Assembly: GCA_031284585.1 (NCBI GenBank)
Contig: JAITXT010000003.1
Span: 62,001-126,000 of the forward strand
Source of the DNA: Acholeplasmatales bacterium
GTDB taxonomy: Bacteria > Bacillota_I > Bacilli_A > Acholeplasmatales > Acholeplasmataceae
Length of the DNA: 64,000 nt
Direction of reading: 5' to 3'
Shown here: positions 1 through 64,000 of the stretch, piece after piece
Layout: each line of letters begins with the position of its first letter
Position numbering within the stretch: position 1 is the first letter of the stretch
Translations under genes and position numbers: made by a program
The notes under the pieces: generated by a model
Database searches by the model: none
Told to the model about the DNA's origin: nothing
The model's input: the letters and a program-made list of their open reading frames with translations, nothing else

Positions 1-430
1 ATTTAATCAAATAGATACTTTAATATCAATAAACTTCAAAACGCACATTTTAACGACCCAAAATTACTAAATGATTGAAAAAAGAATAAGTACTATTTTA
101 GAATTTACAACACAGAACTTTCATAAATATTTATTTATTCTAAAAAATCTATTTATCATTGATTGTTTTGCTTTTAAACAACTTTTTGATTTAGCCTCAT
201 TTTTAATACCAACTCGCTTACTAAAGCCATTATTACTCCTTTTTTTATTTTAAATCAATTAAAAACTTGCTACTTAGAAACTTAATCATACTTATTTCGT
301 ATAAATTTTATGCCTTATTTTTTTATTACTTTAACATGGAATAAAAATAATAATTTTCATTTTAGATCACTTTTGGAAAGATAAAAAAAATAGTAAATCA
401 CTAATAGTTCATTTAAAATTAATTATCTTG
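1..430. other. AT-rich non-coding stretch before the FMN riboswitch
   Basis: Very AT-rich sequence with no convincing gene. A 60-codon open frame at 71-253 has no ribosome binding site and an amphipathic low-complexity translation, so it is not called. No tRNA or clear hairpin terminator was seen. The only structure is the approach to the ribU promoter at the right edge. Confidence 0.5.
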
Positions 431-439
431 TTTTTTTGT

Positions 440-445
440 TATAAT
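440..445 (+). promoter_or_regulatory. -10 box of the ribU promoter
   Basis: A perfect TATAAT lies just upstream of the FMN aptamer, so transcription would begin right at the first aptamer helix. No good -35 hexamer is visible at 17 bases, which leaves the call moderate. Confidence 0.5.
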
Positions 446-448
446 ATT

Positions 449-566
449 TCTATATTCAAGGTATGGTGAAATTCCATAACCGGTGGTAAAAGTCCACAAG
501 CTATTTGATAAATAGTTGATTCAGTGAAATTCTGAAACCGACAGCAAAGTCTGGATGAAAGAATTA
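449..566 (+). promoter_or_regulatory. FMN riboswitch (RFN element)
   Basis: The RNA carries the hallmark conserved blocks of the FMN aptamer in order: GGTATGGTGAAATTCC, ACCGGTGGTAAA followed by AGTCCAC, GATTCAGTGAAATTCTGA, and CCGACAGCAAAGTCTGGATG, closed by an outer helix (tattc near 452 with gaat near 561). In this well-known class FMN binding represses riboflavin biosynthesis or uptake genes. Here it sits directly ahead of a RibU transporter gene and is followed by a terminator hairpin, so it most likely works by transcription attenuation. Confidence 0.95.
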
Positions 567-582
567 TATTTTTTATTCTTCT

Positions 583-613
583 AAAATACTTTGAATTATA
601 AAGTATTTTTTTT
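583..613 (+). terminator. Intrinsic terminator of the FMN riboswitch
   Basis: AAAATACTTT (583-592) and AAAGTATTTT (600-609) form a 10-bp hairpin with a 7-base loop, continued by a run of T up to 613. It lies between the aptamer and the ribU ribosome binding site, the expected place for the FMN-controlled expression platform. Confidence 0.75.
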
Positions 614-625
614 ATGGAGAGAAAA

Positions 626-1333
626 ATGAAACAACAAATTAGTTTAAAGAGATTAATATTCATAACTATTTTCGCCGGTCTCGCAATCATAGGTTCTTTA
701 ATAGAAATACCTTGGATTCCAACACCCGCAACAGCAGACCTAAAAATTGATTTGGGGGAAGTTGTCATTTTAGTTTCTTTGTTCCTTTTAGGAGCAAAAG
801 ACACTACTGCGATCGTTTTAATAAAATCATTAACTAGAAGACTCTTCAAAGGTTTTGATCCTGTACCAGGTTTAATAGGCGAAGCTATTGCACTGGTTGC
901 TTCATTATCCATAATATTGGTTTTCGTGATTGTTTCAAAAGTAATTAACAGAATAAAGACTAGGCCATTACTATTACAAACATTTGAAAATGATTTAGAG
1001 AAAACAAAATACCCAAAAAAGTTTATGATCGAATGTTTAATAATAACTCCAATCGTCCTTGCAAGTGTAATGTTTTTATTTAATTTTTTAGTAGCAACTC
1101 CAATCTATTTAAGTTATTTTACACTCGAAAAAACGTACTTCAATCTCTTTTCTTTTATAAATCACTCTGATTTTTCATTTAAAGTTTTATTTAATTTATG
1201 TTTTGTTTCCTATATCCCTTTTAATTTAGTTAAGGGAGTAGTAACTGTCTTAATTGCAATTCCAATTGTAAAAATACTTCAGGACTATTTGTTATCTAAC
1301 TCTAATCAAGATTCTAATCAAGAAACTCTTTAA
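626..1333 (+). CDS. ribU: Riboflavin ECF transporter substrate-binding protein RibU
   Basis: Membrane S-component of an energy-coupling-factor transporter; it binds riboflavin and imports it with the shared EcfT/EcfA module, which is not encoded here. The 235-residue protein is strongly hydrophobic with about six membrane segments, and its first 50 residues (GSLIEIP, then KIDLGEVV) resemble RibU proteins. The upstream FMN riboswitch is the strongest evidence for the substrate. An in-frame ATG at 614 is rejected because the Shine-Dalgarno GGAGAG (616-621) would lie inside it; the ATG at 626 is correctly spaced. Expression should fall when FMN is plentiful. The 3' end overlaps the convergent hydrolase gene by 20 bases. 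No flavin biosynthesis gene is present in the window, consistent with salvage. Confidence 0.88.
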   Translation: MKQQISLKRLIFITIFAGLAIIGSLIEIPWIPTPATADLKIDLGEVVILVSLFLLGAKDTTAIVLIKSLTRRLFKGFDPVPGLIGEAIALVASLSIILVFVIVSKVINRIKTRPLLLQTFENDLEKTKYPKKFMIECLIITPIVLASVMFLFNFLVATPIYLSYFTLEKTYFNLFSFINHSDFSFKVLFNLCFVSYIPFNLVKGVVTVLIAIPIVKILQDYLLSNSNQDSNQETL

Positions 1334-2324
1334 TTGTTGAAATAACACTATCATCAATTTCCGTACTTTTTTCTAAATCAAAATAAAATCCTTCTGGAAC
1401 ATTTTCTGATCCAAAAATATACTTTGCATTACCTCTTAAATATTCCTCAGCACCTATAGTTAAATATGGGTTATGATATTTATCTTTTACTATTTTAGTA
1501 GTTATATTTTTTTTATCTTTTATTTTCTTATAGATTGACGAGTTTAAAAAACTTTTACAAATCATGTTTTCCTTTTCACCAACTAAATAAAGAAATTTAG
1601 TTTTAGGACTATCTTCTAAACCTCTCCAAATAGTTAAACTACTTTTCCCTCCATATAAAATCTTTAATCCTAAATTAATAAGAAATTTAAATGGTTTAAA
1701 GAAAGATATTCTATCAGCAATTGCACTACTAAAATCAAATAATCCTGAAATACAAACAACACTCTCTATAAGGTCAGGGAAAAAACTTAAAACAGTTCCC
1801 ACACAGTATCCGCCATGAGAATGTCCAATTAAAGAAATTGGATAAGTGGAATATAATTCGCTCTCTTTAATATATTTAATAGCTTCTACCAAATCAAAAG
1901 TACTTTGATAAAGTGATTTTCTATTAATACCTCCACTATAACCTGTTCCATAGTTGTCATAAGATAAAACATCATAACCCATTAGAACAAATTTTCTAAT
2001 TAGTGTCGTATAGGCAAATTGACCTGGAGAATCTCCAGGTGCAAAAATTATAATTTTATTTAGTCTATCCTTTTTTGAATCCAAACTATAAATTCCACCA
2101 ATAATTTCTACTCCCGAACTATTAAATTTAATTTCTTTGTAAGAAATATCATCAAAATCTTTAGGTAAAAAATATTTTAGTCCTAAAGAATAGTCATATC
2201 TTGTTTTGTATTTAGGTATAACCGCTATAAAGAAGAGAAGTAAAAGTAGAAGTAGTAATAAAACTACTGAAAAAACAATTAAAATAACATTAAAAAAATC
2301 ATAATAAACAAATAATAAATCCAT
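1314..2324 (-). CDS. Membrane-anchored alpha/beta hydrolase
   Basis: Serine hydrolase of the alpha/beta fold, probably an esterase or peptidase-like enzyme of the S33/prolyl-oligopeptidase type; the substrate cannot be told. The 336-residue protein starts with one hydrophobic anchor (about residues 3-35), so the catalytic part follows a single membrane helix. The nucleophile elbow is GHSHGG (Ser about 168), an oxyanion-type FAPGDSPG occurs near 95, and a C-terminal KYHNP supplies a candidate catalytic His. The start is an ATG whose A is shared with the ung stop (TGATG) and which has a perfect GGAGG 8 bases upstream; a TTG 15 bases earlier would overlap that GGAGG. The overlap implies translational coupling to ung. 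Confidence 0.75.
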   Translation of the reverse strand: MDLLFVYYDFFNVILIVFSVVLLLLLLLLLFFIAVIPKYKTRYDYSLGLKYFLPKDFDDISYKEIKFNSSGVEIIGGIYSLDSKKDRLNKIIIFAPGDSPGQFAYTTLIRKFVLMGYDVLSYDNYGTGYSGGINRKSLYQSTFDLVEAIKYIKESELYSTYPISLIGHSHGGYCVGTVLSFFPDLIESVVCISGLFDFSSAIADRISFFKPFKFLINLGLKILYGGKSSLTIWRGLEDSPKTKFLYLVGEKENMICKSFLNSSIYKKIKDKKNITTKIVKDKYHNPYLTIGAEEYLRGNAKYIFGSENVPEGFYFDLEKSTEIDDSVISTIKEFLD

Positions 2325-2977
2325 CAAGAGAGCCTCCAATCAATTGTACCAATCCCATTAGCCTTTAAATAATTATTTGCCTGGCTAAAAGGTCGTGATT
2401 TAAAAAAAGAAATACGAGCACTTAAAGGGGAAGGATGTGATGACACTAAAACCAAATGTCTATTAGCATCAATATAATCTTTTAAACTATACGCATTTTT
2501 CCCCCATAATATAAAAACAAGATTATTTTTCTCCCTGTTTAAGAGCTTAATATAATTTAAAGTAAAAATCTCCCAACCTTTTTTCTTATGAGCAAGACTT
2601 ACCTTATCTCTGGTCGTAAGGATTCTATTCATAAGAAGTACACCCTCATTAGCCCATTTAGTTAAATCACCATTTTTAGGATATATAAAACCTAAGTCAT
2701 CTACATATTCACGAAAAATGTTATTTAAACTCCTAGGAATATATCCCTCATTTGTTGAAAAAGCTAAACCTGTTGCATGTAAACTATTAGGATAGGGGTC
2801 ATCACCCACAATAATCACTTTCGTGTTACTAAAAGGGGTCAGATTCATAGCCTTATAAATATATAGAGAATCTGGGATAATTTTATAATTCTTTTCCTCT
2901 AAATCTAGAAAAGTTCGTAATTTTTTAAAATATTCTTCTTTTTCTTCATTTTCTAAAAAATTTTCAAAAGTTACCAT
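2324..2977 (-). CDS. ung: Uracil-DNA glycosylase, family 1
   Basis: Removes uracil from DNA to start base-excision repair. At 217 residues it has normal family length. Recognisable motifs are the water-activating loop (here GDDPYPN, residues 58-64, catalytic Asp60), LLMNR (Asn that reads uracil), ILWGKNA, and the minor-groove loop HPSPLSA (181-187, catalytic His). Two normally conserved positions of the first motif differ from the usual GQDPYH: Gln is Asp and His is Pro. The ATG follows GGGAGAT at good spacing. The gene is upstream of, and overlaps, the alpha/beta hydrolase gene. Confidence 0.92.
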   Translation of the reverse strand: MVTFENFLENEEKEEYFKKLRTFLDLEEKNYKIIPDSLYIYKAMNLTPFSNTKVIIVGDDPYPNSLHATGLAFSTNEGYIPRSLNNIFREYVDDLGFIYPKNGDLTKWANEGVLLMNRILTTRDKVSLAHKKKGWEIFTLNYIKLLNREKNNLVFILWGKNAYSLKDYIDANRHLVLVSSHPSPLSARISFFKSRPFSQANNYLKANGIGTIDWRLS

Positions 2978-3098
2978 AAATTATCTCCCTCAATAATATT
3001 TTACAACAAACTTATTATTAATAAATAATTATATTTTTTTTATTTACACGACAATATTTTACATTTATTAAAAATATTAAAAAATTATCTTAATTTTG

Positions 3099-3104
3099 TA
3101 TAAT
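3099..3104 (+). promoter_or_regulatory. -10 box of the eno promoter
   Basis: TATAAT placed about 30 bases before the enolase start codon, in a gap between divergent genes. No clear -35 hexamer is seen. Confidence 0.5.
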
Positions 3105-3109
3105 TATAA

Positions 3110-4429
<1,320 letters not shown>

Positions 4430-4451
4430 AAAATTCATACTTAAAAACAAA

Positions 4452-4511
4452 GAAAACATTTTACTTTTTTAAATATTCTTTTAAATTAGCTAAAATGTTT
4501 TCTTTCTTTAA
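4452..4511 (+). terminator. Long-loop terminator hairpin after eno
   Basis: GAAAACATTTTA (4452-4463) pairs perfectly over 12 bp with TAAAATGTTTTC (4491-4502), followed by TTTCTTTAA. The loop of 27 bases is long for an intrinsic terminator. It ends only 7 bases before the dnaX ribosome binding site, so it might also act as a leader structure for dnaX. Confidence 0.6.
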
Positions 4512-4529
4512 CACATTAGGAGACATCAC

Positions 4530-6188
4530 TTGAGTTATAAAGCTTTATACCGAACTTATAGACCTCAAACATTTAAAGATGTTGCTGGTCAAGCAATAGT
4601 TGTTAAAACATTAGAAAACGCAGTTGCAAATGACATGATTGGTCATGCATATCTTTTTGCTGGTCCTAGAGGAACAGGCAAAACTAGTATCGCTAAAATT
4701 TTCGCAAAAGCAATTAATTGTACTAATTTAATTGAAGGTAGTCCTTGTAATGAGTGTCATTCATGTAAGTCTATTAATGATAGCTCAAATTTAGATATAA
4801 TTGAAATTGATGCTGCCAGCAATAATGGTGTAGATGAAATAAGAGATTTAAGAGATAAAGTTAGATATTTACCAGTAAATTGCAAATATAAAGTATACAT
4901 TATAGATGAGGTTCATATGTTAACAACCGTAGCATTTAATGCTCTTTTAAAAACACTTGAAGAACCACCAAAACATGTTGTATTTATACTTGCTACAACT
5001 GAAATTCATCAATTACCTCTTACTATTATTTCTAGATGTCAAAAATTTTCTTTCAAAAACATTGATGAAATTGATATTATAAATTATTTAGAAAAAATAT
5101 GTTTAAGTGAAAATGTTACGTACTCAAAAGAAGCTCTTAGTGCAATTGCTAAAATTGGAGAGGGTGGATTACGTGATTCAATAAGTTTATTAGATCAAGT
5201 AGTAAGTTATACTATAAATAACGTTCAGGAAGAAGAAGTTTATCAGATTTCAGGTGCGATTTCAAGAAATGAAATGTTGAATCTATTAAAATCCCTTGGA
5301 ACTTCAGATATAGCAAGTGCTTTCTCCATAGTAAATAATTTTATCAATAATGGTAAAGAAATAAATAGAATTATTCTTGAACTAATACTCACAATTAGAG
5401 ATATTATCTATGCCACCGTAAGCGGGGAAAACATTGAAAAATATTCTGATATTGTTAATTTAATTTCCACCGAAAAACTCTATTTTTATATCGACATGCT
5501 TGATGCTGCATCTTCAAATATTAAATTTTCAACAATGAAAAGACCGTATTTAGATTTAGCATTAATAAAAATGGTTGAACATGAGAACTTACAAAAGATT
5601 GATCTTTTATCAAGAATTGAAACTTTAGAAAAAGAACTTAAAGAGCTTAAGAAAAAGACATTTAGACCAACTACTCAAATTGTTGAATTAGATAATAAAG
5701 TTGAAATAAAAGAAAAAGTCTTATCTTTATTTACTTTACAAGATTTAAACAAAGAACTTAATGCTGGAGACAAGGAATTAAAGCAGACAATTGAAGTAAT
5801 TTTCTCTAATAATCAAGAGAACCAGTTTATTGCTAATTGTGTAATTTGTTTTGCAAGTAAAAATGCTCTCTCAATATCTTTTAAAGATATCGATTTACTT
5901 AAAGAATTCTATAAAAGAAAAAACTACGAAAGTGTTTTAAATTTAATTAATAAAGAAATTCCTATTAAAAAAATATATCCACTGTTAGAAAATGATTGGA
6001 ATAAAGTAAAAGAAATCTTTATTGATTTAAAAATAAACCAAAAAGTAAGAAATCCGATAATTAAAGATATTAATTTAACAATTTATGATAAAATAGAAGA
6101 TGATATCATTAATACTGCTAGTAAAGCAAGTTTACTAGCCAATCAATTAACTGATAACAAAGAAATTATTGAAAAAGGAGAACTATAA
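4530..6188 (+). CDS. dnaX: DNA polymerase III clamp-loader subunit gamma/tau
   Basis: AAA+ ATPase that loads the sliding clamp during replication. Seen in the 552-residue protein: Walker A GPRGTGKT (45-52), a Cys4 zinc module (Cys64, 73, 76, 79), Walker B with IIDEVHML (about 124-131), sensor 1 ILATTE and arginine finger SRC (168-170), then RDSISLLDQ. The C-terminal 190 residues are a poorly conserved tau-specific region. The start is TTG: AGGAGA (4518-4523) is 6 bases upstream and the translation begins with the family's MSYKALYRTYRPQTF. The stop overlaps the next ATG (TAATG), so it is coupled to ybaB-recR, the standard recombination/replication cluster. Confidence 0.96.
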   Translation: MSYKALYRTYRPQTFKDVAGQAIVVKTLENAVANDMIGHAYLFAGPRGTGKTSIAKIFAKAINCTNLIEGSPCNECHSCKSINDSSNLDIIEIDAASNNGVDEIRDLRDKVRYLPVNCKYKVYIIDEVHMLTTVAFNALLKTLEEPPKHVVFILATTEIHQLPLTIISRCQKFSFKNIDEIDIINYLEKICLSENVTYSKEALSAIAKIGEGGLRDSISLLDQVVSYTINNVQEEEVYQISGAISRNEMLNLLKSLGTSDIASAFSIVNNFINNGKEINRIILELILTIRDIIYATVSGENIEKYSDIVNLISTEKLYFYIDMLDAASSNIKFSTMKRPYLDLALIKMVEHENLQKIDLLSRIETLEKELKELKKKTFRPTTQIVELDNKVEIKEKVLSLFTLQDLNKELNAGDKELKQTIEVIFSNNQENQFIANCVICFASKNALSISFKDIDLLKEFYKRKNYESVLNLINKEIPIKKIYPLLENDWNKVKEIFIDLKINQKVRNPIIKDINLTIYDKIEDDIINTASKASLLANQLTDNKEIIEKGEL

Positions 6189-6466
6189 TGGATTCAGATA
6201 AATTAGGATCAATGTATGATTTACAAAACAAACTTAAACTAGATTTAACAAGGATTATGACTACTGAATTTTTTGGGACTTCAAATGGTATCAATGTTTT
6301 TATCTTAGGAAATTATGATTTTGTTGATATTCAAATCGATAATGAATTAATGAAGGACAAAGAAATTTTAAGAGATAATTTATTACTAGCTATAAATTCT
6401 GCTGTTAAAAAAGTTGAATTAGAAAAAATGAAAGTTTTACAAAACGTAAACGGAATTATTCTATAA
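6188..6466 (+). CDS. ybaB: YbaB/EbfC-family nucleoid-associated protein
   Basis: Small DNA-binding protein that forms dimers; in other bacteria it coats the nucleoid and is linked to RecR function. At 92 residues it is slightly shorter than most homologues (about 100-110). The pattern of an N-terminal helix, a central VFILGNYDFVDIQID strand pair and a C-terminal helix with AINSAVKKVE fits the family. It overlaps dnaX and recR by one base on each side (TAATG), so its identity is strongly supported by position. Confidence 0.88.
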   Translation: MDSDKLGSMYDLQNKLKLDLTRIMTTEFFGTSNGINVFILGNYDFVDIQIDNELMKDKEILRDNLLLAINSAVKKVELEKMKVLQNVNGIIL

Positions 6467-7056
6467 TGTATCCAAATACAATTATTAATCTTATTAATGA
6501 TTTTAAAAAAATTCCCTCAATTGGTGAAAAAAGCGCTGAAAGATTTGTCTTACACATTATTAGTAAATATACGAAAACTGAAATTGAAGATTTTTCTAAA
6601 CATCTTTTAGAAATTAATTCAAAATTAAAAAAATGTCCTGTTTGTGGAATGCTTATTGATACTAATTCTTGTTATATTTGTGAAGATAAGTCTAGACATT
6701 TAGATACTCTAATGATTGTTTCTGAGATAAAAGATGTTTATTTAATCGAAAGAACTAATGCTTATCATGGTCTCTATCATGTTTTAGGAGGAGAAATAGA
6801 TTACTCCCGCGGGATAGATGAAAAAAAATTAGCAATTGAAACATTAATAGTGAGATTAAAAGAGACTAAAGAAGTTATTCTTGCCTTAAACAATACACTA
6901 CAAGGAGAACTCACTTCTAAATATCTAAAAGCCCTTTTAGAAAAAAGTGGTATTAAAGTAACAAAGCTTGCTTCTGGAATTCCATATGGAACGGATCTAC
7001 GTTATACTGATGAATTGACATTAAAAGAAGCATTCAATAATAGAAAAGAATTTTAA
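6466..7056 (+). CDS. recR: Recombination mediator protein RecR
   Basis: Works with RecO (and RecF) to load RecA on gapped DNA. The 196-residue protein has the full family layout: N-terminal helix-hairpin-helix (IPSIGEKSAERF), a Cys4 zinc finger (Cys57, 60, 69, 72), and a Toprim domain starting at MIVSEIKDVYLIERT with the Walker-B-like ASGIPYGTDLRYTDELTL at the end. Third gene of the dnaX-ybaB-recR operon. Confidence 0.97.
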   Translation: MYPNTIINLINDFKKIPSIGEKSAERFVLHIISKYTKTEIEDFSKHLLEINSKLKKCPVCGMLIDTNSCYICEDKSRHLDTLMIVSEIKDVYLIERTNAYHGLYHVLGGEIDYSRGIDEKKLAIETLIVRLKETKEVILALNNTLQGELTSKYLKALLEKSGIKVTKLASGIPYGTDLRYTDELTLKEAFNNRKEF

Positions 7057-7068
7057 AGGAGATTAGTT

Positions 7069-7350
7069 ATGAATTTTTTTGATAGTATTTTTAATTTTTT
7101 CAACAATATTGGTGTATCTATAAATGATTTTATAAAAAATCTTTTACATTTCGACGATTTAATATTAGGTCTCTATAACGATTGGGTTCTTCCAATACCA
7201 GAAATTTTCAAATGGTTAGGTCTTTTATTCTTAGCATGGATTTTAATTTTAGGAATAATATCATTCGTTAAAAAGTTCATTAAATTGTTTATAGTAATTA
7301 TTATTATTTTAGCAATAGTTTTATTAGTTACTAAACTAGTTAACCATTAA
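7069..7350 (+). CDS. Small membrane protein of unknown function
   Basis: I do not recognise this 93-residue protein. The first 40 residues are rich in Phe and Asn and look amphipathic; two membrane helices follow (about 46-64 and 70-88) separated by a basic FVKKFIK turn. A good AAAGGAG lies 9 bases before the ATG. The 12-base gap from recR suggests it is the last gene of the dnaX operon. Confidence 0.65.
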   Translation: MNFFDSIFNFFNNIGVSINDFIKNLLHFDDLILGLYNDWVLPIPEIFKWLGLLFLAWILILGIISFVKKFIKLFIVIIIILAIVLLVTKLVNH

Positions 7351-7391
7351 ATAATTATTATTGCCTTATAAATTAAAAAAAATCATAATTA

Positions 7392-7400
7392 TGATATAAT
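7392..7400 (+). promoter_or_regulatory. Extended -10 promoter of rpoE
   Basis: TGATATAAT, an extended -10 box (TGn plus TATAAT). It places the transcript start near 7407, which leaves a sensible 25-base leader to the ATG at 7432 but almost none to the in-frame TTG at 7414. Confidence 0.6.
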
Positions 7401-7431
7401 TAAAAATGCGTGTTTGAGAGGATATAGAGAA

Positions 7432-8007
7432 ATGAGTGAAGAAAAAAGAAAAATAGATAGTAAATTATCGGGCGTTGACATAGTATACGAAGCCCTTATT
7501 GGTAAAGTACTAGGAATCCAAGAATTGTTATCAATAATTAAAGAAGTTAAAGGATATTCAGAAGAAGATTTTCTTAAAAGAAAAGCTAACATTTATTTAG
7601 ATTTAATTTCTTCTGGAAAATTTGTTGCTTTAGGAGAAGATACTTGGGGACTTAAGGTTGAACATCTTGATAAATGGAAAGCAGATGATATAAGAGTCGA
7701 TAAGAAAGATCTTGATATTCCTGAAGAATTATTATTAGATGGAGAACCTGTATTACTTCCAGTCGAAGATTACTATGCTGATGACAGTATTAAAGTTGCT
7801 GAAGATGGATCTGTTATCTTTAAAACTGGTGTTGCTACAAGTGAGATTAGTGAGGAAGAAATAGTTGAGGAAGAAGAAGAGATCTATAGTGATGATATTG
7901 AAGATTTCGATAAAGACGATATAGATGTATTTAACGGCGAAGAAACAGAGGATGAAGAAGATGAAGATGAGTATGATGAATACGATAAGCTTTATGACGA
8001 TAAGTAA
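7432..8007 (+). CDS. rpoE: RNA polymerase delta subunit
   Basis: Firmicutes-specific accessory subunit that binds RNA polymerase, lowers nonspecific nucleic-acid binding and speeds recycling. The 191-residue protein has the family's two-part design: an N-terminal HARE-HTH domain (about residues 9-85, with DIVYEALIG, WGLKVEHLDKW), then a long, almost purely Asp/Glu tail from about residue 125. The start at ATG 7432 is chosen over TTG 7414 on promoter spacing; GAGAGG (7416-7421) is the likely Shine-Dalgarno. It is monocistronic, bounded by its own promoter and a strong terminator. Confidence 0.92.
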   Translation: MSEEKRKIDSKLSGVDIVYEALIGKVLGIQELLSIIKEVKGYSEEDFLKRKANIYLDLISSGKFVALGEDTWGLKVEHLDKWKADDIRVDKKDLDIPEELLLDGEPVLLPVEDYYADDSIKVAEDGSVIFKTGVATSEISEEEIVEEEEEIYSDDIEDFDKDDIDVFNGEETEDEEDEDEYDEYDKLYDDK

Positions 8008-8029
8008 TAATTAAATATATTAATTAATA

Positions 8030-8062
8030 AGAGCATTACACTAAGTGTAGTGCTCTTTTTTC
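8030..8062 (+). terminator. Intrinsic terminator of rpoE
   Basis: AGAGCATTACAC (8030-8041) and GTGTAGTGCTCT (8045-8056) form a 12-bp stem with one G-U pair and a 3-base TAA loop, followed by six or more T. A textbook terminator. Confidence 0.92.
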
Positions 8063-8209
8063 TTACTACAAAAAATAAATATATATTTTTAAATTTCATC
8101 AAAAAAAGTATATTTTTAAATAAAAATTAATAAAATCAATTAAAATATTCAAAATATTAATATAAATATATAAAATAATTAAAAAAATCAATAAAAATTA
8201 TCATTTTGC

Positions 8210-8238
8210 TTGACTTTAAAATATAAATGTGTTATTAT
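8210..8238 (+). promoter_or_regulatory. Sigma-A-type promoter of the DUF2089 cassette
   Basis: TTGACT (8210-8215), a 17-base spacer and TATTAT (8233-8238). This is one of the best promoters in the window and predicts a leader of about 30 bases. Confidence 0.8.
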
Positions 8239-8272
8239 ATTAGTGTGATAAATAATTGGAGGTTATTTAAGA

Positions 8273-8710
8273 ATGAAAAAATACGTGATCGATAAATGCC
8301 CAATCTGTGGGAAAGAATTAGTAGTAACAAAATTATATTGCAAATCTTGTGATACAACTGTAAGTGGTGATTTTGAATTTTCTAAATTATCAAAATTGTC
8401 AAAAGAGAATTTATTCTTCATCGAATTATTTGTGAAGAATCAAGGTAACATTAAACTTGTTGAAAAAGAAATGGGTGTAAGTTATCCTACTGTTAAAAAA
8501 TATTTAGAAGATGCGATAGAATCTTTAGGTTATAAAGTTCAGTCTAAAGAAACTGAAGAAATTCTTGAAGAATCTATACCTAATCAAAAGAAAGAAGATG
8601 AATTTACGACTCTTTCAAAAACCGAAATATTAGATGGCATTAAAAATGGTACTATTCCGGTTAATGACGCAATTGTCTTATTAAAGAAAATAAAAGGAGA
8701 AGCAAAATGA
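8273..8710 (+). CDS. DUF2089 family protein (zinc ribbon plus HTH)
   Basis: A probable DNA-binding regulator. The 145-residue protein starts with a zinc ribbon (CPICG at 9-13, CKSC at 23-26), then a helix-turn-helix (about 61-86, with VEKEMGVSYPTVKKYLEDAIESLGY) that matches DUF2089 proteins, and a C-terminal segment ending in a short helix with INDAIVLLKKIKG-like sequence (here VNDAIVLLKK) that recalls SHOCT-like modules. GGAGG lies 10 bases before the ATG. It is first in a tightly coupled three-gene cassette (its stop overlaps the next ATG), so it may control its own operon. The target is unknown. Confidence 0.8.
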   Translation: MKKYVIDKCPICGKELVVTKLYCKSCDTTVSGDFEFSKLSKLSKENLFFIELFVKNQGNIKLVEKEMGVSYPTVKKYLEDAIESLGYKVQSKETEEILEESIPNQKKEDEFTTLSKTEILDGIKNGTIPVNDAIVLLKKIKGEAK

Positions 8711-8862
8711 AATACTTAGATATAAAAAATTATTATGATGAAAGTGAATCTATTTATGAAAAAAAGCAAGAAGTAAATGAGACTACACAAAATAGTGACA
8801 TAGAAGTTTACGATGATACTTTTCAATTTAAAAAATTTGTAGTTGATAATTTTGGAGACTAA
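8707..8862 (+). CDS. 51-residue acidic protein between DUF2089 and SHOCT-like genes
   Basis: A short open frame supported by context: its ATG overlaps the DUF2089 stop (ATGA), AAAGGAG is correctly placed upstream, and its own tail carries TTTTGGAG, the ribosome binding site of the next gene. The product (MKYLDIKNYYDESE..., ending KFVVDNFGD) is acidic, with no membrane segment and no family I recognise. Confidence 0.6.
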   Translation: MKYLDIKNYYDESESIYEKKQEVNETTQNSDIEVYDDTFQFKKFVVDNFGD

Positions 8863-8868
8863 TTTATC

Positions 8869-9378
8869 ATGAACGAAGACATAAGAAAAATATTAGAATT
8901 AGTATCATTAAACATAATTACTCCTGAGGAAGGAGAAAAATTAATTGAAGCAATTAACGTTCATGAAGAAACTAAAATTAATGATTCAAATGAAGAGAAC
9001 CATTTTGAGAACGCCTTTAAAAATTTTGAAGGAGCTTTCAAAAATTTTGAAGAGCAATTTTCAAATCCACTTTTAAAATCTAAAAATTATATTCCAAAAT
9101 TTCATTTTTCAAACGGATTATCTAGAGAAACTGAACAAAAAAAACCAACTGTAATTAAAATACAAATAATTGAGGGAGATGGAGATTCTACTAATTTAAC
9201 TATTCCTCTTGAATATGGTTCTGTTTTAAACGGAAAAACTATTAAGATTAAACCTATATATGCTCTAGATTTAAATATCGAAACAATTTTAGAACAAGCT
9301 TATAAAGTTATAAGTGGAACTGTTCTTTTTGAAAATGTATCTGAAGACGGAGATGTTATTAAAATATGGGTGGAATAA
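8869..9378 (+). CDS. SHOCT-like/YvlB N-terminal domain protein
   Basis: Cytosolic 169-residue protein. Residues 1-30 (EDIRKILELVSLNIITPEEGEKLIEAI) match the short helical module found at the N terminus of YvlB/LiaX-type proteins. A central linker repeats NFEGAFKNFEEQF, and the C-terminal half (KIQIIEGDGDSTNLTIPLEYG...) resembles the beta-rich part of SHOCT-like proteins with strands of the RIRV-type. Such proteins often accompany DUF2089 regulators and are tied to envelope stress in Firmicutes, but no role can be shown from this sequence. Last gene of the cassette. Confidence 0.6.
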   Translation: MNEDIRKILELVSLNIITPEEGEKLIEAINVHEETKINDSNEENHFENAFKNFEGAFKNFEEQFSNPLLKSKNYIPKFHFSNGLSRETEQKKPTVIKIQIIEGDGDSTNLTIPLEYGSVLNGKTIKIKPIYALDLNIETILEQAYKVISGTVLFENVSEDGDVIKIWVE

Positions 9379-9383
9379 AATTA

Positions 9384-10289
9384 TTATTCAAATTTTATAT
9401 TTGTAATATTAATTGCCCCATTAATAAAAAAATCTATTGTTTTAGAAGTTGTTCCTTTCTTGTATAATTTCAATTTTTTAGGATATCCTTTAGTTTGAAA
9501 CATGCATTTTGGACCAATAAAATCTAGACTTTCTACCCCATCAGAAAATGCACCTATAATTAAAGGAAGAGATCCACTAAATGGAGTTTGAGAAATTAAC
9601 CTAATAAAGAATCCACCAAATTTCATTAATTTACTTTTATATCTTGAAAAAAGACCTGTTTTTGAAACACCAGGGTGTACTATTATAGACTTAATATTGA
9701 TGTTATTTTTCTTAAAAAATGAATCTAAAAATATACCAAAAGACATCATTGCTAGTTTAGTATTAGAATAAACAACACTTGGTTTGTATTTTTTATAATC
9801 ATTAAAATGTGCATAATCAATTTTTGCGCCTTGAGCAGCTATAGAACTCACGTTAAGTATTCTAGGATTATTTCCATTTTTAAGTTTTGGTAATAAAATA
9901 GAAGTTAAAACATAATGAGAAATAAAATTAATTCCCATTTGAGATTCAATTCCGTCAACTGTTAATTCAAATTTTGGATTTCTCATTACTCCTGCATTAT
10001 TAATTAATACATCAATATGATCTAATTTTTCTAATAAATTATTAGCTACTCTTTTTACTTCGGAAAGGTTACCTTGATTACATTGATAAAAATATATTTT
10101 TGCATCTTCTTTTATTTTTCTAACTTCTTGTAAAAGAAGTTCTCCTTTCGATAAACTACTACCTAAAAAGTAGACTGTAGCATTTTTCTTAATAAAAAAA
10201 GTTAAAGCCTCTTTACCAATTCCGCTAGTTCCCCCTGTAATCACTACAACTTTGTTTGTTAAATCTCCAATTTCATTATATTTCGTCAT
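9384..10289 (-). CDS. Short-chain dehydrogenase/reductase
   Basis: NAD(P)-dependent oxidoreductase with a Rossmann fold. The 301-residue protein has TGGTSGIG (18-25, cofactor binding), the INNAG strand motif, a catalytic Ser (NVSSIAA) and the YSNTK active site; the overall pattern is closest to retinol-dehydrogenase/WWOX-like SDRs. Its start overlaps the GH13 stop by 14 bases, so it is the last gene of a glycosidase operon. A role on a sugar is possible but not shown. The Shine-Dalgarno (AAAGGA, 13 bases away) is poor, which fits coupled translation. Confidence 0.82.
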   Translation of the reverse strand: MTKYNEIGDLTNKVVVITGGTSGIGKEALTFFIKKNATVYFLGSSLSKGELLLQEVRKIKEDAKIYFYQCNQGNLSEVKRVANNLLEKLDHIDVLINNAGVMRNPKFELTVDGIESQMGINFISHYVLTSILLPKLKNGNNPRILNVSSIAAQGAKIDYAHFNDYKKYKPSVVYSNTKLAMMSFGIFLDSFFKKNNINIKSIIVHPGVSKTGLFSRYKSKLMKFGGFFIRLISQTPFSGSLPLIIGAFSDGVESLDFIGPKCMFQTKGYPKKLKLYKKGTTSKTIDFFINGAINITNIKFE

Positions 10290-11931
10290 TTATATTCTTT
10301 TTCCTTTGATATACTAATCCTTCATATGGTAATAAAAAATTTTTATTTTCTTTTAATGATGAATTTGTCGTAAATAAAATATCAAAATCCAAAACTAATT
10401 TTGTTTTCTTACCTGTAAAATTAAAAATAAATCCTAGCACTTTATTTTGATAAATTCTCTCGATGATAGCATATTTATTATTAACTTTATTTAATCTAAA
10501 ATCTCCATACTTCAAAATATTATTTTCATGTTTGAATTTAATTAATTTCTTATAAAAATTCAAAGTTGAGTTACTATCATTTATCTCATTTAGGACATTA
10601 ATATATGATAAATTCTTGTTAACATTAATCCAAGGTTCCGCACCTGAAAAAGATGCGTTTAATTCATTTTCCCATTGCATTGGAGTTCTAGCATTATCCC
10701 TAGAAACCTTTTTTATTATTTTAAAAGCACTTTTCTTTGGAACTTTAAAATTTTTAGTTAAGATCTCATAAACATTTTTACTTTCAATATCTCTAATTTC
10801 ATCAAAAGTTGAGAAAGGGTAATTTGTCATACCAATTTCCTCACCTTGATAGATAAAAGTAGTTCCCTTCAAACTAAAAAGTAGTAATCCGAGTAATTTT
10901 GCTTGTCTTTCATCATATTTTTTAAACCATCTGGAAATGCTTCTAGGTTGATCATGATTTTCAAAATATATTGCATTTTGTTTAACTTCGGTTTGCCATT
11001 TTGCTAAAACATTTATTAATCTTTTAAATCTTACTTTCCGATGAAACCATTTCAAGAATATTGCATCTATTTCCATATGCTCGAAACTAAAAATCATGTC
11101 AAGTTCTAAGGCTTTTTTATTTGTGAATATATTAGCGTCTTTTACCGTTGAAAAAACTGTTTCACCTATGGTAAGTATTTTTTTAGGTCCAAATACTTCT
11201 TCCTGAAGTCTTCTTAAAATTTTATGGGACTTATGCGTAGAGACATATTTATCATAACCAGTGAGTCCTCCCTTAAATTTTCCATTAGAATAGTCTGTTT
11301 TACCAAGTAAATTAATAACATCACACCTAAATCCAGATACACCTTTGTCAATCCAAAACTTTATGACTTTTACTGTTTCATTATATACCTCTTCGTTGTC
11401 ATAGTTTAAATCAGGTTGCTCCTTAGCGAATAGATGAAGATAATACTTACTAGTTATATCATCATATTCCCACGCTGATCCTCCAAAAAATGAAGTCCAA
11501 TTATTAGGAACATCCCCTTTAATATTTTTTTTAGATTTATTAATTCCATCTTTATAAATATAGTAATTATGATATTTACTATTAATATCTTTACTCAATT
11601 TAAACCATTCATGTTCCCAGGATGTATGATTAATTACTAAATCCATAATAATTTTTATGTCCCTCTTTTTAGATTCTTCAATTAATTGATGAAAATCTTC
11701 CATGGTCCCAAATTCTTCATTAATTTCAAAATAAGAAGAAATATCATATCCATTATCAAAATTAGGACTCTTGTAAATAGGAGAAAGCCAGATGTAATCA
11801 ACTTCAAGAGTTTTAATATAATCTAATTTACTGATAATCCCTTGGATATCGCCTATTCCATCGTTATTAGAATCCATAAAACTTCTAGGATAAATTTGAT
11901 AGATAACTTTATTTAATAATGTTTCATTCAT
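10276..11931 (-). CDS. malL: Oligo-1,6-glucosidase (GH13)
   Basis: Cytosolic exo-acting alpha-glucosidase for isomaltose-type oligosaccharides. The 551-residue protein shows the GH13 blocks: YQIYPRSFMDSNNDGIGD, DLVINHTS, GFRCDVIN (nucleophile Asp), the acid/base Glu in ILTIGETV, and ENHDQPR. The residue after the nucleophile is Val (DVIN); in this subfamily Val correlates with alpha-1,6 and Ala with alpha-1,4 specificity. No signal peptide. GAGGAG stands 7 bases before the ATG, which overlaps the alpha-galactosidase stop by 8 bases. Trehalose-6-phosphate hydrolase or a dextran glucosidase are alternatives, so the symbol is provisional. Confidence 0.86.
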   Translation of the reverse strand: MNETLLNKVIYQIYPRSFMDSNNDGIGDIQGIISKLDYIKTLEVDYIWLSPIYKSPNFDNGYDISSYFEINEEFGTMEDFHQLIEESKKRDIKIIMDLVINHTSWEHEWFKLSKDINSKYHNYYIYKDGINKSKKNIKGDVPNNWTSFFGGSAWEYDDITSKYYLHLFAKEQPDLNYDNEEVYNETVKVIKFWIDKGVSGFRCDVINLLGKTDYSNGKFKGGLTGYDKYVSTHKSHKILRRLQEEVFGPKKILTIGETVFSTVKDANIFTNKKALELDMIFSFEHMEIDAIFLKWFHRKVRFKRLINVLAKWQTEVKQNAIYFENHDQPRSISRWFKKYDERQAKLLGLLLFSLKGTTFIYQGEEIGMTNYPFSTFDEIRDIESKNVYEILTKNFKVPKKSAFKIIKKVSRDNARTPMQWENELNASFSGAEPWINVNKNLSYINVLNEINDSNSTLNFYKKLIKFKHENNILKYGDFRLNKVNNKYAIIERIYQNKVLGFIFNFTGKKTKLVLDFDILFTTNSSLKENKNFLLPYEGLVYQRKKNINDEI

Positions 11932-14263
11932 TTTGTAACTCCTCTACGATATATAATTTAGATCCAAAATCATTTAATAATCGTGTCGTTTTATTATAAT
12001 AACTAGCTTGAAATTGATTAGTTAAGAGTAACCCACTTTCTAAAAGAGACCCTTGAGCAAAATACTTTTCTTTAACTTCATCTAGAGAAAATCTCTTGGC
12101 TATAAAATTAAATATAAAACCAGTTGGGTTAATTTTTATTTTAGAAATAAAATTAACTAAATGTCCAAACGAGGAAATATAAACCTTTTGATTTTTACTA
12201 GAGACTTCGTAATTCTTTGAACTATCAAGCCCTTTAACTTTTAAAATATCCGATCTAAGAGTAGGATAATATCTATTTTGAAAAAAGGAAACTACATTGC
12301 TAGTATCGCTCTTACACTGAAAACTATATTGATTATCCCTTAAAAAAATTCTATAAAATTCACCAAATTGAAAAATATGACGATATTTTTTATAAAATTT
12401 TATGTCCTCTTTAACCTCTAACAGTTCTACTTTAGTTAAATATTTTAAATTTAACTCGTAACCAAGTACCCCAAAAGAAGAAACATTGAAACGCGTTGAA
12501 AATGGTGAATTTCTTAAAGTTTGTTGGTGTGGAGCAAGACTTACGTGCGATGAAATAGAAGAAAGTGGATAAAAATAAGATAATCCTTTTTGAATATCAA
12601 TCCTTTCTACAGGATCAGTATTATCACTCGCCCAAATTGAAGTTGAAAAACAAAGCATTCCTAGATCAAATCTATTTCCACCACTAGCACAAGTTTCTAA
12701 ATACACAGATGGTCTTTTAATAAATATTTCTTTTAATATATGATAGAGAGAAATAATATATCTATGAAAAAACTCTCCTTGATTCTCTAATACACTAGAG
12801 TACATATCAGAAATATTTCTATTCATATCCCATTTAATATAATCAATATTATTTTCATCAATTAGTTTGGTGACATTCCCTATAATGTATTCTTGAACTT
12901 CTTCTTTTATAATATCTAAAACATATTGATGTCTTCCTTGAGAAGGATCTTTGCTAGGAACCTTAACTAGATATTCTGGATGTTTTAAATATAGATCACT
13001 CTCGTAAGATATCATTTCTGGTTCGACCCAAAGTCCAAACTTAAGACCTAATTTATGAATACGAGAACTTAAATTTTTTAAACCTCTAGGTATTTTTTTA
13101 AGATTAACTTCATAATCTCCCAGTGCTTTAGTATCGTTATTTCTGTTTTTGAACCAACCATCATCTAAAACAAATAACTCTATACCAAGTGATTTTGCTT
13201 TTTTAGCTAGAGATAATAATTTTTTTTGATTAAAATCAAACATAAAAGATTCCCATTCGTTTATTAATATCGGTCTTTCTTTATTTTTATAATCTCCTCT
13301 TATAATGTTATCATTAATAAAATTATGAAAATTTTGAGAAAGTTTATTAAAACCATGTTTGGAATAAGTGAGAATTGCTTGTGGAGTTTCAAAAATCTTA
13401 TTATGAGCTAAATCATAAGAAAAACAAAAATTATTAATCCCTAATTGAATTCTTAAAAAATCAAAATTATTTAATTCAATTAAACCTAAATGATTTCCGC
13501 TATATATCAAATTGAATCCATAACATTCACCATAATCTTCATTTGTAGATTCTTTAGAAATTATAAATCCTGGGTTATGTTTGTTGGAACTATTTCCAGT
13601 TAATGATTGATTAATATAAACACCATTAAAAATATCTTGTTTTTTAACATGAGTCTCATTTGCCCATGATCCACTCAAAGTAATTAATTTGTAATCTTTA
13701 CAAACTATATCAAGATTCATACTCATTATCTTTCTAATATTAATAGATTTCATTGATTTATTTTCTAAAGTTACCCATCTAACTATGATATCTTTATCAA
13801 AAAAAACTTGATAATGAAGATTTAAGAAAACATCACAAGATATTTCTTTAAGTCTAACTATTAGTGTGGTTATATTAGAATCTTCTTGATAAGCGACGGG
13901 CAAAGTATTCATTTCGACTTTAGAATTTGTCACAGTATGTTTTAAATAAACAAAATCTGAAACAAAACTAGAATCACCTAATTGTACCTCGATAGGAGAA
14001 ACCCTATAATCACCTTTGCCGACACCGCTATATTCAAGTAATATATTATTTAGCGAATATAAATCGTCATCTTTATCGTAATATGTGGTTGTACCGGTAG
14101 AACTTGTATATTTAGGAGAAAGACTATAAATATCTACCTTAGAATCTAATAAATCACCATAATAAATACTTTCAAGATGTTTGTATTTTGTTATTCCAAA
14201 AATATAAGTTGTATTTTTAGTATCTAGTCTAAAGGTCTTTTTTGTGTTGTCATAAGTAATCAT
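11924..14263 (-). CDS. Alpha-galactosidase (GH36)
   Basis: Hydrolyses terminal alpha-galactosides such as melibiose and raffinose, in the cytosol (no signal peptide). The 779-residue length suits bacterial GH36 enzymes. Motifs: FVLDDGWF, GLWVEPEMI, YIKWDMNR (catalytic nucleophile Asp), ETCASGGNRFD, and IWASDNTD (acid/base Asp). A TTG 6 bases upstream is rejected: AGGAG is only 2 bases from it but 8 bases from the ATG at 14263. First gene of the minus-strand operon with GH13 and SDR genes; together they could degrade raffinose-family or mixed alpha-linked oligosaccharides, but no transporter or regulator adjoins them. Confidence 0.93.
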   Translation of the reverse strand: MITYDNTKKTFRLDTKNTTYIFGITKYKHLESIYYGDLLDSKVDIYSLSPKYTSSTGTTTYYDKDDDLYSLNNILLEYSGVGKGDYRVSPIEVQLGDSSFVSDFVYLKHTVTNSKVEMNTLPVAYQEDSNITTLIVRLKEISCDVFLNLHYQVFFDKDIIVRWVTLENKSMKSINIRKIMSMNLDIVCKDYKLITLSGSWANETHVKKQDIFNGVYINQSLTGNSSNKHNPGFIISKESTNEDYGECYGFNLIYSGNHLGLIELNNFDFLRIQLGINNFCFSYDLAHNKIFETPQAILTYSKHGFNKLSQNFHNFINDNIIRGDYKNKERPILINEWESFMFDFNQKKLLSLAKKAKSLGIELFVLDDGWFKNRNNDTKALGDYEVNLKKIPRGLKNLSSRIHKLGLKFGLWVEPEMISYESDLYLKHPEYLVKVPSKDPSQGRHQYVLDIIKEEVQEYIIGNVTKLIDENNIDYIKWDMNRNISDMYSSVLENQGEFFHRYIISLYHILKEIFIKRPSVYLETCASGGNRFDLGMLCFSTSIWASDNTDPVERIDIQKGLSYFYPLSSISSHVSLAPHQQTLRNSPFSTRFNVSSFGVLGYELNLKYLTKVELLEVKEDIKFYKKYRHIFQFGEFYRIFLRDNQYSFQCKSDTSNVVSFFQNRYYPTLRSDILKVKGLDSSKNYEVSSKNQKVYISSFGHLVNFISKIKINPTGFIFNFIAKRFSLDEVKEKYFAQGSLLESGLLLTNQFQASYYNKTTRLLNDFGSKLYIVEELQNE

Positions 14264-14421
14264 TTTCAAAACTCCTATATTTAATTATACAGTAAAACAA
14301 GCATAATTCTATGTATAAATACAATATAATTCTGAATTTAACGATAATAAAATTTATTTGACAATTAATTTCAATAAAAAATTAAAAGTGATAAAATATT
14401 AAAGGGGAAAGGGGTGTTTAT

Positions 14422-15387
14422 ATGTTTACTGATGTACTTAGTTTAGTTTTAATGATTCTTTTTATTATACTTGGATGTCTTTATTTTTTATATTCTCTTT
14501 TTTATATTAAAGGTGAAAAAAATATTAAATACATTATTTTTCATTCTGGATACTCATTAATAACTATTCTCTTTGGTGTTTCCCTTTTATTTTATTATCC
14601 TTTTAATAGTTTTTCTTTCTTAGCTATTACCACTTATGGTTTAACTGCCTACACAGGTTTCATTCTGGCTTATTATTTTAGAGATGAAAAAAGAAAGAAA
14701 ATAATATTCTATATCTTTACTGGAATCTTTACATTTTTCACTATTTGGAAATTATTCTCCTTTAAAGAACTCACTATTATTCAAAGACTTCCCCTTAATG
14801 TTTGTAATATATTAATAATATTTATGATAGTATGCTCATTTAAGAAAATCAAGTTTTTAGATAATTATATTATTTGTTTTGCCTTTCTTGGTGGATTAGC
14901 AAATTTTTTAGTTGGCGGTTACTATGATGATATAGTTAGAACAATCGAAGAAGGTGGTTTAGGTGTTTTATCGGAAGGACTAGGATTCTTTCACGAGAGA
15001 TTCCTAGAAGCAGCTTTATTGCATTCCCTCTTTTTAACTATGTGCATATTTACTTTTATGTCTAACTACATAAAACTAGATTGGAAAAAATCACTACTTA
15101 ATCTAATTTGGATTGCTCCTCTTTTCATTATATTTTCATTTACTAATCAAATTTGGGAAACTGATTTTTTCTTCACAGGAACTAAAGGAGCAACTCCTTC
15201 ATTTCTAATTTCAATTTATAATGCCATTCCACACTTTGAAATTACATTGTTTAATTTTAATTTTGAGATTAATATTTTATATTCCCTCATTTTAATTTCG
15301 GGTTGTGGTTTTGTGTTATTTGCCTTAACATACCCATTATCAAAGATTCAAGATAGAATATATTATAAAGAAGTAGAACAAAAATAA
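14422..15387 (+). CDS. Multi-pass membrane protein, possibly YwaF/TMEM164-like
   Basis: A 321-residue protein with about eight hydrophobic helices and few charged loops. The segment LPLNVCNILIIFMIV in the middle resembles the PLxxC motif of YwaF-type membrane proteins; beyond that I recognise no function. Two G-rich boxes (AAAGGGG) precede the ATG. A TTGACA at 14358 is a good -35 element, but the best -10 candidates are not at ideal spacing. The GNAT gene follows after 4 bases. Confidence 0.5.
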   Translation: MFTDVLSLVLMILFIILGCLYFLYSLFYIKGEKNIKYIIFHSGYSLITILFGVSLLFYYPFNSFSFLAITTYGLTAYTGFILAYYFRDEKRKKIIFYIFTGIFTFFTIWKLFSFKELTIIQRLPLNVCNILIIFMIVCSFKKIKFLDNYIICFAFLGGLANFLVGGYYDDIVRTIEEGGLGVLSEGLGFFHERFLEAALLHSLFLTMCIFTFMSNYIKLDWKKSLLNLIWIAPLFIIFSFTNQIWETDFFFTGTKGATPSFLISIYNAIPHFEITLFNFNFEINILYSLILISGCGFVLFALTYPLSKIQDRIYYKEVEQK

Positions 15388-15391
15388 TTAA

Positions 15392-16192
15392 ATGTTTAAG
15401 AAAACTAATTATCTAGATAGTAATGAAGTTCTAAATATCTTAAAAATAAAATATAAAAAAATAATTAGTAAAATAGAAAACTTTGATTTACAAGTTGAAA
15501 TTGTAGATAAAAAAAAGACTCTAGAACTTAGTTTTTCTAGTACCCCTATTTTAACTATCTCACGAAATACAAATCTTAATTCAAAACAAATTAAATACTT
15601 AATCAATGCTCTTAAACTTAGAAAACTAAATTTAGAATCAAAAAGATTAATTATTAAACCAATAGATTTTGATGTAATAGACGAATATTTAATTTTCTCT
15701 ACTGATTTTGACACTCAAGATAAAGCAGGAGATAAAGTAATAACTGAAATTAGTGATGCAAAACTAGAAATAGAAGAATCAAAAAAATATGGATACTCAT
15801 ATTCAATAATAAATAAAATAGAGAACAAATTTATTGGTTGTGTTATTTTTTATCCTAAAAGTATTGGTTTTGAAATTGGTTATTCAATCTCTAAAGATTA
15901 TAGAAGAAAAGGTTATACCTTTGAAGCCTGCAATACTTTAATCAAATATGCATTTTCAAATACTAATATTAAAGTTATCTATGCAAGACATTTTCCAAAT
16001 AATGATGCATCAATGAATTTATTATATAAATTAGGGTTTAAATATCAAAATTATGTTGAAAATAGTTTTTTCCATCGAGGAAAAGAAAAATATATGCCTA
16101 CATACAACTATTTTTTAACTAAAAAACGTTATTTTTTAAATAACTGTTATCGATATATAAACGGATATTTCGCCAAAAAAGACTCTAAGTGA
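15392..16192 (+). CDS. GNAT acetyltransferase with an N-terminal extension
   Basis: The C-terminal part (about residues 85-250) is a RimJ/RimL-like N-acetyltransferase: FEIGYSISKDYRRKGYTFEA carries the acetyl-CoA loop, followed by VIYARHFPNNDASMNLLYKLGFK. About 85 residues precede it with no domain I recognise (basic, rich in Lys/Leu/Ile). No Shine-Dalgarno is visible, so translation may depend on the gene 4 bases upstream. The 3' end overlaps the convergent lipoprotein gene by 57 bases. The acceptor substrate is unknown. Confidence 0.72.
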   Translation: MFKKTNYLDSNEVLNILKIKYKKIISKIENFDLQVEIVDKKKTLELSFSSTPILTISRNTNLNSKQIKYLINALKLRKLNLESKRLIIKPIDFDVIDEYLIFSTDFDTQDKAGDKVITEISDAKLEIEESKKYGYSYSIINKIENKFIGCVIFYPKSIGFEIGYSISKDYRRKGYTFEACNTLIKYAFSNTNIKVIYARHFPNNDASMNLLYKLGFKYQNYVENSFFHRGKEKYMPTYNYFLTKKRYFLNNCYRYINGYFAKKDSK

Positions 16193-17557
16193 TGAAGTAC
16201 CAGGAGAGATTCCTGTAATAACTCCATCAATATTTACTTCAATAACATTACTATCATAAGAATCATAATAGAAAAAGTCATTTCCTGTATCTGGATCAAT
16301 TTTTAAGATTGTTAATTGAGTAGTCTCACCAACTGAAATTGTGATCGATGATTCTATAAAAGAAATTTCATTAATATTAATTAAACCTCTTTGATAAAAA
16401 TACCAAGCGCCATCATTACTTGTTTCTCCGATACTATCAATAGATATATGATAAAAATTTTCATTTTCTAAATCAAAATCTAAAATATCAAAATATGCTT
16501 TTTGAATCAAATGGAGGGATACCTTTTTACTTAATCTCTCAATTTCATAGATAAGAAGAGAATCATTAAAATTAATTCCTAGAATATTCGTAAATGAAGA
16601 AAGAAAATCACTATCTTCTACTAGTAAATATCCTTTATTTTTATCACCTTTAAAAACTGCATTAGTAGTATTTTTAATGAGAGATAAATCAAATAATTTC
16701 CTATAAGTTTCACTAGAAATGATATTGTCTTCTGTGAAGATATCTTTATGTGCTTTTGTACCGCTTGAATTATATATTACTTTGGTCAAACTATTATTTA
16801 AATTTAAAGCAAATACATTTTTACTAATTGTTAAACCATTATCATCAAAAACAACATTTCCGTAATTAGTAACTTTAGCTTGAAGAGATTCGCTTCCCGT
16901 AACTGTTAGAGTGTAATTGATTCCTAAATTCCTTAAACTTGAACTAACAAGATTACCGTAAAATGACTTTAAACTACCATTTATTAGAACTTTAGTAATA
17001 GCAAAATATTCTCCTAAACTAACACTTATACTAGCTTCTCCTTCTTGTAAAGCAGTAAACGATTTATCATCAGGATTAAATAAAAGATTTTTACTATATT
17101 CATATTTTACTTCTTGTTGTGTATCTATAGGAGTCGTTTCTACAATAGGTTTAAAGGTATCTCCTACAAAGAGTAAATCCTCATCTATTCTTATGCTAAC
17201 ACCAGTTGCTTTCTGAAAAACAGTAAGTACTAAATCTTTATAAACCTCAAGGCGTTCCGCAGAAGTAGCTCTAATAGTTGTAACTCCAATTGATTTCGCA
17301 ACAATCTTTTTGTTTTCATCGATAAAGGCAACATTAGTATCGGTAGATGTAAGAGAATAATCTAATTGAGTAGTATCTTTGGGATATAAAAATATATTTA
17401 ACATAAGTACTGTACCTTCAGGGACTGAAAATTCAGTTATTTCGTAATCTCCATTGACAAAATGTATCGATTTAATGTTTACAGCTTTAAAATCAATGCA
17501 AGAATACAATGAAAAAATAAACGATAAAATAATAACAAATAATAAACTCTTTCTCAA
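16136..17557 (-). CDS. Lipoprotein with bacterial Ig-like (Big_2) domains
   Basis: Surface-exposed lipoprotein: a short signal helix ends in the lipobox LYSC with Cys20. Ig-like Big_2 features appear near residues 40-120 (DTNVAFIDENKKIVAKSIGVTTIRATSA), again near 125-200 (FTALQEGEASISVSLG), and at the C terminus (SNVIEVNIDGVITGISPGTSSLRVFFG). The 230-residue middle is unrecognised. The start is TTG 17557: GGAGGAG lies just upstream and the only promoter (-10 at 17593-17588) is downstream of the longer open-frame start at 17599. The function is probably structural or adhesive. It overlaps the convergent GNAT gene by 57 bases. Confidence 0.7.
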   Translation of the reverse strand: MRKSLLFVIILSFIFSLYSCIDFKAVNIKSIHFVNGDYEITEFSVPEGTVLMLNIFLYPKDTTQLDYSLTSTDTNVAFIDENKKIVAKSIGVTTIRATSAERLEVYKDLVLTVFQKATGVSIRIDEDLLFVGDTFKPIVETTPIDTQQEVKYEYSKNLLFNPDDKSFTALQEGEASISVSLGEYFAITKVLINGSLKSFYGNLVSSSLRNLGINYTLTVTGSESLQAKVTNYGNVVFDDNGLTISKNVFALNLNNSLTKVIYNSSGTKAHKDIFTEDNIISSETYRKLFDLSLIKNTTNAVFKGDKNKGYLLVEDSDFLSSFTNILGINFNDSLLIYEIERLSKKVSLHLIQKAYFDILDFDLENENFYHISIDSIGETSNDGAWYFYQRGLININEISFIESSITISVGETTQLTILKIDPDTGNDFFYYDSYDSNVIEVNIDGVITGISPGTSSLRVFFGEISVYISITVI

Positions 17558-17587
17558 GAACTCCTCCTCATCTTTTTGTTTCAGTAT

Positions 17588-17593
17588 ATTATA
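17588..17593 (-). promoter_or_regulatory. -10 box of the lipoprotein gene
   Basis: TATAAT on the minus strand, placing the transcript start near 17581 and so excluding the upstream start codon at 17599. Confidence 0.5.
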
Positions 17594-17730
17594 TAACATT
17601 AATATGGGAAATTATGTAAATTAACAATTTTAACTATATCAGGATTGTAATGAGGACAAAAATAATTCCAATAATATGAAAATAGCAATAGAAAAAGATT
17701 TATAAATGATTATTTGTTAATAAAAAATTT

Positions 17731-17790
17731 ATGAAAATGAAATGTAAAAAAAAATCTCAAAATGAATGCATTTTCATGAGTATTTTTTAT
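17731..17790 (+). terminator. Hairpin with T-rich tail in the divergent gap
   Basis: ATGAAAATG (17731-17739) pairs with CATTTTCAT (17769-17777), followed by a T-rich tract up to 17799. The loop is 29 bases. There is no plus-strand gene upstream that needs a terminator, so it may instead be an operator or a short-RNA end. Confidence 0.3.
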
Positions 17791-17805
17791 TTTTTTTTAG
17801 ATTAA

Positions 17806-17811
17806 TATAAT
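17806..17811 (+). promoter_or_regulatory. -10 box of the nrdD promoter
   Basis: TATAAT about 70 bases upstream of nrdD. I looked for an NrdR box pair around it and did not find a convincing one. Confidence 0.5.
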
Positions 17812-17879
17812 ACAATAATTAATACATTAGTGAGATAAAAGAATAAATTTTCATTAGTAGCAGTAAAAGGAGAAATAAA

Positions 17880-20180
17880 ATGTCAATCAATATTAGAAAA
17901 CGTGATGGAAGACTAGTTGAATTCAAAGCAGAAAAAATTAAGAGTGCAATCAAAAAAGCAATGGATGCTACTGGGCAAAGTGATGATTTAATAGACGATA
18001 TAACCTTGCAGACGATCAATGAAATCTTTAGAAAATATAATAATACTCCTCCAACTGTTGAACAAATTCAAGATATTGTTGAAGAAGAATTAATAAAAAA
18101 TCAATTGGTTGAAGTTGCTAAAGCATATATTTTGTATAGAAATGAAAGAAATCGTGTTCGTGATAAAGACTCAAGACTCATGAAAACATTTTACGATATT
18201 GCTTTTAAAAAGAGTAATGATTCTGATATGAAAAGAGAAAATGCTAATATTGATTCCGATTCTCCAATGGGAGCTATGCTAAAATATGGTTCTGAGGGAG
18301 CCAAGGAATTCAATAAAATCCATGTTTTAAATCCTGTTCATTCAAATATGCATGAACAAGGAGATATTCATATCCATGATCTAGATTTTCTTACATTAAC
18401 TCTGACATGTTGTCAAATAGATTTAACAAAATTATTTAAAGGTGGTTTCCAAACAGGGCATGGTTCAGTTCGTGAACCTCAAGATATTAAAACCTATGCT
18501 GCTCTTGCCTGTATAGCTATTCAATCTAATCAAAATGATCAACATGGCGGACAATCTGTTGCTCACTTTGATTATGATATGGCTCCTGGAATTATTAAAA
18601 CTTATTATAAAAGATATGTAGACTCACTTACTAAAGCATTCCAATTATTTGATATAACAATCAATGCAAAACAAACACTTGAAGTTATCAAAGAAACTAA
18701 AAATGTAACTCCAAGTCTTGACAATAGAAGTATTGATAAATATTTAAAAACTTATATTCCAGCGGAATATCAAGATAAAATTTTAGATTTTTGTTTTGAA
18801 AGTGCTAAAAAAGATACAACTAAAGACGCTTTCCAAGCTATGGAATCTCTTATTCATAATCTTAACACTATGCATTCAAGAGCAGGTGCTCAAGTTCCAT
18901 TTTCATCAATTAACTATGGAACCGATACTTCACCTGAGGGAAGACTTGTCATTGAATCAATCCTAAATGCAACTATTGCTGGAATGGGAAACAAAGAAAC
19001 TCCAATCTTTCCTATTCAAATATTTAAAGTAAAAGATGGTGTTAGTGGACTACCAGGGGATCCAAATTATGATTTATTTCAAAAAGCAATTTATACATCT
19101 AGTAAAAGACTTTTTCCTAATTTTTCATTCTTAGATGCTCCATTTAATAAAATATATCTTAAAGATAACAATATTGATACTGAAGTTGCCTATATGGGTT
19201 GTAGAACTAGAGTTATTGGAAATACTTTTGATCCAACAAAAGAAATAGTTACCGGAAGAGGTAATCTTTCATTCACAAGTATTAATTTACCTCGTCTAGC
19301 AATAACAACATCTGGTAGTCTTGGTAATAAAAATATTGATGATTTCTTTGCAAAACTAGAAAAAATAATAAATGTTGTAATTGATCAATTATTAGAAAGA
19401 TTTTCAATTCAAAAGAAAATACATGTTTATAATTTCCCATTTTTAATGGGACAAGGTGTTTGGATTGATAGTGATACTCTATCTCCTTCCGATACAATTG
19501 AAAATGTCATTAAACACGGAAGTTTATCAATTGGTTTTATCGGTTTAGCTGAGACCTTAAAAGCTCTTACTGGAAAACATCATGGTGAAAGCGTCGAATC
19601 TCAAGAATTAGGTTTAAGGATTATAAAATATATTAGAGAACGCTGTGATCTTGCTTCAAAACAATATTTATTGAATTTTACTTGTTTAGCTACCCCAGCC
19701 GAAGGTTTATCTGGACGTTTTGTCTTAATGGATAGAAATAGATTTGGTGTATTAGAAGGTATTACTGATCATGATTTCTATACAAATAGTTTCCATGTTC
19801 CAGTATATTATCCTATTTCTGCATTCAAAAAGATAGATACTGAAGCTCCTTACCATGCACTTACAAACGCTGGTCATATTAGTTATATTGAGTTAGATGG
19901 AGATGCTAGTAAAAATACGGAAGCATTTAAGAAAGTAATTGATTATATGAAAATTAAAGGCATTGGTTATGGTTCTGTTAACCATGCTGTTGATACTGAT
20001 CCTCTCTGTGGATACACAGGTATCATTAATAACGTATGTCCTAAATGTGGAAGAACAGAATCAGAACACGCTCCTTTCGCAAGAATTCGAAGAATAACAG
20101 GATATTTAGTTGGTACGTTAGATAGATTTAATAATGCTAAACGAAAAGAGGTAGAAGAAAGAGTTAAGCATGCCTCATAA
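17880..20180 (+). CDS. nrdD: Anaerobic ribonucleoside-triphosphate reductase
   Basis: Class III glycyl-radical enzyme that makes dNTPs from NTPs without oxygen. The 766-residue protein starts with an ATP-cone (INIRKRDGRLVEFKAEKIKSAIKKA, about 1-90, allosteric control), carries the catalytic-domain Cys (LTLTCCQIDL), HQGDIHIHD-like sequence (here HEQGDIHIHD), and ends with a Cys-rich metal site (LCGYTGIINNVCPKCGR) and the glycyl-radical loop RRITGYLVG with Gly741. GGAG precedes the ATG. It overlaps its activase gene nrdG by 11 bases. It supports an anaerobic lifestyle. Confidence 0.97.
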   Translation: MSINIRKRDGRLVEFKAEKIKSAIKKAMDATGQSDDLIDDITLQTINEIFRKYNNTPPTVEQIQDIVEEELIKNQLVEVAKAYILYRNERNRVRDKDSRLMKTFYDIAFKKSNDSDMKRENANIDSDSPMGAMLKYGSEGAKEFNKIHVLNPVHSNMHEQGDIHIHDLDFLTLTLTCCQIDLTKLFKGGFQTGHGSVREPQDIKTYAALACIAIQSNQNDQHGGQSVAHFDYDMAPGIIKTYYKRYVDSLTKAFQLFDITINAKQTLEVIKETKNVTPSLDNRSIDKYLKTYIPAEYQDKILDFCFESAKKDTTKDAFQAMESLIHNLNTMHSRAGAQVPFSSINYGTDTSPEGRLVIESILNATIAGMGNKETPIFPIQIFKVKDGVSGLPGDPNYDLFQKAIYTSSKRLFPNFSFLDAPFNKIYLKDNNIDTEVAYMGCRTRVIGNTFDPTKEIVTGRGNLSFTSINLPRLAITTSGSLGNKNIDDFFAKLEKIINVVIDQLLERFSIQKKIHVYNFPFLMGQGVWIDSDTLSPSDTIENVIKHGSLSIGFIGLAETLKALTGKHHGESVESQELGLRIIKYIRERCDLASKQYLLNFTCLATPAEGLSGRFVLMDRNRFGVLEGITDHDFYTNSFHVPVYYPISAFKKIDTEAPYHALTNAGHISYIELDGDASKNTEAFKKVIDYMKIKGIGYGSVNHAVDTDPLCGYTGIINNVCPKCGRTESEHAPFARIRRITGYLVGTLDRFNNAKRKEVEERVKHAS

Positions 20181-20685
20181 AATAAGAATTGCAAATACGA
20201 TTAGTGAATCAATAGTTGATGGACCAGGTTTAAGATATGTGATTTTTACTCAAGGTTGCCTAAAACATTGTCTTAATTGTCATAATCCTTTAACTTGGGA
20301 CTTAAATGGTGGTAAATTAGTAGAAGTTTCAAGTTTCTATGAAGATATACTACAAAATCCTCTTTTACAAGGAATAACTTTATCAGGTGGTGAACCATTT
20401 TTACAGCCAGAAGCTTGTCTTGAAATTGTTAAATTTGCTAAAGAAAATAACTTAGATACTGTCGTATATAGTGGATATTATTTAGAAGAACTAAGAGAAA
20501 TGCATAATGAAACTATAGATAAATTACTAAAAGAAATAGATTATTTAGTTGATGGACCTTTTGAAAACGAACTAAGAGACTTACGACTCCTTTTTAAGGG
20601 AAGTAGAAATCAAAGATTCATAGATCTAAAAGAAACTCTAAAAAGTGGGAAAATAATTACTCTTTACGAGCAAATAGAAGAGTAA
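20170..20685 (+). CDS. nrdG: Anaerobic ribonucleotide reductase activase (radical SAM)
   Basis: Uses S-adenosylmethionine and a [4Fe-4S] cluster to install the glycyl radical on NrdD. The 171-residue protein has the cluster motif CLKHCLNC (Cys30, 34, 37; CX3CX2C), GPGLRYVIFTQGC before it, and the SAM-binding LSGGEPF. Length is typical. It overlaps nrdD, so production of the two is coupled. Confidence 0.97.
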   Translation: MPHKIRIANTISESIVDGPGLRYVIFTQGCLKHCLNCHNPLTWDLNGGKLVEVSSFYEDILQNPLLQGITLSGGEPFLQPEACLEIVKFAKENNLDTVVYSGYYLEELREMHNETIDKLLKEIDYLVDGPFENELRDLRLLFKGSRNQRFIDLKETLKSGKIITLYEQIEE

Positions 20686-20740
20686 ATTTCCGCTATTTAT
20701 ATTTTATATAATTAAAAAATAATAATTTTTAAAAATCTTG

Positions 20741-20746
20741 TATAAT
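20741..20746 (+). promoter_or_regulatory. -10 box upstream of the HD hydrolase gene
   Basis: TATAAT about 50 bases before the ATG; no matching -35 hexamer. Confidence 0.45.
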
Positions 20747-20790
20747 TAATTCATAAGTACTTGAAAGTATTTATTAAAGGAAGGAAAATA

Positions 20791-21396
20791 ATGAATAAAT
20801 ATGTAGAAGAAGCAATAGATTTAATCACTACAATTGAAGGTGGAAGGTCTTTTTTAAATTGGTTAGAACAAACTGATTTTTTATCTGCTCCAGCTTCAAC
20901 CCTGTTTCATAATTCATTTGATGGAGGATTAGTTGAGCATACTGGAAATGTAATTAAAATATTAGTTTCATTAACTGAAAAACTAAATATCAAATGGTCA
21001 AGAAAAGAATCTCCATATATTATAGGATTATTACATGATGTATGTAAAATAAATGTTTATCGTAGATTTTTACGTAATGTAAAAAATGAAGATACAAATC
21101 AATGGGTAAAAGTCCCTTCCTATAAATTCGATGAAGATATTGAGGCCGGTGGATACGGACATGGTTTAAAAAGCTTACATATTGCAACAAAAAAAGGACT
21201 AGTTCTAACCGAAGAAGAAGAACTCTGTATCTTGCATCACATGGGAGCATATAACTTAAACCAAATGGATCAACAAACATTAAATACGGCTTCAAGAAGA
21301 TTTCCAAATATTCTTTATGTCCAATTAGCAGATCAAATGGCAACCATTGAAGAAGATCTTGCAGAAATGAGAAAGAATCAAAATAATTCTTACTAA
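20791..21396 (+). CDS. HD-domain phosphohydrolase
   Basis: Metal-dependent phosphohydrolase of the HD superfamily, 201 residues. Metal ligands can be followed: FDGGLVEHT, GLLHDVCK (the HD pair), ILHHMGAYN, and VQLADQMAT near the end. The pattern resembles the small hydrolases annotated as HD-domain nucleotidase/TraI-like proteins in Firmicutes; the substrate is unknown. An in-frame TTG at 20761 is rejected because GGAAGG (20779-20784) is properly spaced from the ATG at 20791. copA follows after only 4 bases, so it may be part of the copA transcript. Confidence 0.75.
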   Translation: MNKYVEEAIDLITTIEGGRSFLNWLEQTDFLSAPASTLFHNSFDGGLVEHTGNVIKILVSLTEKLNIKWSRKESPYIIGLLHDVCKINVYRRFLRNVKNEDTNQWVKVPSYKFDEDIEAGGYGHGLKSLHIATKKGLVLTEEEELCILHHMGAYNLNQMDQQTLNTASRRFPNILYVQLADQMATIEEDLAEMRKNQNNSY

Positions 21397-21400
21397 TAAC

Positions 21401-23647
21401 ATGAATAAAATATATAAAATAAAAGGAATGACTTGCGCTGCTTGTACTAGTAAAGTAGAAAAAACAGCTTTAATTACATCTAAGATCATAAGTGCTTCCG
21501 TCAATCTTCTATCTCAAAAAATAACTCTTGAAGTAGAAGCTTCATTTGAACCTACAGAACTTAAAAAAAACTTAAATAAATTCGGATATAAATTAGTTAC
21601 GAATGAAGAACTAGAGGACGAAAAAACAACTAAGAAAAAAGAAAAAAGATCTTTTATTTTTTTAATTACTATAGCCGTTTTATCTGTAATTTTATCATAC
21701 ATCTCAATGGGACCTATGTTGAATCTCCCATTTTTTGATTTTCTTTCTGGAGAAAAATATCCTATTCGATACGCAACTATCCAAGTAGTTTTAGTAATTC
21801 CAATTGTTATCCTAGGATTTGATATTTTTAAAAAAGGAATTAAAAATCTAGTTTATTTAGCGCCAAATATGGATAGTTTAATTGCTATAGGTTGTATTTC
21901 TGCTCTCCTATTTGGAATATATGCATATATTTCAATTTTAGCCGGAAACCATATGATTGGATCCCAAATGGCAGTAGATACACTTTACTTTGAAACTGTA
22001 GGAACTATTATTACCTTTTTTAAACTCGGTAAACATCTTGAAAATAAAGCAAAAGGAAAATCAAGTAACGCAATAAAGAAATTAATTAATCTAGTACCCA
22101 AGAAAGTTCTTGTTGAAAAAAATAATCAATTAGTTGAAGTAGATATTGAAGAAGTCATGAAATCTGATATTATTCATATTAAACCAGGAGATAATATTCC
22201 AATTGATGGAACAATTATTGAAGGTGAGAGTTCAATAGATGAACAAATGTTGACTGGCGAAAGTATGCCAGTCGAAAAAGGGATTTCTGATAAAGTATTT
22301 GCTGGTACTATTAATTTAAATAAGTTAATTAAAGTAAGAGTAGATACTGTTGGGGAAGGAACAATTCTCTATAAAATAATTTCCATGGTAGAAAACGCTC
22401 AAAACAAAAAAGCTCCTATCGCAAGAATTGCGGATAACGTTTCTAAATTCTTTGTTCCAATTATTATTCTTATTGCCATAATTGCTTTTACGATTTGGAT
22501 TATAGTAACAGGGGACTTCATATTTTCACTCACTATTTTTGTTTCTATTTTAGTTGTCGCTTGTCCTTGTGCATTAGGACTAGCAACTCCCACTGCAATC
22601 ATGGTATCAACAGGACTAGGTGCAATTCACCATATCCTTTTCAAAGATGGTGAAACATTAGAAACAACTCATAAAATAAATACTATATGCTTTGATAAAA
22701 CAGGAACTCTTACTTATGGAAGACCTGAAGTAAAAGATTTTATTGTCTATAATCAAAATGATACAAACTATGTTTTAAGTCTTCTCTATAGTGGAGAAAA
22801 CTCTTCTAACCATCCAATAGCTAAAGCAATTTCAAATTACGCTATTTCTAAAAATGTTGATTATGCTGAAATAACTAACTTTGAAGAAAAATCTGGTTAT
22901 GGTATTTTATTTACTTATCAAGAAAAAAATATAATGATAGGAAACAAAAGATTATTGAATAATACAAATATAGCGATTAGTAAAGAAATTGAGGAAGATA
23001 TCAAGAGATTATCGAATGAAGGTAAAACTATCGCTATAATGGTTATAAATCAAGAATTAACCTCTATTATAGCTTTAAGTGATACTTTAAAAGAAACATC
23101 TAAGGAACTAATCACTAAGTTAAATAAAATGGGTATTGAAAGTGTCATGTTAACAGGAGATAATAAATTAGCTGGAGAGGTAATTGCTAAAACATTAGGT
23201 ATTACAACAGTATTCTCGGAAGTAACTCCCGCTGAAAAAGCAAAAATTATTATTGATTTAAAAGAAAAAGGAAGAATTGTTGGTATGGTAGGGGATGGAA
23301 TAAACGATTCCGTTGCATTAACAGAAGCAAATGTTGGTATATCTGTTGGAAGTGGAACTGATATTGCTATTGAAAGTGCTAATATTATTCTCGCAAAAGA
23401 TGATTTATATGATGTAGTTAAAGCAATTAAGCTTAGTAGAAATACGATTATCAATATCAAAGAAAATTTATTTTGGGCTTTCTTTTATAATATGATAGGC
23501 GTCTTACTTGCAGCTGGTGTTTTATATAGCCCATTCAATATCTTACTAAATCCAATGATATCAGCTCTTGCCATGGCATTTAGTTCTATATCAGTTGTTC
23601 TAAATGCTTTAAGACTAAATTTAATGAAATTAGATAATACAAAATAA
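21401..23647 (+). CDS. copA: Copper-exporting P-type ATPase
   Basis: P1B-type ATPase that pumps Cu(I) out of the cell. The 748-residue protein has one N-terminal metal-binding domain (GMTCAAC, residues 9-15), the membrane CPC motif in VACPCALGLATPTA, phosphorylation site FDKTGTLT, SNHPIAKAI (nucleotide-binding HP), TGDN, GDGINDSVAL, and MxxSS in the last helix region (MAFSSISVVLNALR). These residues match the Cu(I)/Ag(I) subgroup. No CopY/CsoR regulator or CopZ gene adjoins it. No clear Shine-Dalgarno: it probably relies on coupling with the HD gene. Confidence 0.95.
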   Translation: MNKIYKIKGMTCAACTSKVEKTALITSKIISASVNLLSQKITLEVEASFEPTELKKNLNKFGYKLVTNEELEDEKTTKKKEKRSFIFLITIAVLSVILSYISMGPMLNLPFFDFLSGEKYPIRYATIQVVLVIPIVILGFDIFKKGIKNLVYLAPNMDSLIAIGCISALLFGIYAYISILAGNHMIGSQMAVDTLYFETVGTIITFFKLGKHLENKAKGKSSNAIKKLINLVPKKVLVEKNNQLVEVDIEEVMKSDIIHIKPGDNIPIDGTIIEGESSIDEQMLTGESMPVEKGISDKVFAGTINLNKLIKVRVDTVGEGTILYKIISMVENAQNKKAPIARIADNVSKFFVPIIILIAIIAFTIWIIVTGDFIFSLTIFVSILVVACPCALGLATPTAIMVSTGLGAIHHILFKDGETLETTHKINTICFDKTGTLTYGRPEVKDFIVYNQNDTNYVLSLLYSGENSSNHPIAKAISNYAISKNVDYAEITNFEEKSGYGILFTYQEKNIMIGNKRLLNNTNIAISKEIEEDIKRLSNEGKTIAIMVINQELTSIIALSDTLKETSKELITKLNKMGIESVMLTGDNKLAGEVIAKTLGITTVFSEVTPAEKAKIIIDLKEKGRIVGMVGDGINDSVALTEANVGISVGSGTDIAIESANIILAKDDLYDVVKAIKLSRNTIINIKENLFWAFFYNMIGVLLAAGVLYSPFNILLNPMISALAMAFSSISVVLNALRLNLMKLDNTK

Positions 23648-23663
23648 AATATAAAAGTAATTA

Positions 23664-23703
23664 AAAAGGACTTAAATACTGAATATTTAAGCCCTTTTTT
23701 AAA
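23664..23703. terminator. Bidirectional terminator between copA and the feo operon
   Basis: A run AAAAGGACTTAAATA pairs with TATTTAAGCCCTTTT with a single A-C mismatch and a 5-base loop, flanked by A on the left and T on the right. It serves the two converging transcripts. Confidence 0.85.
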
Positions 23704-23715
23704 AAATGAAATAAA

Positions 23716-23901
23716 TTAATTTTTATCCTTGTTAATATTTTTAAAATCTCTTTTTATATTACTAATTTTTGAGCAAGAAGCACAAGCACCTTTTTTACGG
23801 TTTTTAATGACATAAAACAAGATACCTCCAAGAATTAGTGCTACTACTAAAAGAACCATTAAATTAGCAAATAAATTTGCAGGAACATCTAGAATAATCA
23901 T
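23716..23901 (-). CDS. FeoB-associated Cys-rich membrane protein
   Basis: A 61-residue protein with one membrane helix (about residues 10-32), then KNRKKGACASCSK with two Cys and a charged tail. This layout is typical of the small protein encoded after feoB in Firmicutes, sometimes called FeoB-associated, and thought to help Fe(II) uptake; its mechanism is unknown. The ATG overlaps the feoB stop (ATGA); a TTG 15 bases upstream is less likely. Confidence 0.82.
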   Translation of the reverse strand: MIILDVPANLFANLMVLLVVALILGGILFYVIKNRKKGACASCSKISNIKRDFKNINKDKN

Positions 23902-25865
23902 TTGAAGAACACCCAACCTAGCATACCTATTATAGAAGCTAATACGTATGCTAGTCCTGTTTGAAAGAAAATAGCTTTGAACATCGATTTTTTACTGCCA
24001 AGTTCTCTTCTCATCGCACCGATAGCTCCAAAACATGGAGCACTAAATAAATTGAAAACTGCAAATGCATAAGCTGTCATCGGAGTAAAGAAACTAAATG
24101 CCGCACTTGTAAATACTAACTCTCCTGCGCCTTCTGACATATTAGCAATTATTTCCATTGATCCAACTACTTGTTCTTTAGCAACTAAACCTTGAAGTGC
24201 ACAAACAGTAGCTTCCCAAGATAATTCACCTAGAGCAGGATAGAATATCCATGATAGACCTTTACCTATCAAAGCAAGTATTGAATCATCAACATCTACT
24301 CCGTACTCAAAGGTAATTGAGAAACTAAGAAGAAACCAAACTACTACACTACATAATAAAATAATAGTTCCAGCTCTTTTAATAAAAGCAAATACTTTTT
24401 CAAAAACATCTTTTAGAATATGACGCAAAGAAGGTAATTTATAAGTAGGTAGTTCAAGAAGGAATGTTGAATCTTTAACTTTAAAATAAAATTTATTTAA
24501 TAAGAATGCAGAAACAATAATAACTACAATTGATAAAAAATATAGTGAAAGGGACATTAACCACGGAACAGCAAAAAATGAACCAATAAATAATGCAATA
24601 ATTGGGAGTTTTGCACTACAAGGGAAAAAAGGAGTAAGTACGATTGTTGTCTTCTTCTCGACATCATTTTTAATTGTTCTTGCACTCATAATACCAGGAA
24701 CAGAACAACCAGAACCAACAATAAATGAAATAATAGACTTTCCAGATAAACCAATTTTATTAAATAATTTATCTAAAATGAAAGCTATTCTTGACATATA
24801 TCCAGTCGTTTCTAAAAATGAAATACATAAAAACAAGATAATTAATTGTGGAACAAAATTTAAAACTGCTCCTACTCCGGTTAATATCCCATCACACACT
24901 AATGAAATTAAAAAGTCCCAGGTACCAATAGATTCTAAGAATGAAGTTACCACTTCAATTAGTGAAGAAACTCCACCATCTACAAGATCAACGGTATAAG
25001 AACCGATAAAACCGGCTGCTAAAAAGTAAATAGCTGCCATAATTAAAGCAAAAATAGGAATTGAAACAAATTTATTTAAAAATACTTTATCTAAAGAATC
25101 AGTTATACGACGATAATATTTATTATCTACAGCGACTCCAACTAGGTGTTCAATTTTATTATATCTATTATCAATAACTAGTTCTTCTAAATCAACATTA
25201 AAGTCTCTTTTAGCTTCTTCTAAAATAGGAGTTATTTTTAATTCGTCAACTTGAGGAATTACTCCATCAGAAAGAACATCTAAAGCCGTAAATCTTTTAT
25301 GTTTTTGATTAGTTAAAACATTTTCTATTTTAGTAACATATTTTTCTATTTTAGTATCATATTTGATAGATGAAGGTTTTTTACCTTTAGATATTACTTC
25401 TTCCATCGCCGAAACTAATTCAACAATAGTCTTCTTTTTGGTTGCGGAAATTTGAACAACTTTTGTATTGAAATCTTTTGATAATGCATCAACATTAATC
25501 TTTGCATTATTTTTATTAATGATATCAGACATATTTAAAATTACTAGAATAGGGATATCTAATTCTAATAATTGACTTGTAAGATAAAGACTTCTTTCAA
25601 TTTGAGTTGAATCAATTATATTTAAAATAATATCTATTTCATTTGAAAACAAGACATTTCTACTTATTTTTTCCTCTTCTGTGTAAGGACTTAAAGAATA
25701 AATACCTGGCAAATCTAGTAAAGTATGATCAGTTCCTTTTATTTTTCCTTCTCTTCTTTCAATCGTAACTCCAGGCCAATTTCCAACAGTCTGAACTGCT
25801 CCAGTTAATAAATTAAATAAAGTTGATTTTCCAGAATTTTGATTTCCAATTAATGCAATTCTCAT
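23898..25865 (-). CDS. feoB: Ferrous iron transport protein B
   Basis: Main Fe(II) import protein: a cytosolic GTPase joined to a polytopic membrane domain. The 655-residue product has G1 GNQNSGKST (7-15), G3 LDLPG, G4 LNMSD, then two Gate-type membrane blocks with SGCSVPGIM and FFPCSAKLP, and ends in membrane helices. The G4-type LNMSD differs slightly from NxxD consensus but keeps Asn and Asp. It overlaps feoA and the downstream Cys-rich protein by 4 bases each, a compact anaerobic iron uptake operon. Confidence 0.96.
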   Translation of the reverse strand: MRIALIGNQNSGKSTLFNLLTGAVQTVGNWPGVTIERREGKIKGTDHTLLDLPGIYSLSPYTEEEKISRNVLFSNEIDIILNIIDSTQIERSLYLTSQLLELDIPILVILNMSDIINKNNAKINVDALSKDFNTKVVQISATKKKTIVELVSAMEEVISKGKKPSSIKYDTKIEKYVTKIENVLTNQKHKRFTALDVLSDGVIPQVDELKITPILEEAKRDFNVDLEELVIDNRYNKIEHLVGVAVDNKYYRRITDSLDKVFLNKFVSIPIFALIMAAIYFLAAGFIGSYTVDLVDGGVSSLIEVVTSFLESIGTWDFLISLVCDGILTGVGAVLNFVPQLIILFLCISFLETTGYMSRIAFILDKLFNKIGLSGKSIISFIVGSGCSVPGIMSARTIKNDVEKKTTIVLTPFFPCSAKLPIIALFIGSFFAVPWLMSLSLYFLSIVVIIVSAFLLNKFYFKVKDSTFLLELPTYKLPSLRHILKDVFEKVFAFIKRAGTIILLCSVVVWFLLSFSITFEYGVDVDDSILALIGKGLSWIFYPALGELSWEATVCALQGLVAKEQVVGSMEIIANMSEGAGELVFTSAAFSFFTPMTAYAFAVFNLFSAPCFGAIGAMRRELGSKKSMFKAIFFQTGLAYVLASIIGMLGWVFFK

Positions 25866-26122
25866 GATAGTACCTCTACTTTAATCAATTTCAAATCTGA
25901 AGATCTAAGACATAAAAAATAACCTCTTACAGATATAGTTATAGGATCTCCAAACGGAGCAATATTTTCAACCTTAACAGTTGTTCCTCTTGTTAGCCCC
26001 ATATCTAACAAACGTCTTTTTACTTCTTTCTTTTCGCTGTTCACTTCAATAACCTTACCTTTTTGGTGAAGTCCTAACTTTGCCAAGTTAGTTATTGAAT
26101 CGCTTTTAACAATTTCTTCCAT
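25862..26122 (-). CDS. feoA: Ferrous iron transport protein A
   Basis: Small SH3-like cytosolic partner of FeoB. The 86-residue protein has the family core: KEVKRRLLDMGLTRGTTVKV, then APFGDPITISVRGYFLCLR and a final LIKVEV strand. It begins with a 20-residue extension. AAGGAG is 7 bases before the ATG. First gene of the feo operon, with its own promoter. Confidence 0.93.
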   Translation of the reverse strand: MEEIVKSDSITNLAKLGLHQKGKVIEVNSEKKEVKRRLLDMGLTRGTTVKVENIAPFGDPITISVRGYFLCLRSSDLKLIKVEVLS

Positions 26123-26143
26123 AACTTTCTCCTTACCCAGTGT

Positions 26144-26172
26144 ATTATATAATATTTAATTCTTATTTGCAA
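26144..26172 (-). promoter_or_regulatory. Promoter of the feo operon
   Basis: On the minus strand: -35 TTGCAA (26172-26167), exactly 17 bases, -10 TATAAT (26149-26144). The leader would be about 15 bases. Iron-responsive control is expected, but I see no standard Fur box; direct repeats lie immediately upstream. Confidence 0.8.
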
Positions 26173-26174
26173 TT

Positions 26175-26213
26175 ATTATAAATAGAATTATAAATAGAAA
26201 AATTATAAATAAG
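26175..26213. repeat. Three direct repeats upstream of the feo promoter
   Basis: ATTATAAATAGA occurs twice in tandem (26175-26186, 26187-26198) and a third time as ATTATAAATAAG (26202-26213). They abut the -35 element and could be a regulator site or an A-tract UP element. Confidence 0.6.
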
Positions 26214-26254
26214 CAAAAAAATAAGTCCTTGAAATATTAAATTAGATAATATTA

Positions 26255-26938
26255 TTAACAGCGAACGCTTTTACGTTTAAAACCAAGTTTATTAGAATCT
26301 AGGGAATCCATTACTTTATTGAATGTTAAAAAAGTTTTATCTTTACTATAAATCGCATTAACAACTTCTAGACCTTTCTTTGAAAGGGGGATATAAGAAA
26401 CAGTAAGTGAATATAAAAATGCAGCAATCCCTTCTTTAACAGATTCAGTTTCTGTGTTATATATTTTAGAAACTTTATCTAGTATATCTATAAGTATTTC
26501 TTTGTTAATATTCTCATTTCTCATCCATTCTACAAACCATGAAAGTGTATAATATGCACAACGTCTAAACGTTTCTTTAGGAGATTCTATTAATTCTAAA
26601 ACTAGTTCAAGTGCAAAAGGGCATTCAGCAAGGCTTACTGATATAATAAAATCAATAACCATATTAGAATTAGAATTCTCTAACCAATTCAATATATCAC
26701 ATTTAGTTACGGTACTAACATCTAAAATCATCCCCGCTAAATACATACAATCATAGTTTTTAGTATTATAAAGTTCAAATGCAAGCTTATTATTTCCTTT
26801 TATTTCTTTATATATAGGTTTTAGATCTTTTATAGCAACCCCATAAATTGGTTCTACAGCACCTCTTTGTAGATAATTTTTCTTCAATTTATCGTTTGCC
26901 AACATTTCTAATCTATTAATAATAAGTTCTAGTTGCAT
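26255..26938 (-). CDS. DNA alkylation repair protein (AlkD-like)
   Basis: A 227-residue all-helical HEAT-repeat-like protein. The opening YLQRGAVEPIYGVAIKDLKPIYKEIKGNNKLAFELYNTKNYDCMYLAGMI pattern (only short parts quoted: GVAIKDLKPIYKEI, LAFELYNT, YLAGMI) fits AlkD-type glycosylases, which remove N3- and N7-alkylated bases. The later SWFVEWMRNE and a basic C terminus fit too. No catalytic Asp can be assigned with certainty. A -10-like TATAAT lies at 26962-26957 and GAGGG just before the ATG. Confidence 0.7.
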   Translation of the reverse strand: MQLELIINRLEMLANDKLKKNYLQRGAVEPIYGVAIKDLKPIYKEIKGNNKLAFELYNTKNYDCMYLAGMILDVSTVTKCDILNWLENSNSNMVIDFIISVSLAECPFALELVLELIESPKETFRRCAYYTLSWFVEWMRNENINKEILIDILDKVSKIYNTETESVKEGIAAFLYSLTVSYIPLSKKGLEVVNAIYSKDKTFLTFNKVMDSLDSNKLGFKRKSVRC

Positions 26939-27010
26939 TATACCCTCACTATTAATATTATACCCTAATTTCTATTTTTTAGGTTTATGAAGCCAAAAAA
27001 CCATTTTTCC

Positions 27011-27037
27011 AATAAAAAAACCCTTAGTTAAGGGTTT
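27011..27037 (-). terminator. Terminator of tRNA-Gln
   Basis: On the minus strand AAACCCTTA pairs with TAAGGGTTT (27037-27018) with a 2-base inner loop and a following run of T (27017-27014). It lies just after the tRNA-Gln gene. Confidence 0.85.
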
Positions 27038-27052
27038 GTTAAATAATTATTT

Positions 27053-27124
27053 CAGGCCTAGCTGGATTTGAACCAACGAGTGAGAGAGTCAAAGTCTCTT
27101 GCCTTACCACTTGGCTATAGGCCT
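27053..27124 (-). tRNA. tRNA-Gln (UUG)
   Basis: Cloverleaf of 72 bases: acceptor AGGCCTA with TAGGCCT, D-arm GCC...GGC, anticodon stem AGAGA/TCTCT around loop CTTTGAC (anticodon TTG), and T-arm GTTGG TTCAAAT CCAGC. The body closely resembles Bacillus tRNA-Gln. The discriminator is G and CCA is not encoded. A TATAAT (27140-27135) precedes it. Confidence 0.96.
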
Positions 27125-27373
27125 ACCTCTTAATATTATACATTTTTCAATTTAAAAATACCCAAAATTGATAAATATGACAAAATAACAATCTAAAATG
27201 CTTTTATTTATCGAAAGATATTAAGAAAAATACAGACTAATTATACATAATTAATTCAAAAAAAGATAATTATACTTCTTTTTATGAAAAAAGATTTTAA
27301 TACAATTAATTTTACGCAAAAAAAGTAAATTTAAGGAAATTATATTTTAAATGATTATTTTCATAAAATAAGT
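27125..27373. other. AT-rich divergent spacer
   Basis: Separates tRNA-Gln (minus) from the ABC importer operon (plus). Beyond the two promoters nothing can be supported; a short GCACT-GAA-AGTGC hairpin follows in the leader of the importer operon (27398-27410). Confidence 0.4.
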
Positions 27374-27379
27374 TATAAT
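27374..27379 (+). promoter_or_regulatory. -10 box of the ABC importer operon
   Basis: TATAAT about 47 bases before the ATG. No strong -35 element is seen. Confidence 0.5.
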
Positions 27380-27425
27380 TAGTTATTAAATTATACAGCA
27401 CTGAAAGTGCCAGAGGAGAAACAAA

Positions 27426-28640
27426 ATGAAAAAAATTTTTTTAACACTAACATTATTGTTTGCTATCCTACTAGTTAGTTGTACTAAAGATGAAAATCTA
27501 TCTGCAGTAGAACAAGCAATTAAGGATGCACAAACACTTACTTACGAAGAGCTTTTAGTAAAAGCAAAAGCAGAAATTGGAGATAATAAACTTGAAGTTT
27601 ACGGAAATTCAAGTGCTCTTGTAAAAGCATTAGATGCATTTACTGAATCAACTGGAATTAAAACTAACAATAACCAGATGGGTGATTCTGATTTATACGC
27701 TAAATTAGTTCAAACAATATCTTCTAAACAATATTCAGCTGATATGATTCTTGCTCAAGATGGTCAAAGTTTACAATTGCAATTATTAGTTCCCAAATAT
27801 GCAATTAAATATATTCCACTAGAATTCAAAGATGTTTTAGCAGCAGATGATCTAGAACCCGCTGCAGCAACTATTTATTTAAATAAAATATTTATGTACA
27901 ATAATACTCCTGCTTCAGGAACTGAAAAATTAACAAATAGAATTACTAATGTTTGGCAATTAGCTGGTACTGCAGCTGATCCAGGACATGTATCTGGTCT
28001 ATCTTTCAAACCTGCTACTCAAGAAAACGTTAATATGAATTTCCTTATCATGCTTACATCAAGTGCTTGGGAAACTAAATTAAGCGCTGCTTATAAAGCA
28101 TATTATGGAAAAGATTATTTAAAACCATCAGAATACAAGAGCATCGGTTATCAATGGATCGCTGAATTTATTAAAAATTCAAATACTCACTCAAGTGATG
28201 GAACATCCGTTAAAGAAATGGCAAAAGGTGCTTCTGGAAATTCTGTTTTAGCTAATTATAATAAAATAAAAGATGTTAAAGCAACCGGTGGAGCTGGTAC
28301 TGAAGATCCTACTAATGTTACGGTTGCTGCATTTGAAAATCCAGTAGTTGGATTTAGCGGTTTTGTTTATAAGATGTATTCATTAGTTGCTAGTAACGCT
28401 AGATATCCTTATGCTGCATGTGCTTTTATAAATTATATTACTTCCGCAGCTGGATATAATAGTGCTTGGGGTGGTCTAGTAGGTTATTATTCTGCTAATC
28501 CAAGTGCAGTTATCGCAACTGGAGATAGACAATTATTATTCTGGAAAGCAAACTGTGTTATCGAAGATCCAGTATTTGTTGCATCAGTTTATAGTGATGT
28601 TTATCAATTTGTAAGTTCACAAGAGTCTAAATCAAAGTAA
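27426..28640 (+). CDS. ABC importer substrate-binding lipoprotein
   Basis: Extracellular solute-binding protein, 404 residues. The signal helix ends at lipobox LVSC (Cys19), so it is membrane-anchored. The mature part begins KLEVYGNSSALVKALDAFTESTGIKT, the type of N-terminal strand and helix seen in FbpA/AfuA (Fe3+), polyamine and thiamine binding proteins. It is first in an operon with a fused two-domain permease and an ATPase, the genetic layout of the Fe3+/thiamine/sulfate group. The true substrate cannot be deduced. GAGGAG lies just before the ATG. Confidence 0.85.
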   Translation: MKKIFLTLTLLFAILLVSCTKDENLSAVEQAIKDAQTLTYEELLVKAKAEIGDNKLEVYGNSSALVKALDAFTESTGIKTNNNQMGDSDLYAKLVQTISSKQYSADMILAQDGQSLQLQLLVPKYAIKYIPLEFKDVLAADDLEPAAATIYLNKIFMYNNTPASGTEKLTNRITNVWQLAGTAADPGHVSGLSFKPATQENVNMNFLIMLTSSAWETKLSAAYKAYYGKDYLKPSEYKSIGYQWIAEFIKNSNTHSSDGTSVKEMAKGASGNSVLANYNKIKDVKATGGAGTEDPTNVTVAAFENPVVGFSGFVYKMYSLVASNARYPYAACAFINYITSAAGYNSAWGGLVGYYSANPSAVIATGDRQLLFWKANCVIEDPVFVASVYSDVYQFVSSQESKSK

Positions 28641-28647
28641 TTAGAAA

Positions 28648-30468
28648 ATGTTTAAAAATTTTTTAACAAAAAATTTAAATAAATTAAAAACATTTTTAAG
28701 TAAACCAGCTAATGCAATATTACTAATCTTTTTAATTGTGTTAGTTGTAACTGTTTTAATACCTTTAATTCTAGTGGTCAGAGAAACATTTTTAGTTCAC
28801 ATAACTGAAACAATGATAACAGGGAAACCTGCAGGAACATATGTTCTTGACCACTGGAAAGGATTATTATTTACGAAAGAGTATGATTATTCATATGAGA
28901 ATTTTTATAAGCCATTACTTAATTCCATTTATATGGGATTACTTGCTTGTCTAGTTGCTATTTCTATTGGCGGTATTACTGCCTTCTTGATGACTAGAAC
29001 TAATATTCCATTTAAAAAATTCATTTCAATCGTCTTTATCTTTCCATATATAATGCCAAGTTGGTCAATTGCGATGTTTTGGGAGAACTTTTTTAAGAAT
29101 TCCGCTTTAACAAATACCGCAGGTACAAAGGGTACCCTGGAGATGCTTACTGGTATATGTGTTCCAGGATGGGCAGTTTACGGACTTATTCCTTGCGCAA
29201 TTTGTCTTGGAATCCACTATGCACCATTTGCATATATATTAATTGGTGGAATACTTAAAAATATGGATTCAAATCTAGAAGAAGCAGCCCAAATATTAAA
29301 TGCCTCTAGACTTAAAATTATTAGAAAAATAACCATTCCAATTGTACTTCCAGCAATTGTTTCTACTATTTTACTTGTTTTTGCAAGTTCTGTTAGTAGT
29401 TATACTGTACCAATGATGTTAGGAAGTAAGGGAGGATTTTGGACGCTCTCGTTGAAGATGAAGTCAATGGTTAATGGACAATATGTAGGTCAAGGTTATG
29501 TGATAGGTCTAGTACTCATAGTAATATCTGTTATTATTTTGATGTTTAACCAAAAAGTTACTGGAACAAGAAAATCTTATGTTACAGTATCTGGAAAGTC
29601 TTCACAAATATCTACTATTAATTTAGGAAAAACTCTTAAATGGGTAGTATCAGTAATACTTGTTGCATTTGTATCTTTCTTCGCAATATTTCCAATGTTA
29701 AGTTTTGCTTTGGAAAGCTTTCTAGAGGAAAGCGGAAATCTATCGAGTTTTACATTTAAATACTGGATTAGTACAGTCGATACAGATGTCTATATTATTC
29801 CAAGTAAAGGATTATTATTAAATCCACCTTTATATAAGGCGATAGGCGGTTCATTACTTATCTCCACCGTAGTATCTTTGTTTGCTGGTACATTCGGAAT
29901 CTTAATCGGGTATGGAGTTACACGTAAGAGAGGTTCAAAGATTGCTGAAATAGTTTCATCTCTTGCCTTTCTTCCGTATTTAATACCAGCAATGAGTTTC
30001 GGTATTATTTATATGTCAGTTTCAACAAATCCACTATTCTCATCGTGGTTATATGAATCTATCTTATTACTTATTATTGTTGGATCTGTAAAGTTCCTTC
30101 CATTCGCATCAAGAGGAGGAACAAATGCTATGCTTCAAATCTCAAGTGAAATTGAGGAATCAGCAATCATTTTGGGAATACCTTGGTATAAGAGAATGCT
30201 TAGAATAATATTTCCAATCCAGAAATCAAGTTTTATTAGTGGATATTTATTACCATTTATATCTTGTATGAGAGAGTTATCACTATTTGTATTAATTGCA
30301 GGAACTGGAACAATATTGACAAGTTTACTAACTCAATACCAAATCAAAGGATTAAATCAAATGGCAAATGGATTAAATTTGATTATCATCGTATTAGTAC
30401 TAGGTATTAATCTAATAATAAACAAAGTGACTGGCGCATCTATTGATAAAGGAGTAGGTGGAAGATGA
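28648..30468 (+). CDS. ABC importer permease with two fused domains
   Basis: A 606-residue membrane protein with about twelve helices, arranged as two binding-protein-dependent permease domains (about residues 15-310 and 330-600). Each has the EAA-type loop that contacts the ATPase: LEEAAQILNASRLKIIRKITIPIVLP in the first half (EAAQILNAS region) and IEESAIILGIPWYKRMLRIIFPI in the second. Fused permeases of this kind are typical of FbpB/ThiP-like importers. It starts 7 bases after the binding-protein gene. Confidence 0.88.
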   Translation: MFKNFLTKNLNKLKTFLSKPANAILLIFLIVLVVTVLIPLILVVRETFLVHITETMITGKPAGTYVLDHWKGLLFTKEYDYSYENFYKPLLNSIYMGLLACLVAISIGGITAFLMTRTNIPFKKFISIVFIFPYIMPSWSIAMFWENFFKNSALTNTAGTKGTLEMLTGICVPGWAVYGLIPCAICLGIHYAPFAYILIGGILKNMDSNLEEAAQILNASRLKIIRKITIPIVLPAIVSTILLVFASSVSSYTVPMMLGSKGGFWTLSLKMKSMVNGQYVGQGYVIGLVLIVISVIILMFNQKVTGTRKSYVTVSGKSSQISTINLGKTLKWVVSVILVAFVSFFAIFPMLSFALESFLEESGNLSSFTFKYWISTVDTDVYIIPSKGLLLNPPLYKAIGGSLLISTVVSLFAGTFGILIGYGVTRKRGSKIAEIVSSLAFLPYLIPAMSFGIIYMSVSTNPLFSSWLYESILLLIIVGSVKFLPFASRGGTNAMLQISSEIEESAIILGIPWYKRMLRIIFPIQKSSFISGYLLPFISCMRELSLFVLIAGTGTILTSLLTQYQIKGLNQMANGLNLIIIVLVLGINLIINKVTGASIDKGVGGR

Positions 30469-30489
30469 ACATAAAAAAAGGAGTTTTAT

Positions 30490-32118
30490 ATGCCTAAAAT
30501 TGTACTAACAAATATTAACAAAAGATGGGGTAACTATTATGCCATCGATAACCTAAACTTAACTATTGAAGATGGTTCTTTTGTCTCTCTTCTAGGACCT
30601 TCAGGTTGTGGTAAAACAACAACATTAAGAATGATTGCGGGGTTAGAAACTCCAACTAGCGGAAGAATAACGCTAAACGATGAAATAATATTTGATTCTG
30701 AACTTGGAATTGATTTACATCCATCGAAAAGAAAAGTTGGATTCTTATTTCAAAATTATGCACTTTGGCCAAATATGACAGTTTATCAAAATATAGTGTT
30801 TGGTCTAAAAAACATAAAAGAAGAGAAAATAGTTGTAGATAACGAACTTTTAGCTTACGATAAATTGATAAGTATTCTAGGGGACCCAGAAAAAATCAAA
30901 AAAGTATTACTAGAATGTTTTGATCGAAAAGGTAATTTTAATACTCAAAAAGCTGTAACTAGATTAATTGATAGTTTTGAAATCTCAATCCATTCCGCAA
31001 AAATTTTATTTAATTGTCATTTTGAAGACAAAGAAGAATTAACTGAAATTTCTGAAAGAAAAATAGAAGAAATTAAAAAATTAATTGAAACTAAAAAAGC
31101 GAATTATTCTAAAAAAGAAATTACTGTATCTGAAAACTATGAACTATTAAAAAATGGTACTCCTATTTCTAAAGTTAGAAGATTAGATGAAGAGGAAATT
31201 GATCTTGCAGTTAGAAGAGTAAGTAGAATCGTTAAGATTAGTGATTATATGGATAGATATCCTCAAGAATTATCAGGTGGTCAACAACAACGTGTTGCAA
31301 TCGCAAGAACTATGGCACCAGGACCAAAAGTATTATTTATGGATGAACCTTTATCAAATCTTGATGCCAAATTAAGACTTGAAATGAGAAGTGAATTAAA
31401 GAGACTTCATCTTGAAACTAATTCTACTTTCGTTTATGTTACTCATGATCAATTAGAAGCTATGACTTTATCTACTAAAATATGCTTGTTAAATAACGGT
31501 GTGTTACAACAATATGAAGCACCTTTGTCAATTTATAATTATCCAAGTAATTTATTTGTAGGTGACTTTGTAGGAAATCCTTCTATTAACTATATTGAGA
31601 TAAAAGGAATTCAAAAAACTAAATCCAAATTAGAATTCACAATGTTTGGAGATGTAAAAGCGGAATTAGTATTTAATAATCCTGTTAACTTAGCAGAAAA
31701 ATCACTTCAAATCGAGAAACTAATTGACGAAGAAGAGAAAAAACTTAATGAATTAGTATTAAGCGGAGAAAGAATCGAAAAAACAAATAAGGATTTACCA
31801 TTTCCTTATACTATTAATAAAATTACTGATGATGATTCTCCAAACAAAGATTTTAGTTATATACTAGGTGTTAGACCTGAATATATTCAAGTAGATACCG
31901 AAGGTGTTCAAGGATCAATTTATTCAGCCATGCCTGCAGGTGTTGAAACTACAATCAAATTATTAGTTAAGAACTTTTTACTAACATCAATTGCTTACGG
32001 AAGCGTAGACTATGAAATTGATTCTCCTACAAAATTTAAATTTGTTGGAAAAAATATTTTATTGTTCGATAAACAAACTCATAAACTTTTAGCAGTTGGT
32101 ACTATAAACTTATTGTAA
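30490..32118 (+). CDS. ABC importer ATP-binding protein with a large helical-domain insertion
   Basis: Energises the importer. Of 542 residues, the ABC core has Walker A GPSGCGKT (36-43), Q-loop FLFQN (Gln88-89 region), signature LSGGQ (261-265), Walker B KVLFMDEP, and H-loop VTHD (His319). Between the Q-loop (about 110) and the signature (about 233) there are roughly 120 extra residues, Lys/Glu-rich and apparently helical, absent from ordinary MalK/PotA-type ATPases of about 370 residues. C-terminal TOBE-like segments follow. Mollicutes ATPases such as PotA/UgpC-like proteins are known to be enlarged, so this may mark lineage rather than function. Confidence 0.9.
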   Translation: MPKIVLTNINKRWGNYYAIDNLNLTIEDGSFVSLLGPSGCGKTTTLRMIAGLETPTSGRITLNDEIIFDSELGIDLHPSKRKVGFLFQNYALWPNMTVYQNIVFGLKNIKEEKIVVDNELLAYDKLISILGDPEKIKKVLLECFDRKGNFNTQKAVTRLIDSFEISIHSAKILFNCHFEDKEELTEISERKIEEIKKLIETKKANYSKKEITVSENYELLKNGTPISKVRRLDEEEIDLAVRRVSRIVKISDYMDRYPQELSGGQQQRVAIARTMAPGPKVLFMDEPLSNLDAKLRLEMRSELKRLHLETNSTFVYVTHDQLEAMTLSTKICLLNNGVLQQYEAPLSIYNYPSNLFVGDFVGNPSINYIEIKGIQKTKSKLEFTMFGDVKAELVFNNPVNLAEKSLQIEKLIDEEEKKLNELVLSGERIEKTNKDLPFPYTINKITDDDSPNKDFSYILGVRPEYIQVDTEGVQGSIYSAMPAGVETTIKLLVKNFLLTSIAYGSVDYEIDSPTKFKFVGKNILLFDKQTHKLLAVGTINLL

Positions 32119-32123
32119 ATATT

Positions 32124-32152
32124 AAAGCCACTTTATGTGGCTTTTTATTTTT
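32124..32152 (+). terminator. Terminator of the ABC importer operon
   Basis: AAAGCCAC (32124-32131) and GTGGCTTT (32137-32144) form an 8-bp stem with a 5-base loop, followed by a T-rich tail. Confidence 0.9.
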
Positions 32153-32291
32153 CAAGATTTAAATCACTTAAAAATTCATAAATAGTAGTTTTCGAAAAGA
32201 GTATTTATCTTTTTTATAATATTTTTAAAAATTAGAGTACAATTAGTTGATAGTATGAATTATAAAAAGCTCAAAGGATTAGGATTAAAAA

Positions 32292-33455
32292 ATGGAATTA
32301 AAAGAAAATAAAAAAGAAGCATATAAAATACTTTCCAATGTTAATATCTACACTGGCGAAGAAGTATATTTAAATTCATCAATTACCTTTAACCAAAAAA
32401 TTATAAAAATTATAAAAAATAATAATAAAGATAGTATTTCAACAAATTATATTTTATTGCCTGGTTTCATTGATCATCACACTCATGGAGGATACAATAA
32501 TGACTTCATGGCAGCAAACGATGAAATTCTATCAAATATTTTAAGTAATACAATTAAAGAAGGAATTACATCTATTTTCCCAACGACTATCTCTGATAAA
32601 ATTATAAATATTAAAAAGGCAATTAAAGTAATAAAAAATCATCAAGATTTAGTTAATGAATCAAAGATTCTAGGTGTTCACTTAGAAGGACCTTTCTTAA
32701 ATCCTATTTTTAAAGGTGCTCAAAATAATGATTACTTATTAAAACCAAATTTAGATATTTTCAAAGATTTAAATGAGGAAAAAATAATTAAAATAGCAAG
32801 TTTTGCAATTGAATTAGATGATAATTATTCGCTTCATAGTTTTCTTAAAAAAGAAAAAATTATTATATCAGCAGCACACTCAAACGCAACCGAAGAAGAA
32901 GTATCTAGATCATTAGAAGAAGGTCTTCAACTTGTAACTCACACTTTCAACGCAATGTCTAAATTTTCACATCGAGATATTGGTTTAGTAGGTTCTGCAC
33001 TTCTTTATGATTCTCTTTATACAGAATTAATAGCAGACCTTGTGCATGTTGATGAAAAAGCAATTAAACTTTTATATAAAGTTAAAAGTGCAGATAAAAT
33101 TATTTTAATAACTGATTCAATGGAAGCTAAAGGAATGGATGATGGTACATATTCTTTAGGAAACCTCAAGGTAGATGTTATTAACCATGTAGCAAGACTA
33201 AAAGATTCTAGTCTAGCAGGTTCATGTTTAAAATATATAGATGGATTAAAAAATTTCTATAAAACAACTAATTGTTCAATAAATGAATTAGTAAAAGTAT
33301 CATCTTTAAATATTCATAAACTACACCAATTAGAAAATAGAGGTAAATTATCCCCTGGGATGTATGCTGACTTTGTGATTCTTGATGAAAATTTAAATAT
33401 AATACAAGTTTACAGAGATGGAAATTTAGTTGTAAATAATGAGGTTATAAAATGA
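32292..33455 (+). CDS. nagA: N-acetylglucosamine-6-phosphate deacetylase
   Basis: Amidohydrolase that converts GlcNAc-6-phosphate to glucosamine-6-phosphate. The 387-residue protein has the metal site HHTHGG in PGFIDHHTHGG, GVHLEGPF (metal-binding Glu), AAHSNAT, THTFNAMS, and ITDSMEAKG with the catalytic Asp. AAAGGATTAGGA precedes the ATG. The stop overlaps the nagB ATG (ATGA). No amino-sugar transporter or NagR regulator is adjacent. Confidence 0.95.
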   Translation: MELKENKKEAYKILSNVNIYTGEEVYLNSSITFNQKIIKIIKNNNKDSISTNYILLPGFIDHHTHGGYNNDFMAANDEILSNILSNTIKEGITSIFPTTISDKIINIKKAIKVIKNHQDLVNESKILGVHLEGPFLNPIFKGAQNNDYLLKPNLDIFKDLNEEKIIKIASFAIELDDNYSLHSFLKKEKIIISAAHSNATEEEVSRSLEEGLQLVTHTFNAMSKFSHRDIGLVGSALLYDSLYTELIADLVHVDEKAIKLLYKVKSADKIILITDSMEAKGMDDGTYSLGNLKVDVINHVARLKDSSLAGSCLKYIDGLKNFYKTTNCSINELVKVSSLNIHKLHQLENRGKLSPGMYADFVILDENLNIIQVYRDGNLVVNNEVIK

Positions 33456-34240
33456 AACTATTTATATTTAAGAATAATGATACATTATATGAATATGTAT
33501 CTTCGGTATATATAAAAAAAATCAATGAAAATCCAAATATTTGTCTTGGTTTAGCAACCGGAAGTACCCCAATTCCTTTATATAACTTATTAAGTAAATC
33601 TTACCAAAAAAGGTTAGTTGATTTTTCAAAAGTAAAAACTATAAACTTAGATGAATATCTAGGATTAGACGAAAATAATAGTGAGAGTTATCGTTATTTT
33701 ATGAATGAAAATTTATTTAAGAAAATAAATATTTCAGGTAGTAATACCTACTTACCACTTGGAACAGGAAATATTGACACAAATATCTCTTTTTACAATA
33801 ATCTCTTAGCAAATAACTCTATTGATTTACTCCTACTTGGTCTAGGTTCAAATGGTCACATAGGTTTCAATGAACCTAATACTTCTTTTAATAGTACTAC
33901 TCATGTAGTTAAATTAAAAAAGAGTACTATTAAAGATAATTCAAGATTATTTGAAAATATTAAACTTGTACCTAAAAAAGCTATTACTATGGGTCTAAAA
34001 GATATTTTTAATGCAAAAGAAATATTTTTAATTGCAAATACTAAAAATAAAGAAAAAGTTATAAAAAAAATATTAGAAGGAAAAAGGAGGCAAAAAATTC
34101 CTGCTAGTATACTAAAAAATCATCCAAACACAACTATTTTTATTAATAGTAATATTGCCCTAAAATTAAACTTAACTGGAAGTAAGTACTCACTTATTGA
34201 AGAAAACGATTCATATGAAATTTTTGATGTTTTAAAATAA
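33452..34240 (+). CDS. nagB: Glucosamine-6-phosphate deaminase
   Basis: Turns glucosamine-6-phosphate into fructose-6-phosphate and ammonia, feeding glycolysis. Over 262 residues the family motifs appear in order: LGLATGSTPIPLY, NLDEYLGL, SYRYFMN, and LGLGSNGHIGFNEP. The NGH form (not DGH as in E. coli) is usual in Gram-positive NagB. Coupled to nagA. A weak 6-bp hairpin (34263-34280) follows without a T-run. Confidence 0.95.
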   Translation: MKLFIFKNNDTLYEYVSSVYIKKINENPNICLGLATGSTPIPLYNLLSKSYQKRLVDFSKVKTINLDEYLGLDENNSESYRYFMNENLFKKINISGSNTYLPLGTGNIDTNISFYNNLLANNSIDLLLLGLGSNGHIGFNEPNTSFNSTTHVVKLKKSTIKDNSRLFENIKLVPKKAITMGLKDIFNAKEIFLIANTKNKEKVIKKILEGKRRQKIPASILKNHPNTTIFINSNIALKLNLTGSKYSLIEENDSYEIFDVLK

Positions 34241-34313
34241 TAGTTAAAATTAAAAAACTTAATGAGATTTATTTATCTCAATTCGAATAATTAATTTAAG
34301 AATCAAAATGATG

Positions 34314-34319
34314 TATAAT
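34314..34319 (+). promoter_or_regulatory. -10 box of the fhs leader promoter
   Basis: TATAAT preceded by TG, placing transcription start near 34326 and so defining a leader of about 290 bases before fhs. Confidence 0.6.
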
Positions 34320-34325
34320 TAAACT

Positions 34326-34602
34326 AAAGATGAAGAAAATATTTAAGGATGAATAGAGCAATGTAGTCAATTTAATAGGAACTTATATGAGATTGATACG
34401 TGATAGAATTTTATTAAATAGGAAACTTTCTATTAAATATTTAGATATGTATCTAGGGTTACGAGAGTTTTAAATTACAAGAGTAAATAACTAACACCGT
34501 AGCAAGGATTGAAAAAGAACCATTCAATTTAGTAACTAAAATGAACTTTATTCTGATTAGTTAGAAAAAAATAATTACTAAGAAATAACTTATAGATTAA
34601 AA
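34326..34602 (+). ncRNA. Structured leader RNA upstream of fhs, class not recognised
   Basis: A long leader between a good promoter and the fhs ribosome binding site, with no open frame of substance. Several helices can be drawn: GATACG (34395-34400) with TGTATC (34448-34453) enclosing an AATAGG/TCTATT hairpin; ATTGAA (34508-34513) with TTCAAT (34523-34528); TAACTAA (34533-34539) with TTAGTTA (34557-34563). An alternative helix GTCAAT (34366-34371) with ATTGAT (34392-34397) would exclude the first. This looks like a riboswitch or protein-bound leader. The ZTP riboswitch, common before fhs, does not fit: its ACUGGC and CCGCCUGGGC blocks are missing. Confidence 0.5.
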
Positions 34603-34617
34603 AGGAGATTTAAAATT

Positions 34618-36171
34618 ATGAAATTTATACATGATGAACTAGTAAAAAAAGGTATTTCAGAAGATTATTTCACCCCTTACGGGAGAGATATTTCTAAAAT
34701 TGATTACAAACTTATTGATAAATTAGAAGATAGAGATAGTAATCTAATTTTAGTTTCTGCTATTACACCTACTAAAAGTGGTGAGGGAAAAACAACTATG
34801 TCCATAAGTTTATCAGATGGATTAAAATACCTAAATAAAAATGTAATGTTGACTTTAAGAGAACCAAGTTTAGGACCTGTTTTTGGATTAAAAGGTGGAG
34901 CATGTGGAGGAGGAGAATCAATTGTTCTTCCAAGTGAAAAAATAAATCTTCATTTTACTGGTGACTTTCATGCAATTACTTCCGCTCATAATTTACTTTC
35001 TGCTCTAATAGATAATCATATTTATCAAGGAAACAGTCTTAAGTTTAAAAAAGTTATTTGGCCAAGAGCAATGGATATGAATGATCGCTCGCTAAGAAAG
35101 ATAACTTATCAAACAAGAGAAGATTCATTTATCATCACGGCTGCTTCCGAAATAATGGCTATTATGGCTCTAAGTGAAAATTTAGAAGATTTAGGGGATA
35201 GAATAAATAATATCTTAATCGGTTATAATGAGGATAATAATCCAATAAAAGTGTGTGATCTTAAATGTAGAAATGCTCTCGTTATTTTGCTTAGGGACGC
35301 CTTATCTCCTAATTTAGTACAAACTAAATATGGATGTAATGCTCTTATTCATTTAGGACCATTTGCAAATATAGCTCATGGTTGTAATTCACTAATCGCA
35401 ACAAAGCTTGCTTTAAAACTTTCAGATTACGTAGTAACAGAGGCAGGATTCGGAGCAGACTTAGGACTTCAAAAGTTCTTATCAATTAAAGTTCCACTCC
35501 TTAAAAAACATCCAAATCTAGTCGTTTTAGTAGCAACCATAAAAGCTCTCAAAGAACATGGAAGTAGTATAGATAATCTAGAAAGATTAAAAGAAGGATT
35601 AAGTAATTTATATAAACATTACGAAAATATTTCTAAATATAATATTCCTATTTTGGTTGCTATAAACAAGTTTAATGATGATTCACCTGAAGAAATACTA
35701 CTTCTTGAAAGTGAACTTTCAAAAAAACATATCGAATATTCTTTAGTTACATCTTATGTAGATGGACCTAAAGGTGCTACTCAATTAGCAAGTAAAGCCA
35801 TTCAAATAATTGAAGCTAATAAATTAGTATTCAAAGATATTCTAGAAAATAAAAATACCTTATTTCAAAAACTTGAAACAATATGTTATGAAATATATGG
35901 GGCGAATAAGATAACCCTAACCAAAAATGCAAGAGAAAATTTAAAACAAATCGAAGATAATAACTGGGACAAATTACCAGTTTGTGTCGCTAAAACTCCA
36001 CTTTCATTTACTACAGATTCAGAAATAAAAGGAGCACCAAATAATTTTAATATTGAATTTTCAAGTTTTTCAGTTTCCCTTGGAGCAAAATTTATTGTAG
36101 CTAAGACCAAAGGAATAGTTCTAATGCCTGGTTTAAATGAGCATCCACTTGCTCTTGATATGTCACTATAA
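34618..36171 (+). CDS. fhs: Formate--tetrahydrofolate ligase
   Basis: ATP-dependent synthesis of 10-formyl-THF from formate, supplying purine synthesis and formylation. The 517-residue protein keeps the hallmark motifs: P-loop TPTKSGEGKTT, LREPSLGPVFGLKGGACGGG, NLHFTGDFHAI, and FGADLGLQKF. It is about 40 residues shorter than the usual 555-560, with a compact N terminus. AAGGAG is 11 bases before the ATG. Its stop overlaps the folD ATG (TAATG). Expression is probably governed by the structured leader. Confidence 0.96.
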   Translation: MKFIHDELVKKGISEDYFTPYGRDISKIDYKLIDKLEDRDSNLILVSAITPTKSGEGKTTMSISLSDGLKYLNKNVMLTLREPSLGPVFGLKGGACGGGESIVLPSEKINLHFTGDFHAITSAHNLLSALIDNHIYQGNSLKFKKVIWPRAMDMNDRSLRKITYQTREDSFIITAASEIMAIMALSENLEDLGDRINNILIGYNEDNNPIKVCDLKCRNALVILLRDALSPNLVQTKYGCNALIHLGPFANIAHGCNSLIATKLALKLSDYVVTEAGFGADLGLQKFLSIKVPLLKKHPNLVVLVATIKALKEHGSSIDNLERLKEGLSNLYKHYENISKYNIPILVAINKFNDDSPEEILLLESELSKKHIEYSLVTSYVDGPKGATQLASKAIQIIEANKLVFKDILENKNTLFQKLETICYEIYGANKITLTKNARENLKQIEDNNWDKLPVCVAKTPLSFTTDSEIKGAPNNFNIEFSSFSVSLGAKFIVAKTKGIVLMPGLNEHPLALDMSL

Positions 36172-37022
36172 TGATACTAGATGGAAAAGCAGTTGCGAAA
36201 ATAAAAAATTTTGAATTAAAAGAGTTAATCAAAAATGATTTTTTAAGTTTCCATACAAAACCTCGATTAGATATTATTTTAATTGGAAATGATCCAGCAA
36301 GTATAACTTATGTAAACCAAAAAAGAAAGAAATCTGAACTTGTGGGGATTAATTGCGTAGTTCATGAATTAGAAGGTACAACTGATGAGTCTGAGATAAT
36401 TTCCTTAATTAATTATCTAAATATTGATCCTAAAGTAAACGGAATAATTCTTCAATTACCAGTTCCTATTTCATATCACAAAGATATGCTCATTAATCTT
36501 ATTGATGCAAAAAAAGATGTAGATGGTCTCACATTAGAAAATGAAAAATTACTAGAAATGGATAATAAATTAGCATTTATTCCTGCTACTCCTCTTGGAA
36601 TTCTTAATTTACTTGATTATTACAAAATCGAAACTAAGAATGTAGCGATATCTATTATCGGTGCAAGTAGATTAGTAGGTCTACCTTTATCTAAATTACT
36701 AACGCAAAGAGGAGCAAATGTTTATCTATGTGATAAATACACAAAAGATATATCTCTTTATACCAAAAAATCATTAATAGTTATTAGTGCAACTGGTGTA
36801 GTAGATTTAATTACCAAAGATCTAATTAATGAAGGTACAATTTTAATTGACGTAGGTATAGTTAAAACCGAAGATGGCATTAAAGGCGATATTTCAAGGG
36901 AAGCAATTGATATCGCAAGTTCATATACTCCTGTTCCGGGAGGGGTAGGTCCAATGACCGTTAATGCTCTTTTATTAAATACTTATAAAGCTTACAAAAA
37001 CCAAAAAAAAGAAAGTAAATAA
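36171..37022 (+). CDS. folD: Methylene-THF dehydrogenase/methenyl-THF cyclohydrolase
   Basis: Bifunctional one-carbon enzyme that interconverts 5,10-methylene-THF and 10-formyl-THF. The 283-residue protein has GNDPASITYVNQKRKK with the catalytic Lys, ILQLPVP, KDVDGLT, the nucleotide site IIGASRLVGLP and TPVPGGVGPMTVN. Coupled with fhs, so the two enzymes join formate and serine-derived carbon; glyA is further along the window. Confidence 0.96.
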   Translation: MILDGKAVAKIKNFELKELIKNDFLSFHTKPRLDIILIGNDPASITYVNQKRKKSELVGINCVVHELEGTTDESEIISLINYLNIDPKVNGIILQLPVPISYHKDMLINLIDAKKDVDGLTLENEKLLEMDNKLAFIPATPLGILNLLDYYKIETKNVAISIIGASRLVGLPLSKLLTQRGANVYLCDKYTKDISLYTKKSLIVISATGVVDLITKDLINEGTILIDVGIVKTEDGIKGDISREAIDIASSYTPVPGGVGPMTVNALLLNTYKAYKNQKKESK

Positions 37023-37091
37023 AAATCAAGTTAACTTTTATGAACAAATAATATGGGTATAAGTGAAAAAAACCAAATAAAACACTAAATT

Positions 37092-37100
37092 TGATATAAT
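37092..37100 (+). promoter_or_regulatory. Extended -10 promoter before the membrane protein-tex pair
   Basis: TGATATAAT, an extended -10 (TGn plus TATAAT), about 35 bases before the start codon. Confidence 0.6.
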
Positions 37101-37134
37101 TATTTTGCTTAATATAAGAATAATGAGGTAAATA

Positions 37135-37809
37135 ATGGCACGCGTTGAAAAGAAAACAAAAAAAGAAGAATCAATTAAGGAATTAAAATTAGAAGTAGAA
37201 AAGAAGAAAATTATTTGGGGTAAAATTACACTTACTAGTCTTTGGATTGGACTTGGAGTTGCAATTACTGCTGCAGTTACAGTATTAATTGTAATTTTAG
37301 TTAATTTCTTATTAAAAAAAGATGATGAAGAAAACATTTTATTTAAAGATTATAATAAAATAACTTCAGTTGAATTAAATTACTTAATTGGAAGATCAGC
37401 AGAGAATGATGAAATTTTCGGTACATTCGAAAAATTTAAAGAATCAAATAAAAAAATATACGATATTTTATATAAAGATACTTTTTTTGATGTTGTTCTA
37501 ATTTATTTTTATGACTCAACTAAAATTGATGATGATTATCTTAAAGAAGAGATAGAAAATCATGAAGAGTTAAAAGAAATGGCATTTTTCTTATTTGATA
37601 TTTCTCTTGATGGAAATAAAGATTCACTTTCTTCATATGATTATATAACAAATATTATTAATGAAAAGGATTATTTTCTTTTAGTTTTCAATGTAGATAA
37701 TGGTTCTTGGACCGAACCAAGTAATCAACATTTTAAAGTTTGGAGTACCAAATCTACTATTACTGTTTATTTTGAAAAGTTCTTGAATGAAAGGAGTTCT
37801 TCAAGATGA
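37135..37809 (+). CDS. Single-pass membrane protein of unknown function
   Basis: I do not recognise this 224-residue protein. It has a Lys/Glu-rich cytosolic N terminus (1-28), one strong membrane helix (about 34-60), and an extracytoplasmic domain of about 160 acidic residues with alternating helix/strand character (FFDVVLIYFYDS, DYFLLVFNVDN). The latter resembles thioredoxin-fold rhythm but lacks a CxxC. GAGG precedes the ATG. It overlaps tex by 4 bases. Confidence 0.65.
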   Translation: MARVEKKTKKEESIKELKLEVEKKKIIWGKITLTSLWIGLGVAITAAVTVLIVILVNFLLKKDDEENILFKDYNKITSVELNYLIGRSAENDEIFGTFEKFKESNKKIYDILYKDTFFDVVLIYFYDSTKIDDDYLKEEIENHEELKEMAFFLFDISLDGNKDSLSSYDYITNIINEKDYFLLVFNVDNGSWTEPSNQHFKVWSTKSTITVYFEKFLNERSSSR

Positions 37810-39980
37810 ATGAATCAATTATTAAAGAAGTAGTAGAATCTCTAGGTATTTCTTTAAAACAAGTTAAAGCAGTCTTAGATTTACTAAATGAAGGTGGTAC
37901 TATCCCTTTTATTGCTAGATATAGAAAAGAAGTAACTGGTGGATTAGATGAAGAACAAATTATGGATATTCACAAAGTTTGGGAATATCAAAATACTCTA
38001 TTCGACCGCAAAGAAGCAGTTATTAAAGCAATTGATGAAAGAGGACTTTTAACTGAAGAACTAAAGAATGATATTCTAAATGCTAAGAAACTAGTTGACG
38101 TAGAAGATTTATATCGTCCATATAAGGAAAAGAAAAAAACAAAAGCAACTGATGCTATAGCTAAAGGCTTACAGGGACTTGCTGATTTTATTCTAAGTTT
38201 CCCAAGTTCTTCTCTTACAGAAGAAGCAAAGAAATATATTAACGAAGAGAAAAAAGTTTTGACAACTTCTGATGCAATTGAAGGAGCAAAATACATAATT
38301 GCGGAAAAAGTATCAGATAATCCAGAATATAACAAAACAATTCGTGAAACTACTTATAATGAGGGCTTTATAACAGCTTCAGTTAAAAAAAATGCAGAAG
38401 ATCCGAATAAAGTTTATGAATTATATTATGAATATGAAGAAGCTATTCCAAATGCAAAACCTCATAGAATATTAGCTATTAATCGAGCTGAAGACGAAAA
38501 AGTATTAACTGTTAAGATTGATACAGACACTGAAAAGAATGTTAACTATTTACAAAAGAAAGTTATCTTAAAAAATAATAATCCTGAAATTGTAAATGTC
38601 TTAAAAGAAGCAATTGATGATTCTTATAAAAGACTTCTATTTCCAAGTGTGGAAAGAGATATTCGTTCTGAATTAACTGGAAAAGCAGAAGAACAAGCAA
38701 TTGAAGTATTTGCAGACAATCTTCAAAAACTTCTTTTACAACCACCTCTAAAAGGTAATACGATTTTAGGTTTTGACCCTGGTTTTAGAACTGGATGTAA
38801 ATTAGCAGTAATAGGAAAAACAGGAAACTTTATCGCGAAAGACGTTATTTATCCTCATGAAAAGAGATTAGGAAGTACTGCAGATTCTGAACTAGTTGCT
38901 ACTTCAAGAGCAAAAGTTCTTAATTTAATTAACAAATATAAAGTTGATATCATTGCTATAGGTAATGGAACAGCATCTAGAGAATCAGAAAAATTTATTT
39001 CTGATTTAATTAAAAATAATTTATTAAATGTAAAATACGTTATTGTTTCTGAAGCAGGTGCATCAGTTTATTCAGCTAGTGAATTAGCTAGAGAAGAATT
39101 CCCTGATTTTTCTGTAGAAGAGAGATCTGCCGCATCAATTGCTAGAAGAATTCAAGATCCTCTTTCAGAACTTGTTAAAATTGATCCTAAGTCAATTGGG
39201 GTTGGTCAATATCAACACGATGTAACTCCTAAAAAACTTGCTGACTCGCTAAATTTTGTAGTATCTAGTGCCGTTAACTCTGTAGGAGTTGATGTTAATA
39301 CTGCTTCAAAATCTTTACTTATTTACATTGCTGGTTTAAATAAAACTAGTGCTGATAAATTGATTAATTATAGAAACAAGAATGGAAGATTTAATTCTCG
39401 AAAAGAACTTCAAAATTTACTCAGTGCTAAAGCATACGAACAATCAATTGGTTTTTTAAGAATTACTGATGGAGATGAATTTTTAGATATGACAAGTATT
39501 CATCCAGAAAGTTACGAAAGTGCTAAAAAAATAATGACTCAATACGGAATAACTTCCAATTTAATTGGTCGTGATGATATTAAACCTCTTATAAATAAAA
39601 TAGATAGAAAAGCATTAGCTAAAGAATTATCAATAGATCATTATACTCTTGAATTGATATTAGATGCATTTATAAAACCTTTAAGAGACCCTAGAGATAG
39701 TTTCCCTCAACCTATTCTAAAAAGTGATGTACTTCAATTAAAAGATTTAACTCTAGGTATGGAATTACAAGGTACAGTAAGAAATGTTGTGGATTTTGGA
39801 GCATTTGTTGATATTGGTTTACATGAAGATGGATTAGTTCATATTTCAAAATTGTCTAAAAACTTCATTAAACATCCTAGAGACATTGTTCATGTTGGTG
39901 ATATTGTTACTGTATACGTTATTAAGATAGATGAAACAAGAGGTAAGGTTGGTCTATCAATGGTAAAAGAATTAGCTTAA
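37806..39980 (+). CDS. tex: S1-domain RNA-binding protein Tex
   Basis: Conserved nucleic-acid binding protein linked to transcription and ribosome integrity. The 724-residue product has the Tex layout: N-terminal helical domain (IPFIARYRKEVTGGLDEEQI), YqgF/RNase-H-like domain (LGFDPGFRTGCKLAVI), helix-hairpin-helix (VDVNTASKSLLIYIAGL), and a C-terminal S1 domain (MELQGTVRNVVDFGAFVDIGLHEDGLVHIS, quoted here only as GTVRNVVDFGAFVDIG). GGAG stands before the ATG. Length is typical. Confidence 0.96.
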   Translation: MNESIIKEVVESLGISLKQVKAVLDLLNEGGTIPFIARYRKEVTGGLDEEQIMDIHKVWEYQNTLFDRKEAVIKAIDERGLLTEELKNDILNAKKLVDVEDLYRPYKEKKKTKATDAIAKGLQGLADFILSFPSSSLTEEAKKYINEEKKVLTTSDAIEGAKYIIAEKVSDNPEYNKTIRETTYNEGFITASVKKNAEDPNKVYELYYEYEEAIPNAKPHRILAINRAEDEKVLTVKIDTDTEKNVNYLQKKVILKNNNPEIVNVLKEAIDDSYKRLLFPSVERDIRSELTGKAEEQAIEVFADNLQKLLLQPPLKGNTILGFDPGFRTGCKLAVIGKTGNFIAKDVIYPHEKRLGSTADSELVATSRAKVLNLINKYKVDIIAIGNGTASRESEKFISDLIKNNLLNVKYVIVSEAGASVYSASELAREEFPDFSVEERSAASIARRIQDPLSELVKIDPKSIGVGQYQHDVTPKKLADSLNFVVSSAVNSVGVDVNTASKSLLIYIAGLNKTSADKLINYRNKNGRFNSRKELQNLLSAKAYEQSIGFLRITDGDEFLDMTSIHPESYESAKKIMTQYGITSNLIGRDDIKPLINKIDRKALAKELSIDHYTLELILDAFIKPLRDPRDSFPQPILKSDVLQLKDLTLGMELQGTVRNVVDFGAFVDIGLHEDGLVHISKLSKNFIKHPRDIVHVGDIVTVYVIKIDETRGKVGLSMVKELA

Positions 39981-40011
39981 TAAACTATATTTTATTAACA
40001 AGAATAATATT

Positions 40012-40040
40012 TTGTAATATTTCTTTGTTTTTGATATAAT
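40012..40040 (+). promoter_or_regulatory. Promoter of tRNA-Ser
   Basis: TTGTAA (40012-40017), 17 bases, TATAAT (40035-40040). Transcription would begin just before the mature 5' end. Confidence 0.8.
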
Positions 40041-40049
40041 AATTATAGT

Positions 40050-40139
40050 GGAGTAGTACTCAAGTGGTTAAGAGGCGCCCCTGCTAAGGGTGTAGGTCGG
40101 GTAACTGGCGCAAGAGTTCGAACCTCTTCTGCTCCGCCA
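40050..40139 (+). tRNA. tRNA-Ser (GCU)
   Basis: A 90-base cloverleaf with a long variable arm. Acceptor GGAGTAG pairs with CTGCTCC, the anticodon loop CTGCTAA reads GCT, the T-arm is AAGAG TTCGAAC CTCTT, and discriminator G plus an encoded CCA end the gene. Confidence 0.96.
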
Positions 40140-40154
40140 TGTTAATTTTAAATT

Positions 40155-40191
40155 TCTCTTGAATTTTTTAAAATCTAATATTTTCAAGAGA
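40155..40191. repeat. Inverted repeat after tRNA-Ser
   Basis: TCTCTTGAA (40155-40163) and TTCAAGAGA (40183-40191) pair over 9 bp with a 19-base loop, followed by an A-run and then a second hairpin. Possibly part of the tRNA 3' processing region. Confidence 0.5.
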
Positions 40192-40193
40192 AT

Positions 40194-40229
40194 AAAAAAA
40201 GGATACTTCTTAAAGTATCCTTTTTTTAA
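40194..40229. terminator. Bidirectional terminator between tRNA-Ser and whiA
   Basis: AAGGATACTT (40199-40208) and AAGTATCCTT (40213-40222) form a 10-bp stem with a CTTA loop, with A on the left and T on the right, so it works in both directions. Confidence 0.9.
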
Positions 40230-41131
40230 TCAATTATATTCTCTTTTATCGATAGAGCTTTATTTAATTTTCTATTAAAAGTAGTTCTAGATATTGAAGT
40301 ACCATAAATCAAATTATACTGAGTAGTTAATTCTCTTAAATTAAGAGTATTATTTTCTTTTCGACATTTTATAATATTTTGTAGTTCTTCACTAAGTAAA
40401 TGAGTAGCATTTGATTTATAAATTTCATCTATAATAGCTATCTGCTTACTAGCAGAATTAATAGTTTTCATGTCGTTAGCAACCCCAACATTAGAAATCC
40501 TTATTTTACTTGCTATCATATCACGTCTAATGATTTCATCTTCTAACTTATAGGCACAATTATTTGCTCCAATTAAAAATAGAAAATAAGAAATTCCAGT
40601 TGAATTTTTTAAATAAATAACGTAATTCTTTTTTCTAACCGTTATCTTGCAATTAGAATCAAAGTAGTTAATAACACGCTGAATAAATAGGGCTAAAGAG
40701 CTATTTTTTGTAACAATTTCTAGATGGTATTTTAGACTATAAGGCGAATTAATGGAACCTGAGGTTAAAAAAACTGCTCTTAAAAAACTTCTCTTTAAAT
40801 CATCAGAATTAAGTAAAAAATCAAAATGATCAAAATCATTTTTTAATACACATCTTTCTAAAAGTTCATTAGAATCTAAAAGTTCTACTAACACTTTTAC
40901 TTTTCCGTCACTTTGGTACTTTGTTACTTTGGTGACTGGTTTAATAGTGTTATTTAAATTAGATATAAAACGTCTTGCAATTGATAAAGAAGAAGTAAAA
41001 AAAACATATGTGTCCTCATATTTTTTAGTCGCTAGTGACCAAAAAGCTAGTAATTCAGCTAACATCTCATCTGTCGAGACCTTTTGCTGTATTAATTCTT
41101 CCTTAACTTCTTTATTAAAAGATATATTCAT
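40226..41131 (-). CDS. whiA: DNA-binding protein WhiA
   Basis: Homologue of the sporulation/cell-division regulator WhiA, conserved in nearly all Gram-positive bacteria. The 301-residue protein has N-terminal WhiA segments (SFNKEVKEELI, LLAFWSLA), a LAGLIDADG-like domain (FLRAVFLTSGSINSP, GISYFLFLIGA), and a C-terminal helix-turn-helix (NLRELTTQYNLIYGTSISRTTFNRKLNK, key part SISRTTFNRKL). It is the last gene of the hprK-lgt-whiA unit, with 12 bases between it and lgt. Confidence 0.93.
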   Translation of the reverse strand: MNISFNKEVKEELIQQKVSTDEMLAELLAFWSLATKKYEDTYVFFTSSLSIARRFISNLNNTIKPVTKVTKYQSDGKVKVLVELLDSNELLERCVLKNDFDHFDFLLNSDDLKRSFLRAVFLTSGSINSPYSLKYHLEIVTKNSSLALFIQRVINYFDSNCKITVRKKNYVIYLKNSTGISYFLFLIGANNCAYKLEDEIIRRDMIASKIRISNVGVANDMKTINSASKQIAIIDEIYKSNATHLLSEELQNIIKCRKENNTLNLRELTTQYNLIYGTSISRTTFNRKLNKALSIKENIID

Positions 41132-41143
41132 CTTAAACTATAA

Positions 41144-42193
41144 CTAAACTATTGAATCAGATGAATGAACATCATCATTAGTATCAACACTATTTTCTAA
41201 ATCTTGAGTAGGTTTTTTAGTTTTTTCAACGAAGCCATCAAAATCTTTGTAACTAGGCAAGTTTTTAAGAAATACTCTTTTTAAGATTAGATAAATTATT
41301 CCAATAACTACAAACACATAACTTAATAATATGTTTATAGGAACTCCTCCAAAATAAAGCGAATCATGTGCTGCTCCTAGTACCCTTAAAGGTTCAATGA
41401 TAGCGGCTCTTCCAAATCCATACCAAATCAAATATAAACCAAGTAAATCTCCAAGTTTTTCATACTTATTTTTTCTTATAAAAAGAAGTAATACTAAACC
41501 CACAAAGTTCCAAATCCCTTCATATAAAAATGTCGGATGATGAATAACCCCAGAAATAGTTGTCTGGTTTAAAATAAACTTAGGTATAACATTTAATAAA
41601 AATCCACTTTCAATTGCTGGACCATATAATTCACCATTCATAAAATTACCCCATCTTCCAATAATTTGACCAATTAGAAAACCAGGAAGTAATATATCAA
41701 AAATAAAGAAAATATTAATCTTCTTCCATTTACAACAAATAATTGCAAAAATAATTGCAAAAATGATTGCTCCATGAATTGCAAGTCCACCATTTCTGAT
41801 ATTTATTATGTCTAAAAAAGTGGGATAAGTTTCTTTATCAAAATCAAAGAAAACATAATATAGTCTTGCACCTAGTATAGCTGTTACTACGCATATTAAT
41901 AATGCAGTATAGAAATCATCAACATTAATTCTCTTAAGTCTAACTTCATAAAGAGCAACAATTATAGCAGATATTATTCCTGTCATAATAAAAAGAGCAT
42001 ACCAAACGATCTCGAAATCAAATATCCTTATAGCAACTTTATCATATGGAAATCCTTTTTGAGGAATAACTGCAAGTCCTAAAATAAACAAGAAAAGAAA
42101 TCCAACTAAAGAATACAAAAAAGTATGAACATATAACTCTCTAGATTTAATTTTAGTAATAATTTTTTTGAAAAATGTAGTTAATTTATTCAA
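41144..42193 (-). CDS. lgt: Phosphatidylglycerol--prolipoprotein diacylglyceryl transferase
   Basis: Membrane enzyme that lipidates the lipobox Cys of prolipoproteins; it would act on the two lipoproteins seen in this window. Over about 349 residues it has seven hydrophobic segments, GGLAIHGA (catalytic His region), the signature GRWGNFMNGELYG, HPTFLYE and FGRAAIIEPLR. It is longer than most Lgt (about 270-300) at both ends. The open frame continues to an ATG at 42247, but GAGGAT (42206-42201) fits the TTG at 42193, which would overlap the hprK stop by only a few bases; this start is inferred. Confidence 0.92.
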   Translation of the reverse strand: MNKLTTFFKKIITKIKSRELYVHTFLYSLVGFLFLFILGLAVIPQKGFPYDKVAIRIFDFEIVWYALFIMTGIISAIIVALYEVRLKRINVDDFYTALLICVVTAILGARLYYVFFDFDKETYPTFLDIINIRNGGLAIHGAIIFAIIFAIICCKWKKINIFFIFDILLPGFLIGQIIGRWGNFMNGELYGPAIESGFLLNVIPKFILNQTTISGVIHHPTFLYEGIWNFVGLVLLLFIRKNKYEKLGDLLGLYLIWYGFGRAAIIEPLRVLGAAHDSLYFGGVPINILLSYVFVVIGIIYLILKRVFLKNLPSYKDFDGFVEKTKKPTQDLENSVDTNDDVHSSDSIV

Positions 42194-43106
42194 TTTTTTT
42201 ATCCTCAACTTGGCTAAGCCCTTCCTGTAATGCTTTTGCGGAATCATATCCTAGATATTTTAATTTTTGATTAGTTACAGCACTTTCTAAAAGAGTTGCT
42301 AAATTTCTTCCTGCTTTGACAGGAATAACAATTCTAGGTAATTTAGTATTAAAAATCACTGTAGTATCATTTTCTAGTCCAAATCTATCATATTTTTTCT
42401 CTTCGTTCCAATTTTCCAAATGAACTATAAATCTTATTTTTTTATTTTCACGGTAAGCACCTGGTCCAAACATTCTAACCGAATCAATAATTCCAATACC
42501 ACGAATTTCCAAAAATTTTTCTAATCCTTGAGGAGCATTACCAACTATTAGTCCAGGAACTACTTCATAAACTTCCACAACATCATCACTAATTAGAATG
42601 TGACCTCTCTTAAGTAATTCTAGTGCGGTTTCGCTTTTACCAACTCCTGATTCTCCTGTAATTAAAGTTCCAATACCCATGATATCCATAAGAACACCGT
42701 GGAGTGCAATTTTAGGAGTAAGTTTCTCATGCAAATAAGAATAGAGTTGAGAAAATAAAGTATTAGTACGTAAATTAGTTTTTAAAATAGGTATTTCATG
42801 TTTATTAGATAAAGCAATAAATATATCATTTATTTCAACATTAGTAGAAAAAACAACTACCGGAGGTTTTTCTGATAACAAAGTATCTATTCTTTCATAC
42901 TCAGTTTTAGGATCTAGAGTTTTTAAATAAGACATTTCTCTACTTCCTATTAACATAACTCTTTCACTATCATAATATTCTGTATATCCAGTTAATTCTA
43001 AACCAGGACGAGTTATATTATCGACTGTAATCTCTTTTGATAACCATTCGGCACCATTTATCACTTCAAGTTTTAAATCATTAATCAAATTTTTAATCGT
43101 AATCAA
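42186..43106 (-). CDS. hprK: HPr kinase/phosphorylase
   Basis: Phosphorylates HPr at Ser46 in response to glycolytic metabolites and so drives carbon catabolite control; it implies a PTS elsewhere. The 306-residue protein has LHGVLMD (His), P-loop GESGVGKS (151-158), ISDDVVEV, and the HPrK signature EIRGIGIIDSV. Start TTG 43106 is chosen because a perfect GGAGG (43118-43114) is 7 bases away; the TTG at 43112 is only 1 base from it. Next to lgt as in Bacillus. Confidence 0.95.
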   Translation of the reverse strand: MITIKNLINDLKLEVINGAEWLSKEITVDNITRPGLELTGYTEYYDSERVMLIGSREMSYLKTLDPKTEYERIDTLLSEKPPVVVFSTNVEINDIFIALSNKHEIPILKTNLRTNTLFSQLYSYLHEKLTPKIALHGVLMDIMGIGTLITGESGVGKSETALELLKRGHILISDDVVEVYEVVPGLIVGNAPQGLEKFLEIRGIGIIDSVRMFGPGAYRENKKIRFIVHLENWNEEKKYDRFGLENDTTVIFNTKLPRIVIPVKAGRNLATLLESAVTNQKLKYLGYDSAKALQEGLSQVEDKKIE

Positions 43107-43112
43107 AATCAA

Positions 43113-43410
43113 ACCTCCAAATAATATAGTAAATACATTAATAATTATATAATAAATTTATAATTAAAATTCAATTTAAAAAATAAATTGTCTTAACTAA
43201 ATGGATAATAATGATAAAAAGAACTTATTTATGATATTTTAACGATAAAATGATAAAATTAAAAGAGACATTTATAAATTATAATCGCAAATTATGAAGT
43301 CTTTTGATTCATTATAGAATGTTATTAATTATTGATGAAAAGAAAACTAATTGTTTATAATGTTTATAATCGATAAATAAACTAAGATTTATGCAAAGAG
43401 AGGTCAGTCT
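43113..43410. promoter_or_regulatory. Divergent gap with tandem -10-like repeat (GTTTATAAT)
   Basis: GTTTATAAT occurs twice back to back (43353-43361 and 43362-43370), giving two TATAAT boxes 9 bases apart, 41-46 bases before the yebC start. The rest of the nearly 300 bases is AT-rich and shows no gene. This is probably the main promoter of the yebC-glyA-rnf operon. Confidence 0.5.
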
Positions 43411-44148
43411 ATGGGAAGAGCGCATGAAGTAAGAAAAGTTGCAATGGCAAAAACCGCTGCTGTAAAGAGTAAATTATATGCCAAATATGGAAAAGAAATA
43501 TATATGGCAGCAAAATCAGGTATTCCTGATCCTGATAATAACCTAGCTTTAAGAAGTATAATTGCAAAAGCAAAAAAAGAACAAGTTTCTGCGGATGTTA
43601 TTAAAAGAGCAATTGATAAAGCAAAAGGTGGACAAGGTGAGGATTATCAATCAGTAAGATATGAAGGATTCGGTTCTGGAAATTCCCTACTTATTGTGGA
43701 ATGTTTAACTGATAACGTAAGTAGAACCTATACTGATGTTAGATCTGCATTCACAAAATGTGGAGGAAAATTAGGAGTAACAGGTTCTGTTTTATTTCAA
43801 TTTACTCATCAAGCTGTAGTTACAGTTTTAAATGTAAAAGAAGATGAAATTTTAGACATCCTTATAACTAATGATATTGATGCAGATATTGAAACTACTG
43901 ATAACGATGTTACTATCTTTGGAGATGCAGCTCTTTTGTTTTCAATTAAAACTGCCCTTCAAGAAGCAAATCCTCTTTTAGAAACTACTACCGAAGAAAT
44001 AGTTTGGATTCCACAAGTTGAAACAGTATTAGATGATGAAGCATATGGAAAATTTGAACGTTTGTATAATATACTAGATGAATTAGATGATGTTCAAGAA
44101 ATATTCCACAATGTAAAAGTCCCTTCAACCGACGACGAAGATGAATGA
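43411..44148 (+). CDS. YebC/TACO1-family protein (YeeI type)
   Basis: 245-residue member of the family once described as transcription regulators and more recently linked to translation of polyproline stretches. The opening [28 protein letters not shown]-like [22 protein letters not shown], and [20 protein letters not shown] match; the opening resembles the YeeI/YeeN branch. AGAGAGGT lies before the ATG. It overlaps glyA by 8 bases, so it is the first gene of the large Rnf operon. Confidence 0.92.
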
Positions 44149-45376
44149 TATTAATAAAATTTTTGAGTTAATTGAAGAGGAAAAAAATCGCCAAAGAACC
44201 CATATTGAATTAATAGCATCTGAAAATTATGTTTCAAAAAATGTTTTAAAAGCCCAGGGATCTATATTAACTAATAAATATGCCGAAGGATATCCTGGAA
44301 GAAGGTACTATGGTGGATGTGAGCAAGTTGACAAAATCGAAGAACTTGCAATAGAAACTCTAAAAAAACTTTTTAATTGTAAATTTGCAAATGTTCAACC
44401 ACATTCTGGTTCTCAAGCAAATATGGCTGTCTATAATGCCCTACTTAATCCTGGAGATGTAATTCTAGGTATGGGTTTAAATGATGGTGGTCATTTAACA
44501 CATGGTTATAGTATTAATTTTTCTGGAAAAGTATATAAATCAATTTCTTATGGAGTTCTTAAAGAGACGGAACTAATTGATTATAAAGAATTAAGAAATT
44601 TAGCATTAACACATCGTCCTAAATTAATTGTTTGCGGAGCAAGTTCCTATTCAAGATTAATTGATTATAAAACTTTTAGAGAAATAGCAGATGAAGTAGG
44701 TGCTTATCTTTTTGTAGATATGGCACATATTGCTGGATTGGTTGCTGCAAAACTAATTGAGTCACCTCTTACTTATGCCGATGTAGTTACTTCTACAACT
44801 CATAAAACATTGCGTGGACCTAGAGGCGGTATTATTCTAACAAATAATAGTGAAATAGCTGCATTAATTGATAAGTCAGTATTTCCTGGAATTCAAGGTG
44901 GTCCATTAATGCATGTGATTGCTGCGAAAGCAGTTGCATTTCAAGAAGCTTTAGAAAATGATTTCATAAAATATCAAGAAAAAGTTATTAGAAATGCTAA
45001 AATAATGGCAAAGAGATTTACTGAACTAGGATATAAAATTATAAGTGGTGGTACTGACAATCATCTTCTAATAGTAGAAGTAAAAAATAAAACTAATTTA
45101 ACTGGTAAGGAAACAGAAAAATTATTAAGTTTAGTTGATATTACTGTTAACAAAAATGCAATTCCATTTGATAAAGAAAAACCAAATCATGCAAGCGGAA
45201 TTAGATTAGGAACACCAGCTATTACTACTTTAGGTTTTGAAGAAGATGATGTAATTAAGATTGTTAATATTATTGACAAAGTACTTAAAAATAAAGATAA
45301 TTTAGAAGTTTTGAGAAACATAAAAGAAGAAGTACACTTATTAATGAAAGATAGATATGATAATTATCTAAATTAA
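44141..45376 (+). CDS. glyA: Serine hydroxymethyltransferase
   Basis: PLP enzyme interconverting serine and glycine with transfer of a one-carbon unit to THF; joins fhs and folD in one-carbon flow. The 411-residue protein has [42 protein letters not shown], the [11 protein letters not shown] strand, and [12 protein letters not shown] with the PLP-binding Lys. Typical length. It is only 11 bases from rnfC. Confidence 0.97.
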
Positions 45377-45387
45377 AGGAAGAACAT

Positions 45388-46683
45388 ATGATTGCAAAAA
45401 ACAAAAACATCCCTGATGGAAAACATGATTTAAAATTAATGGATACTCAAAATCTTTATGATTTAGAATATTTTTACTATCCTCTTACTACAGCTAGAAC
45501 TCCTAGTGGTGAATTTAGTGTCTCAATTGGTGATACTGTTTATGTAGGAGATATTCTTGGTACAAGAAAAGCAGCTTTTTTTGAGCAACCTTTTTACTCA
45601 ACTGTAAGTGGTAAAGTAATATCAATAGAAAAGCATTTAGATCAATTTTTAAAACCACATGATTGCTTGAAAGTTCAAAGTGATGGATTATTTACAAAAT
45701 CAAGTAAATTAGTTGAAAGAAGCGATGAAGAAATTAAAAAAATTCCTCGTAATGAATTAGTAGAATTAACTAAACAAATTGGATTAATTGGTCTTGGTGG
45801 TTCTGCTTTCCCTTCATACATAAAAATGCAGACTACTGATCAAGTAGATATAATAGTTGCTAACGGAGTTGAATGCGAACCATTATTAGTATCCGATTAT
45901 CTTTTAACAAAAGAAAATTATGAAGATTTATTTAAAGGTCTACTAATTGCGATTGAAGCTTGTGGTGCAAAGAAAGGTATTATTGCTATTAAAGAAAAAT
46001 ACCATGAATTATATGAATTATTAAATGAAAAAATAGAACCATATCGAAAATTGAATCTTGAAATTAAATTAGTAGGTAACTATTATCCACAAGGTTGGGA
46101 AGTTGAAACTATTAAGTCCTCAATTGGTATTAATGTTCCGCCAGGAGAATTAACATCTAAATATGGAGTTATAGATTATAACGTTACTACTTTAATTTAT
46201 TTATATCGTGGCATTAAATATGGTTTACCAGTTGAAGAGAGAATATTCTCTTTATCTGGAAATGCTATCACCAATAAACTATATAAAGTTAAGGTTGGTT
46301 CTCTTTTACAAGATATTATTGATAAAGATAATCCTATTTATTCTGATGAACAAGATAAATTATTAGTTTTAGGTGGTCCATTAATGGGAAATAACATAAA
46401 TACCTTCGATATCGTTGTTACTCCTACTATTACTAATTTAACTGTTAGTTACGCAGAAAAAATAATCGAAAATCCTTGTATAAGATGTGGATCTTGTGTG
46501 CTATCTTGTCCTGCATCGTTATCCCCTGTTCAAATTATGAACGCTTATAAGTCTAAGGATAAAGATGAATTAATTAAATTGAAAGTATCTAAATGCGTGG
46601 AATGTGGATTATGTTCATATGTTTGTACTTCAAAAATACACTTAACAGAAATAATACGTTCTGCTAAGAAATTTATAAGGTAA
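45388..46683 (+). CDS. rnfC: Rnf electron transport complex subunit C
   Basis: Peripheral NADH/FMN subunit of the ion-pumping ferredoxin:NAD oxidoreductase. The 431-residue protein has the GLGGSAFPSYIKM nucleotide-binding region, the ANGVECEPLL motif, SLBB-like middle part, and two C-terminal cluster motifs CIRCGSCVLSCP and CVECGLCSYVCT. AAAGGAAG precedes the ATG. It is the first Rnf gene, and gene order C-D-G-E-A-B is that of Firmicutes Rnf clusters. Confidence 0.95.
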   Translation: MIAKNKNIPDGKHDLKLMDTQNLYDLEYFYYPLTTARTPSGEFSVSIGDTVYVGDILGTRKAAFFEQPFYSTVSGKVISIEKHLDQFLKPHDCLKVQSDGLFTKSSKLVERSDEEIKKIPRNELVELTKQIGLIGLGGSAFPSYIKMQTTDQVDIIVANGVECEPLLVSDYLLTKENYEDLFKGLLIAIEACGAKKGIIAIKEKYHELYELLNEKIEPYRKLNLEIKLVGNYYPQGWEVETIKSSIGINVPPGELTSKYGVIDYNVTTLIYLYRGIKYGLPVEERIFSLSGNAITNKLYKVKVGSLLQDIIDKDNPIYSDEQDKLLVLGGPLMGNNINTFDIVVTPTITNLTVSYAEKIIENPCIRCGSCVLSCPASLSPVQIMNAYKSKDKDELIKLKVSKCVECGLCSYVCTSKIHLTEIIRSAKKFIR

Positions 46684-46696
46684 GGAGAATAATACT

Positions 46697-47779
46697 ATGG
46701 AATATGTAAAAAGAACTGCTCCTTTTATTAGAAAGAATGTTTCAGTAGAAAGAATGATGCGTGATGTACTAATTGCTTTGACACCTGTCACATTGTTTGC
46801 AATGGTTAGTTTTGGTCCAGATGCGATAATAAGAATTTTTCTATCTGTTTTTATTTGTATTGCTTCAGAAGTCATTGTATTTGGTTTAACACATAAACCT
46901 GAAGTATCGCTAGATACTAAAGGTAACTTGAAAAAGAGATACAAAACTTTTAATATTAATAACCTTATTACACCTGCAATAACTGGTTTAATATATTCTC
47001 TTTTATTACCAAGCACATTAAACTTATATGTTGTATGTGTTGGTGCTCTTGGAGCAATATTACTTGGTAAACTTGTTTTTGGTGGACTAGGCAATAACAT
47101 CTTTAATCCCGCAGCGATCGGTAGAGTTATTATATTAATATGTTTTGCATCATTTTTTACCTATAGTGCTAATGCTGATTTAATAACTTCTGCTACCCCT
47201 CTTGGTGCTCTAAATAACTTAGGATTAACTTCTGCAATCACAAGATTTACTTTAACTGATTTATTATTTGGAAATATTCCTGGAGCCATGGGAGAAATTA
47301 ATGCACTTGCCATTTTAGTGGGGGCTGCTTATTTATTAATAAGAAGAGCAGCTGATTACAAAATAGTAGTATCTGTACTTGGTACTTCAATTATTCTATT
47401 TTGTTTTGCAGGACTTGGTCTTGCAATAAATAATGTAATTGCCTACGATCAGATACTTATCTATGTATTATATCAAGTACTATCAGGCGGATTATTATTT
47501 GGTGCTGTATTTATGGCAACAGATCCTGTAACTTCACCTATTAATAAATATGGACGATATATTTACGGAGTTTTAATATCAATCTTAGTGGTAGCTATCC
47601 GTTTGTTTGGTGGTTTCCCTGAAGGAGTAGCTCTAGCTATAATATTTGCTAATATATTTGTTCCACTTATTGATTATTTCAAAATTACATATAAAAATCA
47701 TCCAAAAACCACTTATTACATATTAGGGTCCCTTATACTAGTATTTGGTGGAGTGATTTTATTATATATTGGGAGGTAA
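46697..47779 (+). CDS. rnfD: Rnf complex subunit D
   Basis: Polytopic membrane subunit carrying covalently bound FMN. The 360-residue protein has about nine helices, KRYKTFNINNLITPAITGL, FGGLGNNIFNPAAIGR, and GAVFMATDPVTSP, where the Thr of the AT pair is the expected flavinylation position. It would be modified by the ApbE protein encoded downstream. AAGGAG precedes the ATG. Confidence 0.95.
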   Translation: MEYVKRTAPFIRKNVSVERMMRDVLIALTPVTLFAMVSFGPDAIIRIFLSVFICIASEVIVFGLTHKPEVSLDTKGNLKKRYKTFNINNLITPAITGLIYSLLLPSTLNLYVVCVGALGAILLGKLVFGGLGNNIFNPAAIGRVIILICFASFFTYSANADLITSATPLGALNNLGLTSAITRFTLTDLLFGNIPGAMGEINALAILVGAAYLLIRRAADYKIVVSVLGTSIILFCFAGLGLAINNVIAYDQILIYVLYQVLSGGLLFGAVFMATDPVTSPINKYGRYIYGVLISILVVAIRLFGGFPEGVALAIIFANIFVPLIDYFKITYKNHPKTTYYILGSLILVFGGVILLYIGR

Positions 47780-47783
47780 TAAA

Positions 47784-48791
47784 ATGAATGAATTTTTTAA
47801 GAAAAATCCAATTGTTCATTATGCTATTGTTTTAGGTTTAGTTGCTTTGTTATGTGGACTAGTTGTAGGACTTATTAACTATATCACTGTTCCTGTTATT
47901 TCTGAAAATGCTCTAGCACGTAAAGAAAAAGCTTATCAAGAGATTCTTCCTGTTATTTATAAAGATGGTTCTTTAGAAGAAAATATTCTTGATCCTGTTG
48001 GTTCAGTGACACAAATCAATAAATATTTTGTTTCCGATGAAATATATTCTTATTTATATATTGCAAGTGGATCTAATAGTTATGGAAATATAGAAGTACT
48101 TATAGCTGTTGATCAAACAAACAAGATAATTGGAACTAAATACCTTACTTTAAATCAAACTCTTTTCGTTGATAAAACTGCTCTTTACTTAAATAATTTT
48201 GTTGGAACAACTGCAGATACTTTCCCTTCTATCTTAAATACTGGAGCATCCAGAAGTAAGAATTTAATTGATTCTTTAATTTTAAGTATTTGGGAAAATC
48301 ATACTAATGTTATTAGCAAATTAAATATTAAGCCTTATGATATCTATTTCGGAGTAAACTATGATCTAAAAGAAGCAATTCAATTTAGTTCAACTGTTGG
48401 ATATGATTTTAAAGGATGGACTGGTTCAAAAACTAAAAATATTACTGTTTCATATCGTGATGCATATGACGCTAATAATAATTACGCAGGAAGACTTTTT
48501 GATGTTTCTGGAGTAGGTGCTCATGAATCAGAAAGCGATACTGGGGAACTTACAGTCCAATTCATCTTTGATAAAAATGGTGTTTTAAAAAACTATTTAC
48601 CTATCAAAGTAAGTGAACATCAATTTTATGACACAGCAAGAGTATATTTAGATTCCTTTATCGGAAAAACTATTACTGAATTCACATTGAATGCGACAGA
48701 TAGTGATTTAGTAACTGGTTCCACAAGAACTAGTGCATTATTAAAATCATTTTTGTTTGCATTAATTGAAGTAAATGGAGGTATATTATAA
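47784..48791 (+). CDS. rnfG: RnfG-like subunit with two FMN-binding repeats (first copy)
   Basis: Membrane-anchored flavoprotein of the Rnf complex. Usual RnfG has one FMN_bind domain in about 200 residues. This one has 335: an N-terminal anchor (about 11-36), a first repeat (about 60-175) with TGASRS at 153-158, and a second (about 205-330) with GDTGELTVQF-like ESDTGELTV and the motif TGSTRTS at 311-317. The second motif, with Thr314, is the better ApbE target. The start ATG 47784 follows GGGAGG (47771-47776); a TTG inside the rnfD end is rejected. Confidence 0.82.
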   Translation: MNEFFKKNPIVHYAIVLGLVALLCGLVVGLINYITVPVISENALARKEKAYQEILPVIYKDGSLEENILDPVGSVTQINKYFVSDEIYSYLYIASGSNSYGNIEVLIAVDQTNKIIGTKYLTLNQTLFVDKTALYLNNFVGTTADTFPSILNTGASRSKNLIDSLILSIWENHTNVISKLNIKPYDIYFGVNYDLKEAIQFSSTVGYDFKGWTGSKTKNITVSYRDAYDANNNYAGRLFDVSGVGAHESESDTGELTVQFIFDKNGVLKNYLPIKVSEHQFYDTARVYLDSFIGKTITEFTLNATDSDLVTGSTRTSALLKSFLFALIEVNGGIL

Positions 48792-49738
48792 TGAAAAAAT
48801 TTCTAAAAACTAATTTAGTTTCACTAGTTAGTCTATTTTCAATCTTAATACTTTCTTTTGGGATCATACTACTTAGCAACTCGTTTAAAAGTAGTCCTGA
48901 AAAAGAGTTATTTGGTAAGGTTTATGAAGTAGTCACAACTAAGAAAGTTAATAAAACAAGTGATAGAGTTAAAATTAGCACTTTATCTACTATTAAAGTT
49001 GATTCTACTGATGGAAAAGTATATTCTGTTGAAGTAGAAAACACTTATGGAAAAATTGGGTTACTTGTTGGAATACTTAAAAATAGTAATGTTAGAAAAG
49101 ATGTTTTAAGTGTTTCACTAGTTGAAATTCAACAAGATTATTCTTTAGAAGGAGCATTATTTATTGATAAATATTTTAAGAATATTGAAAATCCAAGAGA
49201 TAATTATAAAAAGTTTCCAACACTTTTAGATAAAAACAATCTTTCCACAGATGCTACTGTAATTGGTAAAAACACAACTGCGTCAATAACTAATGCTATT
49301 CTAAAAGTTGTCTATTATGAATATAACATCGTTTTAGATCCTCTTATTGATATTTATGGAGAGGGTTACGTTAGAGAAACACCAACAACTTTAAGTCCTA
49401 CTATTACTAAAGAAGTTATTAGTAAAGAGGGAACTGTACTTGGATATATTTTAAATGTATCTGGAATAATTGTAACAAGAGATTCTGGTGAATTTAATCT
49501 AATAACTACTCTTTTATTTAATAGTGAAAATAAATTAGTTGGTCACTTATTCGAAAATGGATATGCTTCTGATGATTATTCAAAAGATGTTTATTCAGAT
49601 TTACTAAAAAGTTTATTAGGAAAAGATAGATCTGATTTATTAACTGGTCTTGATAATTCTCATCTTCTTTCAGGAGCGACTTTATCTAGTCCAAGCATCT
49701 ATGCTATCCTAGAAGATGCTTCAAATGTGGAGGTATAG
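48791..49738 (+). CDS. RnfG-like subunit (second copy)
   Basis: A second, diverged RnfG-like protein directly after the first (TAATG overlap). The 315 residues have an N-terminal anchor (about 8-30), a degenerate first repeat with IGKNTTAS near 158-165, and a C-terminal repeat with SGEFNLITTLLF and the flavinylation motif SGATLSS (Thr297, at 294-300). Both proteins share VSG(x) strand patterns (FDVSGVGAHESESDTGE and LNVSGIIVTRDSGE). A paralogue by local duplication is likely. Its place in the complex is unknown. Confidence 0.75.
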   Translation: MKKFLKTNLVSLVSLFSILILSFGIILLSNSFKSSPEKELFGKVYEVVTTKKVNKTSDRVKISTLSTIKVDSTDGKVYSVEVENTYGKIGLLVGILKNSNVRKDVLSVSLVEIQQDYSLEGALFIDKYFKNIENPRDNYKKFPTLLDKNNLSTDATVIGKNTTASITNAILKVVYYEYNIVLDPLIDIYGEGYVRETPTTLSPTITKEVISKEGTVLGYILNVSGIIVTRDSGEFNLITTLLFNSENKLVGHLFENGYASDDYSKDVYSDLLKSLLGKDRSDLLTGLDNSHLLSGATLSSPSIYAILEDASNVEV

Positions 49739-49743
49739 TAAAA

Positions 49744-50481
49744 ATGTCACATAATCACGGAAATAGTACTCAAGAAAATGAAACAGTTTCTTTAAAACAG
49801 ACTTTTTTGAAAGGATTATTTAAAGAAAACGGATTACTAGTAATGGTTCTTGGAATGTGTCCTTCTCTAGCGGTTACTTCAAGTTTTGAAGGAGCTTTAG
49901 GTATGGGTATTCTTGTAATGATAGTATTAACTGCAACTAATTCAACTATTAGTTTAATTAGACATTTAATTCCTAATACAATTAGAATCCCAGTTTTTGT
50001 ACTTGTTATCGCTACCGAAGTTACAGTTATGCAAATGCTTGTAAATGCTTTTGCTTATGACTTATCAGTAACTTTAGGAGTATTTATATCTTTAATTACT
50101 GTAAATTGTATCGTATTTGGAAGAGCTGAAGCTTATGCTTCTAAAAACAAAGTTTTAAATTCTGCTCTTGATGGACTTGGATGCGCTATAGGATATGGAA
50201 TTGCTTTAATAGGTGTTGGTTTCATTAGAGAAGTATTTGGAACTTTTTCTCTAACTTTTGGTGCTAAACTTCCTCTTGGAATAGATCCTATCACTATTCA
50301 ATTTTTACCGAAAGAATATGCTCTTTCTTTTTTAATTAATCCTCCAGGAGCGTTTTTAGTTTTAGGTCTTATCTTAGCAGTTATTTCTGCAATAAGTAAT
50401 CATAAAAAACAGAAGAAGATTGATTCAAAAGTTCTTGAAGCTTTGAAAAAGAAACAAGAATTAGCAGGAGGTATTAAATAA
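49744..50481 (+). CDS. rnfE: Rnf complex subunit E
   Basis: Integral membrane subunit, homologous to RnfA, forming the membrane [2Fe-2S] site with it. The 245-residue protein has about six helices; ENGLLVMVLGMCPSLAVTSS contains the conserved Cys, and VTVNCIVFGRAEAYASKN the second. GGAGG stands 13 bases before the ATG. Typical length is about 200, so the N- and C-terminal tails (with NHGNSTQENE) are slightly extended. Confidence 0.95.
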   Translation: MSHNHGNSTQENETVSLKQTFLKGLFKENGLLVMVLGMCPSLAVTSSFEGALGMGILVMIVLTATNSTISLIRHLIPNTIRIPVFVLVIATEVTVMQMLVNAFAYDLSVTLGVFISLITVNCIVFGRAEAYASKNKVLNSALDGLGCAIGYGIALIGVGFIREVFGTFSLTFGAKLPLGIDPITIQFLPKEYALSFLINPPGAFLVLGLILAVISAISNHKKQKKIDSKVLEALKKKQELAGGIK

Positions 50482-51059
50482 TGGAATACTTAGGAATATT
50501 AATTGGTGCAATCCTTGTAAACAATGTAATTTTAATGCAATTTTTGGGTTTATGCTCTTTCTTCGGTGTATCAGATAAGATGAAGAGTGTTACTGGAATG
50601 AGTTTAGCAGTAATTGCTGTTATCTTTTTCTCGGTTGTTGTTACTTATCCTATTTATGTTTTTATTCTTCTTCCTTTAAAAATTGGGTATCTAGATACAA
50701 TTGTTTTTGCTTTAGTAATTGCTGCAATCGTTCAATTGACTGAATTAACTGTTAAAAAGTTATCAAAAAGTCTTTATCGTTCACTTGGTATCTACCTTCC
50801 TTTAATTGCTACAAATTGTGCTGTTTTAGGAGTTACACTTACTTTAGTTCATTCTAATCCAATACCAAACTACTTAGAAGCAATAACTTTAGGTATCGGT
50901 ACTGCTTTAGGATATGCTTTAGTCATTATTGCTTTTACAGCTATTAAATTAAAGTTAAATTCAAATGATGTTCCCAAGGCATTTAAAGGACTTCCAATAG
51001 CTTTTGTTACTACAGCGTTAATGGCACTAGCATTTATGGGTTTAAGTGGTTTATTATGA
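50481..51059 (+). CDS. rnfA: Rnf complex subunit A
   Basis: Integral membrane subunit of 192 residues, six helices. Conserved features: NNVILMQFLGLCSFFGVS (first Cys) and YLPLIATNCAVLG (second Cys), the pair that ligates the cluster with RnfE. Its start overlaps the rnfE stop (TAATG) and its stop TGA overlaps the next ATG. Confidence 0.96.
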   Translation: MEYLGILIGAILVNNVILMQFLGLCSFFGVSDKMKSVTGMSLAVIAVIFFSVVVTYPIYVFILLPLKIGYLDTIVFALVIAAIVQLTELTVKKLSKSLYRSLGIYLPLIATNCAVLGVTLTLVHSNPIPNYLEAITLGIGTALGYALVIIAFTAIKLKLNSNDVPKAFKGLPIAFVTTALMALAFMGLSGLL

Positions 51060-51244
51060 TCCTAAGAATATTAATAGCTTTTTTAGTTATTTTTGCTTTA
51101 CTAAGCATCTACCTTGTCGCTTATATTTTAAATAAGAAATCTGATACGGAAGAGGATTTAATAGCTAAACAGGCAGCAAGAAATTGTTCTATTTGTATTA
51201 CGAGTGGAAAAATATGTTTTGGAAAGGAGAATGAGGAAAAATGA
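51056..51244 (+). CDS. Small Cys-containing membrane protein inside the rnf operon
   Basis: A 62-residue protein between RnfA and RnfB that I do not know as a standard Rnf subunit. It has one N-terminal helix (about 3-25), a short charged linker, and Cys44, Cys47 and Cys54 in CSICITSGKIC, then a charged tail. Its ends overlap rnfA and rnfB by 4 bases each, so it is made together with them. The layout (TM plus Cys cluster, next to A/E-type subunits) recalls NqrM, the factor that helps insert iron into the NqrD/NqrE site of the related Na-NQR; this is an analogy only. Confidence 0.65.
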   Translation: MILRILIAFLVIFALLSIYLVAYILNKKSDTEEDLIAKQAARNCSICITSGKICFGKENEEK

Positions 51245-51561
51245 CAGAAATTTTATTCCCGGTTTTGGTTTTACTTGGTATAGGAGCACTACTTGGTGCA
51301 TTACTTGCCTTAGCAAATAAATTATTAGAAGTTAAAGAAGATGAAAGAATAGGTGAAATTGCTAAACTTTTACCAAATTATAACTGTGGTTCTTGTGGTA
51401 CACCAGGTTGTGTTGCCTTTGCTACTGCGATCATCGAAGGTGAAGTTAAGAATTTATCAAGATGTAAACCAGGTAAGGCAGATAAGAATTTTAATCCTAT
51501 TATTGAATATCTTAAAGCACATCCAGATGCAAATAATAAAGTAATAGATGTCAAAATTTAA
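51241..51561 (+). CDS. rnfB: Minimal RnfB: membrane anchor plus one [4Fe-4S] motif
   Basis: RnfB receives electrons from ferredoxin. This protein has 106 residues, against about 190-330 in usual RnfB. Present: an N-terminal helix (5-27) and the Cys motif Cys49, Cys52, Cys57, Cys75 (NCGSCGTPGC...RC), typical of the RnfB 4Fe-4S domain. Absent: the C-terminal ferredoxin domains with their CxxCxxCxxxCP repeats. The stop is a clean TAA and the next gene begins 14 bases before it, so this is not an obvious frameshift. Confidence 0.85.
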   Translation: MTEILFPVLVLLGIGALLGALLALANKLLEVKEDERIGEIAKLLPNYNCGSCGTPGCVAFATAIIEGEVKNLSRCKPGKADKNFNPIIEYLKAHPDANNKVIDVKI

Positions 51562-52864
51562 AATTAAAGTAATCAAGATTCTTATGACAGTATTGTTATC
51601 TGGAATCTTGTTTTCAAATAACATAAAATTTATTTATGCGGAAGAAATAGAACCCTTAAGTACTGAAAGGTTATACATAAACTTTGTTTTTAATTCGTAC
51701 ATTGATATTGAATTTAAAGCCAAAAGTGAAAATGTAACATCAATTAAAAGTGAAATTACCAGTATAGTTCAATTACTAAATGCTTTAACCGATAATTTTA
51801 ATACAACGATTAGTCCTTACGAAGAATATGCTAATGTTTTTGATATAAATAACTCTTTTTCTGATGTTTTAATAGACGATATTTTATTTGATATTTTTAC
51901 ATTAGCCTCAGAAATAAATATTTATACAAATGAATATTATAATATTGGAATTGGAAAGATTATCGATAATTACAAGAATCTAATTGCAAATAGATTTCAA
52001 TACGAGATTAATGACTCAGAATATCAAAATGCCAAGCAAAAATCTCTAGAAGTAGATATTACAGAAACAAAGTACGTACTATTTGAAGAAGATAATAAAA
52101 AATACATTTCACTCAAAAGTGATACCTTACTTGATTTAGGGTCGATTGCTAAAGGATATGCAGTAGATGAAATTAAAAAAATTTTAAGTAAATACGAAGT
52201 AACCGATTATTTTATCGATGGTGGTAGTTCTTCTATGGCAATAGGTAATTATACCAGAACTGAAAATGGATATGCTTCCCTTGGTCTTTCTAGCCCTTAC
52301 TTATTTAATAAAAATTATAAAAATTATCCACAAATTGCTGAATATGCTAATATAACGATTAGAAATAAATCTATAGCTACTTCCAATTATGGTCAACAAT
52401 ATGGTTATTATAAAAATAATATCGTAAGTCACATCATTTCTCCAAAGACAAAAGAACCTGTAAACAATATGCAGTCGGTCACTCTTATTGGTGATGATGC
52501 CTGCTTACTTGATGCATTTTCGACAGCTATTTACACCATGACTTTAGAAGAGGCATTAGTATTTTCTAAAAAAATATTACAAGATTACAATATCGAGACT
52601 CTTATTTTAGATAATAATTTAAGAGTACATCATGAATTTAGTAGCGATTCTAACTATAATTTGGTAGTAAATGTTACAGAAATTTCTGAAAACCAATTTT
52701 CTAATTGGTTTAAAAATAATTTCTTTTACATTATTATCGTGGTTATTATTATAGTGATGATTTGTTTATATTTGAAAGATTTCTTTAAATCAAGAAAATC
52801 AAAAAGTATAGTTTCTAATAATGATGATGATAATGAATCTGAAACACCTGGAGAAGATATTTAG
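51548..52864 (+). CDS. apbE: FAD:protein FMN transferase with a C-terminal membrane anchor
   Basis: Attaches FMN covalently to Thr/Ser of RnfD and RnfG. The 438-residue protein has a signal peptide (cleavage after about IYA), then ApbE motifs DLGSIAKGYAVDE (FAD binding), DYFIDGGSSS, HIISPKT, and CLLDAFSTA (Mg site). After the catalytic domain, a helix of about 20 residues near 390-410 anchors it, followed by a polar tail. Most ApbE are lipoproteins without a C-terminal helix. Start ATG 51548 overlaps rnfB; the Shine-Dalgarno is poor, consistent with coupling. Confidence 0.9.
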   Translation: MSKFKIKVIKILMTVLLSGILFSNNIKFIYAEEIEPLSTERLYINFVFNSYIDIEFKAKSENVTSIKSEITSIVQLLNALTDNFNTTISPYEEYANVFDINNSFSDVLIDDILFDIFTLASEINIYTNEYYNIGIGKIIDNYKNLIANRFQYEINDSEYQNAKQKSLEVDITETKYVLFEEDNKKYISLKSDTLLDLGSIAKGYAVDEIKKILSKYEVTDYFIDGGSSSMAIGNYTRTENGYASLGLSSPYLFNKNYKNYPQIAEYANITIRNKSIATSNYGQQYGYYKNNIVSHIISPKTKEPVNNMQSVTLIGDDACLLDAFSTAIYTMTLEEALVFSKKILQDYNIETLILDNNLRVHHEFSSDSNYNLVVNVTEISENQFSNWFKNNFFYIIIVVIIIVMICLYLKDFFKSRKSKSIVSNNDDDNESETPGEDI

Positions 52865-53301
52865 TGAAAAAGAAAGATGCGATTTTTTTAGTTGCGGTCT
52901 CAGTTATAATAATTACAATTTTTAGTATTTTTTTATTAGTAAATAAAAATACTAAACACGATTTTGCTTATATATATGTCGGATATGGTGATAATTTAGT
53001 TGGAACAGTAGACTTTAAAAACCAAAAAATAATTATTAATAAAGTTGATTCAGATAATTATCCTAAAATAATCGATGATAATAAAATTATTGTCTTGTCT
53101 TTTATAGAAATTGATGCACACAAAGAAGAACTTGAAATTAAAATTGACTTTGAGAAAAGAAGTGTTAAAGTCATAAAAAGTAGTTGTAAAGACCAGATAT
53201 GTGTTCTTCAAGGTGAAGTAACAACAGGTGTGATTATCTGTGCTCCTGGACGTGTAAGAATAGATTTCGAGTTAAGAGATCAAAGTGATATAGTAATATG
53301 A
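52864..53301 (+). CDS. NusG domain II-like membrane protein
   Basis: 145 residues: an N-terminal helix (about 6-27) and an extracytoplasmic beta-rich domain ending with SSCKDQICVLQGEV and GVIICAPGRVRIDFE. The Cys pair and CxPxxxxI pattern match the NusG-II-domain proteins found beside Gx transporters and FMN-related genes in Firmicutes. The start is GTG, overlapping the apbE TAG by 1 base, with GGAG well placed upstream. A role in flavin or quinone redox chemistry is only inferred. Confidence 0.75.
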   Translation: MKKKDAIFLVAVSVIIITIFSIFLLVNKNTKHDFAYIYVGYGDNLVGTVDFKNQKIIINKVDSDNYPKIIDDNKIIVLSFIEIDAHKEELEIKIDFEKRSVKVIKSSCKDQICVLQGEVTTGVIICAPGRVRIDFELRDQSDIVI

Positions 53302-53831
53302 ATAAGAAATTAAAAAGATATTTAATACTTGCAAACTTACTGGCACTTGCAGTAATATTAAATATCATAGAATCATTTATAATTATTCCGCTCCCAATTC
53401 CTAATGCAAAAATAGGACTATCTAATATAGTGACTATAATTGTCATATATTTATTTTCTTGTAGAGAAGGATTTTTACTTGCTTTCACAAGAGTATTATT
53501 AGCTACTTTTTTATCTGGAAGATATGGACAATTTGCGATGAGTTTTACAGGTACAATGTTATCTACTATTATCATGATCATAGTTTATAAATTGAAATTC
53601 TTTTCAATCATTCCTATAAGTATTATTGGTTCAATCTTTCATTCAGTAGGCCAAATATTAGGTGCTGCAATTTTTGTTGTAGGATCTAGCCTTGCCTTCT
53701 ATTATCTTCCAATTATGCTGCTAGTATCATTACCTGCTGGATTAATTACTGGGATAATAGCAAATAAATTCATTAAAATTTATCAAATTAAAAATAAAGT
53801 TATTACTTTAGAAGATGATAAAGTAAATTAA
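53298..53831 (+). CDS. Gx transporter family membrane protein
   Basis: A 177-residue protein with about five membrane helices; LPIPNAKIGLSNIVTIIVIYLF and FLSGRYGQFAMSFTG fit the family once named heptaprenyl diphosphate synthase component I, which now looks like an ECF-like S component. It travels with NusG-II proteins. Its substrate is not established; an Rnf-associated cofactor is a guess. Overlap of 4 bases with the preceding gene; last gene of the operon. Confidence 0.8.
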   Translation: MNKKLKRYLILANLLALAVILNIIESFIIIPLPIPNAKIGLSNIVTIIVIYLFSCREGFLLAFTRVLLATFLSGRYGQFAMSFTGTMLSTIIMIIVYKLKFFSIIPISIIGSIFHSVGQILGAAIFVVGSSLAFYYLPIMLLVSLPAGLITGIIANKFIKIYQIKNKVITLEDDKVN

Positions 53832-53832
53832 A

Positions 53833-53871
53833 AATTTAAATATTAAAATATTAATGTTTAAATTATTTTTT
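53833..53871. terminator. Terminator closing the rnf operon
   Basis: AATTTAAATATTAA (53833-53846) pairs with TTAATGTTTAAATT (53851-53864) over 14 bp with one G-U pair and an AATA loop; T-rich sequence follows. It also covers the 3' end of the convergent kinase gene. Confidence 0.75.
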
Positions 53872-55890
53872 AATAATTTTTATAGTTTTTAAAAGTACTT
53901 GATTTAATTCCTTAATTTCAAATGGTTTTGAAAGATGATCATCCATACCCGCTTCTTTAGTAGCTATTCTATCATCTTGCATAGCGTTTGCTGTCATTGC
54001 AATAATAGGTATATGAGTATTACTATTTTCTTCTAAACTTCTAATTGTTCTTGTTGCTTCTAAACCATCCATGATTGGCATTTGAATATCCATGAAGATT
54101 AATTGATATTTTAAAGTTTTATATTTTTCAACTGCTTCTAATCCATTATTAGCAATATCAATTTCTAAATTATATTCACTAAGTAAGGCACTAGCAATCT
54201 CTTGATTAATTTCATTATCTTCAACTAGTAATGCTTTAACTCCAGTGTATAAATCAGAAAGATTTATTGATTCAAGATTCTCTTCCACAAAATCGTTTGT
54301 TTCGGTTGCTAAATTCATTCGCAATTCAAAATAAAAAGTACTTCCATCACCAATAGAACTAGAAACACTCAATTCTCCACCCATTTGTTCAACAAGAGCT
54401 TTAGAAATTGACAAACCTAAACCAGTTCCGCCAAATTTTCTAGCAGTAGAAGTATCTGCTTGAGAAAATGGAGTGAATAGATGTTCTTGTTGCTCATCAC
54501 TCATACCTATTCCTGTATCTTTTACCTCGAAAAATAATAATACATCTGAATCAGTAGATTCTTTCGATAAAATACTCAAAGTTATAGTTCCATTTTCAGT
54601 AAATTTTGCTGCATTACCGATAAGATTTAATAAAATTTGAGATAATCTTAATGAATCACCTAACAAATCGCTAGGAATATTTTCGCTTATTTCAATTTTA
54701 AAAGTATTATTCTTTTCTTTAATTTTAGGATCTATTAATTCGGAAATATTATTAACAATATCCATAAGCTTGAAATTATGATAATCTAAATCTAATTTTC
54801 CTGCTTCGATCTTAGAAAAATCAAGAATGTCATTAATAATACCAAGTAATAGTGCTGCAGATTGTTGTATCTTATGAAGATAAACTGTTCTTTGTTCAGC
54901 ATCTTCACAATTTATAGCCATTCTAGTCATTCCTAATACTCCATTCATTGGAGTTCTAATCTCATGACTCATTCTAGCGAGGAAATCTTTTTGCGCTTTA
55001 CGAGAAGCTTCACTTATTGCATATGCTTCTTTTTCTTCTAAAGCAATCTGAATATTATTCGCCATATTATTAATTGAACTTGCGACGACATTTAACTCGC
55101 CTTTTACATTTAATATCCTATGATCTAAATTTGAATTAATTATATTTACTCCCTCAACAATTCTAGTTACATCTTTAAATAGTTTTGAAGTAACGAATGA
55201 GGTTAAGAAAATAATAACAACAAATGCAATAACGAAGAAATAAGTAACTATCCTATTGACTCTGTTATATTGTTCTTCAATATCAACAGTAGATTCATTA
55301 GCCCATACATACCCAATCACTTCCCCATCTATTACAATAGGAACCATAGCATTTAATATATTTCCTCTAACCATCTTACCACTTATGACTTTGGTCTTAT
55401 TTTCTTCCATAACTGTTCTGCCCGGGTGATCAATAGCTATACTTGCACCAATTTTATTTTTAAATTCTGCATAAGGCCCATATGAGATGATTGCATCTAG
55501 TTCTTTGTTATAATAACCAACTCCTAGCCCTTTTTCAATATTTGCGATTATCTCGGTTCTTTCCTGGAAGAATACAGCCAAAACACCTATTTTATCATCT
55601 CTATCATAGTCTTCTGCACCAAGCCTAATAAGAATTTCATTGTAAGTTTCATCACCAAATAATCCAATTAATGTATTTGCATATCCCTCAAGTTTAGCAG
55701 ACTTTTCTTGAATCAACATGTTATAGTTAATATAATAACTAGCAAACAAAAAACCGGCAAGTGCTAAAACAGTGAAAGTAATATTTATCAAAAGGATCTT
55801 CCCCTGAAATGAAACTAAAAATTTCTTAATTTTACTAAGAATAGTTAGAATTAAATTTTTCAATTTCGGTTCTGTTGAAGTTTCTTGCAT
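53863..55890 (-). CDS. Hybrid sensor histidine kinase/response regulator
   Basis: A 675-residue membrane sensor. In order: TM helix (about 32-54), extracytoplasmic Cache-like sensor domain (55-212, with GYYNKELDAIISYGPY and GEVIGYVWANE), TM (213-233), HAMP (234-286), HisKA with phosphorylated His309 in RMSHEIRTP, ATPase domain with N-box LIGNAAKF and GTGLGLSIS, then a receiver domain (552-672) with Asp601 in FMDIQMP and Lys655. No separate regulator or DNA-binding output adjoins it, so signal flow needs a partner elsewhere. Weak Cache resemblance does not give the ligand. Confidence 0.93.
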   Translation of the reverse strand: MQETSTEPKLKNLILTILSKIKKFLVSFQGKILLINITFTVLALAGFLFASYYINYNMLIQEKSAKLEGYANTLIGLFGDETYNEILIRLGAEDYDRDDKIGVLAVFFQERTEIIANIEKGLGVGYYNKELDAIISYGPYAEFKNKIGASIAIDHPGRTVMEENKTKVISGKMVRGNILNAMVPIVIDGEVIGYVWANESTVDIEEQYNRVNRIVTYFFVIAFVVIIFLTSFVTSKLFKDVTRIVEGVNIINSNLDHRILNVKGELNVVASSINNMANNIQIALEEKEAYAISEASRKAQKDFLARMSHEIRTPMNGVLGMTRMAINCEDAEQRTVYLHKIQQSAALLLGIINDILDFSKIEAGKLDLDYHNFKLMDIVNNISELIDPKIKEKNNTFKIEISENIPSDLLGDSLRLSQILLNLIGNAAKFTENGTITLSILSKESTDSDVLLFFEVKDTGIGMSDEQQEHLFTPFSQADTSTARKFGGTGLGLSISKALVEQMGGELSVSSSIGDGSTFYFELRMNLATETNDFVEENLESINLSDLYTGVKALLVEDNEINQEIASALLSEYNLEIDIANNGLEAVEKYKTLKYQLIFMDIQMPIMDGLEATRTIRSLEENSNTHIPIIAMTANAMQDDRIATKEAGMDDHLSKPFEIKELNQVLLKTIKIIKK

Positions 55891-56503
55891 TTCCCCTCGC
55901 TTTCTTTAAATACATGTATAATTATTATATAATAAATTTTGAATATAATTACAAATAGTGATAATTAAAGTAAAGAATCTATTTTTTAAATAAATCTAAT
56001 TTTTTATTGTTAAACATCTATTTTAAGCCATTATCACTGAAAATAGATTTGTATTCACTTAGATTTATAATTTTTATGTATTTTAGAATTTTGTGACTAA
56101 TGTCAAAATAATCTCTTCAATAAAAAACATTTTTTTAGATTAAAAAAGAAGAAAAAAAACATTAAACGATACACTTCTCTATAATATGTGAAATCTTTCA
56201 CAATCAAAAAATTGTCTTGTTTTAAAGAGAATAATTGAAAATGTTACAGTGAAGCGGTATTTCATTTTAAAATTAAATAGCTATTTTTTTTGATAAATTA
56301 ATCAAAGTAATTTACTTGACTTAAATTTTTTAAAATGGTAAAATTAGTTTGTCATTCCGACAAATACTTTTTCAAAAAGTAATTTCTACCGAAAAGAATA
56401 TTTTAATTATATTCAAAAAACAAAAAAGTAATTTCTTTTTTAGTATAATTAAGAGACTATCATGAGAGACATGACTTCTCATGGCGAAAGGAGATATTAA
56501 ATA
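55891..56503. other. 600-base intergenic region with promoters for rpmE
   Basis: AT-rich gap between divergent genes. It has three -10-like elements: TATAAT 56180-56185; TTGACT-17-TAAAAT (56316-56321, 56339-56344), a good promoter; and TATAAT 56444-56449 just before the rpmE leader. Small hairpins follow the middle promoter (TTTGTC/GACAAA 56348-56363 and ACTTTTT/AAAAAGT 56365-56380). No gene is supported. Confidence 0.55.
56461..56483 (+). promoter_or_regulatory. Leader hairpin before rpmE
   Basis: CATGAGA (56461-56467) pairs with TCTCATG (56477-56483) around a 9-base loop, 6 bases ahead of the GGAG. Ribosomal protein genes often carry autoregulatory leaders of this kind (a Firmicutes L31 leader has been proposed), so it may bind L31. 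Confidence 0.5.
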
Positions 56504-56764
56504 ATGAAAGAAAAGATTCAACCAAAGTATCATGTTGTAAAAGTTAAGTGTTCAACTTGCGGATCAGAATTTGAAATTGGAACAACTTCAAAAGATCTAC
56601 GCATTGATGTTTGTTCAAATTGCCATCCATTTTATACTGGAAAACAAACATTTGTTGCTAAAGCAGGTAGAGTAGAAAAATTCCAACAACGTCAATCTAA
56701 GGCAGAGACACCTAAAGAAAAAGTAATTGTTGTAGAAGAAACTGAAGCAGAAGATAAGGAATAA
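56504..56764 (+). CDS. rpmE: Ribosomal protein bL31
   Basis: Large-subunit protein of the zinc-containing L31 type. The 86-residue protein has Cys16, Cys19, Cys37 and Cys40 (CSTCG and CSNCHPFYTGKQ), followed by GRVEKFQQR. The last 20 residues are an extra Glu-rich tail. GGAG is 11 bases before the ATG. Loss of Cys in other L31 paralogues marks zinc-free forms; this is the zinc form. Confidence 0.96.
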   Translation: MKEKIQPKYHVVKVKCSTCGSEFEIGTTSKDLRIDVCSNCHPFYTGKQTFVAKAGRVEKFQQRQSKAETPKEKVIVVEETEAEDKE

Positions 56765-56802
56765 ATATTAAATACTATTCTTTATCAAATAAGGAGTAGT
56801 AA

Positions 56803-57405
56803 ATGATGGATAGTAATTTCAATTCACAAGGTTATATTGAGGTTGTATGTGGGCCAATGTTCGCTGGTAAAACAGAAGAACTAATCCGCAGGATTAAAAG
56901 GTTAGAGTACGCAAACAAAGAAGTACAAGTATTTAAACCTGTTATTGACGACAGATATTCGACCTTAGGAGAAATTGTTTCTCACAATCTTTCTAAAAAA
57001 CCGTCAATTTTAATAACTAATGCAGAAGAAATATTTGCACATCTAAATGAGAATACTTCTGTAGTAGTTATAGATGAAGCTCAATTTTTTGATAATAGTA
57101 TTGTTGGTGTTTGTGAAGAATTAGCAGATAGAGGAATTAGAGTAATCTGCGGGGGTCTAGATCGCGATTTTAGAGGCGAACCTTTTGGACCAATGCCTTT
57201 TCTTTTAACAATTGCGGAAGTTGTTACAAAACTAACAGCAATTTGTGTTAAAAGTGGTCTTCCTGCAACAAGAACGCAGAGAATGATTAATGGTAAACCA
57301 GCAAAATACACTGATCCTTTAATCCTAATAGGAGCAAAAGAAAGTTATGAACCAAGAGCTAGACACTGTCACGAAGTACCAGGAAAACCAAAAAAATATC
57401 AATGA
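56803..57405 (+). CDS. tdk: Thymidine kinase with a degraded zinc site
   Basis: Salvages thymidine to dTMP; 200 residues, type II (TK1-like). Motifs: P-loop [10 protein letters not shown] (17-26), [20 protein letters not shown], and [13 protein letters not shown] with [13 protein letters not shown] in the lasso/zinc region. Usual enzymes have four zinc ligands (CxxC and CxxC/H); here Cys148 and Cys189 remain, but position 151 is Ser and 186 is Ala. AAGGAG lies before the start. It overlaps the longest open frame of tadA. Confidence 0.93.
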
Positions 57406-57409
57406 TTTC

Positions 57410-57829
57410 ATGAGGCTTGCGCTAATTCAAGCAAATAAAGCTTATGAATTAGATGAAATACCAGTTGGAACAGTTATTACTTATAATGACATTGTAATTG
57501 CAAGTACTTATAATCAAAGAGAGCAAACTAATGACATTACTGCTCATGCTGAAATACTTGCAATTAGGGAAGCTTCTAAATACTTAAAAACATGGAAACT
57601 TGATAACTGTGTCATGTATACTACTTTAGAACCTTGTCCCATGTGCGCATCAGCAATTATTCAATCAAGAATTAAAACCTTGTATTTCGGAGCTAGTTCC
57701 ACTAAATTTGACAACGAAATTTCCGTGTTTGATATGAAATCAAACCACAAAGTTGAAATAACAGGAGATATTTTAGGTGAGGAATCAAGAAAACTACTAA
57801 AAAATTACTTTTCTAAAAAAAGAAATTAA
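57410..57829 (+). CDS. tadA: tRNA-specific adenosine deaminase
   Basis: Deaminates A34 of tRNA-Arg to inosine. Zinc site: HAEILAIREA (His and catalytic Glu) and PCPMCASAI. Starting at ATG 57410 the product is 139 residues, and begins MRLALIQANKAYELDEIPVG, a match to the family N terminus. The open frame runs back to ATG 57347, which would overlap tdk by 59 bases and has a distant AGGAG; both starts are possible because several homologues have 5-15 residues before this Met. The SRP RNA gene follows directly, as in many Firmicutes. Confidence 0.9.
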   Translation: MRLALIQANKAYELDEIPVGTVITYNDIVIASTYNQREQTNDITAHAEILAIREASKYLKTWKLDNCVMYTTLEPCPMCASAIIQSRIKTLYFGASSTKFDNEISVFDMKSNHKVEITGDILGEESRKLLKNYFSKKRN

Positions 57830-57830
57830 A

Positions 57831-57940
57831 AATATCTCAAAGCATCACCGTCCAATAGTAGGTTTAGGAACCTGGTCAGGACTTAATTGAAGCAGCCATA
57901 ACTGAACTTGTTATGTGGATTGTGATGCTTTGGGATATTT
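57831..57940 (+). ncRNA. ffs: Small bacterial SRP RNA (4.5S-type)
   Basis: The apical signature GGTCAGGACTTAATTGAAGCAGCC-type block (split here: GGTCAGG at 57874, AAGCAGCC at 57890) is the SRP Ffh-binding site. The ends pair: AATATCTCAAAGCATCAC (57831-57848) with GTGATGCTTTGGGATATT (57922-57939), 18 bp with one G-U. A T-run follows from 57938, so the terminal helix also serves as terminator of the tdk-tadA transcript. No dedicated promoter was found. Confidence 0.95.
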
Positions 57941-58040
57941 TTTTTATTTCAAGAAAACAAAGACAAATAAATTCTACACATATTTATTATGTGTAATATT
58001 TTTATATATATTTTTAATTATAATATTTTATAAATAAGAG

Positions 58041-58046
58041 TATAAT
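58041..58046 (+). promoter_or_regulatory. -10 box of the membrane protein-transketolase unit
   Basis: TATAAT about 30 bases before the start codon of the hypothetical gene. No clear -35. Confidence 0.5.
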
Positions 58047-58074
58047 ATATATATTATAGGAGAAATTAATTATT

Positions 58075-58890
58075 ATGAAATTTAATGTTAAATTGTTTAA
58101 TTCAGTAACAGTAGAACCAATAGAAGTACAAAATATCAATGGAAATGTGATAGAAATATACTATTTAGATGATTCTCCATTTTTCGAATTATATTCCTCA
58201 AAAGCTAATTTTGTTATTTGGTCATCAAATGGATCAATTTATCGTCTATTTATCGAAAGAACATTCTATGCTGTTCAATCGAAAAATTACTCTCCTGAAA
58301 TAAATGAAATTTGGGTAGATGTTTACTCTAAAATGTCAGCTATATCTAAAAAAGTAACAACTATTTCGACAATTGTCTTTGCAGGTGTTTGTGCTCTTGC
58401 TCTTTTCTTAGGTTTAACATTCCTAAAAGAATATATGATTTGGTTATTAATTGGCGTTCTTCTTACTTTGATGGTAAGTTCAAGTGTTCAACAAAACTAT
58501 TTAAGGAAAAAAGTCGGTGTAGCAAGAATTGATGCTTATAATAGACTAAAATCTATCTTAGGTGAAGATGGTTATAAAGAAATGGTTGACCAAACCGAAG
58601 AACACTATAAAGAATTTTTTCATATTACAGATGAAACTCTTGAAGTTGATCAAGATGAAAATGGAAAAACAGAAGTAATAGAGAATGTTGAAGTTTTAGA
58701 GATTTCTAGTGAAGAAGAAGTAAAAGTTCCTGAAAACATAGAAACCACGCCAAGTACAGTCGTAGCAACAGAAGAAGAAGTTGTTTCTAATGATACTCCT
58801 CCTGTTCAAGAAGAAGTTAAAAAAGTTGTTAAAAGAACTCCAAAACCAAAAAAAGAAGTAACTGAAGAGGATTCATCCAAAAATGAATAA
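58075..58890 (+). CDS. Membrane protein with acidic and Lys-rich tail, unknown function
   Basis: 271 residues without a family I recognise. The first 95 residues are soluble and beta-rich (FNVKLFNSVTVEPIEVQNING, quoted only as SVTVEPIEVQ). Two helices follow (about 100-122 and 124-142). The last 100 residues are Glu/Val-rich repeats, then a Lys/Pro end (RTPKPKKEV). AGGAG precedes the ATG. It overlaps the transketolase start by 8 bases. Confidence 0.6.
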   Translation: MKFNVKLFNSVTVEPIEVQNINGNVIEIYYLDDSPFFELYSSKANFVIWSSNGSIYRLFIERTFYAVQSKNYSPEINEIWVDVYSKMSAISKKVTTISTIVFAGVCALALFLGLTFLKEYMIWLLIGVLLTLMVSSSVQQNYLRKKVGVARIDAYNRLKSILGEDGYKEMVDQTEEHYKEFFHITDETLEVDQDENGKTEVIENVEVLEISSEEEVKVPENIETTPSTVVATEEEVVSNDTPPVQEEVKKVVKRTPKPKKEVTEEDSSKNE

Positions 58891-60826
58891 TATCGACAAT
58901 TTATGTATCACCAATTTGAGAATGTTATCTATTGATCAAATTGCAAAAGCTAACAGTGGGCATCCTGGAATTGCATTAGGTGCTGCTCCTATCTTATTTT
59001 CACTTTTCCAAAATCATATTTCTATTTCGAAAAAAAATACTTCTTGGATTAATAGAGATAGATTTGTACTATCTGCAGGACATGGTTCATCATTATTATA
59101 TGCTAATAGTCACCTTCTTTCTCTTGGTCTTAGTAATGAAGATCTTCAAAATTTCCGTAGTCTTAATTCCAAAACTCCTGGTCACCCAGAATATAATTTA
59201 GAACATGGTATTGAAGCTACTACAGGACCACTTGGGCAAGGTTTAGCAATGGCCGTTGGTATGGCAATTGCAGAAGAACATCTTAGTGCTGTTTTTAATC
59301 GCGAAGATTTCAATATAATCGATCATTATACTTATGTTCTAGTAGGAGATGGTTGTTTACAAGAAGGTATTAGTGAAGAAGCACTTAGTCTTGCTGGACA
59401 TTTAGGTTTGAAAAAATTAATAATTCTCCATGACTCAAATGATATTCAGTTAGATGGAAAAGTTAGTCTTACTAGTAGTGTTGATTTAAAAAAGAGAATA
59501 GAATCTCTTAATATTTCTTATTATTATGTAGAAGATGGTAATGATACAACTCAAATAAATAAGGCAATAAAAAAAGCTAAAAAAGGCAATAAGCCTTCAT
59601 TCATAGAAATTAAAACTAAGATTGGAGAAGGATCACTAGTTGAAGGAACAAATAAAATTCATGGAAATCCTCCAACTAAAGAAGATTTGGAACATATAAG
59701 AAAATATTATAATTGGGATTATGCACCATTTACAGTCTTAGACGAAGTTGAAAAAGAATATAAAAGAATAGTTAAGGCAGGAAATAAAGAATGTTTTAAC
59801 TGGACAAAAATGTTTTCTTTATATTCATCTAAATATCCTGAACAAGCTAGTAAATTTGTTTCTTATTCTAAAAAAATAGATGTGGATTTAAATTTAGTAA
59901 GTTCTCTTTTACCTGAGAAAGCAGATGCTACAAGAAATTCATTTGGAATTGTTTTAGATAAATTATCAGATATCTATCCTAATATAATCGGTGGTTCTGC
60001 TGATTTAACTGCCTCTACAAAAGCGAAAGGTCGTGATGGAGATTTTTCTATCACAAATAGACTAGGAAGAAATATTAATTTTGGTGTAAGAGAACATGCT
60101 ATGGGAGCAATAACTAATGGAATTACTCTCCATGGAGGTTTAGTTGCTTTTTGTGCTGGATTTTTTGTTTTTTCAGATTATCTAAAACCAGCAATAAGAC
60201 TTGCTGCTATGATGAATATTCCTTCTCTTTTCATTTTTTCACATGACTCAATTGCTGTGGGAGAAGATGGACCAACTCATGAACCAATTGAACAACTAAC
60301 TGCCTTAAGATCAATTCCTAACCTTTGTGTTTTTAGACCTGCCGATGCAAAAGAAACTTTTTATTCATTAAAAGTAGCATTAGCTAGCAGAAATAATCCA
60401 AGTGTAATCGTTACAACTAGACAAAATGTTCCATATTTAAAACAAACAAATTATAACGATTTCCTTGATGGTGGTTATTTACTCACTGAAGGTGATGGAG
60501 AATATCTAATTATTACTTCTGGTTCAGAAACCGCTACTTGTCTTCAAGTAGTTTCAAAAACTAAGTTAAAAGGTGATGTTTTTGTTTTACCAAGTATATC
60601 TCTTTTAGAAAAAAGTAATGTATCTGAAAAAATTTATTCATATCCTAACTTAATTATCGGAGTAGAAATGGGTGATGCAACTCATTTGTATAAATTTGCG
60701 GATATTGTTCTAGATATTAATACATTTGGAAGAAGTGGTAAATATCAAGATGTTATTGCCTCATTTAGGTTTGATGCTGATTCTCTAGTTGAAGATATCA
60801 ACGAAATACTCGATACATTAGAATAG
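58883..60826 (+). CDS. tkt: Transketolase
   Basis: Thiamine-diphosphate enzyme of the pentose-phosphate pathway. The 647-residue protein has KANSGHPGIALGAAP, RDRFVLSAGHGSSLLY, GIEATTGPLGQGLAMAVGMA (quoted: TTGPLGQGLAMAVG), the TDP motif VGDGCLQEGISEEA, and GVREHAMGAI with the Glu that activates TDP, plus HDSIAVGEDGPTHEP. Typical length. Immediately followed by mnmG. Confidence 0.96.
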   Translation: MNNIDNLCITNLRMLSIDQIAKANSGHPGIALGAAPILFSLFQNHISISKKNTSWINRDRFVLSAGHGSSLLYANSHLLSLGLSNEDLQNFRSLNSKTPGHPEYNLEHGIEATTGPLGQGLAMAVGMAIAEEHLSAVFNREDFNIIDHYTYVLVGDGCLQEGISEEALSLAGHLGLKKLIILHDSNDIQLDGKVSLTSSVDLKKRIESLNISYYYVEDGNDTTQINKAIKKAKKGNKPSFIEIKTKIGEGSLVEGTNKIHGNPPTKEDLEHIRKYYNWDYAPFTVLDEVEKEYKRIVKAGNKECFNWTKMFSLYSSKYPEQASKFVSYSKKIDVDLNLVSSLLPEKADATRNSFGIVLDKLSDIYPNIIGGSADLTASTKAKGRDGDFSITNRLGRNINFGVREHAMGAITNGITLHGGLVAFCAGFFVFSDYLKPAIRLAAMMNIPSLFIFSHDSIAVGEDGPTHEPIEQLTALRSIPNLCVFRPADAKETFYSLKVALASRNNPSVIVTTRQNVPYLKQTNYNDFLDGGYLLTEGDGEYLIITSGSETATCLQVVSKTKLKGDVFVLPSISLLEKSNVSEKIYSYPNLIIGVEMGDATHLYKFADIVLDINTFGRSGKYQDVIASFRFDADSLVEDINEILDTLE

Positions 60827-62638
60827 ATGATTAAACATAGTGTAATAGTTATTGGCGGTGGTCATGCTGGTATTGAAGCTGCATGTGCTTCCGCCAATTT
60901 AAATGTAGATACTCTACTAATAACTTTATCATTAAATAATATTGGCAAAATGCCTTGTAACCCTTCAATTGGTGGACCTGCCAAAGGGATAGTTGTAAGG
61001 GAAATTGATGCTCTTGGAGGAATACAGGGATATTTAGCCGATGAATGTACTTTACAAATAAAACTACTTAACAATTCAAAGGGAAGTGCAGTTCATGCAT
61101 TAAGAGCTCAAATAGACAAAGAAGAATATAAAAGAGCAGCACTAAGAATTTTAAAGCAAACTAAAAATCTATCAATTTTAGAGGGACAAGTAAAAAATAT
61201 AATTTTCGACGAAGAAAAAGTAACTGGTGTTATTTTATCTAATGGAGAAATAATATATTGTGAAGCACTAATTTTAACTACTGGAACTTACTTAAATAGT
61301 GACATTTTAATTGGTGATAATAAAGAATATATGGCTTCAGATGGAGAAATAACCACAAACTCTATATCACAAGATCTAATAAAAATGGGTTTTAGACTTT
61401 TAAGATTTAAGACTGGTACTCCTCCAAGAATAGCAAAGGACTCTATAGATTACTCTAAATTATCTATTCAATTTGGAGATAAAGAAGATTTAAAATTTAG
61501 TTATTTTAAGAATTCAAAAAACTTTAAAAAAAATATTCCTTGTTACCTCTTACATACTAATAAGACTACTAAAGAAATAATTCTGAATAATCTTAAGTTA
61601 TCTTCCATGTATGGTGGATACGTTGAGGGAACAGGACCAAGATATTGTCCTTCTATAGAAGATAAAATAGTACGCTTTATTGATAAAGAAATACATCAAT
61701 TATTTATTGAACCTGAAAGCGAAGAATTAGATACTATGTATCTACAAGGTTTTTCTACTAGTATGCCAAAAGAAATACAGGAAAAACTAGTTCATTCTTT
61801 ATATGGACTTGAAAATGCTTCTATCGTCAAATACGCTTATGCAATTGAATATGATGCAATAGATCCCTTAGAATTATTTCCAAGTTTAGAAACTAAGAAG
61901 ATGAAAAAATTTTATACTGCTGGTCAAATCAATGGAACTAGTGGATATGAAGAGGCAGCAGGGCAAGGTTTAATTGCTGGAATAAATGCAGCTTTAAAAG
62001 TAAAAGGCGAAAAAGAATTTATTTTATCAAGAAGCGAATCTTATATTGGTGTCATGATAGACGATCTAGTAACTAAAGGAACTAATGAACCCTACAGGTT
62101 ATTTTCTTCTCGAGCAGAACATAGATTATTGCTACGAAACGATAATGCTGATTTCAGACTATCTAAATATGGTCATGAATTAGGTCTTATAAGTGATAAA
62201 TATTACATCGAGGTTTTAGCAAGAAAAGAAAGAATTGAAAAAATAAAAGAGATTGCGAATACTACAAAGACTACTTTTAAAGATTTAGAGAAAAACTCAA
62301 TATCCAATTTACTTAAAAGACCAGAGATTTCCATATTAATGTTTTCAACTTTTTTTGAAAATTACTCATACGAAGATTTATTGAATGCAGAAATCGAAAT
62401 AAAGTATCAAGGATATATCGAAAAAGAGATAAACGAGATTGAAAAATTAAAAAAACTTGATAATCTTCTTCTTGATATAAATTTTGATTATTCAAAAATA
62501 AAAACTTTATCTAATGAAGCAAAGGAGAAATTTAATAAAATTAAACCATATTCACTTATTCAAGCGAAAAATATCCCTGGAATTAACCCATCTGATATAG
62601 TGTCTTTGTTAATTTACTTAAATTCAAATAAAATATGA
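60827..62638 (+). CDS. mnmG: tRNA uridine 5-carboxymethylaminomethyl modification enzyme MnmG
   Basis: FAD-binding half of MnmEG, which modifies wobble U34 of tRNAs for Lys, Glu, Gln, Leu and Arg. Motifs over 603 residues: GGGHAGIEAACASA (FAD site), NPSIGGPAKG, LRFKTGTPPRI, YVEGTGPRYCPSIEDK, SGYEEAAGQG and SRAEHRLLLRNDNAD. Slightly shorter than the usual 620-630. The ATG directly follows the tkt TAG. Stop overlaps rsmG (ATGA). Confidence 0.97.
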   Translation: MIKHSVIVIGGGHAGIEAACASANLNVDTLLITLSLNNIGKMPCNPSIGGPAKGIVVREIDALGGIQGYLADECTLQIKLLNNSKGSAVHALRAQIDKEEYKRAALRILKQTKNLSILEGQVKNIIFDEEKVTGVILSNGEIIYCEALILTTGTYLNSDILIGDNKEYMASDGEITTNSISQDLIKMGFRLLRFKTGTPPRIAKDSIDYSKLSIQFGDKEDLKFSYFKNSKNFKKNIPCYLLHTNKTTKEIILNNLKLSSMYGGYVEGTGPRYCPSIEDKIVRFIDKEIHQLFIEPESEELDTMYLQGFSTSMPKEIQEKLVHSLYGLENASIVKYAYAIEYDAIDPLELFPSLETKKMKKFYTAGQINGTSGYEEAAGQGLIAGINAALKVKGEKEFILSRSESYIGVMIDDLVTKGTNEPYRLFSSRAEHRLLLRNDNADFRLSKYGHELGLISDKYYIEVLARKERIEKIKEIANTTKTTFKDLEKNSISNLLKRPEISILMFSTFFENYSYEDLLNAEIEIKYQGYIEKEINEIEKLKKLDNLLLDINFDYSKIKTLSNEAKEKFNKIKPYSLIQAKNIPGINPSDIVSLLIYLNSNKI

Positions 62639-63321
62639 TTAAATACTTTGATAATTTTCCATCATTAAAAAAAGAATATTTCGATAAATTAGAGATATAT
62701 TTTAATTTACTAGTAGAATATAATGAAAAATTTAATTTAACGTCTATAGTATCTAAAGAAGAGGTATATATAAAACATTTCGTTGATTCATTGAAAATTA
62801 CAGAATTGTTAAATTTTAATGATTTTAAGACTTTTTTAGATATTGGAACAGGTGCTGGACTTCCTGGCGTAGTAATAGCCATTTTCTTTCCAAATTTGAA
62901 AGTTACTTTAATTGAATCAAATTCTAAAAAATGTCTTTTTTTAGAAATAATTTCTAAAAAATTGGAACTTAATAATGTAATAATAATTAATAAAAGAGCG
63001 GAAGAATTTATAAAAGAAAATAGAAATAGTTACGATATAGTAACCGCAAGAGCAGTGGGTAGCTTACCACTACTTTTAGAAATAGCAGTTCCTTTCGTAA
63101 AATTGAGTCATTACTATATAGCAATGAGAGGAAAAACTTACGAGGATGATCTAAAAGAAGCAGAAAATGCTATAAAAGAACTAAAAATTAAACTTGTAAA
63201 TACAAAAACTTTTGATTTACCAGAAAATAGTGGCTCTAGAGCAAATATGCTATTTATTAAAAACAAAAACATAGATAAATATCCAAGAGAATATAAATTA
63301 ATTTTAAATAAACATCTTTAA
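62635..63321 (+). CDS. rsmG: 16S rRNA (guanine-N7) methyltransferase RsmG
   Basis: Methylates G527 of 16S rRNA; loss gives low-level streptomycin resistance elsewhere. The 228-residue protein has the SAM-binding loop LDIGTGAGLPGVVIAI, IESNSKKC, and TARAVGSLPLLLEIA. Coupled to mnmG, the usual mnmG-rsmG pair (often near the origin, parAB and dnaA, though none is visible here). Confidence 0.97.
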   Translation: MIKYFDNFPSLKKEYFDKLEIYFNLLVEYNEKFNLTSIVSKEEVYIKHFVDSLKITELLNFNDFKTFLDIGTGAGLPGVVIAIFFPNLKVTLIESNSKKCLFLEIISKKLELNNVIIINKRAEEFIKENRNSYDIVTARAVGSLPLLLEIAVPFVKLSHYYIAMRGKTYEDDLKEAENAIKELKIKLVNTKTFDLPENSGSRANMLFIKNKNIDKYPREYKLILNKHL

Positions 63322-63352
63322 ATAATTTAAATGCTCCTTATTTTCTTTTTTC

Positions 63353-63381
63353 TTGTAAAATTTTTCGTTTTGTGGTAGAAT
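63353..63381 (+). promoter_or_regulatory. Promoter of tRNA-Tyr
   Basis: TTGTAA (63353-63358), 17 bases, TAGAAT (63376-63381). Same -35 and spacing as the tRNA-Ser promoter. Confidence 0.75.
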
Positions 63382-63390
63382 TAAAAGGCT

Positions 63391-63475
63391 GGAGGAGTAG
63401 CGAAGAGGCTAAACGCGGCAGACTGTAAATCTGTTCTCTTTGAGTTCGGTGGTTCGAATCCGCCTTCCTCCACCA
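63391..63475 (+). tRNA. tRNA-Tyr (GUA)
   Basis: An 85-base cloverleaf with a long variable arm. Acceptor GGAGGAG pairs with TTCCTCC, the anticodon loop CTGTAAA reads GTA, the T-arm is GGTGG TTCGAAT CCGCC, discriminator A and an encoded CCA. Confidence 0.97.
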
Positions 63476-63488
63476 CTATATAAATTTT

Positions 63489-63517
63489 AAAAAGACAGTT
63501 TTAATTGTCTTTTTTTA
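63489..63517 (+). terminator. Terminator of tRNA-Tyr
   Basis: AAAAAGACA (63489-63497) and TGTCTTTTT (63506-63514) form a 9-bp stem with an 8-base loop, followed by T. Confidence 0.88.
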
Positions 63518-63757
63518 TTATTAAAAATTTAAATATATATAAGAAATAAGTATAATATTAATAGAATAATTTAAAGTATACAAGAAAAAAATTAATAAAC
63601 TTTTGTAATTTTTTTCAAAATAATAAAATAACAATTAATAGCCATTTTAAGCCATTTATCGTAATAAAATAACCTGACTGAGATGAAAAAAATAACAGAA
63701 ATTAATTACTTAATTTCCCATAGAAAACCTAAATATTAATATTATTAAATTAATAAG

Positions 63758-63763
63758 TATAAT
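63758..63763 (+). promoter_or_regulatory. -10 box of the manA promoter
   Basis: TATAAT about 33 bases before the manA start. The preceding 240 bases show nothing else besides a short ATTTTAAGCCATT shared with the rpmE upstream region. Confidence 0.45.
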
Positions 63764-63795
63764 ATTATAGAAATTTGTATAAAGAGGAAATACTA

Positions 63796-64000
63796 ATGAA
63801 TAATCAAATTAAAGTACTATTCTTAAAACCTAAATTAATCGAAAGACCTTGGGGTGGTTCATTAATTAAGAGCAATTACTATCCGAATTGCAATTTAAAA
63901 AACGTTGGTGAGGCTTGGACTGTTTCTGGATTCCCTGGAATATCTTCTGTTATTGATGGTGGGTTCCTTGATGGTCGTGAGTTTGTCGATATAATAAAAG
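63796..64000 (+). CDS. manA: Mannose-6-phosphate isomerase, class I (5' part)
   Basis: Only the first 68 codons are in the window; the gene runs off the right edge. The visible part begins LKPKLIERPWGGSLI and continues GEAWTVSGFPG, the pattern of class I phosphomannose isomerases (RPWGG, then GExW). The enzyme interconverts mannose-6-phosphate and fructose-6-phosphate. AGAGGA is 9 bases before the ATG. Metal ligands are not yet covered by the window. Confidence 0.85.
   Translation, partial: MNNQIKVLFLKPKLIERPWGGSLIKSNYYPNCNLKNVGEAWTVSGFPGISSVIDGGFLDGREFVDIIK

Follow-up and report, generated by a model that had tools for sequence, protein, structure and literature searches.

Paired two-domain RnfG-type proteins in an Rnf variant of the Acholeplasma family and their possible role in electron export

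The Rnf operon in the window (the 64,000-nucleotide stretch of DNA analysed here) encodes two RnfG-type proteins, G1 and G2, and the evidence supports the presence of four FMN_bind-type domains across the pair. Such pairs are common in the Acholeplasma family, and multi-domain RnfG persists in relatives that have lost the ferredoxin half of the complex. As far as could be found in open-access papers, neither the conserved pair of two-domain proteins (2+2) nor a multi-domain RnfG outlasting the ferredoxin half has been described before. Outer flavin domains that persist in this way provide a natural test of electron export by Rnf, in bacteria presumed to be simple fermenters.

Operon and host genome

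The genome to which the window belongs falls within the Acholeplasma group and is represented by an assembly of 1.23 Mb (77% complete). The gene set rnfC, D, G, E, A and B is present together, in the order rnfC, rnfD, G1, G2, rnfE, rnfA, short rnfB, apbE, NusG_II protein and PF07456 protein:

45388..46680, + strand: rnfC, 431 aa, NADH-side subunit with two 4Fe-4S sites (TIGR01945, 277.9 bits, above cut-off)
46697..47776, + strand: rnfD, 360 aa, membrane subunit (TIGR01946 above cut-off; PF03116)
47784..48788, + strand: G1, RnfG of 335 aa with one anchor and two FMN_bind-type domains (TIGR01947 rnfG, 39.8 bits against a cut-off of 102)
48791..49735 (stop ends 49738), + strand: G2, RnfG-like protein of 315 aa with one anchor and two FMN_bind-type domains (no library family match)
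49744..50478, + strand: rnfE, 245 aa (PF02508; NF009070 above cut-off)
50481..51056, + strand: rnfA, 192 aa (PF02508; TIGR01943 best match)
51241..51558, + strand: short rnfB, 106 aa, anchor and one 4Fe-4S (PF04060), without the C-terminal ferredoxin domain
51548..52861, + strand: apbE, FMN transferase of 438 aa (PF02424, 4.8e-37)
52864..53298, + strand: NusG_II domain protein (PF07009), which we take by its position to be EetA-like
53298..53828, + strand: PF07456 protein of the EetB family (PF07456, 1.8e-36)

RnfC contains all eight Fe-S cysteines, and the ligands of the intramembrane RnfA/RnfE [2Fe-2S] cluster are kept as Cys39 and Cys122 of RnfE and Cys25 and Cys113 of RnfA. Pyruvate:ferredoxin oxidoreductase (PFOR) is encoded in the same genome. 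A second PF04060 FeS match lies elsewhere in the assembly (G000:C23:17230-17319), within a 569 aa frame.

Domain structure of G1 and G2

G1 and G2 are adjacent open reading frames between rnfD and rnfE with one N-terminal hydrophobic stretch each, in agreement with the first-pass annotation, which had assigned both proteins a single N-terminal anchor and two FMN-binding repeats. The second of these claims is upheld by an RnfG HMM, profile-profile comparison, predicted secondary structure and conserved ApbE motifs. The HMM was built from 67 single-domain RnfGs of other loci, and its E-values refer to a small sequence set; on this scale it matches G1 twice (iE 2e-25 in the first half, 0.0016 in the second); in G2 the first half scores 9e-6 and the other half, taken alone, just 1.3. 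Two or more domains are found by this HMM in nearly all long relatives. Within the window only the pairs formed by the two G1 domains (z 7.1) and by the second domains of G1 and G2 (z 3.5) stand out in pairwise shuffling, and family profiles were used for this reason. Compared with single-domain RnfG by hhalign, the four domain classes of the family gave probabilities of 99.8, 98.0, 98.3 and 98.3%, against less than 1% for the controls ApbE, RnfC and NusG_II.

AlphaFold models of G1 and G2, of low-to-medium confidence (pLDDT 69 and 71, 10 sequences each), show strands and helices following one another in the same order in each of the four halves; the motif lies where the last helix begins or immediately ahead of it. 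The helix formed by anchor and linker is long in G1 (9-54), as in RnfG, and not in G2 (2-31). In whole-chain Foldseek searches of the PDB the best fold match of G1 is RnfG (7zc6_G, E 1e-4); the RnfG match of G2 is weak (9eri_G, rank 9, E 0.08) and was not taken as proof. A PDB profile search likewise led from G1 to RnfG and gave no match with G2.

The Pfam FMN_bind model (PF04205) placed neither protein above its cut-off (G1 14.8 bits against 22, G2 no match), nor did G1 reach the curated cut-off of TIGR01947, a model that G2 did not match at all. Used alone, Pfam and NCBIfam were rejected as too weak for proteins so divergent, and homology to FMN_bind is based on the profiles built in this analysis rather than on library models. 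By position, fold and profile G1 is RnfG, and G2 is an RnfG-related protein. A G1-profile search of the assembly, at its 77% completeness, revealed no RnfG-like protein besides these two.

Flavinylation sites

ApbE recognizes the motif D-x-x-[ST]-G-A-[ST], in which Thr is preferred over Ser as the acceptor residue; replacing Asp by Ala had a minor effect in a fumarate reductase, and Gly to Ala or Ala to Val left about half of the flavinylation (PMC12052999). Four candidate sites are present in the window:

48231..48251, + strand: G1 site 1, ILNTGAS, residues 150-156, putative acceptor Ser156; Asp replaced by Ile
48705..48725, + strand: G1 site 2, DLVTGST, residues 308-314, putative acceptor Thr314; best preserved of the four
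49238..49258, + strand: G2 site 1, NLSTDAT, residues 150-156, putative acceptor Thr156; Asp and Gly lost
49661..49681, + strand: G2 site 2, HLLSGAT, residues 291-297, putative acceptor Thr297; Asp replaced by His

The motifs first noticed in G1 (TGASRS at 153-158, TGSTRT from 311) and at the end of G2 (SGATLSS, 294-300) fall at these positions. IGKNTTAS (158-165), first read as a degenerate site of G2, is out of register and lies within the helix that follows the aligned site; alignment rules it out and gives NLSTDAT as the true register.

Three of the four sites depart from the consensus, and only DLVTGST keeps both Asp and Gly. In relatives the acceptor Ser/Thr is retained at sites 1 to 4 in 35/36, 26/36, 31/31 and 30/31 sequences and the Gly in 33/36, 27/36, 31/31 and 29/31; every one of the 31 relatives has Gly where G2 of the window has Asp154. 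Four sites thus appear to be a trait of the family, and the suggestion of up to four FMN groups fits at that level, where acceptors are conserved at all of them. It is doubtful for this genome, in which perhaps two or three sites work, since sites 1, 3 and 4 deviate from the motif. Covalently bound FMN on G1 and G2 would form the "longer flavin wire" proposed at the outset. Apart from the ApbE of the operon, none was found in the assembly (77% complete). RnfD (46697-47776) has a flavinylation-like site, DLITSAT, with Ser for Gly; together with NLSTDAT of G2 it may reflect a relaxed ApbE preference in this lineage.

Distribution across the order

Relatives were surveyed through the stretch between rnfD and rnfE, domains being counted mainly by length. 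Among 37 readable operons of the Acholeplasma family, the window included, 25 have the exact 2+2 pair (one of them with an Ig-like insertion). The other forms are 2+1 (four operons), 1+2 (two), 2+3 (one) and 2+4 (one), and single proteins with three domains (three) or one domain (one); in 36 of the 37 there are at least three FMN_bind-type domains. Pfam FMN_bind detects 9 of 10 G1 members, and of the G2 members 1 of 10 at E 0.1 or better.

In a second family of the order the arrangements are 2+2, 3+2 or 1+3, or a lone three-domain protein. RnfGs of a third family have one domain, except that those of one genus are giant. The giant RnfGs (L133, L138, L142, L143) are 1353-1434 aa long, with 8-10 stretches marked by the RnfG HMM. 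A G2 homologue of 411 aa (L036:4681-5913) has its two FMN domains separated by an insertion; matches to bacterial Ig-like families were seen in one G2 member, presumably this protein. Outside the Acholeplasma group, a clostridial MAG (L107) encodes a two-domain RnfG of 314 aa between rnfD and rnfE.

Short RnfB and loss of the ferredoxin half

RnfB of this order has about 95-133 aa and 4-6 cysteines, against about 260-300 aa and about 25 cysteines in Clostridia; RnfBs of known structure contain 2-7 additional clusters (PMC12174285). The RnfB of the window has four cysteines, and because it is without the C-terminal 4Fe-4S domain that accepts electrons from ferredoxin the complex was filed as an Rnf variant, not as a standard Rnf. 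Reduction of RnfB to an anchor and one 4Fe-4S is seen in the window and in most rnfB-bearing loci among L031-L047 and L111-L149, that is, order-wide and in some other Bacilli MAGs.

In 12 loci (L112, L116, L118, L119, L121, L122, L123 and L125-L129) rnfB is absent from the operon, and each of these loci has other residues in place of all four cysteines that bind the RnfA/RnfE [2Fe-2S] cluster; none of the four is lost in the 15 RnfB-bearing sequences used for comparison. Having neither RnfB nor the cluster, these relatives cannot pass electrons from ferredoxin to RnfG by the canonical path. They retain rnfC, rnfD, multi-domain rnfG and, where the stretch reaches far enough, apbE. The eight Fe-S cysteines of RnfC are kept in all 12, and the ATxL flavin site of RnfD is found in 10; the search pattern missed the site in the other two, as it did in several RnfB-bearing relatives. 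None of the 12 genomes, three of which are single-contig assemblies, gave a match to PF04060 or PFOR, and the same is true of G054, an Rnf-bearing genome outside the loci read. Where an Rnf-bearing genome has PF04060, PFOR is nearly always present as well; G090 (64% complete) was noted as an exception. Two changes account for the rnfB-less set on a tree of RnfC and RnfD, a single one being also compatible, and the set therefore represents one or two events, not twelve. A search of open-access papers for Rnf with a short RnfB or none found nothing.

Proposed electron route

Rnf is usually regarded as a closed ferredoxin/NAD+ loop. The sequences give directly the domain content, the conserved sites, the operon and the loss of the ferredoxin half in relatives with multi-domain RnfG; from these we infer FMN attachment, an electron route and an external acceptor. 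Domain 1 of G1 would do the work of a usual RnfG and shuttle electrons between the [2Fe-2S] cluster of RnfA/RnfE and the flavin of RnfD, while domain 2 of G1 and both domains of G2 would be added outer FMN carriers that let electrons out to an acceptor beyond the membrane. Rnf would then have a double role: besides working as a ferredoxin/NAD+ device, it would give electrons from NADH (or ferredoxin) a way to the outside. ApbE would attach the FMN and the PF07456 protein would probably supply FAD. We hold the chances for and against this proposal as a whole to be about even.

Electron export to the outside of the cell is suggested by the survival of multi-domain RnfG in some relatives after the loss of the ferredoxin side. 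The simplest reading of these rnfB-less operons would be a flow from NADH to RnfC, RnfD, the outer flavins and away. Also counted in favour were the four FMN_bind-type domains, the ApbE motif conserved in relatives at all four sites, the long anchor-linker helix of G1 that G2 does not share, and the location of both apbE and the PF07456 gene within the operon. In the window, where a short RnfB and all four cysteines are kept, the outer flavin domains would probably serve as a side exit. Counted against export are that three of the four sites of the window depart from the motif, that no extracytosolic acceptor was identified, that the window, with its RnfB and all cluster cysteines, may itself use the ordinary route, and that the loss of RnfB may be a single event, so that the relatives amount to one or two natural experiments. 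Acholeplasma-type cells are, moreover, thought to be without a wall, so that electrons need not cross a long distance. More tentatively, and with rather less than even confidence, part of the family may possess an Rnf half-complex without RnfB and the cluster, in which electrons from NADH would enter at RnfC and travel by way of RnfD to the multi-flavin RnfG and an external acceptor, the window having both routes. If true, bacteria without a wall would here possess a type of extracellular respiration.

It is also conceivable, though unlikely, that the extra domains act as an internal relay between RnfA/RnfE and RnfD in the normal ferredoxin:NAD+ reaction, no electrons leaving the complex. The ferredoxin side preserved in the window and the PFOR of its genome are in keeping with such a relay; however, a one-domain RnfG is enough in most other Rnf, and 12 relatives without RnfB and the [2Fe-2S] cysteines still hold multi-domain RnfGs. 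This pattern of loss favours NADH-linked transfer to an extracellular acceptor over a relay.

Somewhat less likely still is that FMN is carried by only one or two sites, the remaining domains having a structural or docking function that preserves the shape of the complex. The off-motif sites 1, 3 and 4 of the window would fit this explanation, particularly site 3 with Asp at an otherwise invariant Gly, but acceptor and Gly are conserved family-wide at all four sites and a fumarate reductase was only slightly affected in its flavinylation when Asp was replaced by Ala (PMC12052999). A redox buffer or oxygen-scavenging surface with no dedicated acceptor is very unlikely: O2 can serve as acceptor for a reduced multi-FMN protein (PMC10339131) and no partner reductase was seen, but this alone does not explain a conserved second membrane-anchored protein.

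Relation to known systems

Homologues already known as a normal Rnf arrangement would have told against the first-pass annotation, and this is half the case. Multi-flavinylated RnfGs have been reported as a class, along with clusters containing several multi-flavinylated proteins, and a second electron pathway was proposed for multi-flavinylated RNF (Meheust et al. 2021, PMC8238504); in that survey a cluster counted as RNF if RnfB was present. Like G1 and G2, the RnfGs reported there belong to RNF clusters and have more than one domain that binds FMN; they differ from the present case, where a fixed two-domain pair, not found described, extends across one family, most G2 proteins are invisible to Pfam FMN_bind and some loci have no RnfB. 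Surveys relying on Pfam FMN_bind or RnfB therefore overlook part of RnfG and Rnf diversity.

Extracellular electron transfer in Listeria uses Ndh2 and a quinone and is not known to involve Rnf. The flavin-based system of that organism (PplA, FmnB, EetB) is similar in having an ApbE-type enzyme and a PF07456 FAD exporter that serve an extracellular flavoprotein, EetB being the FAD-export subunit (PMC9973259). For the Nqr/Rnf-like two-subunit complexes, too, electrons have been proposed to move in one direction only, from NAD(P)H to an extracytosolic FMN, but their RnfD-like subunit is fused to a NAD-binding domain (PMC11334425), whereas RnfC, D, E and A are separate here. Canonical RnfG (Clostridium tetanomorphum, 7zc6; Acetobacterium woodii, 9eri) matches domain 1 of G1 in its anchor, linker helix and FMN_bind domain and, unlike G1 and G2, is a single protein with a single domain.

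Copying of C-terminal domains

Copying of domain 2 between G1 and G2 can be ruled out for the window, where the two are 25% identical. In L117, L132, L135 and L137 the C-terminal domains of G1 and G2 from the same genome show 99, 91, 78 and 73% identity, against 19-29% for the N-terminal domains. In any single MAG, near-identical C-terminal domains may be an assembly artefact; across the four loci the pattern looks like repeated gene-to-gene copying, or concerted evolution. At the DNA level the two genes are 99.1% identical across 450 bp in L117; in L132 the figure is 94.6% for a stretch of 409 bp.
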